A stretch of 41,046 nucleotides of DNA, from the NCBI GenBank assembly GCA_900321255.1, contig ONVK01000007.1:1-41046 (forward strand), read 5' to 3'. Made by a program: the position numbers and the translations under genes. Below are positions 1 to 41,046 of this stretch, one piece after another; the first letter of the stretch is position 1; every line of letters begins with the position of its first letter. The stretch is from an uncultured Lentisphaerota bacterium. Its GTDB lineage: Bacteria; Verrucomicrobiota; Kiritimatiellia; RFP12; UBA1067. The notes under the pieces are model-generated. The model had not been told where the DNA came from. It worked only from the letters and a program-made list of their open reading frames with translations, and ran no database searches.

Positions 1-1236
1 CGCAAGTGCGACGGCGGCGCGTTCGAGGGCGATGAAGCGGAGAGGGTGAAGTTTTTCGAGAGGGTTTTAGCCGCAAAGAACGCAAAGGTCGCAGAGGGTA
101 GTTTTGACTATGTTGATTTCGAGGAAGGCTTCGGCGACGAGAAGCTTGTTGCGCTCGCGCACAAGGCGGGCGCGAATATCGTCAGGTCGCTCCACAAGTT
201 CGACGGCCCGGTGAGGAACCTCAAGGCGAAGCTGCGCGAGCTTGCCAAGAGCGGCGATGTCGCGAAGGTCGCGTTCATGCCGCGGAACCTTGGCGAAGTC
301 GCGAAGGTGTTTGCAATAGCGCGCAACATGGTAGGGACGCCTCTCCGAGGCGTCCGCGGACGGCTCGGAGAGCCGTCCCTACCAGCGCCTTCGGCGCCAT
401 CCCTACCATGTCTTATAATCGCGATGGGCCCGCAAGGGATTGCGACGCGCGTGCTTGCGGCTCGGCTCGGTTCTCTCTGGACGTATGCGTCCGTCGGAGG
501 CCTCGACTCAATCGGACACATAACGCCGTACGAGCTGGTGCGTGACTTCAGATTCCGTTCCGTGTCGCAATCCGCCGCGCTCTACGGCGTCACCGGCTGG
601 CCCCTGGAGAAGACGCGTTCGCCAGAGCTTCACAACGCGGCGTTCGCGAACGAGGACGAAGACGCGGTGATGGTTCCGTTCCCCGCCAAGACGGCGAAGG
701 AGGCGTTCGCGTTCATGAAGGCGATGGGGATGCGCGGAATGGCCGTCACGATTCCACACAAGTTCGAGATAATGCCGCTTCTGGACAAGATCGACAAGTT
801 CGCCAAGAAAGTCGGCGCGGTCAACACCGTGGTCTGCGAAAACGGGAAGTACGTCGGATACAACACGGACGTCGAGGGATTCGCCGATGCGCTTTCGGCG
901 TTCGCCGGGACCTTAAGCGGCAAATCCGCCGCGCTTCTCGGTGATGGCGGCGCGGCGCAGGCGGTGAAAGTCGCGCTTAGGGAACTCGGCGTGAAGTTCA
1001 AGGTGTTTCACCGCGCAACGCCGCCGCAGGGGTTCGATATTCTCGTCAACGCGACGCCTGTCGACCCGATTCCGGACTACAAGTTTACAGGGCGCGAACT
1101 CGTATACGATCTTCGCTATGTGCCTGAAACGACGCCGCTGATGGCACGTGCCGCAAAAGCGGGGTGCCGCGTCGAAAACGGCTTCTCCATGCTCAGGTCC
1201 CAGGCCCGCGGCCAGCAGAGGCATTTCACGGCATAG
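1..1236 (+). CDS. aroDE: Fused 3-dehydroquinate dehydratase (type I)/shikimate dehydrogenase, 5'-partial
   Basis: Two consecutive shikimate pathway steps in one polypeptide: dehydration of 3-dehydroquinate, then NADPH reduction of 3-dehydroshikimate. The frame is open from base 1, and its first residues (RKCDGGAFEGDEAERV) match the DGG-GDE region of type I AroD, so the gene begins upstream and the GTG at 46 is not its start. Numbering from that GTG, the dehydratase half shows the catalytic His in SLHKF (H50), the Schiff-base Lys in VAKVAFMP (K74) and the AMGPQG loop. The reductase half (from about residue 178) shows EKTRSP, VTIPHK with catalytic Lys, GAVNTVV, GYNTDVEGF and a glycine-rich NADP loop (LGDGGAAQA). 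A 28-codon palindromic insert (residues 95-122) interrupts the dehydratase just before the AMG loop. AroD-AroE fusions are known in plants and some PVC bacteria. Whether the dehydratase still works cannot be told from sequence. Confidence 0.9.
   Translation, partial: RKCDGGAFEGDEAERVKFFERVLAAKNAKVAEGSFDYVDFEEGFGDEKLVALAHKAGANIVRSLHKFDGPVRNLKAKLRELAKSGDVAKVAFMPRNLGEVAKVFAIARNMVGTPLRGVRGRLGEPSLPAPSAPSLPCLIIAMGPQGIATRVLAARLGSLWTYASVGGLDSIGHITPYELVRDFRFRSVSQSAALYGVTGWPLEKTRSPELHNAAFANEDEDAVMVPFPAKTAKEAFAFMKAMGMRGMAVTIPHKFEIMPLLDKIDKFAKKVGAVNTVVCENGKYVGYNTDVEGFADALSAFAGTLSGKSAALLGDGGAAQAVKVALRELGVKFKVFHRATPPQGFDILVNATPVDPIPDYKFTGRELVYDLRYVPETTPLMARAAKAGCRVENGFSMLRSQARGQQRHFTA
328..411 (+). repeat. 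Cloverleaf-like palindromic element inserted in frame in aroDE
   Basis: An outer perfect 10-bp inverted repeat, ATGGTAGGGA (328-337) and TCCCTACCAT (400-409), encloses three perfect hairpins: 9-bp arms at 335-343/347-355, 9-bp arms at 358-366/370-378, and 5-bp arms at 385-389/393-397, each with a 3-nt loop. An alternative 9-bp pairing joins 331-339 with 374-382. The element spans 28 codons without a stop and preserves the frame of the surrounding dehydratase. It encodes a Pro/Gly/Arg/Leu-rich segment with no counterpart I know in AroD. It resembles REP or palindromic-element insertions. Confidence 0.85.
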
Positions 1237-1261
1237 TTGTCTCCATCCAGGAAGAACGACA

Positions 1262-2464
1262 ATGAGATGCCACTGGACATACAAGACGCCGGAGGGGTTT
1301 GACGACCTCGTGATGGTCGGCGACGACGAGGCGCTGACGGGCCTTGCGTTCAAGGGTTCGCGCGGCGACTGGTGGCGCGGAGAGGCGGGAGAGCGGCGCG
1401 AGACGCCGGCCTTCCGCGAGACGCGACGCTGGCTTGACGCGTATTTCGCCGGGCGCGACCCGGGCTTCACTCCGCCTTTCAGAATCGAGGGGGCGACGCA
1501 GTTCCGCCGCGACGTCCTCGACGAGCTGATGAAGATTCCGTTTGGCGCAACGACATCCTACGGCGACATAGCGAAGGCGGTTGCGCGTCGGCGTGGCGGG
1601 AAAAAGGCGTCGGCGAGGGCTGTCGGCGGCGCGGTGGGCTGGAATCCGATAGGCATAATAATCCCGTGCCACCGCGTAGTCGGCTCGGACGGCGGGCTTA
1701 CCGGCTACGGCGGCGGGCTCGGCAACAAGGTCTCGCTCCTCGCGCACGAAGGGGCCGACCTCTTCGACGCGAGGATATCAGCCCCGACGGACGCAAAGAC
1801 CGAGATCGACGAGAAGCGCGTCCGGCTCTGCCTGCTGACTGTGAACAAGGCCGCCGCGCGGCATGGCCTCGGGCGCGCGAAGTGCGACAGAGACGGCGGT
1901 TCGCCGATGATCCGGCTCGACGGCATCATCCAGTTCGGGCTGGACGCACCATACATCTTCGGCGAATGCGGCGATGAAGAGGCGAAGACGCTTCTTGAGA
2001 GCTTTATGGATTTCCAGGGCCTGTATCACTACGACCTCGCGCTGCAGCTCGCGCGGCTAATGGCTGAGAAGGGCTCGCTTGTGCGTGCGCGGATGGGCCG
2101 CGTCATCGCCAAGACGGACTGGAGCTCGTACGGCAGCAATGGTCTTCTGCTGTCGTATCTTGGGTCGCGGAAGCATGGCGGCTCGCTGGTGCTTCGGCTT
2201 CTCGACATCGTACCCGAGGACGGCAGAGATGGGCTTTTCGTCGCCTGCTGGCACTTGGCCAGCGCCAAGGTGCAGACCAAGTTGCGCAGGAAGTTCGAGG
2301 AATGGACGACTGGCGACCCATCATGGGGCGGAGGCTCAGGCGAGGCGGGATGGCTTGTCGCGTTTCTCTCGAAGTGGATGCGCGAAGGCGTGTTCACATA
2401 CGAGGAACTGCAGCCGCTAATGCGGTGGCATCTCGAACGCGCGACTCCCTCGCTGCTGACATAA
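1262..2464 (+). CDS. Methylated-DNA--protein-cysteine methyltransferase with C-terminal helical extension
   Basis: Residues 1-168 form an Ogt/MGMT protein, which repairs O6-alkylguanine by transferring the alkyl group to its own cysteine. The active site PCHRVVGSDGGLTGYGGGL is intact (C136), preceded by the SYGDIA helix-turn-helix segment and NPIGIIIPCHR, and followed by the K-LL-HEGA ending at which such proteins normally stop. The reading frame then continues for about 230 residues. From residue 216 the extension looks all-helical, with leucine- and tryptophan-rich segments like HEAT-type repeats, and I do not recognise it. ATG 1262 is preferred over the upstream ATG 1148 because it follows an AGGAAG ribosome site and begins the MGMT fold (MRCHW). 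It starts 25 bp after aroDE and is probably co-transcribed. An internal ATG at 1907 lacks a clear ribosome site, so one fused protein of 400 aa is the simplest reading. Confidence 0.85.
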   Translation: MRCHWTYKTPEGFDDLVMVGDDEALTGLAFKGSRGDWWRGEAGERRETPAFRETRRWLDAYFAGRDPGFTPPFRIEGATQFRRDVLDELMKIPFGATTSYGDIAKAVARRRGGKKASARAVGGAVGWNPIGIIIPCHRVVGSDGGLTGYGGGLGNKVSLLAHEGADLFDARISAPTDAKTEIDEKRVRLCLLTVNKAAARHGLGRAKCDRDGGSPMIRLDGIIQFGLDAPYIFGECGDEEAKTLLESFMDFQGLYHYDLALQLARLMAEKGSLVRARMGRVIAKTDWSSYGSNGLLLSYLGSRKHGGSLVLRLLDIVPEDGRDGLFVACWHLASAKVQTKLRRKFEEWTTGDPSWGGGSGEAGWLVAFLSKWMREGVFTYEELQPLMRWHLERATPSLLT

Positions 2465-2776
2465 AAGATTTGTTTTGCGCAAAGTTCTCCATGTTCGCTC
2501 GGTCCATGATTGTCGTTCAGGACCTCTGCGAAGCCGTTGCGGCTGTTTTCATCCTTGCTGAGAGAGTGGTGAATCAGTTTTAGTCGGCTGAGATAGCGAA
2601 GATTAAGTTTTTGATTTGCGGCTCAGTTTCCGCTCGACTGAGTTAGCGGTAGTTCAGCATTGGCCTCTCTGAGCAAAGGGAGGATTAGCAGGGACAGAAA
2701 ATCAGCGATATTAGATTGCAGTTGTATTTCGTCCGCACCGTAATCTCATTTTATCGTTGCCTTCTCGTCGGGGGTT
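2465..2776. other. Intergenic stretch with imperfect direct repeats and a small hairpin
   Basis: About 310 bases of AT-richer DNA with no convincing gene. Two 14-bp imperfect direct repeats, CGGCTGAGATAGCG (2585-2598) and CGACTGAGTTAGCG (2635-2648), lie 50 bp apart. The second overlaps a 6-bp hairpin, CTCAGT (2622-2627) with ACTGAG (2637-2642). No U-run follows, so it is not a classical terminator. Short ORFs that cross here are tails of out-of-frame reading of the preceding gene. Confidence 0.5.
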
Positions 2777-2785
2777 TGGTATGAT
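2777..2785 (+). promoter_or_regulatory. Extended -10 promoter TGGTATGAT
   Basis: TGG-TATGAT ends 7 nt before the ATG at 2793, so transcription should begin at or next to the start codon. It matches the extended -10 pattern found throughout the window. Confidence 0.6.
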
Positions 2786-2792
2786 GTCCGGC

Positions 2793-3872
2793 ATGAAGCG
2801 TGCAAAGACAGTGAAGATGTGGGCCGAGCTTGGCGACGAGAGGCCGAGGCTGGGCGACTTCGAGGACTACATGAACCGTCCGATGGGCTGCGGCCCATAC
2901 GGGATCATCCGCGCGTGGGACGTTTTCGAGTACCTCACCCGCGGCGAATACTGGTGGATGTGCCTCGACGCTCAGCGCAGATGTTGCTCCCGCCGCGTAG
3001 CGAGGCTGAAGGCCGCGGAGAGGCGCCCCAGGTACTACGAGGCGGAGAACGAAAGGCGCCGCGCGCTTGCGGCCGAGCGGCGGAAGATCCGCGCGCGGGC
3101 GACGACAAACACTTGCCCGACGCGGGAGGCTATTCTCGAGGCGTGGAAGCACCGCAGGGACTCGCACGAGGCGGCGATCAGTTTCGGGAGCATGCTGGAG
3201 GATCTCGAGTGCTACCTCGACAACTCGCTGAGGCGCAACGAGGACGGGGTGATAATAGGTCGCAACCCCGGGATAAAGGGCTGGCTCTGCGACAACCTGC
3301 CGGAAATCTACGAGAAGTACACGACCGCGATGCGTTACAAGGCCGCGGCGAAGAAGCTGAAGCAGATTGCCGAGCTTACGGACCCGACGCCGGCGGACGT
3401 CGTGCTGCCGCGGGGCGCGGCGAAGCGGAAGGATGGGGCAAAACGAGATTACGGTGCGGACGAAGCCATGAGTGACGATTGCGGCAGCTCTTGCGAGGCC
3501 ACAGGGGGGATAGGAGAGAGGAGCGGAGAGGGATGTGCAGAGGAACGAGGAGAGAGATGTGCGGGAAAGCGCGGAGAGGGGCGCGAAAAGGGGCACGCAA
3601 AGGGACGTGGAGAGGATGAGGCGGTGCCGGAGCTGGCGGTCGTTAGGGCTCGGGCGATATGGCTGGAAGTCGTGGACGGGATCGGCCTGAGCGCGACGGC
3701 GCTGATGGCGCGGTTGGACGCGCTGACGGACCCGGAGCGGGTGGAGGACGCGAACATGCTCGCGGCGTGGAGGGAGAAGTACGCGAATGAGATTACGGAG
3801 CGGACGAAAAATCGGTGGTGGAGGCGGCTCGTGAAGGCGATTGGTGAAAAGACGGCGAGGTTGGCGGGTTAG
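2793..3872 (+). CDS. Hypothetical protein with internal 8-residue repeats
   Basis: A 359-aa protein I do not recognise. The N-terminal part (about 1-220) is rich in Arg, Trp and Tyr and contains a charged, probably helical segment near residues 70-105. A middle section (242-273) consists of four degenerate 8-residue repeats (ERSGEGCA, EERGERCA, GKRGEGRE, KGHAKGRG). The C-terminal part (about 280-359) is again helical and basic (TKNRWWRRLVK). No signal peptide or membrane segment is visible, so it should be cytoplasmic, and the basic composition would suit nucleic acid binding, though that is a guess. The start at 2793 is chosen because an extended -10 box ends 7 nt upstream; earlier in-frame codons at 2757 (TTG) and 2781 would lie before the expected transcription start. 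It converges with the next gene on the minus strand, 83 bp away. Confidence 0.6.
   Translation: MKRAKTVKMWAELGDERPRLGDFEDYMNRPMGCGPYGIIRAWDVFEYLTRGEYWWMCLDAQRRCCSRRVARLKAAERRPRYYEAENERRRALAAERRKIRARATTNTCPTREAILEAWKHRRDSHEAAISFGSMLEDLECYLDNSLRRNEDGVIIGRNPGIKGWLCDNLPEIYEKYTTAMRYKAAAKKLKQIAELTDPTPADVVLPRGAAKRKDGAKRDYGADEAMSDDCGSSCEATGGIGERSGEGCAEERGERCAGKRGEGREKGHAKGRGEDEAVPELAVVRARAIWLEVVDGIGLSATALMARLDALTDPERVEDANMLAAWREKYANEITERTKNRWWRRLVKAIGEKTARLAG
3516..3611 (+). repeat. Four degenerate 24-bp tandem repeats inside a CDS
   Basis: Units at 3516-3539, 3540-3563, 3564-3587 and 3588-3611 encode ERSGEGCA, EERGERCA, GKRGEGRE and KGHAKGRG. The first two units are most alike and the copies decay toward the 3' end. 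The DNA is strongly purine-rich. The block separates two better structured parts of the protein. Confidence 0.7.
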
Positions 3873-3955
3873 CGGGTTAGAGAAGACGGTGTCCAGGAAG
3901 GCGGCGCGCGGGAAGGTGGCGTAGGCAAAGCCCCGTGGTTGGCTAAGACTTGTGG

Positions 3956-5620
3956 CTATGCAAGTTTTAAGGCGTGTTTTCTGACGAAGACGGTCAGCGG
4001 AAGATAGCAGCGGGGCGGCAAATTGTCGAAGCAGTAGTGGTGTTCGCCGTCTGCGGCGGTGACGCAGAGCGAGTTGCCTGGATACGATGTCGCGTGGGAA
4101 CCGCCGCTCAGCACAAAGCTCTTTCGCTTGACGCGTGGGCCAAGCCGTGCCTCGTATTCGCAGTTCGCCCCCGTGACCGTAAGCCTGTGCCTGCCGAAAA
4201 GCGTCCAAAGCGCATGATAGCCGACGGCAAGGAAGAGCGCCGTCCAGACGATTGGCACAAGGGCAATGAAAACGACTGACAACGCCGAAAGCCAGTTGAG
4301 CAATGGCGCAGTGGTCGACAAGTCGATTGTCCATGACGACAACCATAAAAGGACAGTGGACGCGACAAGCCCCAGCAAGCCGCAGCATCCAAGCGCCGAG
4401 CCAAGGCCAGTCAGCGAATGAACCTTCGCTTCCATCGTCTCCGAATCGCCGTCGCGGATGATGCGCATTCCGCGCGGCAGAACGGCAAGAATTGCTTCGG
4501 CAGAAGTCGTCTCCTGAGACTGATCGATACGATGGGATAGGTTCATGCGAATCGACAGCTCGAGACTTGTTTGACTATATGTCCTGAACAGGCATCGCTC
4601 AACACTGCCTTCAACGATCGAAAGCATTGTGTTCCTCGGCGCGGAATAAAAGCTGTATCCATATGGGCGGGCTTTTGACCACGGACTCCATCGGAAACGG
4701 ATTGCGCGATGGGGAATCAGCCCAAGGATCCGCCTGCGGCAGACGCCTTCCTCCCCCTTGACCTCGATTTCAGCCGTCTCGGGCCCGCCCAGGATATACA
4801 GCAGCGCGATGGCGGAAGCAAGAATCGCCACGGCCATTGCAACAAGCGACGTGATCCAGATCCACATCGGCATCGCAATCTTCCCGTGCGTGAAGCCCAC
4901 GGCGAACCGCAGCATGAAAGGAAACAGGCAGATGCCGAGGAGCGACAATATGAACAAAACGCGGCGCATCGTCTGCGCGCCGATTGACACGGATGCGCGA
5001 AATCCGTCCTCGGTTTCGGTGAATTCCACATGCCTGTCGGAGAGGCCGTCTGTCACTATGCGGATCAGCGGGATGTCGTGCGGCTCGTGCGGCAGGTTCT
5101 TGACGATCTGGAATTCGTGGGCGACGCCTATCTTGAATGATCCTTTGGCGTCGGCCATTAGACGGTCGTACCAGCCGCCTCCGTAGCCGAGGCGGTCGCC
5201 TTGGATTGTGAAGGCGAGTCCGGGGACGATCCATGCAACGACTTCCGAGGGCTTGACGATTTCCGCCTCCGCAGGTTCTAGGATGTTCATCGGCCCTCGT
5301 CTGAGGTTTCCTTCGGAAAGGCTCCTGAGCCGTGCGAGTTCGTAGGTCTCGCCGTTCCAGCGCGGCGCGACGACCTTTACTCCCCGTTCGAGCATCTCGA
5401 GGATGAATTCCGAAAGGTCGATCTCGTCCGGCGAGGCGAGGTATACTGCGACTGCACCGCCACCCTCAAACGGGTCGGCGGCGACCGAAATGAGGTCGTC
5501 GTCGATCAGCTTGGCGCAAATGACCTTTGACGCGCGCACGCGCTCTTCGGGCGCAAGAGCCCTGCGGATCGCGCGCATCCGCCGTCTGATGTCGTCTTTT
5601 GTCTCTGCCTGCTCTTCCAC
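3956..5620 (-). CDS. 5-formyltetrahydrofolate cyclo-ligase fused to a four-helix membrane domain
   Basis: Residues 5-205 form a 5-formyl-THF cyclo-ligase (MTHFS/YgfA), which converts 5-formyl-THF to 5,10-methenyl-THF with ATP. The signature LGYGGGWYDR is at 144-153, the PGLAF strand at 133-137, and a basic N-terminal helix (KDDIRRRMRAIRRAL) is typical. Instead of ending, the frame continues with predicted membrane segments at about 220-243, 252-277, 405-430 and 441-472, a roughly 125-residue soluble section between them, and a soluble C-terminal tail. I do not recognise this half. The GTG at 5620 is chosen because a TGCTACAAT box ends 7 nt before it and the protein then starts where the family does. 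An in-frame ATG near 4969, at the start of the membrane half, has no visible ribosome site, so a 554-aa fusion is favoured. It is divergent from the aldolase gene. Confidence 0.8.
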   Translation of the reverse strand: MEEQAETKDDIRRRMRAIRRALAPEERVRASKVICAKLIDDDLISVAADPFEGGGAVAVYLASPDEIDLSEFILEMLERGVKVVAPRWNGETYELARLRSLSEGNLRRGPMNILEPAEAEIVKPSEVVAWIVPGLAFTIQGDRLGYGGGWYDRLMADAKGSFKIGVAHEFQIVKNLPHEPHDIPLIRIVTDGLSDRHVEFTETEDGFRASVSIGAQTMRRVLFILSLLGICLFPFMLRFAVGFTHGKIAMPMWIWITSLVAMAVAILASAIALLYILGGPETAEIEVKGEEGVCRRRILGLIPHRAIRFRWSPWSKARPYGYSFYSAPRNTMLSIVEGSVERCLFRTYSQTSLELSIRMNLSHRIDQSQETTSAEAILAVLPRGMRIIRDGDSETMEAKVHSLTGLGSALGCCGLLGLVASTVLLWLSSWTIDLSTTAPLLNWLSALSVVFIALVPIVWTALFLAVGYHALWTLFGRHRLTVTGANCEYEARLGPRVKRKSFVLSGGSHATSYPGNSLCVTAADGEHHYCFDNLPPRCYLPLTVFVRKHALKLA

Positions 5621-5627
5621 GGTGAGT

Positions 5628-5636
5628 ATTGTAGCA
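5628..5636 (-). promoter_or_regulatory. Extended -10 promoter TGCTACAAT (minus strand)
   Basis: On the minus strand TGC-TACAAT ends 7 nt before the GTG start at 5620, predicting a leaderless or nearly leaderless mRNA for the cyclo-ligase fusion. Confidence 0.6.
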
Positions 5637-5714
5637 TTTCGCGTGCGCAGCATGCAAAAACAAAAACCGTGTGTTCGCGGGCTGGAACACTTGCGACAAA
5701 ACTGCCGCAGATTT

Positions 5715-5723
5715 TGGTATAAT
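5715..5723 (+). promoter_or_regulatory. Extended -10 promoter TGGTATAAT
   Basis: TGG-TATAAT ends 10 nt before the ATG at 5734. A second -10-like hexamer, TACAAT (5723-5728), overlaps it and would place the transcription start inside the gene. No ribosome binding site fits between box and ATG. Confidence 0.65.
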
Positions 5724-5733
5724 ACAATCACTT

Positions 5734-6546
5734 ATGGACAAGAAACTCTACATCAACCCTCCGCTCGTCGAACGTGCCTACGACTGGAAGAACGGCCCGC
5801 AGCCGAAGACTCGCAAAGAGCTCGACAAGTTTTTCAACTCCCCCGCGATCAACAAGGTCAAGGACCAGATCTGCGAAATGGGCAGGCGCATCTACAACAA
5901 GGGATATACCGACGGCAACGGCGGCAACCTCTCCGTCCGCGTCGGAGAAGATCTTGTCCTCTGCTCTCCGACGCTCTGCTGCAAGGGCTTCATGAAGCGC
6001 GAGGACATCTGCCTCGTCGACATGGCGGCCGGGCAGCTGTGCGGCTACCGCCCGCGCACGAGCGAGGTCAAGGTCCACATCGCGATGATGAAGGCGACTG
6101 GCATGAACGCGTGCATGCACTGCCATCCGCCGCACTGCAACGCGTTCCTCTTTGCGGGGCTCGTGCCTCCTAACGGAATCAACCCCGAGGCCGACATTTT
6201 CCTTTCGCAGATTCCGCTCGCGCCCTACGCGACGCCCGGCACGGACGAAGTCGCGAAGACGGTCGCCGAGGCGGCGAAGAAGTCCAACGTCGTCTTCATG
6301 GCCAACCACGGCATCGTCTGCGGCGGGCGCGACATCGAGGAGGCCGAGTGGTTTGCGGAGAATGCCGACGCGTACTGCCAGGTGCTGCTTCTTGCGTCCG
6401 GGCACGGCGGGAAGGTCAACCAGCTCGCGCCTAAGTTCGTGAAGGACATCGTCGCGATCCGCAAGGCCATGGGTCTTTCGGTCGTCAAGGGGCAGAAGCT
6501 CTACAACACCCACCGCTTCAACGGCTACACGATGAAGGCGAAGTAG
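5734..6546 (+). CDS. Class II aldolase/adducin family sugar-phosphate aldolase
   Basis: A 270-aa member of the zinc-dependent class II aldolase family (fuculose-1-phosphate and rhamnulose-1-phosphate aldolases, ribulose-5-phosphate epimerase). Visible motifs are the phosphate-binding DGNGGNLSVR near residue 60, SPT-CKG, the conserved Glu in TSEVKVH, the zinc site HCHPPH near 129-134 and NHGIV with the third His. The length matches E. coli RhaD, and rhamnulokinase is encoded in the same region at 22707, so cleavage of a deoxysugar phosphate is plausible. Substrate cannot be read from sequence. No signal peptide is present, so it is cytoplasmic. It is first in an apparent operon with the CE7-GH43 fusion, which starts 3 bp after its stop. 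ATG 5734 is the only start compatible with the promoter position. Confidence 0.88.
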   Translation: MDKKLYINPPLVERAYDWKNGPQPKTRKELDKFFNSPAINKVKDQICEMGRRIYNKGYTDGNGGNLSVRVGEDLVLCSPTLCCKGFMKREDICLVDMAAGQLCGYRPRTSEVKVHIAMMKATGMNACMHCHPPHCNAFLFAGLVPPNGINPEADIFLSQIPLAPYATPGTDEVAKTVAEAAKKSNVVFMANHGIVCGGRDIEEAEWFAENADAYCQVLLLASGHGGKVNQLAPKFVKDIVAIRKAMGLSVVKGQKLYNTHRFNGYTMKAK

Positions 6547-6549
6547 GCC

Positions 6550-8778
6550 ATGGTGAAACGTCTTTTCGTCGCGCTTTCGCTCTTCGCGGCGCTCTCTGCG
6601 CTTGCGGCAACCTACAAGGTCGAGACGGACAAGCCCGGATGCGTATATCGCTGCGGCGAGACGGCGACCTTCACCGTGACCGTGCTCGACACGGCGAATC
6701 TGTGCAGCGATGCCGCGAAGCAGGAAGTGACGCTCGACAACTTCGGACCGAAGGCCATCGCTAAGGAGACTGTCGAAATCGCCAAGGGGTCGAAGTTCTC
6801 GGTTTCGGGAACGCTCGATAGCCCTGGCTTTCTGCGGCTTACGCTTCCGCGTACGAAAAGCGAGGCGTTCGTCTTTGGCGCCGCGTTCGAGCCGGAGAAG
6901 ATAAAGAAGGGCAGCCCATCGCCCGCAGACTTCGACGAGTTCTGGGCGAACGCGAGGAAAAAGCTTGCGGCGGAGGTCCCGCTCGATCTCCGCATGGATT
7001 TAGTCGCAGAGCGCTCGACCGACAAGTTCGACTTCTACCGCATCTCGTTCGCGACGTTTGGCCGCAGGGTCTACGGTTTCCTCTCGGTGCCGAAGGACAA
7101 GACAAGGGCGCCTTTCCCCGTCCGCATCGGAGTCAACGCCGCCGGCTTTGGCAACTGGACGAACGACATGCAGGGCAGCCCCGACGCGATTTGCGCCCAG
7201 TTCGCGGTATACGACTGGCCGATGGACTGGAAGTGGAAGGAGAAGGGGCTCCAAAAGAAGTACGACTCGCTCAACGATGCTTGCAAATCGAAGTATTCCT
7301 GCGGCTATGCGTCGTCGGGCATCACCGAGTCGCGCGAGGAATATTTCTATTATCCCGTGATTCTCGGCATCGACCGCGCGATTGACTGGATCGCGAGGGC
7401 GTTCCCGGTCGACGAGGCGAGCTTCTCGTACCAGGGGACTTCGCAGGGCGGCGGCTTCGGCTTCTACCTCTGCGGGCTAAACCACCGTTTCACCCGCGCG
7501 GCGTTCTATGTCCCCGCGATTACCGACACGATGGGATACCTCGCCGGACGCGAGAGCGGCTGGCCGAAGATCGTCGAGAACAACTCGTCAACGCCCGAGC
7601 GCCGTGCCGCCGCGGAGAAGTGGGCTCCTTATTTTGACGGCGCGAACTTCGCGTCGCGCATCAAGTGCCCCGTGAGGGTGGCCGTCGGCTTCTCCGACAC
7701 GACGTGCCCCCCTTGCGCGGTCTATGCGGCCTACAACGAAATCGCAGTCACCAACAAGGCCATCGTCCACGGCATCGGCATGACGCACTCGTGCTTCGGG
7801 AAATTCTACGAAGAGCTCGGGCGCTGGGCGACGGCGCGCCTCGGCACGGGCGGACGCGCATGGAGGAACCCGATCCTCGACGGCTGGTACGCCGATCCGC
7901 AGATTCGTCTCTACGGCGACACGTACTGGATTTTCCCGACGTACTCCCATGGCTACAACGATCAGCTTTTCCTCGACGTGTTCTCGTCGAAGGACCTCGC
8001 GACCTGGACGAAGCACCCGAAGGCGCTCGACGCGAAGGACGTCAAGTGGGCGCGTCGCTGCATGTGGGCGCCCGACGCGCACGAGAAGGACGGCAAGTAC
8101 TACCTCTTCTTCTCCGCGAACGACACGTATCCCGTCGACGACTCCCGCACGGGGACTGTCGTCCGCGCATTCGGCGACATGAAGTACGGCGGCATCGGTG
8201 TCGCAGTCGCAGACAAGCCGGAGGGCCCGTACCGCGACCTTATCGGCAAGCCCCTCATCGACCAGTTCTGGAACGGCGCGCAGCCGATCGACCAGTATGT
8301 CTTCAAGTACAAGGGCGAGTGGTACATGATCTACGGCGGCTGGGGTCGCTGCAACCTCGTCAAGCTCGCGCCCGACTTCAAGTCGCTTCTCCCGCTTGAC
8401 GACAAGGGCACTATATGGCGCGACATGACGCCGACGGACTACGTCGAGGGGTCGGTAATGTTCGAGCGCAGGGGCAAGTGGTATTTCATGTACTCGAGCG
8501 GAGTCTGGACGCTCGACTCCTACTGCGTCAACTACAGCGTGGGCGATTCGCCGTTCGGGCCGTTCGAGTTCAAGGGCAGGGTGCTCAGCTCGCAGCGCCC
8601 GCTAGCGACCGGCGCAGGGCACCACTCAGTCCTGAACATCCCGGGGACCGACGAGTGGTACATCTGCTACCACAGAAGGCCGATACCGTCTCTCTCGCCG
8701 AACCACCGCGTCACATGCCTCGACAGAATGTACTTCGACGAGAAAGGCGACATAAAGCCGGTCGTGATGACGAAATGA
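6550..8778 (+). CDS. Secreted acetyl xylan esterase (CE7-like)-GH43 fusion
   Basis: A 742-aa exported enzyme combining deacetylation with debranching or xylosidase activity on plant polysaccharide. A Sec signal peptide covers residues 1-20 (MVKRLFVALSLFAALSALAA), followed by a beta-rich segment to about 110. The AXE1/CE7 esterase domain (about 115-430) has the nucleophile elbow GTSQGGG (S298), the acid in FSDTTCPP (D383) and the histidine in MTHSCF (H413). The GH43 five-bladed propeller (about 438-742) has the base in WYADPQ (D449), the pKa-modulating Asp in QPIDQYVF (D581) and the general acid in VEGSVMF (E633). All catalytic residues seem intact. GH43 members act mostly on xylosides and arabinosides. 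The start follows the aldolase stop by 3 bp, so the two are translated from one message. Confidence 0.9.
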   Translation: MVKRLFVALSLFAALSALAATYKVETDKPGCVYRCGETATFTVTVLDTANLCSDAAKQEVTLDNFGPKAIAKETVEIAKGSKFSVSGTLDSPGFLRLTLPRTKSEAFVFGAAFEPEKIKKGSPSPADFDEFWANARKKLAAEVPLDLRMDLVAERSTDKFDFYRISFATFGRRVYGFLSVPKDKTRAPFPVRIGVNAAGFGNWTNDMQGSPDAICAQFAVYDWPMDWKWKEKGLQKKYDSLNDACKSKYSCGYASSGITESREEYFYYPVILGIDRAIDWIARAFPVDEASFSYQGTSQGGGFGFYLCGLNHRFTRAAFYVPAITDTMGYLAGRESGWPKIVENNSSTPERRAAAEKWAPYFDGANFASRIKCPVRVAVGFSDTTCPPCAVYAAYNEIAVTNKAIVHGIGMTHSCFGKFYEELGRWATARLGTGGRAWRNPILDGWYADPQIRLYGDTYWIFPTYSHGYNDQLFLDVFSSKDLATWTKHPKALDAKDVKWARRCMWAPDAHEKDGKYYLFFSANDTYPVDDSRTGTVVRAFGDMKYGGIGVAVADKPEGPYRDLIGKPLIDQFWNGAQPIDQYVFKYKGEWYMIYGGWGRCNLVKLAPDFKSLLPLDDKGTIWRDMTPTDYVEGSVMFERRGKWYFMYSSGVWTLDSYCVNYSVGDSPFGPFEFKGRVLSSQRPLATGAGHHSVLNIPGTDEWYICYHRRPIPSLSPNHRVTCLDRMYFDEKGDIKPVVMTK

Positions 8779-8825
8779 GGGAGTTGATTCACCCAGATAG
8801 TCTTACACCATAAGGAGCATCGGAA

Positions 8826-10286
8826 ATGAATAGAAGGCAGTTTATCGCCGGAATCGCAGCAGGAGGCGCGGCGCCGGTTCTTTTCAGCGGTTGCGCGCAT
8901 GGTTTCTTCGCGAACCGGAAAATCAACATCGGCGTCGTCGGCTACGGCCGCATCGCGCACACGATGGACGTCCCTGGCGTTCAGCAGTTCACCGACCGCT
9001 GCGTCGTGACCGCAGTCGCGGAGTACGACGCCGAGCGCGCGGCGTACGGCAAGAAGGTGATCGAGGAGCGCTACGCGAAGATGGGGATAGTCCAGGAGGT
9101 TAAGACCTACGGCGACTACCGCGAGATGCTTGCTGACAAGTCGATTGACGCAGTCCTCCTGTGCATTCCCGACCACCAGCACGCGATCGTGGCGACGGAC
9201 TGCCTGCTCGCGGGGAAGCACATCTATCTCCAGAAGCCGTTTGCGCAGACGATCCAGGAAGGCCGCGTCGTTGCCAATGTCGCGAAGGCGAAGGGCCTTG
9301 TCGTGCAGGTCGGCGCGTGGCAGCGCTCGTGCCCGCAGTTCCGCAAAGTCGTCAACCTCGTCCGCAACGGGCGTCTCGGCAAGGTTGCGCGCGTCGAAGT
9401 CGGCATCGGCTGCGACCGTTCAGGCGGCGACCGCCGGCCGGAGCCCGTCCCTGCGACGTTCAACTACGACGCGTGGCTCGGCCCGACAGACCCGGCTGTT
9501 CCGTACAACTGGACGCGTTGCCACAACCGCGACATCAAGCACATCGGAGACCGCCCGGGCTGGATTCAGCTCGCGCCGTACGGCTGGGGCATGATCACAA
9601 ACTGGGGTGCGCACCACCTCGACATCACGGCGTGGGGGCTTGGCTGCGATCCGTCGTCGGTGCGCGGCACCTGCGAGTGGATGGATCTTTCGGGCAACAA
9701 GCTCTGGAACGTCCACACGACGTACGATCTCCACTACGACTGCGGCGGCACGGACGTGCACGTCAACAACAAGTTCCAGATGGGGGTCAAGTTCATCGGC
9801 GAGAACGGCGACTGGCTCTGGTGCACGCGCGGCGCCATGAAGGTCACGCCGAGCGATCCCGACCCGAAGGTCGCGCCCGGGCAGCTCGGGCCCATCGAGG
9901 CGTCGAAGCCTTCGCTTCTCGCGGATCTCAAGCCTTCTGAAGTCAAGGACGACGTTCTTGCGCACGGCGACGAGAGATTCCTGCGCGATTCCGACCACTT
10001 CCTCAACTTCCTCGAGGCGGTCGCGCGCGAAGACCCGCAGTACACGGTGTGCGACGCGGAGGGTGCGCACAGGTCGACGGCGTTCTGCTCGCTTGGCCGC
10101 ATGTGCATGGAGGTCGGCCGCGGCAAGTCGGAAGGGAAGCTGTCGTGGGATGCCGCGAAGGAGACGACCGGCGACGCCACGGCGGACAAGATGCTCGTGC
10201 CTTTCGCGCGCGGACGTTTCGACCTTTCGCTATCGCTCAAGGCGGCAGGGCTCGACTACGGGAAGTTCCTGAAGCCGATGGCGTAA
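8826..10286 (+). CDS. Tat-exported Gfo/Idh/MocA family NAD(P)-dependent oxidoreductase
   Basis: A 486-aa sugar oxidoreductase. The N-terminus MNRRQFIAG is a twin-arginine signal, which fits export of a folded protein with bound nicotinamide cofactor. LFSGC (C23) looks like a lipobox, so membrane anchoring is possible. The Rossmann loop is GVVGYGRIA (about 35-43). The family's E-K-P motif appears as LQKPFA, keeping the catalytic Lys, and WGAHHLDIT contributes a conserved histidine pair. The AAGGAG ribosome site sits 47 bp after the CE7-GH43 gene. In reported 3-keto-glycoside pathways, enzymes of this kind oxidise the C3 hydroxyl of a glycoside so that a partner can eliminate the aglycone. The next gene encodes exactly such a partner. 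Substrate is unknown. Confidence 0.88.
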   Translation: MNRRQFIAGIAAGGAAPVLFSGCAHGFFANRKINIGVVGYGRIAHTMDVPGVQQFTDRCVVTAVAEYDAERAAYGKKVIEERYAKMGIVQEVKTYGDYREMLADKSIDAVLLCIPDHQHAIVATDCLLAGKHIYLQKPFAQTIQEGRVVANVAKAKGLVVQVGAWQRSCPQFRKVVNLVRNGRLGKVARVEVGIGCDRSGGDRRPEPVPATFNYDAWLGPTDPAVPYNWTRCHNRDIKHIGDRPGWIQLAPYGWGMITNWGAHHLDITAWGLGCDPSSVRGTCEWMDLSGNKLWNVHTTYDLHYDCGGTDVHVNNKFQMGVKFIGENGDWLWCTRGAMKVTPSDPDPKVAPGQLGPIEASKPSLLADLKPSEVKDDVLAHGDERFLRDSDHFLNFLEAVAREDPQYTVCDAEGAHRSTAFCSLGRMCMEVGRGKSEGKLSWDAAKETTGDATADKMLVPFARGRFDLSLSLKAAGLDYGKFLKPMA

Positions 10287-10295
10287 GTCATATTA

Positions 10296-10323
10296 GTTTG
10301 AAGTTTAAAGTCTGAAGTTTAAA
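10296..10323 (+). repeat. Two 14-bp direct repeats between operon genes
   Basis: GTTTGAAGTTTAAA (10296-10309) is followed directly by GTCTGAAGTTTAAA (10310-10323), one mismatch in 14, and then by GTTGAAAGG, which supplies the ribosome site for the gene at 10339. The AT-rich block contrasts with the GC-rich surroundings. Confidence 0.7.
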
Positions 10324-10338
10324 GTTGAAAGGAAACTT

Positions 10339-11928
10339 ATGAAGAAGACACTGTTTGCCGCTGCTGCGGTTGTTTCGCTTGGAGCTTTCGCCGCAGTCCC
10401 GTTCAGGCTCGGCGTCGCCGGGTATACATTCCACAAGCGGACGCTCGACGACGCGCTTTCGATCATGCAGAAGGCCGACGTCCACTATCTGTGCGTAAAG
10501 GACTTCCATCTGCCGTTCTCCGCGACCGACGCCGACATCGCCGCGTTCAGGGAGAAGTGCGCGTCGTATGGAGTCACGCCCTATGCGATAGGCCCGGTCT
10601 ACGTCAAGGACGCCTCCAATCTGCGCCCGCAGTTCGAGTTCGCGAAGCGCCTCGGCGTGAAGACCATCGTCGGCGTGCCCTACGAGCCGACGGACGAAAA
10701 CGATTCGTGGAACAAGCGCCGTGGCTCGCGCGCGCTGCTCCTCGAGATCGACAAGCTGGTGAAGGAGTTCGACATCAAGTACGCTATCCACAACCACGGT
10801 CCCGCGTCGCCCGAGATGTATCCAGACGTCGAATACGGATGGAACCTCGTCAAGGACCTCGATCCGCGCGTCGGCTTCTGCATCGACGTCGGCTGGGAGT
10901 ACGGCTGCGACAAGGATCCAGCCGAGACGATCAGGAAGTACGGCGACCGCATATACGATGCGCACATCAAGAACTTCAAGAAGGACGCGCCCAACGGGAA
11001 GTCCGTTCCGCTCCCGCGCGGCAAGATCGATCTCGTCAAGGTCTTCCAGGCGTTTGCCGAGGTGGGCTACGCGGGCGTCTGCTCGCTTGAGTACGAGTCG
11101 GACTTCGAAGACAACCTCCTCGCCGTCGTCGAGTGCATCGGCTATGAGCGCGGCGTATGCGACGCGATCAAGGTGAAGGCCAAGATGAAGCCGGCTCCCG
11201 AGGGCGCGAACACGCTCACCGACGCAGAGAAGGCCGATGGCTGGAAGCTCGCGTGGGACGGGAAGACGCTTGACGGCTGGCTCGCCGTGAAGAGCGGCTG
11301 CAAGGCGCCGCCGGAGAAGGGCTGGGTCATCAAGGACGGCACGCTCACTATGCGCCCCGTCAACGGCATCGCGAACGGAAACTGGTTTCCGCTTCCTCCC
11401 GAGGACCAGAAGCTCGGCGGCGGAGGAGACATAGTGACGGCGAAGAAGTACCGCGACTTCGCGTTCAAGTTCGACTTCCGCCTCACCGAGAACGCCAACT
11501 CGGGCGTCAAGTACTTCTACGACGAGACGCTCAACAAGGGCACGTGCGAGGAATACCAGGTGCTCGAGAACGGGCATCCAGATTCCGACAAGGGCAAGGA
11601 CGGCAACCGCAAGTCCGCTTCGCTCTACGACATCATCTCCGCGAACGCCGATTCCATCCTCAAAGGCCCCGGCGAGTGGAACAGCGGCATGATCGTCGCG
11701 AAGGGTGCGCATGTCGAGCACTGGCTCAATGGCGTCAAGGTCCTTGAGTACGACCGCGGCACGCCCGCGTTCAAGGCGGCGGTGAAGGCGTCGAAGTACG
11801 CCGACTGGGGCGTTGACGCCGCCGGAAAGCCGCAGGACTGGGGCGAGATTTCCGAGGGGCGCATCCTCCTCCAGGACCACAGCGACTCGACCGTCTCCTT
11901 CTGCAACCTGAAGGTAAAGGAACTCTGA
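10339..11928 (+). CDS. Secreted sugar isomerase/lyase (AP-endonuclease-2 TIM barrel) fused to DUF1080
   Basis: A 529-aa exported fusion. Residues 1-19 are a Sec signal peptide. Residues 22-280 form a xylose-isomerase-like TIM barrel with metal-ligand positions in AIHNHGP (H151, H153), FCIDVGW (D183), YDAHIKN (H209) and CSLEYE (E251). Residues 300-529 form a DUF1080 domain (3-keto-disaccharide hydrolase family, concanavalin-like sandwich), opening with GWKLAWDGKTLDGW and containing NSGVKYFY, EYQVLENGH and W-HWLNGVKV-EY. In known gene sets the TIM-barrel protein acts as a 3-keto-glycoside lyase and the DUF1080 protein as the hydratase or hydrolase of the product, normally as separate proteins. 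Here they are joined and follow the Tat oxidoreductase by 52 bp. The assignment to this pathway is inference from family and context. Confidence 0.85.
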   Translation: MKKTLFAAAAVVSLGAFAAVPFRLGVAGYTFHKRTLDDALSIMQKADVHYLCVKDFHLPFSATDADIAAFREKCASYGVTPYAIGPVYVKDASNLRPQFEFAKRLGVKTIVGVPYEPTDENDSWNKRRGSRALLLEIDKLVKEFDIKYAIHNHGPASPEMYPDVEYGWNLVKDLDPRVGFCIDVGWEYGCDKDPAETIRKYGDRIYDAHIKNFKKDAPNGKSVPLPRGKIDLVKVFQAFAEVGYAGVCSLEYESDFEDNLLAVVECIGYERGVCDAIKVKAKMKPAPEGANTLTDAEKADGWKLAWDGKTLDGWLAVKSGCKAPPEKGWVIKDGTLTMRPVNGIANGNWFPLPPEDQKLGGGGDIVTAKKYRDFAFKFDFRLTENANSGVKYFYDETLNKGTCEEYQVLENGHPDSDKGKDGNRKSASLYDIISANADSILKGPGEWNSGMIVAKGAHVEHWLNGVKVLEYDRGTPAFKAAVKASKYADWGVDAAGKPQDWGEISEGRILLQDHSDSTVSFCNLKVKEL

Positions 11929-11973
11929 CGGCACGCTCGCGCGGGTTCGGCCAGGACAGCCGGGAGAAACCGA

Positions 11974-11991
11974 TTTATACTTTCGTATAAA
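11974..11991. promoter_or_regulatory. Palindromic operator TTTATAC-TTTC-GTATAAA, site 1 of 3
   Basis: A perfect inverted repeat with 7-bp arms and a 4-nt spacer. The GTAT half ends 26 nt before the -10 box of the following gene, so the palindrome centre lies near -44 and it abuts the -35 region. The same element stands at the same place before the genes at 17012 and 20357. This placement is typical of a class II activator. Confidence 0.75.
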
Positions 11992-12011
11992 TGACGGGTT
12001 GGCTCGTCTTA

Positions 12012-12020
12012 TGGTATAAT
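12012..12020 (+). promoter_or_regulatory. Extended -10 promoter TGGTATAAT
   Basis: TGG-TATAAT with a possible weak -35 TGACGG 17 nt upstream. The leader to the ATG at 12061 is about 33 nt and contains an AAGGA ribosome site. Confidence 0.7.
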
Positions 12021-12060
12021 TGCCGAAAAAGAGGACTCTTCACACCAAGGAACGTTCAAT

Positions 12061-13758
12061 ATGACATCAATGCTGCTGCTGGCCGGGATCGTCCGTTTCG
12101 CCGTCCCCGCGACCGGCGAAGGCCAGGTCCTTCCCGATTCGCTTCCACGAGATGCCGTGAAGGACGCGCCGTGCGCGATCGTCGCCGCGAAGGGTGAATA
12201 CGAGGGCGGCTCGTTTGTCCTGAGGTCCGACGCAGATCTCGGCAAGGTCGACATGAAAGTCGGCGACCTCAAGAACGAGAACGGCGACATCTTCCCGGCG
12301 AAGGAACTGGACCTCACGACCGTGAAGGTGTGGTACCAGAACTCCAACGCGTGGACGAGCTACTTCCAGGATCCGCGTCTCAAGCTCTGTCCCGAGCTCC
12401 TTCTCCACGACGAGGACCTCGTGAAGGTCGACACGGAGAAGAAGGGCAACTGGGCGCGCGTCACCGCGAAGGACGGGTCAGTGAGCTACTTCTGGCTCAC
12501 CGCGCCGCGCGGAATCCACAAGCGCAATGTCGACTTCAACGTCGGGCGCATCGACGACGCGTTCCTCTGCATGCAGCCCGGCTTCTCCGACGCGCCTTCG
12601 TTCGCAGGCGCAACGCTCGAGAATGGCAAGAACAAGCAGTTCATGCTGACGGCCCATGTCGGGAAGGACGCGAAGAGCGGGCTGTACGCAGGCACGATCG
12701 CGGTGACCTCGCGCAAGGACGGCGCGCTTCTCCACGAGGTGCCTGTGCGCCTGCGAGTCCTCGACTTCGAGCTACCCGCGCCGAAGACCTACCACGACGC
12801 CGAGAAGGATTTCCTTTCGCTCTTCTGCGAGTACGTGAACATTGAGTGGATCCTCTGCTCGAACGGGAACGACGCCGAGCTCGCGGAGCGCCAGCTCGAG
12901 GCGATTCTCGCCGACTTCGTCCGCCACAACGAGACCACTCCGAGCTTCGGCGAGAGCATCAAGTACAGGGAGATGGCGAGGCGCGTCGGCATGGATTTCA
13001 GGGGCGCATACATGGGGCTCATGAAGCTCGCGGACGACGCGGACGTGCGCTACGCCGCGCGCAACACGGCGCGTTCGCTCGACAGGGCATTCGGCTCGCA
13101 CAGGGGAATGATGCTCTCCTGGGGAGACGAATACGGACTCAAGACCCTGCGCGGGATCCGCTCCATGGTCGAGATATACCACGACGAGGGCTTCACCTTC
13201 GCCGTCAACTCCCAGTCGGGCTACATGGCCGGCGCGAACCTCGCCGACCTCTGGTGGCCGCCGTTTTCGCCCGACCAGCGCACCGCCGCGAAGGTCGCGA
13301 AGTACAACGAGGCCGCGCCGGACGGACGCATGGGGTGGTACGCCTCGCAGCACGTCGGCGCCGAGAATCCCGCCTTCGCGCGCAGGCAGTACGGGATGGG
13401 CCCGTACCTCGCCGGACACGGCTGCAACTACAACTACGCGCACCACCTCCAGGGATGGAACGATGTCGAGATGGGGCTCTACCGCCCGATGAACTTTGTA
13501 TACGGCTCCGGCAACGGCTGCGTCGACACGCTTGCGTGGGAGGGATTCCGCGAGGCGATCGACGACATACGCTACGCGACGCTGCTGAAGACCACTGCGC
13601 TGAGACTGATAAAGGACGGGCCGACGAGGGCACGCTACGCCGCACGTATCGCGCTCAAGCATCTTGCGGACGCGAAAGGCGACGACTTCGACCTCGCGGC
13701 GTTTCGCTACGAGATGATCAACCACATCCAGAAGCTCCTCGCGTTCGAGACGAAGTAA
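12061..13758 (+). CDS. Putative exported DUF4091-type (GH123-like) protein
   Basis: A 565-aa protein. The N-terminal 20 residues are hydrophobic and could be a weak signal peptide. Residues about 20-245 look beta-rich (an Ig-like lead domain ending in VPVRLRVLDFELPAP), and residues about 250-540 look like a TIM barrel. The C-terminal WEGFREAIDDIRYATLL is the hallmark of DUF4091, a domain found in glycoside-hydrolase-like proteins near GH123. MLSWGDEYGL holds an acidic pair that might be catalytic. I infer a role in glycan breakdown; substrate and activity are unknown. It is preceded by operator site 1 and its own promoter, and starts a run with the next two genes (22-bp and 45-bp gaps), so all three are probably one activator-controlled operon. 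Confidence 0.7.
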   Translation: MTSMLLLAGIVRFAVPATGEGQVLPDSLPRDAVKDAPCAIVAAKGEYEGGSFVLRSDADLGKVDMKVGDLKNENGDIFPAKELDLTTVKVWYQNSNAWTSYFQDPRLKLCPELLLHDEDLVKVDTEKKGNWARVTAKDGSVSYFWLTAPRGIHKRNVDFNVGRIDDAFLCMQPGFSDAPSFAGATLENGKNKQFMLTAHVGKDAKSGLYAGTIAVTSRKDGALLHEVPVRLRVLDFELPAPKTYHDAEKDFLSLFCEYVNIEWILCSNGNDAELAERQLEAILADFVRHNETTPSFGESIKYREMARRVGMDFRGAYMGLMKLADDADVRYAARNTARSLDRAFGSHRGMMLSWGDEYGLKTLRGIRSMVEIYHDEGFTFAVNSQSGYMAGANLADLWWPPFSPDQRTAAKVAKYNEAAPDGRMGWYASQHVGAENPAFARRQYGMGPYLAGHGCNYNYAHHLQGWNDVEMGLYRPMNFVYGSGNGCVDTLAWEGFREAIDDIRYATLLKTTALRLIKDGPTRARYAARIALKHLADAKGDDFDLAAFRYEMINHIQKLLAFETK

Positions 13759-13780
13759 TCGAGAGGAAGGAACGAAAGCT

Positions 13781-16033
13781 ATGAAATTCGAATCAACGGT
13801 TTTCAGGTCCCTGCTCTCCGCGGCGGCGCTCGCCGGCGTGTTCGGCGTGCAGGCCTACGCCTCGGTGCAGGACATGCGCAGGGAGATCGATGCGGAAATC
13901 AACGCGCGGCAGAAGGCCAACGCGAGCTATCGCGACATCGTCGGATTCCTCGAAGGGCGCCTTGCATCCGACGATGCGAGGACAAATGCCGCGCTCCGCG
14001 TCCACATCGACAGGAAGATCCTCTCCTTCTGCGCGACGCCCGGTTGGACGAGACTGGGCAGATGGGACAAGGAGTGGGCTGACGGATGTATACCAACCGT
14101 CTGCGAGCGCGAAATCGCAGCTGCGGACTGCCCGCCCGGCGACAAGATCGAATTTCTCCGCGCCCTCGCCCGCCTGCAGGCCGGGAAGAAGGACTACGCG
14201 GCGTCGCTCGCGACCGCCGAGAGGGCTCCGGCGCTCGAGGGGCTCAAGAAAGGTGATGTCTTCAAGGCGCACTGCCTTGTCGCGGACGCCTGCAAATGGG
14301 CCGATCGCTACGAGGATGCGAAGGCCGCGTACCGCAGGGCCGCGGAGACGGATCCCGTCGATGCGGCTAAGGCGCTTGCAAACCTCGCCGTCGACTATTG
14401 CAGCGAAGCGGATGTCGACGCTGCGTGGGCGGCGATCGACGATCCCTATCCCCGGCTTTCGTGGTACTGCGCATCGGGCCGTGCGAAAGAGGTGTCGGAC
14501 GATGCCTTTGCCTATGTCTCCGACGCGGGCAACCCACTGCTGCGCCGCCGCGAAGTGCTGATCCGCTTCTTCGGCGCCGACAAGACCGCTCGCGGCGACC
14601 GTGCGCGGGAGATCGCGCGCGGCATGGACTACTCGGGGTTCTTCGACGGGAAGGTCTTCGGCGAATTTGCAAACGTCTACCGCTTCGGAGACTGGGCGCT
14701 CTTCGCGAAGATCGCCGAGTCGTTCCGGGGGCTCGCCTGGTTCCGGGATCCGGGACGCTATCGCGGCTACCTCTTCTCGCTCGTCGCGACGGGCCGCGGC
14801 GGAGAAGTCGCGAGGAAGGCGGACGAATTCTTCGCGAATGACGCGGCGTCGCAGAAGCCGTCCGTAAAGCCGTTCGACCGCGTCCGCTTCGAGATGCTCA
14901 AGGCGCTTGCCGAGGGGAAGGATCTCGTTCCCGTCGCGAAGGCGGCGAAGCTCGACATAAAGGAGTATGCCCAGGCGCTCCAGATCGCCGCGCAGTGGGC
15001 GCTCAATCTTCAGCGCAACGACGAGTGCGAGCGATACAGCGCGGCATATCGCGCGCTCTTCAGGGAGGTGCCCGAGCGCCGCTACGCCGTAAAGTACTTC
15101 GACAGCCCGGTGAGCTCGATCGCCGCCTGGCGAGGCGTTGCGGATTCGATTGAGAAGTCATACGTCGACGTAAAGATGTGCGGCGAGCTCGACAGCCTCG
15201 AGACGGATGTCGCGACTGGTCGCGCGGAGATCGAGAAGACGGCGCTCGATTCGAAGGACGCGCGCATGGAGGTCTCGCTGTTCTGCGACGTCGAGGGCGT
15301 CAAGATCGTCATGCGCGTCGCCGACGAGAATGCACGCGCCGTCGAGAACGGCTTCGCGGGCGGAATCGGAACGGAATGCTACTTCGCGCCCGGAGCGGGC
15401 GAGCCGTATATCTGCTTCAGCTCCGCGCCGAAGGAGGGCGTCGGCTTTGTCTTCTACACCGCCTATTCGAGCGCGTATTCGCAGCGTCCGGAGTTCGACG
15501 ACGCGAAGAGTCCGTTCTCGCTCCGCCAGGAGACCGCGTTCACGGACGGAGACTATGTGCTCATGGTGACGCTTCCGTGGATTGCCTTCTACCAGAAGCT
15601 CCCCGCCGCGCCCGGTGCGGAATGGCGTTTCGAGTGCCTTGCCGACGGGCATTCCTGGGGCGGCTCGCAGGGCGTGCACGAATCGTCGAGCTGGGGACAT
15701 CTCGTCTTCAACCTTAAGCCGGCGGAGATCGCGGCGATCCGCCGCAGGCTCGTCTACGGCACATGCAAGTCGTGGAGCCGCTCGGGGCACGGGGCTCTCT
15801 CTGAGTTCGACAGATGGGGAGACCCGGTCATGGGCGATCCCGAGTTCTACGAGGCGTGCCTGAAGCCGCTCGAGGCAGGACTCAGGGCGCAGGCGGCGAA
15901 GGTCAGGCCCGACATGAGCGACGACGAGGTCGGCGAGGTGTACGAGAAGGGCGCGAAGGTCTGGATAGGGCTCAGCCACGAGATCGACGCCCTCCGCCGC
16001 GAGTGGTTGCTCAGGAAATACACCGGGATGTAG
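13781..16033 (+). CDS. Exported TPR-like/CBM9-like protein
   Basis: A 750-aa protein with an N-terminal signal peptide (to about residue 27, ending in QAYAS). Residues about 60-430 consist of helical pairs resembling tetratricopeptide repeats (for example DAKAAYRRAAETDPVDAAKALANLA, near 185-210, shown here as a TPR-type motif). Residues about 480-640 resemble a CBM9-like sugar-binding sandwich (AEIEKTALDSKDARMEVSLF, then YVLMVTLPWIAF and SSSWGHLVF). The last 90 residues are helical. Such a layout suggests a periplasmic or surface protein that binds a carbohydrate and a protein partner rather than an enzyme; no catalytic motif is visible. A strong GAGGAAGG ribosome site lies 22 bp after the DUF4091-type gene, so the two are co-transcribed. 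Family assignment is by pattern only. Confidence 0.65.
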   Translation: MKFESTVFRSLLSAAALAGVFGVQAYASVQDMRREIDAEINARQKANASYRDIVGFLEGRLASDDARTNAALRVHIDRKILSFCATPGWTRLGRWDKEWADGCIPTVCEREIAAADCPPGDKIEFLRALARLQAGKKDYAASLATAERAPALEGLKKGDVFKAHCLVADACKWADRYEDAKAAYRRAAETDPVDAAKALANLAVDYCSEADVDAAWAAIDDPYPRLSWYCASGRAKEVSDDAFAYVSDAGNPLLRRREVLIRFFGADKTARGDRAREIARGMDYSGFFDGKVFGEFANVYRFGDWALFAKIAESFRGLAWFRDPGRYRGYLFSLVATGRGGEVARKADEFFANDAASQKPSVKPFDRVRFEMLKALAEGKDLVPVAKAAKLDIKEYAQALQIAAQWALNLQRNDECERYSAAYRALFREVPERRYAVKYFDSPVSSIAAWRGVADSIEKSYVDVKMCGELDSLETDVATGRAEIEKTALDSKDARMEVSLFCDVEGVKIVMRVADENARAVENGFAGGIGTECYFAPGAGEPYICFSSAPKEGVGFVFYTAYSSAYSQRPEFDDAKSPFSLRQETAFTDGDYVLMVTLPWIAFYQKLPAAPGAEWRFECLADGHSWGGSQGVHESSSWGHLVFNLKPAEIAAIRRRLVYGTCKSWSRSGHGALSEFDRWGDPVMGDPEFYEACLKPLEAGLRAQAAKVRPDMSDDEVGEVYEKGAKVWIGLSHEIDALRREWLLRKYTGM

Positions 16034-16078
16034 AGGCAGACGGCGCGGAAACCTGTCTGCGCTATGGGCGACGAAGGC

Positions 16079-16906
16079 ATGAGAAGGGCGGTAAGCGCGT
16101 TTTTTGCGGCGTCTTTCGCCTTTGTCGCCACGTCTGCATCGGCCGAGGACGACGGCTGGGGGCGAGACTACTATGCCGACATCTCGGCGTCGTCGCAGCT
16201 GTTCTCGCTGGGAAGCGTCCGCGCTGACCACTCCGTCTGGATGATGGAGGCGGATTTCGCGCAGCGGCTTTCGGCGTTTGGGCATGTCCTTCTCGGCTAT
16301 TGGTCGTTGAGCGATCTCGGCAGCAGCGGCGACAGGAGCAGGCGGTCGTATGTCTACGAATCGGACCCCAGCCTCTTCTACGGATATGACTGGAACTTCG
16401 CAGACGGGTGGCGGCTGCGGAACAGGATCGGCATGATATGGGTGTTCAACGAAGGATACAACGTGGACGTCACCCACCTCTTCAGGGAATGGACGTACAT
16501 GGGGGAGCTGAAGTCGCCGTTGGTGACGCTGCTTGGACAGGTTCGGGTCGTGGACGGGCTCGGTACGTATGTTCGCATCGGCGCGTTCCGCTCCTTCGAC
16601 ATCGCCGGCGGGATCTTCTCCCTTGCACCGCATCTCTCTCTTCATGGCGGTTCGGGGCGGTGGAACAGGAATCGCTACGGCGACTTCGCCGAAGGCCGGT
16701 CTATTCCGCCGGGCCTTGGCACCGTTGACTACGGAGTGCGGCTGGGCGTTCCGCTCGAGTGGGGGATGAGCTGGTATCTCGATGTCGGCGGATACGACGC
16801 GTTGGATTCGCGGACTCGCACGCAGATACGCGAACGCCGCCGACGCGGATCGACGATGAAGCTCGACGCCTGTTTGGTGACTTCCGGCTTCTGCTGGGAG
16901 TTCTGA
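16079..16906 (+). CDS. Putative outer-membrane beta-barrel protein
   Basis: A 275-aa protein with a clear signal peptide (MRRAVSAFFAASFAFVATSA then SAEDD). The rest shows many short amphipathic strands rich in Tyr, Trp, Phe and Gly (for example GHVLLGYWSL, YVRIGAFRSF, YGVRLGVPLEW) and ends in Phe, the usual C-terminal signature of outer-membrane barrels recognised by the Bam machinery. No enzymatic motif is seen. The start at 16079 is preferred over 16064 because it gives a canonical signal peptide and follows GAAGG, although the spacing is short. It is the last gene of the run begun at 12061 and could be the channel or surface partner of the preceding carbohydrate-binding protein; that link is inference from position. 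Confidence 0.6.
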   Translation: MRRAVSAFFAASFAFVATSASAEDDGWGRDYYADISASSQLFSLGSVRADHSVWMMEADFAQRLSAFGHVLLGYWSLSDLGSSGDRSRRSYVYESDPSLFYGYDWNFADGWRLRNRIGMIWVFNEGYNVDVTHLFREWTYMGELKSPLVTLLGQVRVVDGLGTYVRIGAFRSFDIAGGIFSLAPHLSLHGGSGRWNRNRYGDFAEGRSIPPGLGTVDYGVRLGVPLEWGMSWYLDVGGYDALDSRTRTQIRERRRRGSTMKLDACLVTSGFCWEF

Positions 16907-16922
16907 CGCGCCAGAAACAACG

Positions 16923-16936
16923 ATATACTTTCGTAT
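16923..16936. promoter_or_regulatory. Palindromic operator ATAC-TTTC-GTAT, site 2 of 3
   Basis: The 13-nt core TATACTTTCGTAT is identical to site 1, but the outer right arm has diverged (GTATCC). GTAT ends 25 nt before the -10 box of the gene at 17012. Confidence 0.7.
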
Positions 16937-16958
16937 CCTTGTCTGGCGTGGGCCTGTT

Positions 16959-16967
16959 TGATACAAT
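16959..16967 (+). promoter_or_regulatory. Extended -10 promoter TGATACAAT
   Basis: TGA-TACAAT with TTGTCT as a -35 hexamer 17 nt upstream. The leader to ATG 17012 is about 38 nt and has only a weak GGA ribosome site. Confidence 0.7.
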
Positions 16968-17011
16968 GTTTTCCGTAAACACATCCTTCCCAAAAAGGGC
17001 CAACGGAAAAC

Positions 17012-20000
17012 ATGAAAAGGGCAATTGCTGTCAGTACGATTGCGCTGGTTCTCTCCGTCTTCGGGGACGACCCGTATGTGTACGAATTCGCGCCGGAGGT
17101 CCTGGAGCCGCATTTGCGGGACGCGAGCCAGGCCAAGTTCTTCTGGGCGGCGGACGGCGTCGTGTCCAATGGCGCGACCGCATACTTCCGGTTCAAGTTC
17201 GATCTGGACGACTTGTCAAACGCGACCAAGGACATTTCGCTCTACTACCACCTTGACGACAGGGGAACGGTCTATCTGAACGGGCATCCTCTCAAGCAGC
17301 CTGGAAACTGGTGCTACAACAACAATTGCTTTGTCTTGGGTGAGAACACTATTGCCATTGCGCTCACCAATACAACCTCCGGTTCAGCTGCGATATTCTC
17401 GGTCAAGTGCTTTGACTCGAAAGACTCGAACACCCGTCGGGTCTTGTCGTTCATCCCAAGCGACGCCACGGTCAAGGGTACCGCCAATACCCCGCCGAGC
17501 GGATGGGAGCAGCCGGGCTTCGACGATTCGGCATGGCCAAAGGTCAATGTTATCGGCGACGCCTTCACGGATCCCTGGTACAGCATCAGCTACTTTAACA
17601 TCGACTACTACACGACCCCCGAGGAGCGTGAGCGCTTCGCGAACGGGGACTATGCCGATCCCTCGCTGCCGCCCGGGCTCGAGCAGGAGCCCGATCCCGT
17701 CGCGCGCATCGTGTATCGCGGGTACAGCCCGTTCGTCGAGATCAACGGCCGGCTCCACGCGCCCGATTTCAATATCTGCCAGGCCGGCGACTACTACAAC
17801 GAAAGCGCGATCGTCCGGCTGGCGCGGGAGGGGTTCGACATCGTCCAGCTCAACTTCCTTGCCGAATCATTCTGCAAAAGCGACGGGTCCTACGACTTCT
17901 CGAAAATCGACGACATGGTGCGGCGGGTCCTTGAGATCAACCCGGACGCATATGTGGCCATCTCGCCGCGCTTCATGATGCAGTTCTGGATCCAGACCAA
18001 CATGACCGAGCGCGTCGGCTACGAGACCGGCGACCCGGACGTGAACGCCGGCGACGAGTTCCGGATGCGCGTGTTGCGTCCCTCGCCCGCAAGCGACAGC
18101 TTCCGCGCGCTGGTGGTCGACATGATCAAGAAGCTCGGCGAATACGTCGAGACGAAGCCGTGGCGGAAGCGGCTCGTCTGCTTCCGCCTGAGCTACGGCA
18201 CCTATACCGAATGGTGCTATTTCGGGATGTACGAAGGACCAGACAACGGGCCGCGGATGCAGGAGAAGTTCCGCGCCTATATGAAGGCGAAGAGAAACGT
18301 CGACAACGCGGCTATTCCGCCGCTCGCGGCGCGGAAGCACGAATTCGGAGGCAGCGCCGACCCGAACAAGAACGGTGATCTCCTCGACCCCGCCGAGGAC
18401 CAGCTCGTCCTCGACTACTACGACTGCCTCATCAACACGATGGCCGATTTCCTCCTCGAGATGGCGGATGCGGCGAAGCAGGCGTTCCCGGGACGTCTTG
18501 TCGGCGCCTACTACGGCTACCTCTACGACGACCATCCGCCGGAAGGGGCGACCTCGCTCCTCGACAAGGTGCTCTCAAGCCCGAACGTCGACATCCTCTC
18601 GTGCCCCGCGTACTACAGCAAGGACGGGCGCCGCGCAGGCGGCAGCTATGTGACGCGGACGATTCCGTCGCTCTTCCGCCGCTACGGCAAGCTCGCGCTT
18701 CTCGAGGACGACAGCCGTTTCCACCACATCCGCGACTGGCTTCAGAGCCAGAACGACGGGCAGGGCATGTGCACCGAGACGCCGCACGAGACGGAGATGT
18801 GCATGCGCCGCAACATGCTCAATCCATTCTTCGACGGCGGCGGCATCCAGCTCAACGATCCGATCACGCAGTCCGGATCGCGTCCGCACGCCTTCGACGA
18901 CCCTGCCGTGTTCCGTGCGATAACGGACACGCGCGCCGCGCTCGCGAAGGCGGGAGTCGCGGCGTCGGAGTCCGGCAACGAGGTCGCGGTCGTGTTCAGC
19001 ACGCGTGAGGCCATTCGCCGAGACGGCGGCAAGTGCTCGTACTTCACGTGGAACCTCTACCAGACCTCGCTCCTCTACCTGAACCGCTCCGGAATTCCGT
19101 TCGACCTCCTGTCTCTCGAGGACTATATCGACAACCCCCGCGACTACAAGGTCGTCATGTTCCTTAACGCATTTTATCTTACGCCCGACGAACGCAGAGC
19201 GCTTGTTCAGAGGACACGCAGGCCTGGCATGACGGCGATCTGGATCGGTCCCGCGGGCGGCGTGACGGACAACGGTTTCGACGACGCGGCGATGTCGGCG
19301 CTCACTGGCGTTACCGCGACCGGCGTCGCGCGCCGCTCGAAAATCGTCTGCCGGGATTCTGACGCGACAGAATACAATTTTCTACTTGGCAGTTCCAGGT
19401 ACTACTATTATGCGAAGACGCTCGCGGACGGAGCGCGCGGTATTATCGTGCCCGAGATGCCGGCGGGATCCAATGGGGCTGACGGCAGACTGTATGCGGC
19501 GATTCTGAAGGAAGCCGGAACTCATCAGTATGTGGCACCGGGAAGCTACATCCGCCGTCACGGCGACGTATATATGTACCACACGGGAACGAACGGAACA
19601 CACACGATCACGCTGCCTGACAACGTCGTGAAGGTCCGCGAGCTCTTCACCGGCACGGAATACAACTCAAACGTGATCACGTTGCAATCCGACGGGCCCA
19701 ACACGTGGCTCTTCCGCGCGGCGACAGCGGGCATCTGGCCGGTTGGCGACGACGTCATAGCGGCGCTGAATGCAGACGGAACACTTTCCATTGACGGAAC
19801 GGGAGCGATGGATGATTTCGCCACTGCGGCGGATCTGCCGTGGGATCCCTCGGCGGTCAAGAGCGTGACGATTGGCGACGGCGTGGTTGTCGGAGAGAAT
19901 GCGCTGGCGGGACTTCCCGACTCGGCGACGGTGAATGGCATGAACGTTGGACAGTACAGAAAGCTCTTCGGCGGGCTCGGGATGTCCGGTGTTCCCGAAG

Positions 20001-20248
20001 GATCGGTTGTCGTCTCGCGCACCGAGCTCGAGGCCGCGCAGGCGGCGACGCTTGAAATCGCCGACGGAACCGCGATTCTCGGCATCAGCGTCTGCACTAA
20101 CGGAGATCTCACGGCAGCGACTTCTTCCTGGGCTCCAGTCGCGTTTCGCAAGTCCGATCTCGAAGTCAGCGCAGACGGGACGAAGATCATCGCGCCAATC
20201 CCGGCCAATGCCGAGAAGGGCTTCATGATTCTGCGCTCGGGAGACTGA
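17012..20248 (+). CDS. Large exported glycosidase-like protein with BspA-type C-terminal module
   Basis: A 1078-aa protein starting with a signal peptide (MKRAIAVSTIALVLSVFG). Residues about 20-190 form a galactose-binding-like beta sandwich (YYHLDDRGTVYLNGHPL; W-QPGFDDSAWPK). Residues about 235-680 look like a (beta/alpha)8 barrel of the GH-A clan, most like GH42-type beta-galactosidases, with candidate acidic residues in SYGTYTEW and LLEDDSRFHH. Residues about 690-900 resemble the class-I glutaminase-like and beta domains that follow such barrels. Residues about 905-970 (NADGTLSIDGTGAMDDF, PWDPSAVKSVTIGDGVV, ENALAGLP) match the opening of BspA-type leucine-rich repeat modules, which often mediate surface attachment. 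No specific GH family can be assigned with confidence. It is monocistronic, under operator site 2. Confidence 0.7.
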   Translation: MKRAIAVSTIALVLSVFGDDPYVYEFAPEVLEPHLRDASQAKFFWAADGVVSNGATAYFRFKFDLDDLSNATKDISLYYHLDDRGTVYLNGHPLKQPGNWCYNNNCFVLGENTIAIALTNTTSGSAAIFSVKCFDSKDSNTRRVLSFIPSDATVKGTANTPPSGWEQPGFDDSAWPKVNVIGDAFTDPWYSISYFNIDYYTTPEERERFANGDYADPSLPPGLEQEPDPVARIVYRGYSPFVEINGRLHAPDFNICQAGDYYNESAIVRLAREGFDIVQLNFLAESFCKSDGSYDFSKIDDMVRRVLEINPDAYVAISPRFMMQFWIQTNMTERVGYETGDPDVNAGDEFRMRVLRPSPASDSFRALVVDMIKKLGEYVETKPWRKRLVCFRLSYGTYTEWCYFGMYEGPDNGPRMQEKFRAYMKAKRNVDNAAIPPLAARKHEFGGSADPNKNGDLLDPAEDQLVLDYYDCLINTMADFLLEMADAAKQAFPGRLVGAYYGYLYDDHPPEGATSLLDKVLSSPNVDILSCPAYYSKDGRRAGGSYVTRTIPSLFRRYGKLALLEDDSRFHHIRDWLQSQNDGQGMCTETPHETEMCMRRNMLNPFFDGGGIQLNDPITQSGSRPHAFDDPAVFRAITDTRAALAKAGVAASESGNEVAVVFSTREAIRRDGGKCSYFTWNLYQTSLLYLNRSGIPFDLLSLEDYIDNPRDYKVVMFLNAFYLTPDERRALVQRTRRPGMTAIWIGPAGGVTDNGFDDAAMSALTGVTATGVARRSKIVCRDSDATEYNFLLGSSRYYYYAKTLADGARGIIVPEMPAGSNGADGRLYAAILKEAGTHQYVAPGSYIRRHGDVYMYHTGTNGTHTITLPDNVVKVRELFTGTEYNSNVITLQSDGPNTWLFRAATAGIWPVGDDVIAALNADGTLSIDGTGAMDDFATAADLPWDPSAVKSVTIGDGVVVGENALAGLPDSATVNGMNVGQYRKLFGGLGMSGVPEGSVVVSRTELEAAQAATLEIADGTAILGISVCTNGDLTAATSSWAPVAFRKSDLEVSADGTKIIAPIPANAEKGFMILRSGD

Positions 20249-20303
20249 TTTCGTGTGCGGTTGCATTGCTGTCGGTTTCTGAGGCAGCGGTGAATTGCGG
20301 TGC

Positions 20304-20319
20304 CTATACTTCTGTATAG
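20304..20319. promoter_or_regulatory. Palindromic operator CTATAC-TTCT-GTATAG, site 3 of 3
   Basis: Perfect 6-bp arms with a 4-nt spacer. GTAT ends 25 nt before the -10 box at 20343, the same phasing as site 2 and 1 nt less than site 1. Confidence 0.75.
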
Positions 20320-20339
20320 TTGCTTGAAGGCGGTCCGTT

Positions 20340-20348
20340 TGCTACAAT
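20340..20348 (+). promoter_or_regulatory. Extended -10 promoter TGCTACAAT
   Basis: TGC-TACAAT with a good -35 TTGCTT 17 nt upstream. The box ends 8 nt before ATG 20357, predicting a leader of only 1-3 nt. Confidence 0.7.
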
Positions 20349-20356
20349 AGCACCAA

Positions 20357-22555
20357 ATGAAAAGATGTTCTTATGGTATGATTGTTGCCGCCGCGTGCGC
20401 GGTGACCTGGGGAATCGCCGGAACTGCCTGTGGCGGAGAGGACGCGAGGGTCGCGTCCGATACGCCCGAAAAGGCGCTGACCATGGAGGAGATAGTCTCT
20501 GCTCCGCGGCGCAGTACCGTCAAGACGGAGCTGCCCGGTGATGCCGGCATGTACATTGCGTCCGGCGTCTATGCAAACAGGGGCGTCATGAGGATGGGCG
20601 GCTTCTGCTTTACATACTGGGAGCCCGAGAAGCTGAACTATGACGAGCTTATCGACCTCTGCGTGAAAGAAGGCGTAGGCAACACGCTCCAGTTCTGGCA
20701 GAGCAACGAGTGTCTTCTGAATCTTGCGCGCAAGGCGAAGTCGCGCGGGCTCTACTCGACGTGCATATATTCGGCCGCGACCAACGGGCTCGCTCGCGAG
20801 ATTACGTCGGGTCTTGGCGGATCCTGGATAGGCTACGACTTCGGCGAGAGGTTTACGTTCTCGCTCTACACCGACTGGGGAGACCGCGGCGCGTCGCTGC
20901 GCGCCATCGCCGAGGAGTACATGAACCGCGTCCACAAGCATGTCGGCGATCTCCATGCAGCGGGATGGGGCGACGTGATGGCCACCTCGTCGAACTTCTC
21001 GCTAGACTACGAGGTTGCCGCCGGCGCGGAGATTCCCTGCACAGAGGACTTCCCGTTCGGCGACCTTACTCTCGCATCGGCGCTGAACCGCGGGCTGTAC
21101 CGGCAGTACAACCTTCCGATGTGGGGCTCGCACCTCGCGCACGAGTGGTACAGCTGGATTCCGCACAGAAACCCCTATAAGATGAAGACCCTCGAAACGG
21201 CGTTTCTCCTCAAATACATGACAGGCGCTAAGGTGATCGTCAACGAGAGCGGCAACTGGCAGCTCCAGAGCTCGCTATGCGAGGACTCCCCGATGTCGCA
21301 GTTGCCGACGCCTGTGCGCAAGCTCGCTTCGGGGCTCACCTCCGAGGAACTGAAGGCGGCCGAGAAGTCGGTCTATCCCGAGGCGAAGAAGAAGTTTTCG
21401 TACATCGACTACCGTTCGCCCGTCGCGCGCAAGTACCGCAGGGCCATCAGCGACTTCACGGCGTTCTGCCGCGAGCATCCGGCGCCGAAGGGCCAGCCCG
21501 AGGCGACATGGGCGATCGCGAAGGGCAGCTTCGATCTCGGCGGGCCTAGCTATGTCCCCGGCAACGCCATCTGCCTCGCGTACGACCTTGCGCGGAAGAA
21601 CCCGAACTGGATGTACGGCATTCCCGAGATGAGCTGGGACGTCGTCAGGAAGGCGGTAATGCCGATGCCTCCGATGCTCGCCCCGAACAAGAACATCCAC
21701 TTCTCCGCCTCGCCATACGGCCTCTGCGACATTGTCTCGTTCGCGTGCGACAACGTGACGGCGGAGCACCTCCTCAAAAACTACAAGGTCCTCATGTTCG
21801 CGGGCTGGAACACCTGCTCTCCGAAGCAGTACAGGATACTCTGCGACTACGTGAAGGGCGGCGGGAAGCTCGTGATCGGCCTCGCCCACCTTTCGACGGA
21901 CGACAGGCGCGAATACACGGACAATTCGGTTGGCAAGCTCGTCAACGGCGGCGACTTCACCGAGCTCTGCGGCTTCAAGGTGACCGGCGAGACCCAGCGC
22001 AAGTACTGGGCGACCGGCCCCTCGAAGGAGCGCAACTGCCTCGGCTTTGCCGCGCGCCGCCGCTTCGGCTACATGTGCCTGCCCCTCGGCAGACTCGAGT
22101 TCACCGCGCCAGCGGAGAACTTCGAGGAGCTCGCGGTTGACGACGAAGACGCCGAGCCGTTTATCCTCCGCTGCAGGAACGGAAAAGGCGAGGTGTTCTT
22201 CATGAACTGGTGGGCCTATCCCGCCGCGGCCAACATGGATGTCGGCTGCGGCTCCGAGATAGAGGACGTCGGCATGGTCGGCTATCTCTACCAGTATGCG
22301 GCGAAGCTCGGACGCGGGAACGTCTTCATCACCGGCCGCGACTTCGAGAACCCCGACGAGGACTGCGGCTGGATACTCTACTCCTACTTCCCCGACGAAG
22401 GCAAGGTCTATCTCCTCAACCTCGACTACGGGCGCGAGCGCAGTTTCGTCCTCCAGCAGTTCGGCGACAAGGACTTCGTCACGCTAAAGCCGGGCGAGTT
22501 CCGCATCGTCGAGTCGGTAAAGCTCGACGCAGACGAGAAGCTTAACGCGGAATAG
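20357..22555 (+). CDS. Exported protein, probable glycoside hydrolase-like
   Basis: A 732-aa protein. The N-terminus is hydrophobic (MIVAAACAVTWGIAGTAC) and GTAC could be a lipobox, so it is exported and perhaps lipid-anchored. Residues about 65-430 look like an alpha/beta barrel (GFCFTYWEPEKLNYDELIDLC near the start, then DLHAAGWGDVMATSS and VIVNESGNWQ). Residues about 470-570 (LLKNYKVLMFAGWNT, LCDYVKGGGKLVIGLAHLS) resemble the glutaminase-like domain that follows barrels in GH42-related proteins, and the C-terminus looks like a beta sandwich. This architecture suggests a glycosidase, but no family signature or catalytic pair can be assigned. Operator site 3 and the leaderless-type promoter fix the start. 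Rhamnulokinase follows from its own promoter. Confidence 0.65.
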   Translation: MKRCSYGMIVAAACAVTWGIAGTACGGEDARVASDTPEKALTMEEIVSAPRRSTVKTELPGDAGMYIASGVYANRGVMRMGGFCFTYWEPEKLNYDELIDLCVKEGVGNTLQFWQSNECLLNLARKAKSRGLYSTCIYSAATNGLAREITSGLGGSWIGYDFGERFTFSLYTDWGDRGASLRAIAEEYMNRVHKHVGDLHAAGWGDVMATSSNFSLDYEVAAGAEIPCTEDFPFGDLTLASALNRGLYRQYNLPMWGSHLAHEWYSWIPHRNPYKMKTLETAFLLKYMTGAKVIVNESGNWQLQSSLCEDSPMSQLPTPVRKLASGLTSEELKAAEKSVYPEAKKKFSYIDYRSPVARKYRRAISDFTAFCREHPAPKGQPEATWAIAKGSFDLGGPSYVPGNAICLAYDLARKNPNWMYGIPEMSWDVVRKAVMPMPPMLAPNKNIHFSASPYGLCDIVSFACDNVTAEHLLKNYKVLMFAGWNTCSPKQYRILCDYVKGGGKLVIGLAHLSTDDRREYTDNSVGKLVNGGDFTELCGFKVTGETQRKYWATGPSKERNCLGFAARRRFGYMCLPLGRLEFTAPAENFEELAVDDEDAEPFILRCRNGKGEVFFMNWWAYPAAANMDVGCGSEIEDVGMVGYLYQYAAKLGRGNVFITGRDFENPDEDCGWILYSYFPDEGKVYLLNLDYGRERSFVLQQFGDKDFVTLKPGEFRIVESVKLDADEKLNAE

Positions 22556-22577
22556 CGCGTCTTCCGATTGCACGCCG

Positions 22578-22621
22578 CGTGCCGGGGGCGAGGCCCCCGG
22601 CGAACCTTGTGCCCCGGCACG
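22578..22621. repeat. Nested palindromes between genes
   Basis: A 10-bp inverted repeat CGTGCCGGGG (22578-22587) and CCCCGGCACG (22612-22621) overlaps an alternative 9-bp hairpin GCCGGGGGC (22581-22589) with GCCCCCGGC (22593-22601), so two exclusive folds exist. No T-run follows. It could stop or protect the upstream transcript, or be a REP-like element. Confidence 0.6.
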
Positions 22622-22638
22622 CATCCGCGGCGGATAAA

Positions 22639-22647
22639 TGGTATAAT
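22639..22647 (+). promoter_or_regulatory. Extended -10 promoter TGGTATAAT
   Basis: TGG-TATAAT about 59 nt before rhaB. Unlike the leaderless cases, the roughly 50-nt leader contains a strong AAGGAGG ribosome site. Confidence 0.7.
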
Positions 22648-22706
22648 ACGCATGCGCGGCTGGGTGACCGGCCTGTGGCGTATACCATAAAGCGAAGGAG
22701 GACGGC

Positions 22707-24125
22707 ATGAAGAACTACCTTGCAATCGACATCGGGGCGAGCTCGGGGCGGCACATCATCGGGCGCGTCGAGAACGGAAAAATCGTTCTCGAGGAGGTCT
22801 ACAGGTTCGTGAACTCGCAGGTCAGCCGCGACGGCCATGACTGCTGGGACATGGAGAAGCTCGTGGAGTCGGTCAAGGCGGGAATCGACGCGGCGCTGGA
22901 AAAGGGGCCGGTCGAGTCGATCGGCATCGACACATGGGGCGTCGACTTCGTCCTTCTCGACGAGAAGGGCGAGCTCTGCTGCGACACGGTAGCGTACCGT
23001 GACGCCCGCACCAAGGGCGCCGATGCGGAGATAGAGTCCCAGGTCATCTCGTTCGAGGACCTGTATTCGCGCTGCGGCATCCAGAAGGCGCCGTTCAACA
23101 CGATCTACCAGCTGTGGGCGCTGAAGAAGGAGCATCCCGAGCAGCTCGAGAGGGCGGCGAGCTTCCTGATGGTCCCCGAATACCTCAACTACCGGCTGAC
23201 AGGCAACATCGTCCATGAGTACACCGACTCCTCCACTACATCTCTCCTGGATGCGGAGAAGAAGGACTGGGACTTCGACCTCATCGAGAGGCTTGGCTTC
23301 CCGAAGCGCATCTTCGGAAAGCTCGAGATGCCCGGCGCGACGGTCGGCGAATACAGGGGAGTGAAGGTCGTCCTGCCCGCCATGCACGACACGGGCTCCG
23401 CCTATCTCGCCGTTCCCGCGCGCGACGACCGGGCTGTATACCTTTCGTCAGGCACATGGTCGCTGCTCGGCGTCGAAAACGAGAAGCCGATCACGACGAA
23501 GGAGGCGTGCCGCGCCAACTTCACGAACGAGGGCGGCGCCTGGGGGCGCTACCGCTACCTCAAGAACATCATGGGCCTCTGGATGATCCAGTCCATCCGG
23601 CGCGAGCTCAACGGCGTCAGCTATGTCGAGGGCAAGGGCGGCGAGGCGACGGAGGAGGCGCTGGCTCGTCTCTCCGACTACGAGAAGGGCCGCGAGTACT
23701 CCTTCGCGGACCTTTCGATGATTGCCCGCGGCCAGTCCTGCGCGGTGACGGTCGACGTAAACGACCCTCGCTTCCTCAACCCTGCGTCGATGATCGGCGA
23801 AGTCGTGAAGGCCGCGGCAGAGTCGGGCAAGCCGCCGGCGACGGTCGGCGAGCTCATGCAGTGCGTCTACCTTTCGCTCGCGGAGTGCTATGCGAGCGCG
23901 ATACGCAACCTCTCCGACATAACCGGCAAGGTCTACACGTCGATCAACATCGTTGGCGGCGGCTCGCAGGACAAGTACCTGAACGCGCTCACCGCCGAGG
24001 CCACGGGGCTCGAGGTGTTCGCGGGCCCAGTCGAGGGGACGGCGATCGGAAATCTCATTGTGCAGATGATCGCGGGCGGGGAGTTCGCCGATCTCGCCGC
24101 CGCGCGCGCCGCGATCGTGAGGTAG
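22707..24125 (+). CDS. rhaB: Rhamnulokinase
   Basis: FGGY-family sugar kinase of 472 aa that phosphorylates L-rhamnulose at O1. The N-terminal ATPase fold begins AIDIGASSGRHIIG, characteristic of RhaB, and continues with GIDTWGVDFVLLD, NTIYQLWAL and a PEYLNYRLTG helix. The second ATPase lobe has HDTGSAYLAVPA, YLSSGTWSLLGVE and NIVGGGSQDKYLNALTAEATG, all typical of rhamnulokinases. AAGGAGG precedes the ATG. Together with the class II aldolase at 5734 it suggests use of L-rhamnose or a related deoxysugar, such as from pectic rhamnogalacturonan, although no rhamnose isomerase or transporter is in this window. It has its own promoter and is followed by the kdsA promoter 27 bp downstream. Confidence 0.92.
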   Translation: MKNYLAIDIGASSGRHIIGRVENGKIVLEEVYRFVNSQVSRDGHDCWDMEKLVESVKAGIDAALEKGPVESIGIDTWGVDFVLLDEKGELCCDTVAYRDARTKGADAEIESQVISFEDLYSRCGIQKAPFNTIYQLWALKKEHPEQLERAASFLMVPEYLNYRLTGNIVHEYTDSSTTSLLDAEKKDWDFDLIERLGFPKRIFGKLEMPGATVGEYRGVKVVLPAMHDTGSAYLAVPARDDRAVYLSSGTWSLLGVENEKPITTKEACRANFTNEGGAWGRYRYLKNIMGLWMIQSIRRELNGVSYVEGKGGEATEEALARLSDYEKGREYSFADLSMIARGQSCAVTVDVNDPRFLNPASMIGEVVKAAAESGKPPATVGELMQCVYLSLAECYASAIRNLSDITGKVYTSINIVGGGSQDKYLNALTAEATGLEVFAGPVEGTAIGNLIVQMIAGGEFADLAAARAAIVR

Positions 24126-24152
24126 CGCTTCTCAGACATTGGCCTTGAATTT

Positions 24153-24161
24153 TGGTATAAT
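24153..24161 (+). promoter_or_regulatory. Extended -10 promoter TGGTATAAT of the kdsA operon
   Basis: TGG-TATAAT ends 6 nt before ATG 24168, so transcription is expected to begin at the A of the start codon. It would drive nine genes down to 31705. Confidence 0.75.
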
Positions 24162-24167
24162 ATGCGC

Positions 24168-24986
24168 ATGAAGAAGATATCGGTCGACAAAGGTGTTGCG
24201 TTCGGCGACGGCGGGCTCGTTTTCATCGCGGGTCCATGCGTCATCGAGTCGCGTGAGATGGCCCTTGACCTCGCGAAGCGGCTTTCCGCCCTTGCGCGGA
24301 AGCTCAAGGTCGGCTATGTCTTCAAGGCAAGCTTCGACAAGGCGAACCGCACGAGCGTCGACTCCTACCGCGGCCCCGGCATCGAGAAGGGGCTTGAGAT
24401 ACTCTCCGAGATACGCTCGAAGTTCGACGTCCCTGTGCTTACCGACGTCCACGAGCCGTGGCAGTGCAGGGTCGTCGCGGAGGTGTGCGACGTGCTGCAG
24501 ATCCCGGCGTTCCTCGCGAGGCAGACCGACCTCGTCGTCGCCGCCGGCGAGACCGGCGCGGTCGTGAACGTCAAGAAGGGCCAGTTCATGGCGCCGGAGG
24601 ACATGTCTCAGGTGGTGCGGAAGATCGAGTCTACCGGCAACAGGCGCATAGTCCTCTGCGAGCGGGGCGCCAGCTTCGGCTACCACAACCTCGTCGCCGA
24701 CATGCGCTCGCTTCTCGTCATGCGCGAGCTCGGCTATCCGGTGGTGATGGACGCGACGCACTCGGTGCAGAGGCCGGGCGGCCTCGGCACTGGTTCGGGC
24801 GGCGACGGGAAGTATGCGCCGGCGCTCGCGCGTGCGGCGGTCGCGACAGGCGTGGATGGCGTCTTCATGGAGACGCACGTCAACCCGAAGGTCGCGAAGA
24901 GCGACGCCGCAAACGCCATAAAGTTCTCCGAGGTCGAAAAGCTGTGGAAGACGCTTCTCGCCATACACAAGGTCGTGAAGGGTTGA
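24168..24986 (+). CDS. kdsA: 3-deoxy-8-phosphooctulonate synthase (KDO-8-P synthase)
   Basis: Condenses arabinose-5-phosphate with phosphoenolpyruvate to make KDO-8-phosphate for the LPS inner core; a cytoplasmic TIM barrel of 272 aa. Visible signatures are FIAGPCVIESREMA, KASFDKANRTS, GPGIEKGLEIL, DVLQIPAFLARQTD, VNVKKGQFMAP, LCERGASFGYHNLV and DATHSVQRPGG. The Cys in GPCVIES is the metal ligand of the metal-dependent class (E. coli-type enzymes have Asn there). The start ATG 24168 is set by the -10 box 6 nt upstream; an in-frame ATG at 24162 lies directly against the box and would not be in the transcript. It is the first gene of the LPS export and PTS operon, and its stop overlaps the next start. 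Confidence 0.95.
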   Translation: MKKISVDKGVAFGDGGLVFIAGPCVIESREMALDLAKRLSALARKLKVGYVFKASFDKANRTSVDSYRGPGIEKGLEILSEIRSKFDVPVLTDVHEPWQCRVVAEVCDVLQIPAFLARQTDLVVAAGETGAVVNVKKGQFMAPEDMSQVVRKIESTGNRRIVLCERGASFGYHNLVADMRSLLVMRELGYPVVMDATHSVQRPGGLGTGSGGDGKYAPALARAAVATGVDGVFMETHVNPKVAKSDAANAIKFSEVEKLWKTLLAIHKVVKG

Positions 24987-25948
24987 GGAAGACACTGATA
25001 GCACTGCTGGCTTTCGCCCCGGCCGCCGCGTTTGCGTTCAGGTCGGACGAGTGGCTTGCCAAGCGCGAGATCCTCTCGCGCGAGGCCGAGCGCCTGCAGG
25101 CGGCCTACACGTCGTGCGTCGCGCGTCTCGACGAGCCGGCGGCCGATGTGACGATACCGTTCGAGAGGCACGCCGACGGCTCGGTGAAGGCGTCTGTGAC
25201 GGCGAAGAAGGCGCAGGTGTTCCTCGACACCGGGATGATCTGGGGCTCCGAGGTGGTCGTGTCGCAGTTTTCGACGAACGGCGTGGAAGACGCCCATGTC
25301 GAGGCGGACGGCTGCGTCATAGACAGGGTGACGAAGTCGGGCTGGGTGCAGGGGCACGCAAGGGCCCTGCACCTCGGCAACGAAGTTGAAGGCGACGGAA
25401 TCTACTTTTCTTTCGAGGAAGAATTCGTTACAATATACGCGAACACGAAAATAAGGGTCAAGGATCAGAAGTTCGACACGAAGGCGATAGCAGGCGGCCT
25501 CGGGAAGGCCGCGAAGCGCGACGCAGAGATATCCGCGGTGCGCACGGACTACGACCGCAAGGACGGAGTCGTGCTGTTCGACGGCGCGGTCAGCGTCTCG
25601 GACGCCGAGTATTCGCTCGGTGCGGACAGGATATTCGCCTTCCTCGACGGCACCAATTCGCTGAAGCGCATCGTGGCCGACGGCTCGGTCACTGTCACGA
25701 ACGGGACGCGCAACGGCGGCTGTCCGCGCGCCTCTTACGAGAAGTCGCTTGGACGGGTGACGATGTTCGGCGAAGAGGGGAACCCCGCGAAGCTCGTAGA
25801 CGCGGGAAGCCGGCGCAGCGAGATAGAGGGCAGGAAGATCACGTTCTGGCTCGACTCCGAGCAGGTCGAGGTCGAGGGGTCGACGCTGACCGTAGAGGGC
25901 GGAGTTTCCGGCGACATGGACGATTTCATGAGACAGGCGGTGGAATGA
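24983..25948 (+). CDS. LptA/OstA-like LPS transport protein
   Basis: A 321-aa exported protein placed between kdsA and lptB, where LptC or LptA is normally encoded. The N-terminus (MRKTLIALLAFAPAAAFA) is a signal peptide. The body is beta-rich with repeated strand patterns of the OstA/LptA jelly roll (KASVTAKKAQVFLD, AEISAVRTDYDRKDGVVLFDGAVSVSDAEYSLGADRIFAFLDG, given here as one continuous motif region near residues 180-225). LptA forms the periplasmic bridge that carries LPS to the outer membrane. The likely start is TTG 24983, which overlaps the kdsA stop by 4 bp (TTGA) and lies after a GTGAAGGG stretch. At 321 aa it is longer than E. coli LptA (about 185 aa), so it may combine LptC-like and LptA-like parts. 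Confidence 0.75.
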   Translation: MRKTLIALLAFAPAAAFAFRSDEWLAKREILSREAERLQAAYTSCVARLDEPAADVTIPFERHADGSVKASVTAKKAQVFLDTGMIWGSEVVVSQFSTNGVEDAHVEADGCVIDRVTKSGWVQGHARALHLGNEVEGDGIYFSFEEEFVTIYANTKIRVKDQKFDTKAIAGGLGKAAKRDAEISAVRTDYDRKDGVVLFDGAVSVSDAEYSLGADRIFAFLDGTNSLKRIVADGSVTVTNGTRNGGCPRASYEKSLGRVTMFGEEGNPAKLVDAGSRRSEIEGRKITFWLDSEQVEVEGSTLTVEGGVSGDMDDFMRQAVE

Positions 25949-26730
25949 TGGATGACTTGGTGACAAAGGCGATGAACGAGATGGCGGCCGAGAAGATGCA
26001 GGCGGCCGAACCCGATCTCCGCGCAAGCGGTCTCGTCAAGGCGTACGGCGACCGTACCGTGGTGAACGGCATGGACGTCGACTGCTCGTGCGGCGAGATC
26101 GTGGGGCTCCTCGGGCCAAACGGCGCAGGCAAGACGACGACGTTCTACATGGTCGTCGGGCTCGTGAAGCCAGACGCCGGCAGGGTCGTGTTCCGCGGCG
26201 AGGACATAACCTCCCTCCCAGTGTTCATGCGCGCGAGGAAGGGGCTCGGCTATCTCGCGCAGGAGGCGTCGATATTCCGCAAGCTCACCGTGTGGGAGAA
26301 CGTGATGGCGATTCTCGAGACGCTCCCGATGTCGAGGAAGGACCGCAAGGCGCGCGCGGAGGAGCTCCTTGCCCCGTTTGACCTTATGAAGGTCGCGAAG
26401 CAGCCGGCGTATACGCTTTCCGGCGGCGAGCGGCGCAAGCTCGAGATAGCGCGGGCGCTCGTCCGGAATCCAGCGATCCTCATGCTTGACGAGCCGTTCG
26501 CCGGCGTCGACCCGCTGAGCGTCAACGAGATACAGGACATCGTCAAGAGGCTCGCCAAGAAGGGACTCGGGATAATCATAACCGACCACAACGTGCGCGA
26601 GACCCTCTCGGTCGTCGACCGCGCGTACATGGTCTACAACGGAAGGCTTCTCAAGGAGGGGCGCACCGCGGAGCTCGTCAACGACCCGGAGGTCAAGGCG
26701 CGGTATCTCGGCGACGACTTCAGGATGTGA
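25945..26730 (+). CDS. lptB: LPS export ABC transporter ATP-binding protein
   Basis: A 261-aa ATPase that powers LPS extraction from the inner membrane with LptF and LptG. It has Walker A GPNGAGKTT, the Q-loop YLAQEASIFRKLTVWEN typical of LptB, the ABC signature LSGGERRKLEIARAL, Walker B ILMLDEPFAGVDP and the switch TDHNVRETL. About 25 extra residues precede the usual start of the domain (LRASGLVKAYGDR). The ATG at 25945 overlaps the stop of the preceding gene (ATGATGG; ATG 25948 is an alternative), which implies translational coupling. No lptF or lptG is in the window. Confidence 0.93.
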   Translation: MMDDLVTKAMNEMAAEKMQAAEPDLRASGLVKAYGDRTVVNGMDVDCSCGEIVGLLGPNGAGKTTTFYMVVGLVKPDAGRVVFRGEDITSLPVFMRARKGLGYLAQEASIFRKLTVWENVMAILETLPMSRKDRKARAEELLAPFDLMKVAKQPAYTLSGGERRKLEIARALVRNPAILMLDEPFAGVDPLSVNEIQDIVKRLAKKGLGIIITDHNVRETLSVVDRAYMVYNGRLLKEGRTAELVNDPEVKARYLGDDFRM

Positions 26731-26803
26731 GGGAAAACAGCTTAAGGGCACGAAAACTCAAGGGATGGAAAACATCCAGGAACAAAACGAAAGGAGAAAT
26801 GAA

Positions 26804-27139
26804 ATGAGCATTGAAGTAACGATGCGCCACAGCGACGTCAAGATCGAATCGCTGAAGGAATACGCCGAGACCCGCATGGCGAAGCTCAAGGAGAAGTTTC
26901 CCAAGGTGACGAAGGTCGCCATCGTCATAGATGTCGACGTGAAGAAGCACATGTACATGGCCGAAGTTGTGGCAAACCGCCTCGGCGAGGTCGCGGTCGG
27001 CGCGAAGGAGTTCTCCGAAAGCGGAAAGGGCGTCATCGACGCCGCTGCGGCGCGCGCCGAGCGTCAGCTCCTCAGGATGCGCGTCAAGGCGCGCAAGGGC
27101 GCGGTGCGCAAGCAGCGCGCGGCGTCCGCCAAGAACTGA
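26804..27139 (+). CDS. hpf: Ribosome hibernation promoting factor (short form)
   Basis: A 111-aa HPF/RaiA (YfiA) protein that binds the 30S subunit in stationary phase and promotes inactive ribosome dimers. It shows the beta-alpha-beta-beta-beta-alpha fold with SIEVTMRHSDVKIESLKEYAETR and KVAIVIDVDVKKHMYMAEVV, and a very basic tail (MRVKARKGAVRKQRAAS). It lacks the C-terminal dimerisation domain of long HPF. The start 26804 follows a perfect AAGGAG with 7-nt spacing; the upstream ATG 26765 does not fit the fold. Its location after lptB parallels the lptB-rpoN-hpf order of proteobacteria, but rpoN is absent here. Confidence 0.9.
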   Translation: MSIEVTMRHSDVKIESLKEYAETRMAKLKEKFPKVTKVAIVIDVDVKKHMYMAEVVANRLGEVAVGAKEFSESGKGVIDAAAARAERQLLRMRVKARKGAVRKQRAASAKN

Positions 27140-27150
27140 TCGGGCCGACG

Positions 27151-28134
27151 ATGAAGCGCATGTCGCCGTCAAGGGGCTCCCGAATCGCGAAGATCACCTT
27201 CGCCGACTTTCTGAAAGCCGGCGCGGAGAGGCTTCGCCTTTCGGTTGTCGTCGGCGGCGACAGGCTTTCGCGCGAGATCGACGAGCCCATGGTCAACAGG
27301 CCCGGGCTCGCGCTCACTGGGTTCTTCGAGCATTTCGCGTGGGAGCGGCTTCAGCTTTTCGGCAACGCGGAGACGGCATACCTGCGGTCTCTGCCTGACG
27401 ACGAGCGTCTCTCGCGCATAAGGTCGCTCTTCGAGCACAAGGCCCTGTGCGTCGTCTACACGAGCGGCCACAAGCCTCGCCGCGACGAGATACGCGTGGC
27501 CGAAGAGGCGGGCGCCATCGTGATGACGTCGCCCCTCAAGACGAGGGCGCTATCCCACCACAGCGCCTTCGTCCTCGAGCGGCTCTGCGCCCCGAAGACG
27601 TCGCTGTACGGCACGATGGTCGAGGTGTGCGGCATAGGAGTCCTCTTCGAGGGCGATCCTGGGATGGGCAAGAGCGAGACGGCTCTCGGCCTCATAAAGC
27701 GGGGGCACGCGCTCGTCGCCGACGATCTCACGTGCATCCGCAAGGATGTCGCCTCGGACACGCTCTACGGCTCGTCGTCCGAGTCGACGTCGGGGTTCAT
27801 GGAGATTCGCGGCATCGGCATAATGCACGTCTCGAGCGTCTTCGGCATAAACGCCGTGCGCGGCGAGAAGAGGCTTCAGCTCGTCGTGACCTTCAAGCGG
27901 CTGAAGGATATCGAGGGGGAGATCGACCGCGTAGGGCAGCGACGTCTCTACAAGACGATACTCGGCGTGGACGTGCCGCAAGTGGTCATACCGGTCAGCG
28001 AGGGGCGCGACCTCGTGAACCTCGTCGAGACCGCGGCGCAGCAGCACAAGCTTATAATTTCCGGGCACGACCCGGTCGGCGAACTTTCAGAGCGCCTCCG
28101 CAGACGTGCGGACGACGCTCATACCAAGAGGTAA
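27151..28134 (+). CDS. hprK: HPr kinase/phosphorylase
   Basis: A 327-aa bifunctional enzyme that phosphorylates and dephosphorylates the regulatory serine of HPr. The C-terminal half has Walker A GDPGMGKSE (168-176), LVADD with the catalytic Asp, the HprK signature MEIRGIGI (217-224) and the C-terminal segment (RRLYKTILGVDVPQVVIPV). The N-terminal half is the DRTGG-like domain of the family. Start ATG 27151 lies 11 bp after hpf; a second ATG at 27160 is possible. It is directly followed by ptsH, its substrate, which supports a functional pair. In many Gram-negatives this pair regulates rather than transports sugars. Confidence 0.93.
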   Translation: MKRMSPSRGSRIAKITFADFLKAGAERLRLSVVVGGDRLSREIDEPMVNRPGLALTGFFEHFAWERLQLFGNAETAYLRSLPDDERLSRIRSLFEHKALCVVYTSGHKPRRDEIRVAEEAGAIVMTSPLKTRALSHHSAFVLERLCAPKTSLYGTMVEVCGIGVLFEGDPGMGKSETALGLIKRGHALVADDLTCIRKDVASDTLYGSSSESTSGFMEIRGIGIMHVSSVFGINAVRGEKRLQLVVTFKRLKDIEGEIDRVGQRRLYKTILGVDVPQVVIPVSEGRDLVNLVETAAQQHKLIISGHDPVGELSERLRRRADDAHTKR

Positions 28135-28148
28135 AGGAGGGGAATGCA

Positions 28149-28436
28149 ATGGCAGATGGAAAGATAACAAGGGAGCTGACACTGCTCAACAGGTACGGGA
28201 TGCATGTGCGGCCGGCCGGGCTGTTCGCCAAGGTCGCGAGCCGCTACGACGCCAACGTCGAGGTCGAGAAGGACGGCAACGTCGTCTCGGGCAAGTCGAT
28301 AATGGCGCTCATGACGCTCGAGGCGACGTGCGGAACCGTGCTCAAGGTCACGGCTTCCGGCCCACAGGCCAACGAGGTGCTTGACGAACTGGAGGCGCTC
28401 GTCGGACGCAAGTTCGACATACCTGATGAACAGTAG
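28149..28436 (+). CDS. ptsH: Phosphocarrier protein HPr
   Basis: A 95-aa HPr. RYGMHVRPAGLFAK places the phosphoryl-accepting His at residue 19 (His15 of the family), and GKSIMALMTL places the HprK-target serine at residue 50 (Ser46). Both regulatory sites are therefore intact. An AAAGGAGGGG ribosome site precedes ATG 28149, suggesting strong translation. It lies between its kinase HprK and Enzyme I, so it can be phosphorylated from ATP at Ser and from PEP at His. Confidence 0.95.
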   Translation: MADGKITRELTLLNRYGMHVRPAGLFAKVASRYDANVEVEKDGNVVSGKSIMALMTLEATCGTVLKVTASGPQANEVLDELEALVGRKFDIPDEQ

Positions 28437-28443
28437 ACCTCCA

Positions 28444-30210
28444 ATGACGACGATCGCGGGGCTTGCCACGGCGCGAGGGTTCGCGTCGGGGCCGGTGTTC
28501 GTGTATCGCGGCGACGGGCAGGTCCCTGTTCCGGAGTACCTCGTCGAGAGGGACCGCGTTGACGACGAGCTGATGCGCCTGAAGCGCGCAGTCGTCGAGA
28601 CGAAGCGCGATCTCGAGACGCTCATATCGATCCTGCGCCAGCGCACCGGCCGCAGCGACGTGCGTGTTTTCGAGTGCCACCTCATGATTCTGGATGACGA
28701 GGCCCTCAAAAAGGAGACGAAGGGATATGTCGTCCGGGACCGTCTCAACGCCGAGGCCGCGGTGCGCAGGACGGCCAACGGCGCGCGCCGCCAGTTCGAG
28801 CGCATGAACGACCCGTATTTCCGCGAAAGGGTCCGCGACCTCGACGACATAGAGCGGAGAATACTTAAGTCACTCACCGGCTTCTCGTCCGGAGCCCACA
28901 TCGAGCTGCGCACGCCGTCGATCATCATAGCAGACGATCTCACCCCCTCCGAGACCGTCCAGCTTCCGCGCGAGCTCGTGCTCGGTTTCGCCACAAACGG
29001 CGGATCCACCACGAGCCATGTCGCGCTTCTCGCGCGCGCCCTCGCCATTCCGGCTGTGACGGGACTCGTCGACATCACCTCCCGCGTAAAGCCCGGCGAA
29101 GTCGTTCTTCTCGACGGCACGAACGGGGCCGTGACGCTTAATCCCGACGAGTCGACGATACGCCAGTTCAACGACCTCGTCGAACGCCAGCTCGAGCTTG
29201 CCGAGGAGGCGACGCGCGGCGCACCCGCCGGGACGCTCAAGTCGGGCGGCGACATACCCATCTACGCCAACATCCATCCCGGCGTCCCCCTTGCCGGGAT
29301 ACGCGAGCAGGGAGCCCGCGGCATAGGCCTCTACCGAAGCGAATATCTCTGGCTCAACCGCGAGATGGAGCCGACCGAGGAGGAGCAGTTCGTCGCCTAC
29401 CGCGACGCCGCAAAGTTCGCCTCCGGACTATCCGACGGCGTTATAACGATACGCATGCTCGACATTGGCGGCGACAAGCTCGTCAGGGGCATTTCGTCGA
29501 AGGAGTCGAATCCCTTTCTCGGCAACCGGTCGATACGCTACCTTCTCTCGCACCGCGACGTCTTTCGCACGCAGCTGAGGGCGATCCTCCGCGCCTCGGC
29601 CTTCGGGCATGTGTCGATCATGTATCCCATGGTGAGCTGCGTCGACGAGCTCAGGGAGGCTTCGGTCATCCTCTCCGACGTCAAGTCCGATCTCGCCTCG
29701 GAGGGCGTTCCATATGACCGCGACATCCATGTCGGCGCGATGATCGAAGTGCCGTCCGCCGCCCTTATCGCCGACGAGCTCGCGCGGCATGTGCAGTTCT
29801 TCTCGATAGGGACGAACGATCTCGTCCAGTACACGATGGCCGCAGACCGCGGCAACGAATCCGTCGCCCATCTCTACCAGCCGACGAATCCCGCGGTCCT
29901 CAAGCTGGTCAGGATGACAGTCGACGCGGCGAAGCGCGCCGGCATAAGCGTAAGCGTCTGCGGCGAATCGGCCGCCGATCCGATAGTGGGCGTACTCTGG
30001 GCGGCGATGGGAGTCGACCATCTCTCGATGTCGTCCACCTACATCCCGCTTATCTCGAAGATACTCGCGCATCTCACGCGGGAGGACCTTGCAGAATATG
30101 CGCAGGTCCCACTCTCTGTCCCGGTTGGTTCGACGGCTCAGGAGATATTCGACGCCTGCCACACATGGCTCGCCGCGAAGATACCGAACCTCGACGACAT
30201 CCTGATATGA
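28444..30210 (+). CDS. ptsI: Phosphoenolpyruvate-protein phosphotransferase (PTS Enzyme I)
   Basis: A 588-aa Enzyme I that passes phosphate from PEP to HPr. The N-terminal part begins IAGLATARGFASGPVFV, the active histidine lies in GGSTTSHVALLARAL (H192), and the C-terminal PEP-binding barrel shows GIGLYRSEYLW, RMLDIGGDK, NRSIRYLL, AMIEVPSAAL, FSIGTNDLVQYTMAADRGN and VCGESAADP with the catalytic Cys. Start 28444 is 7 bp after the ptsH stop; ATG 28426, overlapping ptsH, is an alternative. No EIIA, EIIB or EIIC gene is present in the window, so the phosphate acceptor beyond HPr is unknown. Confidence 0.93.
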   Translation: MTTIAGLATARGFASGPVFVYRGDGQVPVPEYLVERDRVDDELMRLKRAVVETKRDLETLISILRQRTGRSDVRVFECHLMILDDEALKKETKGYVVRDRLNAEAAVRRTANGARRQFERMNDPYFRERVRDLDDIERRILKSLTGFSSGAHIELRTPSIIIADDLTPSETVQLPRELVLGFATNGGSTTSHVALLARALAIPAVTGLVDITSRVKPGEVVLLDGTNGAVTLNPDESTIRQFNDLVERQLELAEEATRGAPAGTLKSGGDIPIYANIHPGVPLAGIREQGARGIGLYRSEYLWLNREMEPTEEEQFVAYRDAAKFASGLSDGVITIRMLDIGGDKLVRGISSKESNPFLGNRSIRYLLSHRDVFRTQLRAILRASAFGHVSIMYPMVSCVDELREASVILSDVKSDLASEGVPYDRDIHVGAMIEVPSAALIADELARHVQFFSIGTNDLVQYTMAADRGNESVAHLYQPTNPAVLKLVRMTVDAAKRAGISVSVCGESAADPIVGVLWAAMGVDHLSMSSTYIPLISKILAHLTREDLAEYAQVPLSVPVGSTAQEIFDACHTWLAAKIPNLDDILI

Positions 30211-31025
30211 TTTCCGTTCCCGAGGTCGTGGTAGAGCGCGTCGCCGCGGCTGCTGGCTCCGGCGAATCGCTCGCAGACCTTGCGGCGAAATCGGCGCGCG
30301 AGGTCGGCGCGGACGGCGTCACGGCCGTCGTTGCGGCGACGTTTTCGAATACGGAGCGCTTTCCGTCGCTCGCCGTGCGCGTTGCCGCGTCCCTTGGCCT
30401 TCCTTCGTCGGTCGCCGCGTTCGACGTTCAGATGGCGTGCAGCGCATATCCCTATGCGCTCTATCTCGCTGGGCGTCTCGCCGCCGACATGGGCGGGAAG
30501 GTCCTCGTGATCGACGGCGACGTGCAGTCGCCATTCGTGGATGCGGGGGACCATGCGACCGGGGGGATATTCTCGGACGCCTGCACCGCGACGGTCGTAT
30601 CGGCGGATGCCGCGGCCGGAAGCCGCTTCGACTTCCTCTCGCGGTGCGACGAGGCGCTGACGTGTTCGTCGAGCGGGCCGATCAGGATGGACGGCTTCAA
30701 GGTGTTCTCCTTTGTCGCCACGGAGGTGTCCAAGTTCCTCAAGGACTTCCTCTCTGCCGGGCCTTCGCCTGATTTCTTCGCGCCGCACCAGGCGCAGCCG
30801 TACATGGTGCGGCAGCTTGCCGACGGGCTCGGGCTTAAGGATGCGCTCCTGACGATTCCGGAAGAGACGAAGAACCCCGGCTCGTGTTCCGTTCCAATGT
30901 CGCTTGCGCTTAATGCGGAGAAAATCGCCGGCTCGCGCGTTCTTGTGGCCGGGTTCGGCGCGGGCTATTCCGCATCGGCCGGAATCGTGCGGATTTCGGG
31001 CGCATTTGAAGGGAGGGTGTCGTGA
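30207..31025 (+). CDS. Short beta-ketoacyl-ACP synthase III-like protein
   Basis: A 272-aa thiolase-fold protein of the FabH family. The catalytic triad appears complete: Cys in VQMACSAYPYALYL (C78), His in FAPHQAQPYM (H194) and Asn in TKNPGSCSVPMSLAL (N223). FabH proteins are usually about 320 aa; here the N-terminal 50 or so residues, including the usual RTGI segment, are missing, and no ORF upstream supplies them because ptsI occupies the space. ATG 30207 overlaps the ptsI stop (ATGA), so translation is coupled. It could condense an acyl-CoA or acyl-ACP with malonyl-ACP. The paired reductase downstream resembles aryl polyene FabG, which hints at a specialised acyl chain rather than general fatty acid synthesis. 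Confidence 0.8.
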   Translation: MISVPEVVVERVAAAAGSGESLADLAAKSAREVGADGVTAVVAATFSNTERFPSLAVRVAASLGLPSSVAAFDVQMACSAYPYALYLAGRLAADMGGKVLVIDGDVQSPFVDAGDHATGGIFSDACTATVVSADAAAGSRFDFLSRCDEALTCSSSGPIRMDGFKVFSFVATEVSKFLKDFLSAGPSPDFFAPHQAQPYMVRQLADGLGLKDALLTIPEETKNPGSCSVPMSLALNAEKIAGSRVLVAGFGAGYSASAGIVRISGAFEGRVS

Positions 31026-31705
31026 AGCGCGTTCTCGTTACGGGGAGTTCCCGCGGCCTAGGCAGGGCCGTGGCGGACGCTCTTGCTGCGGAAGGATACA
31101 CCGTGGTCACGCATTCCGCGAAGTCGGGCGGAACGGATCTCGTCTTCGACGTTTCGGACCGGGCTGCGGCGAAGGCCGCCCTCGAGGCGGACATCGCCGC
31201 GAACGGGCCGTACTACGCCGTCGTGCTGAACGCGGGGGTGTGCCGTGACAGGGCCTTCGCCGAGATGGAAGGCGATGAATGGGACGATGTCGTGCGGACG
31301 GACCTCGACGGGTTCTACAACGTGGTCAAGCCCTGCGTCATGCCGATGGTCATGGGGCGGATCCGCGGCAGGATCGTAGCCATCTCGTCTGCGTCGGGCG
31401 TAACAGGGAACCGCGGGCAGGTGAACTACGCGGCGGCCAAGGCGGGGCTCGTCGGCGCCGTCAAGTCGCTTGCCGTGGAACTTGCCGCGCGCGGGATAAC
31501 GGTGAACGCGATAGCGCCCGGCTTCATGGATGTCGGCATGTCGGCCGCGATGCCGCCTGAAGCCGCCGAGAGCGCGCGAAAGTCGATCCCGATGCAGCGT
31601 TTCGGGAGGCCCGTGGAGATCGCCTCCCTCGTCTCCTACCTCCTTTCCGACGGCGCGGCGTATCTGACGCGGCAGGTCATCTCAGTGAACGGCGGGATGT
31701 ACTGA
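31022..31705 (+). CDS. SDR-family 3-oxoacyl-ACP reductase (aryl-polyene FabG-like)
   Basis: A 227-aa short-chain dehydrogenase, predicted to reduce 3-oxoacyl-ACP with NADPH. It has the cofactor loop VTGSSRGLGRA, NAG (70-72), catalytic Ser123, Tyr136 and Lys140 (NYAAAK), and the C-terminal VNGG. Segments such as YYAVVLNAGVCRD, LDGFYNVVKPCVMPM and GNRGQVNYAAAKAGL are, from memory, closer to the FabG of aryl polyene or flexirubin clusters than to housekeeping FabG. GTG 31022 overlaps the stop of the FabH-like gene (GTGA). It is the last gene of the operon starting at kdsA. Confidence 0.87.
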   Translation: MKRVLVTGSSRGLGRAVADALAAEGYTVVTHSAKSGGTDLVFDVSDRAAAKAALEADIAANGPYYAVVLNAGVCRDRAFAEMEGDEWDDVVRTDLDGFYNVVKPCVMPMVMGRIRGRIVAISSASGVTGNRGQVNYAAAKAGLVGAVKSLAVELAARGITVNAIAPGFMDVGMSAAMPPEAAESARKSIPMQRFGRPVEIASLVSYLLSDGAAYLTRQVISVNGGMY

Positions 31706-31709
31706 CAAG

Positions 31710-31727
31710 GGGTGGGCAATCCCGCCC
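31710..31727 (+). terminator. Possible weak terminator hairpin
   Basis: GGGTGGG (31710-31716), loop CAAT, CCCGCCC (31721-31727) forms a 7-bp stem with one T-G pair, 4 bp after the last gene of the kdsA operon. No U-run follows directly, so intrinsic termination is uncertain. Confidence 0.35.
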
Positions 31728-31779
31728 TGCGCCGCCTTCGCGAAAAAATCATTTTACCCAACACGGCTCCGTAAAATTT

Positions 31780-31788
31780 TGATATACT
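31780..31788 (+). promoter_or_regulatory. Extended -10 promoter TGATATACT of rpoD
   Basis: TGA-TATACT lies 52 nt before ATG 31841. The leader of about 46 nt carries GGAG near the start codon. Confidence 0.5.
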
Positions 31789-31840
31789 ATCCCAACCGCT
31801 TGACAAAGTGCAGTTGGGTGGATTGTATACTGGAGCAAAC

Positions 31841-33913
31841 ATGGCGAATGTGAAGAAGGCCCTAAAGAAGGCCGCAAAGAAGCTGATGAAGAAGCCCGCG
31901 AAGGGCAAGGACAAGTCTGTGTCAAAGAAGACTCCCGTCAAAAAGACGGGTGGAAAGACGGCTGTCGGGCATGATGCCGCCGCCAAGTCGAAGCCGTCGA
32001 CCGCTTCCAGGCGCCGCAAGGCCATAGATGACGACCAGTCTTCGGACGACGATCTGCCGCCGACCGATGCTGACGAAGAGCTCGACGAGGATTCGCTCGA
32101 CGACGATCTGCTTGTAGCCGAGGTCGAACGTGAAGAAGGTCACGAGGACGACTCCCGCCCGGCGGAAGGCGAAGATGCCGAGGAGAATCTGCCGCCCCAG
32201 CCGCTGCCGAGCTTCGGCACCGACGATGCCGAGGGCTCTGAAACGGTTCTGCCGTCGATGGAGGGGATGTCGATTCTCCGCGAGACCGAGCTCAATGACG
32301 TGATAGTCGACGTCAAGCGCCGCAGCGAGGCGAACGGCGGCTACATCACCTACGAGGAGCTGAACCAGATCCTCCCCTCCAACATCGTCGACGCGATCCA
32401 GTCCGACCGGTACCTCAAGATCCTCGAGGCGCTCGGCGTGCAGGTGCTTCGCGAGGAGGACGTCAAGAAGTGGCTTGAGGCGAAGAACCAGAAGGCGTCC
32501 GACCCCAAGGCCCGTGCGGCCGAGATGATCGAAGACCCGATCCGAATGTACCTCCACCAGATGGGGCAGGTGCAGCTCCTCTCCCGCGACGAGGAGGTCA
32601 CGATCTGCCAGACGATCGAGGACGCCGAGGCGAAGACGAAGAACATGTTCAACAGGTTCCTCTTCGTCCCCAAGATGTACGCCGACCAGCTCGACAAGCT
32701 CGAAGGGCAGTCCGAGCGCTTCGACAGGATCGTCACCGACAAGTTCGACGAGAACCGCGACGCGTACATCGCGCTGATCCCCGGCTTCCGCAAGCAGATC
32801 AAGGATGTCGAGCGCCGCCTTAACGAGGCGAGCGCGAAGTACCTCTCGACGATCGCAAAGAAGCGCCCGACCTCCGCAGAGGTGCATGGCGCAGAGAAGA
32901 AGCTTGCCAACGCGCGCGCGGCCCTCAAGCAGTGCTTCATCGACCTCAGCTTCAAGCAGAAGGTCCTCGAGACGCTGTGCGCCGACGCCGACGAGCGCAT
33001 CTACCTGCCTTACCGCGCGCTTGTCGCCAGGCAGGCCGCGCTGCTGCAGGCGCGGCCTTCGAAGAAGCGCGACAACGACCTTGCGCAGATACGCGAGAGG
33101 ATGTCGCGGCTCGAGGCGCAGTTCGGCATGCCCGCCGAGGAGTTCATGACGACCTTCTCCGAGCTCCGCCGCGTCCTCAAGGCGGGGCAGACGGCGAGGA
33201 CGAAGATGGTCGAGGCGAACCTCAGGCTCGTCATCTCGATCGTCAAGAAGTACATGAACCGCGGTCTTTCGTTCCTCGACCTCATCCAGGAGGGCAACAC
33301 CGGCCTCATGAAGGCGGTCGAGAAGTTCGAGTACAAGCGGGGCTACAAGTTCTCGACTTACGCGACGTGGTGGATCCGCCAGGCGGCGACCCGCGCGATC
33401 GCCGACCAGGCGAGGACGATCCGCATCCCCGTCCACATGATCGAGACGATCAACAAGCTGATGCGCGTCCAAAAGAAGCTCATCCAGAAGCTCGGCCGCG
33501 AACCTACCGAGGCGGAGCTTTCCAAGGAGATGGGGCTTCCCGCCGACCAGGTCAGGGCGGTCAAGAGGATGTCGCAGCAGCCGATTTCGCTGCAGTCGAA
33601 GGTCGGCGACAACGACGACGCTCACTACGGCGACTTCATCCCCGACCTCTCGAGCGAGAATCCCTTCGAAGTGACAGAAGGGCATCTCCTAAAGGAGAGG
33701 CTCAGGGACATTCTGAACACGCTCACCGACCGCGAGCGGCAGGTCGTCGACTTCAGGTTCGGCCTGACCGACGGCTACAGCCGCACGCTTGAGGAGGTCG
33801 GGCGCCTGTTCAACGTAACGCGCGAGCGAATCCGCCAGATCGAGGCGAAGGCGCTCAGAAAACTGCGTCATCCGAGCCGCATGAAATCGCTCGGTGACTA
33901 TCGAAACAGCTGA
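31841..33913 (+). CDS. rpoD: RNA polymerase primary sigma factor (sigma-70)
   Basis: A 690-aa housekeeping sigma factor. Region 1.1 (about 150-200: [20 protein letters not shown]), region 1.2 ([21 protein letters not shown]), a long non-conserved section, region 2 ([50 protein letters not shown]), region 3 ([13 protein letters not shown]) and region 4 ([20 protein letters not shown], a helix-turn-helix for the -35 box) are all present. The first 40 residues are unusual: a Lys/Ala/Pro-rich, histone H1-like tail, followed by a strongly acidic stretch (about 65-120). ATG 31841 is chosen over 31808 because GGAG precedes it. The protein presumably recognises the extended -10 promoters seen in this window. 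Confidence 0.95.
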
Positions 33914-33930
33914 TCCGGAAGGCGGACGGC

Positions 33931-33983
33931 GAAAGAAGAAAACAAGAAGAAAAGAGAAAGAAAAGAAAAGAGAGGAAGACAAA
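33931..33983 (+). promoter_or_regulatory. Polypurine leader before the RRM gene
   Basis: From 33931 to 33983 nearly every base is A or G, with an unbroken 36-nt purine run at 33944-33979, ending in a GAGGAAG ribosome site. Such unstructured leaders can load ribosomes strongly or be bound by RNA-binding proteins; the downstream product is one, so autoregulation is conceivable. Confidence 0.5.
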
Positions 33984-34436
33984 ATGAACGAAACGTGCCA
34001 GAATCCACAGATGTGCTGCTACATTGCCGGCGCAGTCGGTTTCGTCGCGGGAGTGATCCTGACGTGCATCGTCTGCAAGCTGCGCGGGGGTTGCAAGTGC
34101 GGCGGACAGAACGACGCCTCGCGCCGCCCCGCCAAGCGCTCAGCCGAGCCGAAGTTCGAGAAGGTCCATCCCGCGCCTGCGGACGGGTCGATCGAGATCT
34201 ACGTCGGCAACCTCAGCTACGACCTCACCGAAGACCAGCTCCGCAAGGAATTCGAGGCGTACGGCAAGGTGAACTACGTCCGCATCATCACGAACCGCTA
34301 CAACGGCCGCTCAAAGGGCTTCGGCTTCGTCCACATGCCCAACCGCGCAGAGGTCGATGCCGCCGTCAAGGCGCTCTCCGACAAGGAGATCCTCGGCCGC
34401 AAGCTGAAGTGCAACGAGGCGAAAAATGTCGGCTAA
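33984..34436 (+). CDS. Membrane-anchored RRM-domain RNA-binding protein
   Basis: A 150-aa protein. Residues 11-30 form a transmembrane helix (YIAGAVGFVAGVILTCIV) flanked by cysteines (C5, C11, C12, C28, C31, C37, C39). Residues 70-147 form a single RNA recognition motif: RNP2 EIYVGN (71-76), LSYDLTEDQLRKEFEAYGKV and RNP1 KGFGFVHM (111-118) with the aromatic RNA-stacking residues. Bacterial RRM proteins are usually small soluble RNA chaperones; a membrane tether is unusual. The start at 33984 follows GAGGAAG; the open frame runs upstream to 33894 only because of the polypurine leader. It follows rpoD by 70 bp and overlaps the next gene by 11 bp. Confidence 0.88.
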   Translation: MNETCQNPQMCCYIAGAVGFVAGVILTCIVCKLRGGCKCGGQNDASRRPAKRSAEPKFEKVHPAPADGSIEIYVGNLSYDLTEDQLRKEFEAYGKVNYVRIITNRYNGRSKGFGFVHMPNRAEVDAAVKALSDKEILGRKLKCNEAKNVG

Positions 34437-34986
34437 GGCCCTTGTAGTCCTAGCCGACGGCTTCGAGGACGTCGAAGCCGTCACGGCGATAGACGTTCTC
34501 CGCCGCGGCGGCGTCGAAGTGGTCACCGCGTCGCTTTCGGGCGTTCGCGAGGTCCGCAGCGCACACGGCGTGACGATGCTCGCCGACGCCGGTTTCGCCG
34601 AGGCGGAGAAGGACGACTTCGACGCAATCGTCCTTCCCGGCGGCGGCGAGGGCACGGAGAACCTGAAGGCCTCGGCTGCCCTCGCGGCGCGGCTTCGCCG
34701 CCAGAAGGACGAAGACCGCCTTCTCTGCGCCATATGCGCGGCGCCGACTGTTCTCGTCGAGGCCGGTGTCCTTGAGGAAGGCCAGCACGTCACATGCTAT
34801 CCGACGTGTTCGATCGATCTCGACCGTCCCTGCGCCGGCGTGCCTGTCGTGCAGGACGGCAATGTCATAACCGGCCAGGCGCCTGGCTCGTCCATGCTGT
34901 TCGCGCTCGTCGTACTCAAGGCCCTTGCCGACGAGAAGGTCGCAATGAAAGTCGCGCGCGGTCTCGTGACCGACGTTCTCGACTGA
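34426..34986 (+). CDS. DJ-1/PfpI family protein
   Basis: A 186-aa member of the DJ-1/ThiJ/PfpI superfamily. It has the conserved Glu in ADGFEDVEAV, the strand-loop VLPGGGEGTENL, and the nucleophile elbow AICAAPTVL with the reactive Cys. The ending (GSSMLFALVVLKALADEKVA) is typical of the DJ-1 subgroup, which acts in protection from reactive carbonyls or oxidants; precise activity cannot be assigned. ATG 34426 overlaps the end of the RRM gene by 11 bp, implying translational coupling with it. It is cytoplasmic. Confidence 0.9.
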   Translation: MSAKALVVLADGFEDVEAVTAIDVLRRGGVEVVTASLSGVREVRSAHGVTMLADAGFAEAEKDDFDAIVLPGGGEGTENLKASAALAARLRRQKDEDRLLCAICAAPTVLVEAGVLEEGQHVTCYPTCSIDLDRPCAGVPVVQDGNVITGQAPGSSMLFALVVLKALADEKVAMKVARGLVTDVLD

Positions 34987-34993
34987 CGCCGCC

Positions 34994-36319
34994 ATGTTCA
35001 GGCGGATTTCCATATCAAGCTGGAAATTCCTCCTTGCCGGGAAGGGGATATCCTTCCGCACCGGGCAGTATTTCGTGGAGTCGATGCTTGTCGGGCTCGT
35101 GGTCGGCTTCGTGGTGGTCGCGTTCCGCTACATGATAGATTTCGGCGAGTCTTTCCTTATGAACGGCTCGTGGCTCGAAGGACGGCGGTGGGTCATGGTA
35201 TTCCTTCCTGCGCTCGGCGCGCTTGCGGGATATTTCCTCATCAAGCGCTTCGCCCGGCTTGAGCACGCGCGCGGCACCGACAGCGCGATCAAGGCGTACC
35301 ACCAGCACGGCGGCTACATAACTTCGACCGTCGTCCCCATAAAGTCCATTGCCTCGGTCCTTACCGTAGGCTCCGGCGGCTCCGCCGGCTATGAAGGCCC
35401 CGTGACCCTCATCGGCGCGGCGTGCGGAAGCGTTGTCGCGCGCACGCTCAACCTCACGGTGCGCGCGCGCCGCATTCTTATGGCGGCGGGTCTCGCCGCC
35501 GGCATCGCGGCGCTTTTCCAGGCGCCGCTCGCCGGCGCGATATTCGGTTTCGAGATCTTCTACTCGTCGAGCGACGTCGAGTACGAGACGGTTCTCCCGT
35601 GCTTCATCGCGGCGCCGATCTCCTACACGATCTACGCATACTTCTTCGGTTGGCAGCCGCTCTTCTCGATGCCGTCCTGCTCCTACGAAAACGGCCTGAG
35701 GCTCCTGCCTTATTTCGCGCTCGCCCTCGTCATAACGTTCGGGGCGCGCTTCTACATAAGCTTCTTCCGCGGCACCGAGGAGACGTTCGCCAACCTTCGC
35801 CTGCCTGGTTTCGCGAAGGTCGCCATCGGCGGTCTCGTCGTCGGGCTTCTCGGCTACTTCGTGTTCTCGGGCGTGTACGGCGCCGGGTATCCTATCATCC
35901 GCCGCTGCCTTGTCGAGGACGGCAATGCGTTCGTCTTCCTCGCGATGTTCTTCCTTAACGTGCTCTCCACGTCGTTCACGGTCGGCTCCGGCGGCTCCGG
36001 CGGCGTGTTTGCCCCGGCCCTCGTCTGCGGCGCGACTCTCGGAGCGTCGACTGGGATATTCTTCGCGCACATCCTGCCTGATTCGTGGGGCGTCCATCCG
36101 TCGGCGTTCGCGCTTGTCGGCATGGCGGGCTTTCTCGCGAGCTCGATACGCATACCGATGACGGCGATAGTCATGGTGGCCGAGATATCCGGCAACCACC
36201 AGCTCCTCGCCCCTGCGATGTGGGTCTGCGGCATAGCGTTCTGGCTCAACAACGGATGGTCGCTCTACCGCAGCCAGCCCCACAGCCGCGAGACGTCTCC
36301 CGTCCACCGCGGCGAATGA
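34994..36319 (+). CDS. ClC-family chloride channel or chloride/proton antiporter
   Basis: A 441-aa membrane protein with about ten hydrophobic segments. The ClC signatures are visible: GSGGSAGYEGP (126-136) with the gating glutamate at E134, the later GSGGSGGVFAPAL, and the final helix with GMAGFLASSIRIPMTAIVMVAE. No C-terminal CBS domains are present. The gating Glu is compatible with either channel or exchanger; the proton glutamate of exchangers could not be placed with confidence. It starts 7 bp after the DJ-1 gene, so the three genes from 33984 appear to be one unit. Substrate could be chloride or another anion such as fluoride, though the motif differs from the fluoride exchanger type. 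Confidence 0.9.
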   Translation: MFRRISISSWKFLLAGKGISFRTGQYFVESMLVGLVVGFVVVAFRYMIDFGESFLMNGSWLEGRRWVMVFLPALGALAGYFLIKRFARLEHARGTDSAIKAYHQHGGYITSTVVPIKSIASVLTVGSGGSAGYEGPVTLIGAACGSVVARTLNLTVRARRILMAAGLAAGIAALFQAPLAGAIFGFEIFYSSSDVEYETVLPCFIAAPISYTIYAYFFGWQPLFSMPSCSYENGLRLLPYFALALVITFGARFYISFFRGTEETFANLRLPGFAKVAIGGLVVGLLGYFVFSGVYGAGYPIIRRCLVEDGNAFVFLAMFFLNVLSTSFTVGSGGSGGVFAPALVCGATLGASTGIFFAHILPDSWGVHPSAFALVGMAGFLASSIRIPMTAIVMVAEISGNHQLLAPAMWVCGIAFWLNNGWSLYRSQPHSRETSPVHRGE

Positions 36320-36383
36320 GCCGCGCCGCCCCGCCCCGACGCCAGCCCTGAAGCCCTGAAGCCAACTTGCCAGGCGGAATTTT

Positions 36384-36392
36384 TGATATAAT
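36384..36392 (+). promoter_or_regulatory. Extended -10 promoter TGATATAAT
   Basis: TGA-TATAAT ends 9 nt before ATG 36402, leaving a leader of 2-3 nt at most. Confidence 0.7.
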
Positions 36393-36401
36393 TCCCACAC
36401 C

Positions 36402-37328
36402 ATGAATATCGACCAACTGAATTCCCGCTACGGTGCGCCGGGGAGGATAGTGTTCCGCCCGGGGCACTGCGGATACCCGAACGTCGTCCTCGCAAACAAG
36501 TACGGCACGGCGGAAATCGCGCTGCTCGGAGCGAACGTCCTTTCCTACCGCCCGACGGGCCATGCGGAAGTCATCTTCCGTCCCTCGAAGCGCGACTACA
36601 ACCGCGGCGAGTCGTTCCACGGCGGAATCCCCGTCTGCTTCCCGCAGTTCGGCAACCGATTCTCGAAGGAGCTGCCGCAGCACGGCTTCGCCCGCGCGAT
36701 GCCGTTCGAGGTCGCGGCAAGCGAATACTCCGACGAGATGACCGAGGTGACGCTTGCCCTAAGGTCGGACGACGCCACGCGCGCCACCTGGCCGCACGAC
36801 TTCGCCCTGACGCTGAAGGTCTCGGTGTCGATGAAGCTCAACCTGACGATGGAGGCCGAGAACACAGGCAAGGAGCCGTTTGGCTTCAGCTGCGGCTTCC
36901 ACCCGTACATCCTCCTCCGCGAGCGCGACGGCGCGACGGTGAAGGGGCTTGCCGGGCTTTCTTTCTTCAATGGTTTCGCAGGCAAGGGCGAAAGCCAGGC
37001 GGGCGACCTCGTGATGGACCATCCCACCGACCACATCTTCACGCTGCCGTCGTCGCCGCGCCACGAATTCGCCGTGATCGACTCGGGGCTTCGCCGGGCA
37101 GTCGCGATCGCGTCTTCTGGGAACGACCGCGTTGTCGTGTGGAACCCAGGCGCCGAATGCAGGATTCCGGATTTCGACGAGGATTCGTGGCGGCGCTTCA
37201 TCTGCGTCGAGCCGGTCTCGGACTGGCCGGACGGCCGCGTTCTCGAGCCCGGCGGGAAATATGTCCTCGCCGCGGCGATCCAGTCCACGATGGAGACGGC
37301 AAATGAAACGGCTCAAGCTCAATCCTGA
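36402..37328 (+). CDS. D-hexose-6-phosphate mutarotase (YeaD-like aldose epimerase)
   Basis: A 308-aa galactose-mutarotase-like beta-sandwich protein that interconverts the anomers of a hexose-6-phosphate such as glucose-6-phosphate. The subgroup signature GGIPVCFPQFG is at about 74-84, HGFAR follows with a catalytic His, FSCGFHPY supplies the second His and ICVEPVS the catalytic Glu. It is cytoplasmic with no signal peptide. The start is set by the promoter 9 nt upstream. Its 3' end overlaps the next gene by 26 bp. Confidence 0.9.
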   Translation: MNIDQLNSRYGAPGRIVFRPGHCGYPNVVLANKYGTAEIALLGANVLSYRPTGHAEVIFRPSKRDYNRGESFHGGIPVCFPQFGNRFSKELPQHGFARAMPFEVAASEYSDEMTEVTLALRSDDATRATWPHDFALTLKVSVSMKLNLTMEAENTGKEPFGFSCGFHPYILLRERDGATVKGLAGLSFFNGFAGKGESQAGDLVMDHPTDHIFTLPSSPRHEFAVIDSGLRRAVAIASSGNDRVVVWNPGAECRIPDFDEDSWRRFICVEPVSDWPDGRVLEPGGKYVLAAAIQSTMETANETAQAQS

Positions 37329-37782
37329 GTTCTTCTACCGCCACCTCGCCGTCTGTCTTCTCATGTTCGGCATGGGCTGCTGGTTCGGCTACGACGGTTT
37401 CGTGAGATATCCGGCGACTCCCGCTGCGGAGCTTTACGAGAAGATCGAGAGCTCGAAGCCGCCGGAGGGCTTCAACCTCGACGCGTTCAAGCGCCAGAAG
37501 ATACAGTCGCAGTACGGCTTCACGGCGCTGTGCCTCCTCGCCTCTGTGCTGATCGGGCTTAACGTCGCGTCAGCCGCCGCGTTCCGCTTCGAGCATGACG
37601 ACAAGTCGTTCACGTGGAACGGCAAGCTGTACGCGCTTTCCGACGTGAAGTCCGTCGACCGCTCGAAGTGGAAGAAGAAGGGCATAGTGAAACTCCTTCT
37701 CGCCGACGGCTCGCGCGTCACGCTCGATTGCTGGCACCACCTTGGCGTCAAGGACTTCGAGAAGCTCCTGCCGACGTTGTAG
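37303..37782 (+). CDS. Small membrane protein with C-terminal PH-like domain, hypothetical
   Basis: A 159-aa protein of unknown function. Two predicted transmembrane helices (about 14-33, VCLLMFGMGCWFGYDGF region, and about 69-90, TALCLLASVLIGLNVASAAA) enclose a short charged loop. Residues 95-159 form a small beta-rich domain (FTWNGKLYALSDVKSVDRSKW, KLLLADGSRVTLDCWHHLG) reminiscent of bacterial PH or DUF304-type modules. ATG 37303 lies inside the end of the epimerase gene, so the two are translationally coupled. I do not recognise a family. Confidence 0.7.
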   Translation: MKRLKLNPEFFYRHLAVCLLMFGMGCWFGYDGFVRYPATPAAELYEKIESSKPPEGFNLDAFKRQKIQSQYGFTALCLLASVLIGLNVASAAAFRFEHDDKSFTWNGKLYALSDVKSVDRSKWKKKGIVKLLLADGSRVTLDCWHHLGVKDFEKLLPTL

Positions 37783-37783
37783 A

Positions 37784-37871
37784 GTTCTGCGGCTGCCGAA
37801 AGCTCCTCCTCGGGGAACCCTCGGCGAATACGCCGTATCCCCTCGCTCGGACTTTCGCTCCGCCGCAGAAC
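37784..37871. repeat. Inverted-repeat-bounded segment between convergent genes
   Basis: GTTCTGCGGC (37784-37793) and GCCGCAGAAC (37862-37871) are perfect 10-bp inverted repeats, 68 bp apart, and the right arm is followed by CCTTTTGC. It sits exactly between converging genes and may end transcription from both sides or be a MITE- or REP-like element. Confidence 0.5.
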
Positions 37872-37920
37872 CTTTTGCTGCGACAGTTTCAGCCGATAAA
37901 TGCGACACAATTCGCTCTCG

Positions 37921-38916
37921 CTATGGTGCGGAGAGGTAGAGGAACGCGTGCGCGACGCGATCGTCTCCGTCGGAGCAGAGGACGACGAGGCGGCCGCCTT
38001 CTATCTTCGGGCCGAAGCAGCAGCCCTCGTACATCGCGATGCCGGTCGCCTTGCCGAAGACGAGCTCCTTGTTGACGGTATGTTCGGGCTTCTTCTCGCA
38101 GAAGGGCGTTTCTGAAACCTTCGCTGCATTTGAGACGTCGAGACGGTAGATGCGCGCGCGGAATGCCGGCAGAAGCGTCTGGCTGAACTCGCGTTCGAGC
38201 GCAAAGAGCGCTCCGTCGGGAGCGACCATCAGACCCGAGACTCCGCTTGCGAGTAAGCCCTTGTAGGCATGGCCGTCGGTCGGATCGGTCTCGTAGGCCC
38301 ACATGCCGTCGAGTTTCCACGGATCGTTCGCGGTCGCGCGGCGGAAGCGGCAAAGGCGGACGAGCGACCCGCCATCGCTGTTGGCGGTAGCTCCGTCGCA
38401 CGAGAGCGCCTCTTCGTTCGCCGTCCAGAGATAGAGGCCGTCGGGCGATATCGCGAGCGATTCGAACGCGAGGTTGGGACGGCATTTGCGGAAGACGCCA
38501 GGCAGGTCAATGTTGCCGAGTCGCCGTCCCGTCGCAGGGTCGAATTCGCGTATCGACGCGTCCGCCTCGTCTGCCGCCCACACCGTCTTCTTGAGAGGAT
38601 CCCACGCGATCGCCTCGAGGTCGCGCGCGCCTTCAAGGGTGACGCTTTCCCTGAAACGCGGCTTTGCCGGAAGATGCGTGTCCTTGCCGAAGCGGATGAG
38701 AAGCGGATGCATCTTCCCATCGCGGTCGGCAACGGCGTAGTAGAGGTTGTCCCCGGCGTAGGTTATGCCGCTGAGGTATTTCGGGAAGTCGCTTTTCCTG
38801 ATTTCCCTGAGCTCCGTGAAGGAAGGGTCGTGGCTTCCATCGGGCATAAGGGCGCAGCCGCCGAGCGCGAGAATGGCGGCGAGCGCGAAGCATCTTGAGA
38901 TTGCTCGAAATTGCAT
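37921..38916 (-). CDS. Lipoprotein with esterase-like/phytase-like propeller
   Basis: A 331-aa exported lipoprotein. The N-terminus carries a signal peptide ending in the lipobox LGGC (C21). The rest has repeated beta-propeller-like segments (YLSGITYAGDNLYYAVAD, DLEAIAWDPLKKTVWAADE, FESLAISPDGLYLWTANEE, GVSGLMVAPDGALFALERE) matching the 'esterase-like activity of phytase' family found in many bacteria. The true substrate is unknown and the phytase name is not established for this group. The start at 38916 follows a TGGTATAAT box on the minus strand by 8 nt. It is divergent from rsfS. Confidence 0.8.
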   Translation of the reverse strand: MQFRAISRCFALAAILALGGCALMPDGSHDPSFTELREIRKSDFPKYLSGITYAGDNLYYAVADRDGKMHPLLIRFGKDTHLPAKPRFRESVTLEGARDLEAIAWDPLKKTVWAADEADASIREFDPATGRRLGNIDLPGVFRKCRPNLAFESLAISPDGLYLWTANEEALSCDGATANSDGGSLVRLCRFRRATANDPWKLDGMWAYETDPTDGHAYKGLLASGVSGLMVAPDGALFALEREFSQTLLPAFRARIYRLDVSNAAKVSETPFCEKKPEHTVNKELVFGKATGIAMYEGCCFGPKIEGGRLVVLCSDGDDRVAHAFLYLSAP

Positions 38917-38924
38917 TTGCAGAC

Positions 38925-38933
38925 ATTATACCA
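38925..38933 (-). promoter_or_regulatory. Extended -10 promoter TGGTATAAT (minus strand)
   Basis: The minus-strand box ends 8 nt before the ATG at 38916, predicting an almost leaderless lipoprotein mRNA. Confidence 0.7.
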
Positions 38934-38951
38934 TTTCGCGCGGCACATTTA

Positions 38952-38960
38952 TGGTATAAT
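38952..38960 (+). promoter_or_regulatory. Extended -10 promoter TGGTATAAT of rsfS
   Basis: TGG-TATAAT ends 7 nt before ATG 38968. It is back to back with the minus-strand box at 38925-38933, so only 18 nt separate the two boxes. Confidence 0.75.
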
Positions 38961-38967
38961 GTGCGCC

Positions 38968-39285
38968 ATGGAAGCAGAAGAGGAAGCAAAGATCATCTCG
39001 AAGGCCCTTGAGGAATCAAAGGCCGAGGACGTCAAAATCTACGATGTCCGCGGCAAGAGTTCGCTCACGGATTTCTTCGTCGTCGCCACAGGTTCCGCCG
39101 CGCCCCACCTGAAGGCGCTTGTCGCGAACGCGCAGCAGGCGATGCGCGAGGCGGGCGTCAAGCGCAACCGCATGACGGGCGATCCCGAGTGCGGCTGGAT
39201 AGTCGCCGACTTCATCGACGTCGTAGTCCATGTGTTTTCGCGCGAGGCGAGGGCATATTACGCGATAGAGAAGCTCTGGGCCTGA
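38968..39285 (+). CDS. rsfS: Ribosomal silencing factor RsfS
   Basis: A 105-aa RsfS/Iojap (DUF143) protein that binds ribosomal protein uL14 and blocks joining of the 50S and 30S subunits when nutrients are low. Typical segments are KAEDVKIYDVRGKSSLTDFF, VVATGSAAPHLKALV, GDPECGWIVADFIDVVVHVF and REARAYYAIEKLW. The start follows the -10 box by 7 nt with no ribosome site, so initiation is probably on a leaderless message. The promoter region overlaps the divergent lipoprotein promoter. Confidence 0.95.
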   Translation: MEAEEEAKIISKALEESKAEDVKIYDVRGKSSLTDFFVVATGSAAPHLKALVANAQQAMREAGVKRNRMTGDPECGWIVADFIDVVVHVFSREARAYYAIEKLWA

Positions 39286-39343
39286 TCTTCTCATTTCTTA
39301 TCATTCATTGTCAAATCTTCACACCCAACTCTCACTGGGCGTG

Positions 39344-39352
39344 TGGTACAAT
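39344..39352 (+). promoter_or_regulatory. Extended -10 promoter TGGTACAAT
   Basis: TGG-TACAAT lies 29 nt before ATG 39382; the leader has a GGAAGGA ribosome site (39368-39374). Confidence 0.65.
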
Positions 39353-39381
39353 TACGCCGTCTTTTTCGGAAGGAAACAACA

Positions 39382-40839
39382 ATGAAGATAAAGTCTGACA
39401 GCTACATGTTCGAGATGATTCGGACGGAGCTCACCGACGTCGTGGGCGAAGATTACGTGGACGTGAAGTTCGCGGACAAGTTCGGCCACTCCATCGACTA
39501 CTACTGGATTCCCGAGATGTGGCACGACCGCGGCCGGGAATGCCCGAAGCCCGACTTCGTCGTCCATCCCGCGACGACTGAGGAAGTCGCGCGCATTATG
39601 AAGATCGCGAACCAGTACAAGATCCCCGTCGTTCCGTGGGGCGGAGGCTCTGGTTCGCAGGGAGGTGCGCTTCCGATCTACAACGGAATCGTCCTTGACA
39701 TGAAGAGGATGAACAAGATCATCAAGATCGACAAGGAGGCGCTCACCGTCACCGCGCAGACCGGCATCATCACGAAGCACCTCGAGTGGGGCTGCAACAA
39801 GGAAGGGCTTTCGACGATGCACCTTCCCGCCTCGATCGCGTGCTCCACGATCGGCGGCTTCCTCGCGCACCGCGGCACGGGCGTCCTCTCTACGAAGTAC
39901 GGCAAGATCGAGGACATGGTGATGTCCTTGGAAGTCGTCACCCCGACGGGCGAGATCATTCGCACGCTCCCAGTCCCGCGCCACGCGTCGGGCCCGGATC
40001 TCACGATGATGTTCCTCGGCAGCGAGGGCACGCTCGGCGTCATCACCGAGGTGACGCTCAAGATCCATCCCCAGCCCGAGGCCCGTAAGTTCCGCGCCTA
40101 CATCTTCAAGGACTTCCACACCGCGATGCAGGCCGGCCAGACGCTCATGCGCTCGCGCCTCGGCCCGTGCGCGATGCGCCTCTACGACGAGACCGAGACG
40201 AAGACGCACGTCTCGAAGGTCTTCGGCATCGACCTCGACAAGGGCGCGTACCTCGTGTTCGGCTTCGACGGTCGCGAGAAGATCGTCGATCTCCAGATGC
40301 AGTACGCACGCGAAATCATGGAGAAGCAGTTCCACGGCAAGGACTTGGGCTCGAAGGGCGGCGAGTGGTGGTGGGAGAACAAGTACAAGTTCTTCTACCC
40401 GGGCTACATGTTCCACGTTCCGCAGGCGTTCGGCACGCTTGACACCGTTGCGGACTTCTCGCACATCGAGAACGTCTACTGGACGATGAAGAAGGTCGTC
40501 AACAAGGAGTTCCCGGACGCGCGCTTCATCGGGCACTTCTCGCACTGGTACGACTGGGGCTGCATGCTCTACGCGCGCTTCATCTTCCCGGGCGACAAGG
40601 TTCCGCCGAACGCAGAGGAGGCCGCGGCGCTCTACAACGCCGTGTGGGACAAGGCGATCCGCGCGGCGATCCGCGAGGGCGGCGTAATCAACGAGCACCA
40701 CGGCGTCGGACTCAAGCTCGGCCGCTACGTGAAGGACCTCTACGGCACGGCGATGCCGATCCTCGAGGGGCTCAAGGCGAAGCTCGACCCGAACGGAATC
40801 ATGAACCCCGGCAAGATGGGGCTTCCTGGCTGCTGGTAA
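39382..40839 (+). CDS. FAD-binding oxidase, GlcD/alkyldihydroxyacetonephosphate-synthase-like
   Basis: A 485-aa FAD-linked oxidase of the VAO/GlcD family. The FAD domain shows VVPWGGGSGSQGG, GIVLDMKRMN, STIGGFLAHRGTG and FLGSEGTLGVITEVTL. The C-terminal cap has NEHHGVG, typical of GlcD and AGPS proteins, and the ending DPNGIMNPGKMGL. Such enzymes oxidise glycolate, D-lactate or another 2-hydroxyacid; one branch makes ether lipids from acyl-DHAP. The next gene encodes a Cys-rich Fe-S protein, which favours a two-component hydroxyacid dehydrogenase passing electrons to iron-sulfur clusters. The substrate is not determinable. ATG 39382 is preceded by a good ribosome site; the upstream in-frame ATG 39343 overlaps the promoter. 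Confidence 0.88.
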   Translation: MKIKSDSYMFEMIRTELTDVVGEDYVDVKFADKFGHSIDYYWIPEMWHDRGRECPKPDFVVHPATTEEVARIMKIANQYKIPVVPWGGGSGSQGGALPIYNGIVLDMKRMNKIIKIDKEALTVTAQTGIITKHLEWGCNKEGLSTMHLPASIACSTIGGFLAHRGTGVLSTKYGKIEDMVMSLEVVTPTGEIIRTLPVPRHASGPDLTMMFLGSEGTLGVITEVTLKIHPQPEARKFRAYIFKDFHTAMQAGQTLMRSRLGPCAMRLYDETETKTHVSKVFGIDLDKGAYLVFGFDGREKIVDLQMQYAREIMEKQFHGKDLGSKGGEWWWENKYKFFYPGYMFHVPQAFGTLDTVADFSHIENVYWTMKKVVNKEFPDARFIGHFSHWYDWGCMLYARFIFPGDKVPPNAEEAAALYNAVWDKAIRAAIREGGVINEHHGVGLKLGRYVKDLYGTAMPILEGLKAKLDPNGIMNPGKMGLPGCW

Positions 40840-40855
40840 GGAAAGGAGTTTTCAA

Positions 40856-41046
40856 ATGCATATCGACAAGTACGAAGAAGCGATGATGAACTGCCGGTTC
40901 TGCTTTATGTGCCGGCATCTCTCGACGATCGGCCAGGTGCGCTGCACCGAGGTCGACACGCCCCGCATCCGCGCGGCGATGCTCTACGGCCTCAAGACCG
41001 GGACGAACTCGTTCGACGACTCCGATTTCGTCGACGCGCTCTACCG
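40856..41046 (+). CDS. Iron-sulfur cluster protein, 3'-partial
   Basis: The first 63 residues of a gene cut by the window end. AAAGGAG precedes ATG 40856, 16 bp after the oxidase stop, so the two form an operon. The motif MNCRFCFMCRH contains Cys at 13, 16 and 19 (CxxCxxC), with another Cys in QVRC at about residue 30, like the Fe-S domains of GlcF, GlpC or heterodisulfide reductase proteins that accept electrons from a FAD partner. The fourth ligand spacing (CxxxCP) typical of ferredoxins is not seen in this part, so the exact cluster type is open. Confidence 0.7.
   Translation, partial: MHIDKYEEAMMNCRFCFMCRHLSTIGQVRCTEVDTPRIRAAMLYGLKTGTNSFDDSDFVDALY

Follow-up and report, generated by a model that had tools for sequence, protein, structure and literature searches.

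Three promoters in the window, meaning the whole 41,046-nt stretch analysed here, carry one and the same short palindrome beside their -35 region, which raises the question of what protein reads it and which genes it serves. Direct reading of the letters at 11974-11991, 16924-16937 and 20305-20318 returned the sequences reported in the first-pass annotation, with gaps of 26, 25 and 25 nt between GTAT and the -10 box. No site of the window other than these three matched with one mismatch or fewer; at up to two mismatches, 5 matches were obtained versus 1.56 in shuffled sequences. A search of the window for Rfam RNA families and tRNAs found none. The three promoters (Table 1) probably share this 14-base palindrome as members of one regulon.

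Table 1. Promoter elements and genes at the three palindrome sites of the window.
Feature	Position	Strand	Remark
Putative operator 1, TATACTTTCGTATA	11976..11989 (18 bp with flanks, 11974-11991)	+	Centre 32 nt before -10 (about -44)
Possible -35 of promoter 1, ATGACG	11991..11996	+	18-nt spacer; read from sequence
-10 box of promoter 1, TATAAT	12015..12020	+	Extended (TGG)
First gene of operon 1, 565 aa	12061..13758	+	Weak Pfam match to GH123 N-terminal domain, E 0.004
Second gene of probable operon, 750 aa	13781..16033	+	22 nt downstream of first gene; no confident family
Third gene of probable operon, 280 aa	16064..16906	+	30 nt downstream of second gene; no family
Putative operator 2, TATACTTTCGTATC	16924..16937	+	One mismatch; centre 31 nt before -10
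-35 of promoter 2, TTGTCT	16939..16944	+	17-nt spacer; read from sequence
-10 box of promoter 2, TACAAT	16962..16967	+	Extended (TGA)
Predicted exported protein, 1078 aa	17012..20248	+	N-terminal part resembles alpha-L-rhamnosidase
Putative operator 3, TATACTTCTGTATA	20305..20318	+	Centre 31 nt before -10
-35 of promoter 3, TTGCTT	20320..20325	+	17-nt spacer; read from sequence
-10 box of promoter 3, TACAAT	20343..20348	+	Extended (TGC)
Predicted exported protein, 732 aa	20357..22555	+	No confident family

Family and structure searches of the window proteins gained little, and two of the three first genes had no family. The product of the first gene of operon 1 begins with a hydrophobic N-terminus, with no basic residue ahead of the hydrophobic part, and its orthologue in the relative G008 (L282) has the same promoter. 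At promoter 3 the start codon lies 8 nt past the -10 box (20343-20357), so the transcript is possibly leaderless; in the G011 orthologue of this gene, the gap between the -10 box and the start codon is 33 nt.

The window's own genome (G000; 2,776,193 bp) was scanned for TATAC-N4-GTATA. The results revealed 8 exact copies, compared to about 0.54 expected for independent bases and 0 for the reversed control. Seven of the eight, together with the window site at 16924, had TANNNT 22-29 nt downstream (control, 0), and in the phased sites the palindrome stood 24-26 nt before the -10 box. The promoter at C104:87338 has GATAC as its left arm and the same spacing. The eighth exact copy is a second palindrome 24 bp upstream of another C104 site, and this pair (G000:C104:103026 and 103050; L018:7027-7064) has a single promoter behind it. 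With one mismatch allowed, the bare palindrome was no commoner in this genome than the reversed control, indicating that the signal depends on exact arms or on promoter context and position; when the pattern was narrowed by a fixed TTG ahead of the -10 box, only two sites were found. The excess over chance and the fixed spacing showed that the motif is not scattered at random, in line with the first-pass annotation, and its proposal of a small dedicated regulon agrees with 8 phased sites here and up to 17 pattern hits in one relative. The common phasing expected of a genome scan was recovered; the sites were not confined to genes of glycoside-hydrolase type.

The palindrome-plus-promoter pattern was then searched in 96 related genomes, in which it was concentrated in a subset of the genus. 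Those relatives that carry a name are metagenome assemblies of Kiritimatiellae, Verrucomicrobia or Lentisphaerae, and several come from ruminant or horse gut. We collected 52 sites, whose spacers of 23-26 nt were constrained by the search pattern itself, and an extended -10 box, chosen by score, was present in 47 of them. Two classes were distinguished: class A (37/52; TATACttt.GTATAatTg) with spacers mostly of 25-26 nt, and class B (15/52), mostly GTATATTCC, with spacers mostly of 24 nt and an extended -10 box in 15/15. In the own genome, a well-formed class A promoter at C104:105929 (L018:9930-10230) has nothing behind it but a short open frame (about 56 residues) that may be a gene remnant.

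Nearly all 52 sites had a long open reading frame downstream, as called by a simple script, and the products were mostly large. By a crude signal-peptide measure, a hydrophobic, basic N-terminus was significantly more frequent among the targets (39/52) than among other genes (22/67; P = 4e-6). Of 35 targets scanned, several were carbohydrate-active and many had no family; the families found were GH31 (with an adjoining GH97 gene), GH106, GH39, phosphodiester glycosidase, pectate-lyase-like folds and LamG. The earlier description of the controlled genes as exported and glycan-related therefore stands for export, and for glycan functions it fits many regulon members and is weak for the three window genes. 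Export has an exception in G008, where a class A site (L278:202-1095) stands before the gene of a ROK-type sugar kinase that has no signal peptide.

A candidate regulator came from the promoters of its own genes. In G050, G001, G008 and G055, the palindrome precedes a two-gene unit whose products are about 707 and 207 residues long. The longer one is a HisKA_3 histidine kinase (PF07730 in P0001) with an exported N-terminal region, and the shorter one is a receiver-GerE response regulator (PF00072 and PF00196 in P0002), hereafter RR-A, for which NarL was among the top NCBIfam models, under the model cut-off. The two genes are adjacent and overlapping (for example, L085 6535-8652 and 8649-9275). 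The palindrome or a near variant was present in the RR-A kinase promoters of G050 (two pairs), G055, G001, G008, G014 and G011. In G050, G055, G014 and G011, these promoters carry two palindromes 22 bp apart. The sensor region (L140:4073-5320) was modelled at pLDDT 86 as tandem beta-barrels. These matched OB-fold proteins with overall TM-scores of only about 0.2, which suggests no more than the fold of single domains; if the model is correct, tandem OB folds would make this an unusual exported sensor.

RR-A, defined by a score of over 280 bits, was found in 11 of the 96 genomes. The motif occurred in 8/11 genomes with RR-A versus 4/85 others (P = 5e-7; P = 4e-4 with uncurated hits). The three RR-A genomes with no exact-pattern hit were G014, G060 and G083, and variants were seen in G014 and G060. 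The orthologues of the window gene at 20357-22555 followed the same division: the palindrome was kept in G008 and G011 and drifted (TATCCCTTCGTGTA) in G060, all RR-A-positive, and it was absent from G010 and G026, both RR-A-negative. The distance from these orthologues to the RR-A genes is about 10 kb in G011 and G060. In the own genome, response-regulator searches matched contigs other than that of the window, which agrees with the earlier suggestion that the regulator lies outside it. The candidate there is a single orphan RR-A gene, G000:C104:95798-96403, aligning to the RR-A model over positions 3-204 of 206 and located about 7-10 kb from palindrome sites on both sides. Its partner kinase was not found, and no family kinase lies beside it; the complete kinase-regulator pair of the close relative G055 was absent from this assembly, which is 88% complete. 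Based on these sequence comparisons, we propose, with a probability of about 0.8, that TATAC-N4-GTATA is the operator of the NarL/LuxR-type regulator RR-A and that RR-A activates mostly exported, often sugar-active targets.

Four genomes carried the motif in the absence of a subfamily-A regulator (G045, G048, G056 and G004). For G045, the explanation is a second response regulator, RR-B. RR-B lies near class B promoters (L087:6679-7281, L298, L299 and L300). It may be that two regulators share the same core, RR-A reading the GTATAATTG promoters and RR-B the GTATATTCC promoters (for example, at G000:C96), a division to which we give even odds and which extends the RR-A explanation rather than replacing it. 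At an identity of at least 75%, RR-B was present in G045, G050, G055 and G085; class B sites were found in 4/4 of these genomes, in each case with one on the contig of the RR-B gene, and the spacer difference between the classes points the same way. Against the division, RR-B was not found at that identity in the own-genome assembly, where a single class B site occurs (C96).

RR-A belongs to a larger family, with more than 100 related kinase and regulator genes in the genus and one neighbouring family. We read the 330 bases upstream of 40 kinases, and 55 kinase promoters were then scored by script. Palindromes with at least 6 of 7 pairs were present in 28/55 family kinase promoters, some of them by chance, compared to 2/41 control promoters (P = 5e-7). 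Their sequences differed between regulator types across the paralogous pairs, and their centres lay mostly 30-34, 42-43 and 52-53 nt from the -10 box. For 21 representative palindromes, placement deviated significantly from uniform (Rayleigh R 0.82, P = 5e-5); the paralogous palindromes, with centres near 32, 42.5 or 52.5 nt before the -10 box, sit on one helix face at steps of about 10.5 bp. The palindrome scoring, the distance range (28-56 nt), the 280-bit cut-off and the motif hits counted were all set after seeing the data, which makes the P values optimistic, and the genomes and sites entering the statistics are related to one another.

This placement bears on the direction of control. 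RR-A could bind the same site as a repressor, blocking RNA polymerase from beside the -35 hexamer. The palindrome does abut the -35 hexamer, and TTG is present there in 25/37 class A promoters (17- or 18-nt spacer), most of them with an extended -10 box, so that most class A promoters could fire unaided. However, only 1/15 class B promoters had a TTG -35, and class B promoters would need an activator. Moreover, an activator touching RNA polymerase requires one-face phasing, which a steric repressor does not, and paralogous sites stepping out to 53 nt from the -10 box suit activation. We consider repression unlikely. The class II activator geometry proposed in the first pass is thereby supported indirectly, and the regulon sites show the placement expected of such promoters, namely a site next to the -35 hexamer, a fixed helical phase and a centre 31-32 nt before the -10 box.

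Palindrome similarity was further compared with the identity of the recognition helix across the paralogues. The correlation was modest (r 0.25, Mantel P = 0.0016) and peaked at helix column 8 (r 0.41, P = 0.001), the aligned position of V189 in NarL, a residue that contacts bases. The receiver domain also correlated with the palindrome (partial P = 0.025 for the helix and 0.09 for the receiver), indicating that shared descent explains part of the association. In G004, a more distant regulator on C42, outside subfamily A, carries the same ITVKKQ stretch in its helix, and a TATACCAAAGTATA site lies upstream of it; this look-alike helix explains the motif in that genome. The palindrome CTACAC-N4-GTGTAG, derived from the kinase promoters of regulators with an ENTVRKA helix, was then searched in the 96 genomes, a prediction able to fail. 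It occurred in only 5/96 (G008, G060, G085, G083 and G056), including all three genomes in which an ENTVRKA-helix regulator had been read (G008, G060 and G085). At many of its sites the centre lay 30-32 nt from an extended -10 box, and the gene downstream encoded an exported protein. Loci of this putative second, private regulon include L236, L241 and L244 (G008:C193), L238 and L242 (G060:C2), and L239, L243 and L245 (G085). A third palindrome, CCTCCA-NN-TGGAGG with a downstream -10 box, occurred at kinase promoters belonging to the family itself in G000, G008, G014 and G040, with additional matches at one G050 locus and as lone hits in G066 and G091; a wider regulon for it was rejected, since its matches lie mainly at its own kinase promoters.

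These comparisons also bear on whether a regulator of another helix-turn-helix family binds the palindrome, the two-component genes being merely among its targets. The own-genome RR-A is an orphan, and in G048 and G056 the motif was present with neither RR-A nor a close RR-B found, as such a reading would allow. However, three observations speak against it: helix and operator are associated across the paralogues, G004 has a look-alike helix, and a second palindrome follows its own regulator type. We regard this reading, too, as unlikely. Spread of one promoter cassette by duplication, with no regulation, is scarcely credible: several promoters are alike from the palindrome through the -10 box, but palindrome and spacing stay while spacer letters and flanks vary among paralogous sites, and paralogous systems with other palindromes retain the spacing.

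For activation by RR-A, the computed results (the sites and their spacing, the kinase promoters, the co-occurrence of motif and regulator, the association of helix and operator, and the kinds of target) suggest the following scheme. The HisKA_3 kinase would respond to a signal that may be a product of glycan breakdown. Once phosphorylated, RR-A would form a dimer on the palindrome, centred near -44 and immediately before the -35 hexamer. By touching RNA polymerase it would then switch on the extended -10 promoters of proteins that are mostly exported and in many cases sugar-active. This role would fall in the own genome to the orphan RR-A, possibly along with a kinase-regulator pair missing from the incomplete assembly. 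RR-A would belong to a paralogous family spread over the genus, whose recognition helices and operators have co-diverged and whose members each appear to control a separate set of mostly exported, often sugar-degrading proteins. More broadly, we think it fairly probable that gut Kiritimatiellae possess a large NarL-type paralogous family of glycan regulators, in which each helix has co-diverged with a private palindrome, the operator keeps to a constant helix face, and the operator of an unseen member could be predicted from its helix. If right, this would provide a regulatory map for an uncultured gut lineage, tie unknown exported proteins to shared control, and offer a natural series of related regulators and operators for studying how NarL-type helices read DNA.

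Our literature search, incomplete in coverage, found no such regulon described in this lineage. In gut bacteria, the hybrid two-component systems of Bacteroides form a large class regulating glycan genes, with kinase and regulator in one protein (PMC11253607). Here they are encoded by two adjacent, overlapping genes and the DNA-binding domain is of the GerE/LuxR type, unlike in the Bacteroides hybrids, and identity with the hybrid type was rejected. In Pontiella agarivorans, a related anaerobe, PF07730, PF02518 and PF00072 genes lie near glycoside hydrolases and sulfatases (PMC10880615); these include the same Pfam kinase domains, and the relevant passages of that report note proximity alone and describe no operator or regulon. 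The NarX/NarQ-NarL/NarP systems of Escherichia coli (NarL/FixJ family) likewise combine a HisKA_3 kinase with a receiver-GerE regulator. NarL also uses inverted half-sites of similar geometry (test site TACCCCTAAAGGGGTA (PMC4549865) versus TTATACTAAAGTATAA in G001). Its activation of napF is reported to proceed from a site of 7-2-7 type at -40 to -49 (PMC4549865), about the same place as the palindrome here, whose length and centre agree by inspection with a 7-2-7 inverted repeat. Unlike the NarL system, the one described here has another half-site sequence, a sensor modelled as tandem OB folds, mostly exported targets, and many paralogues with separate putative operators.
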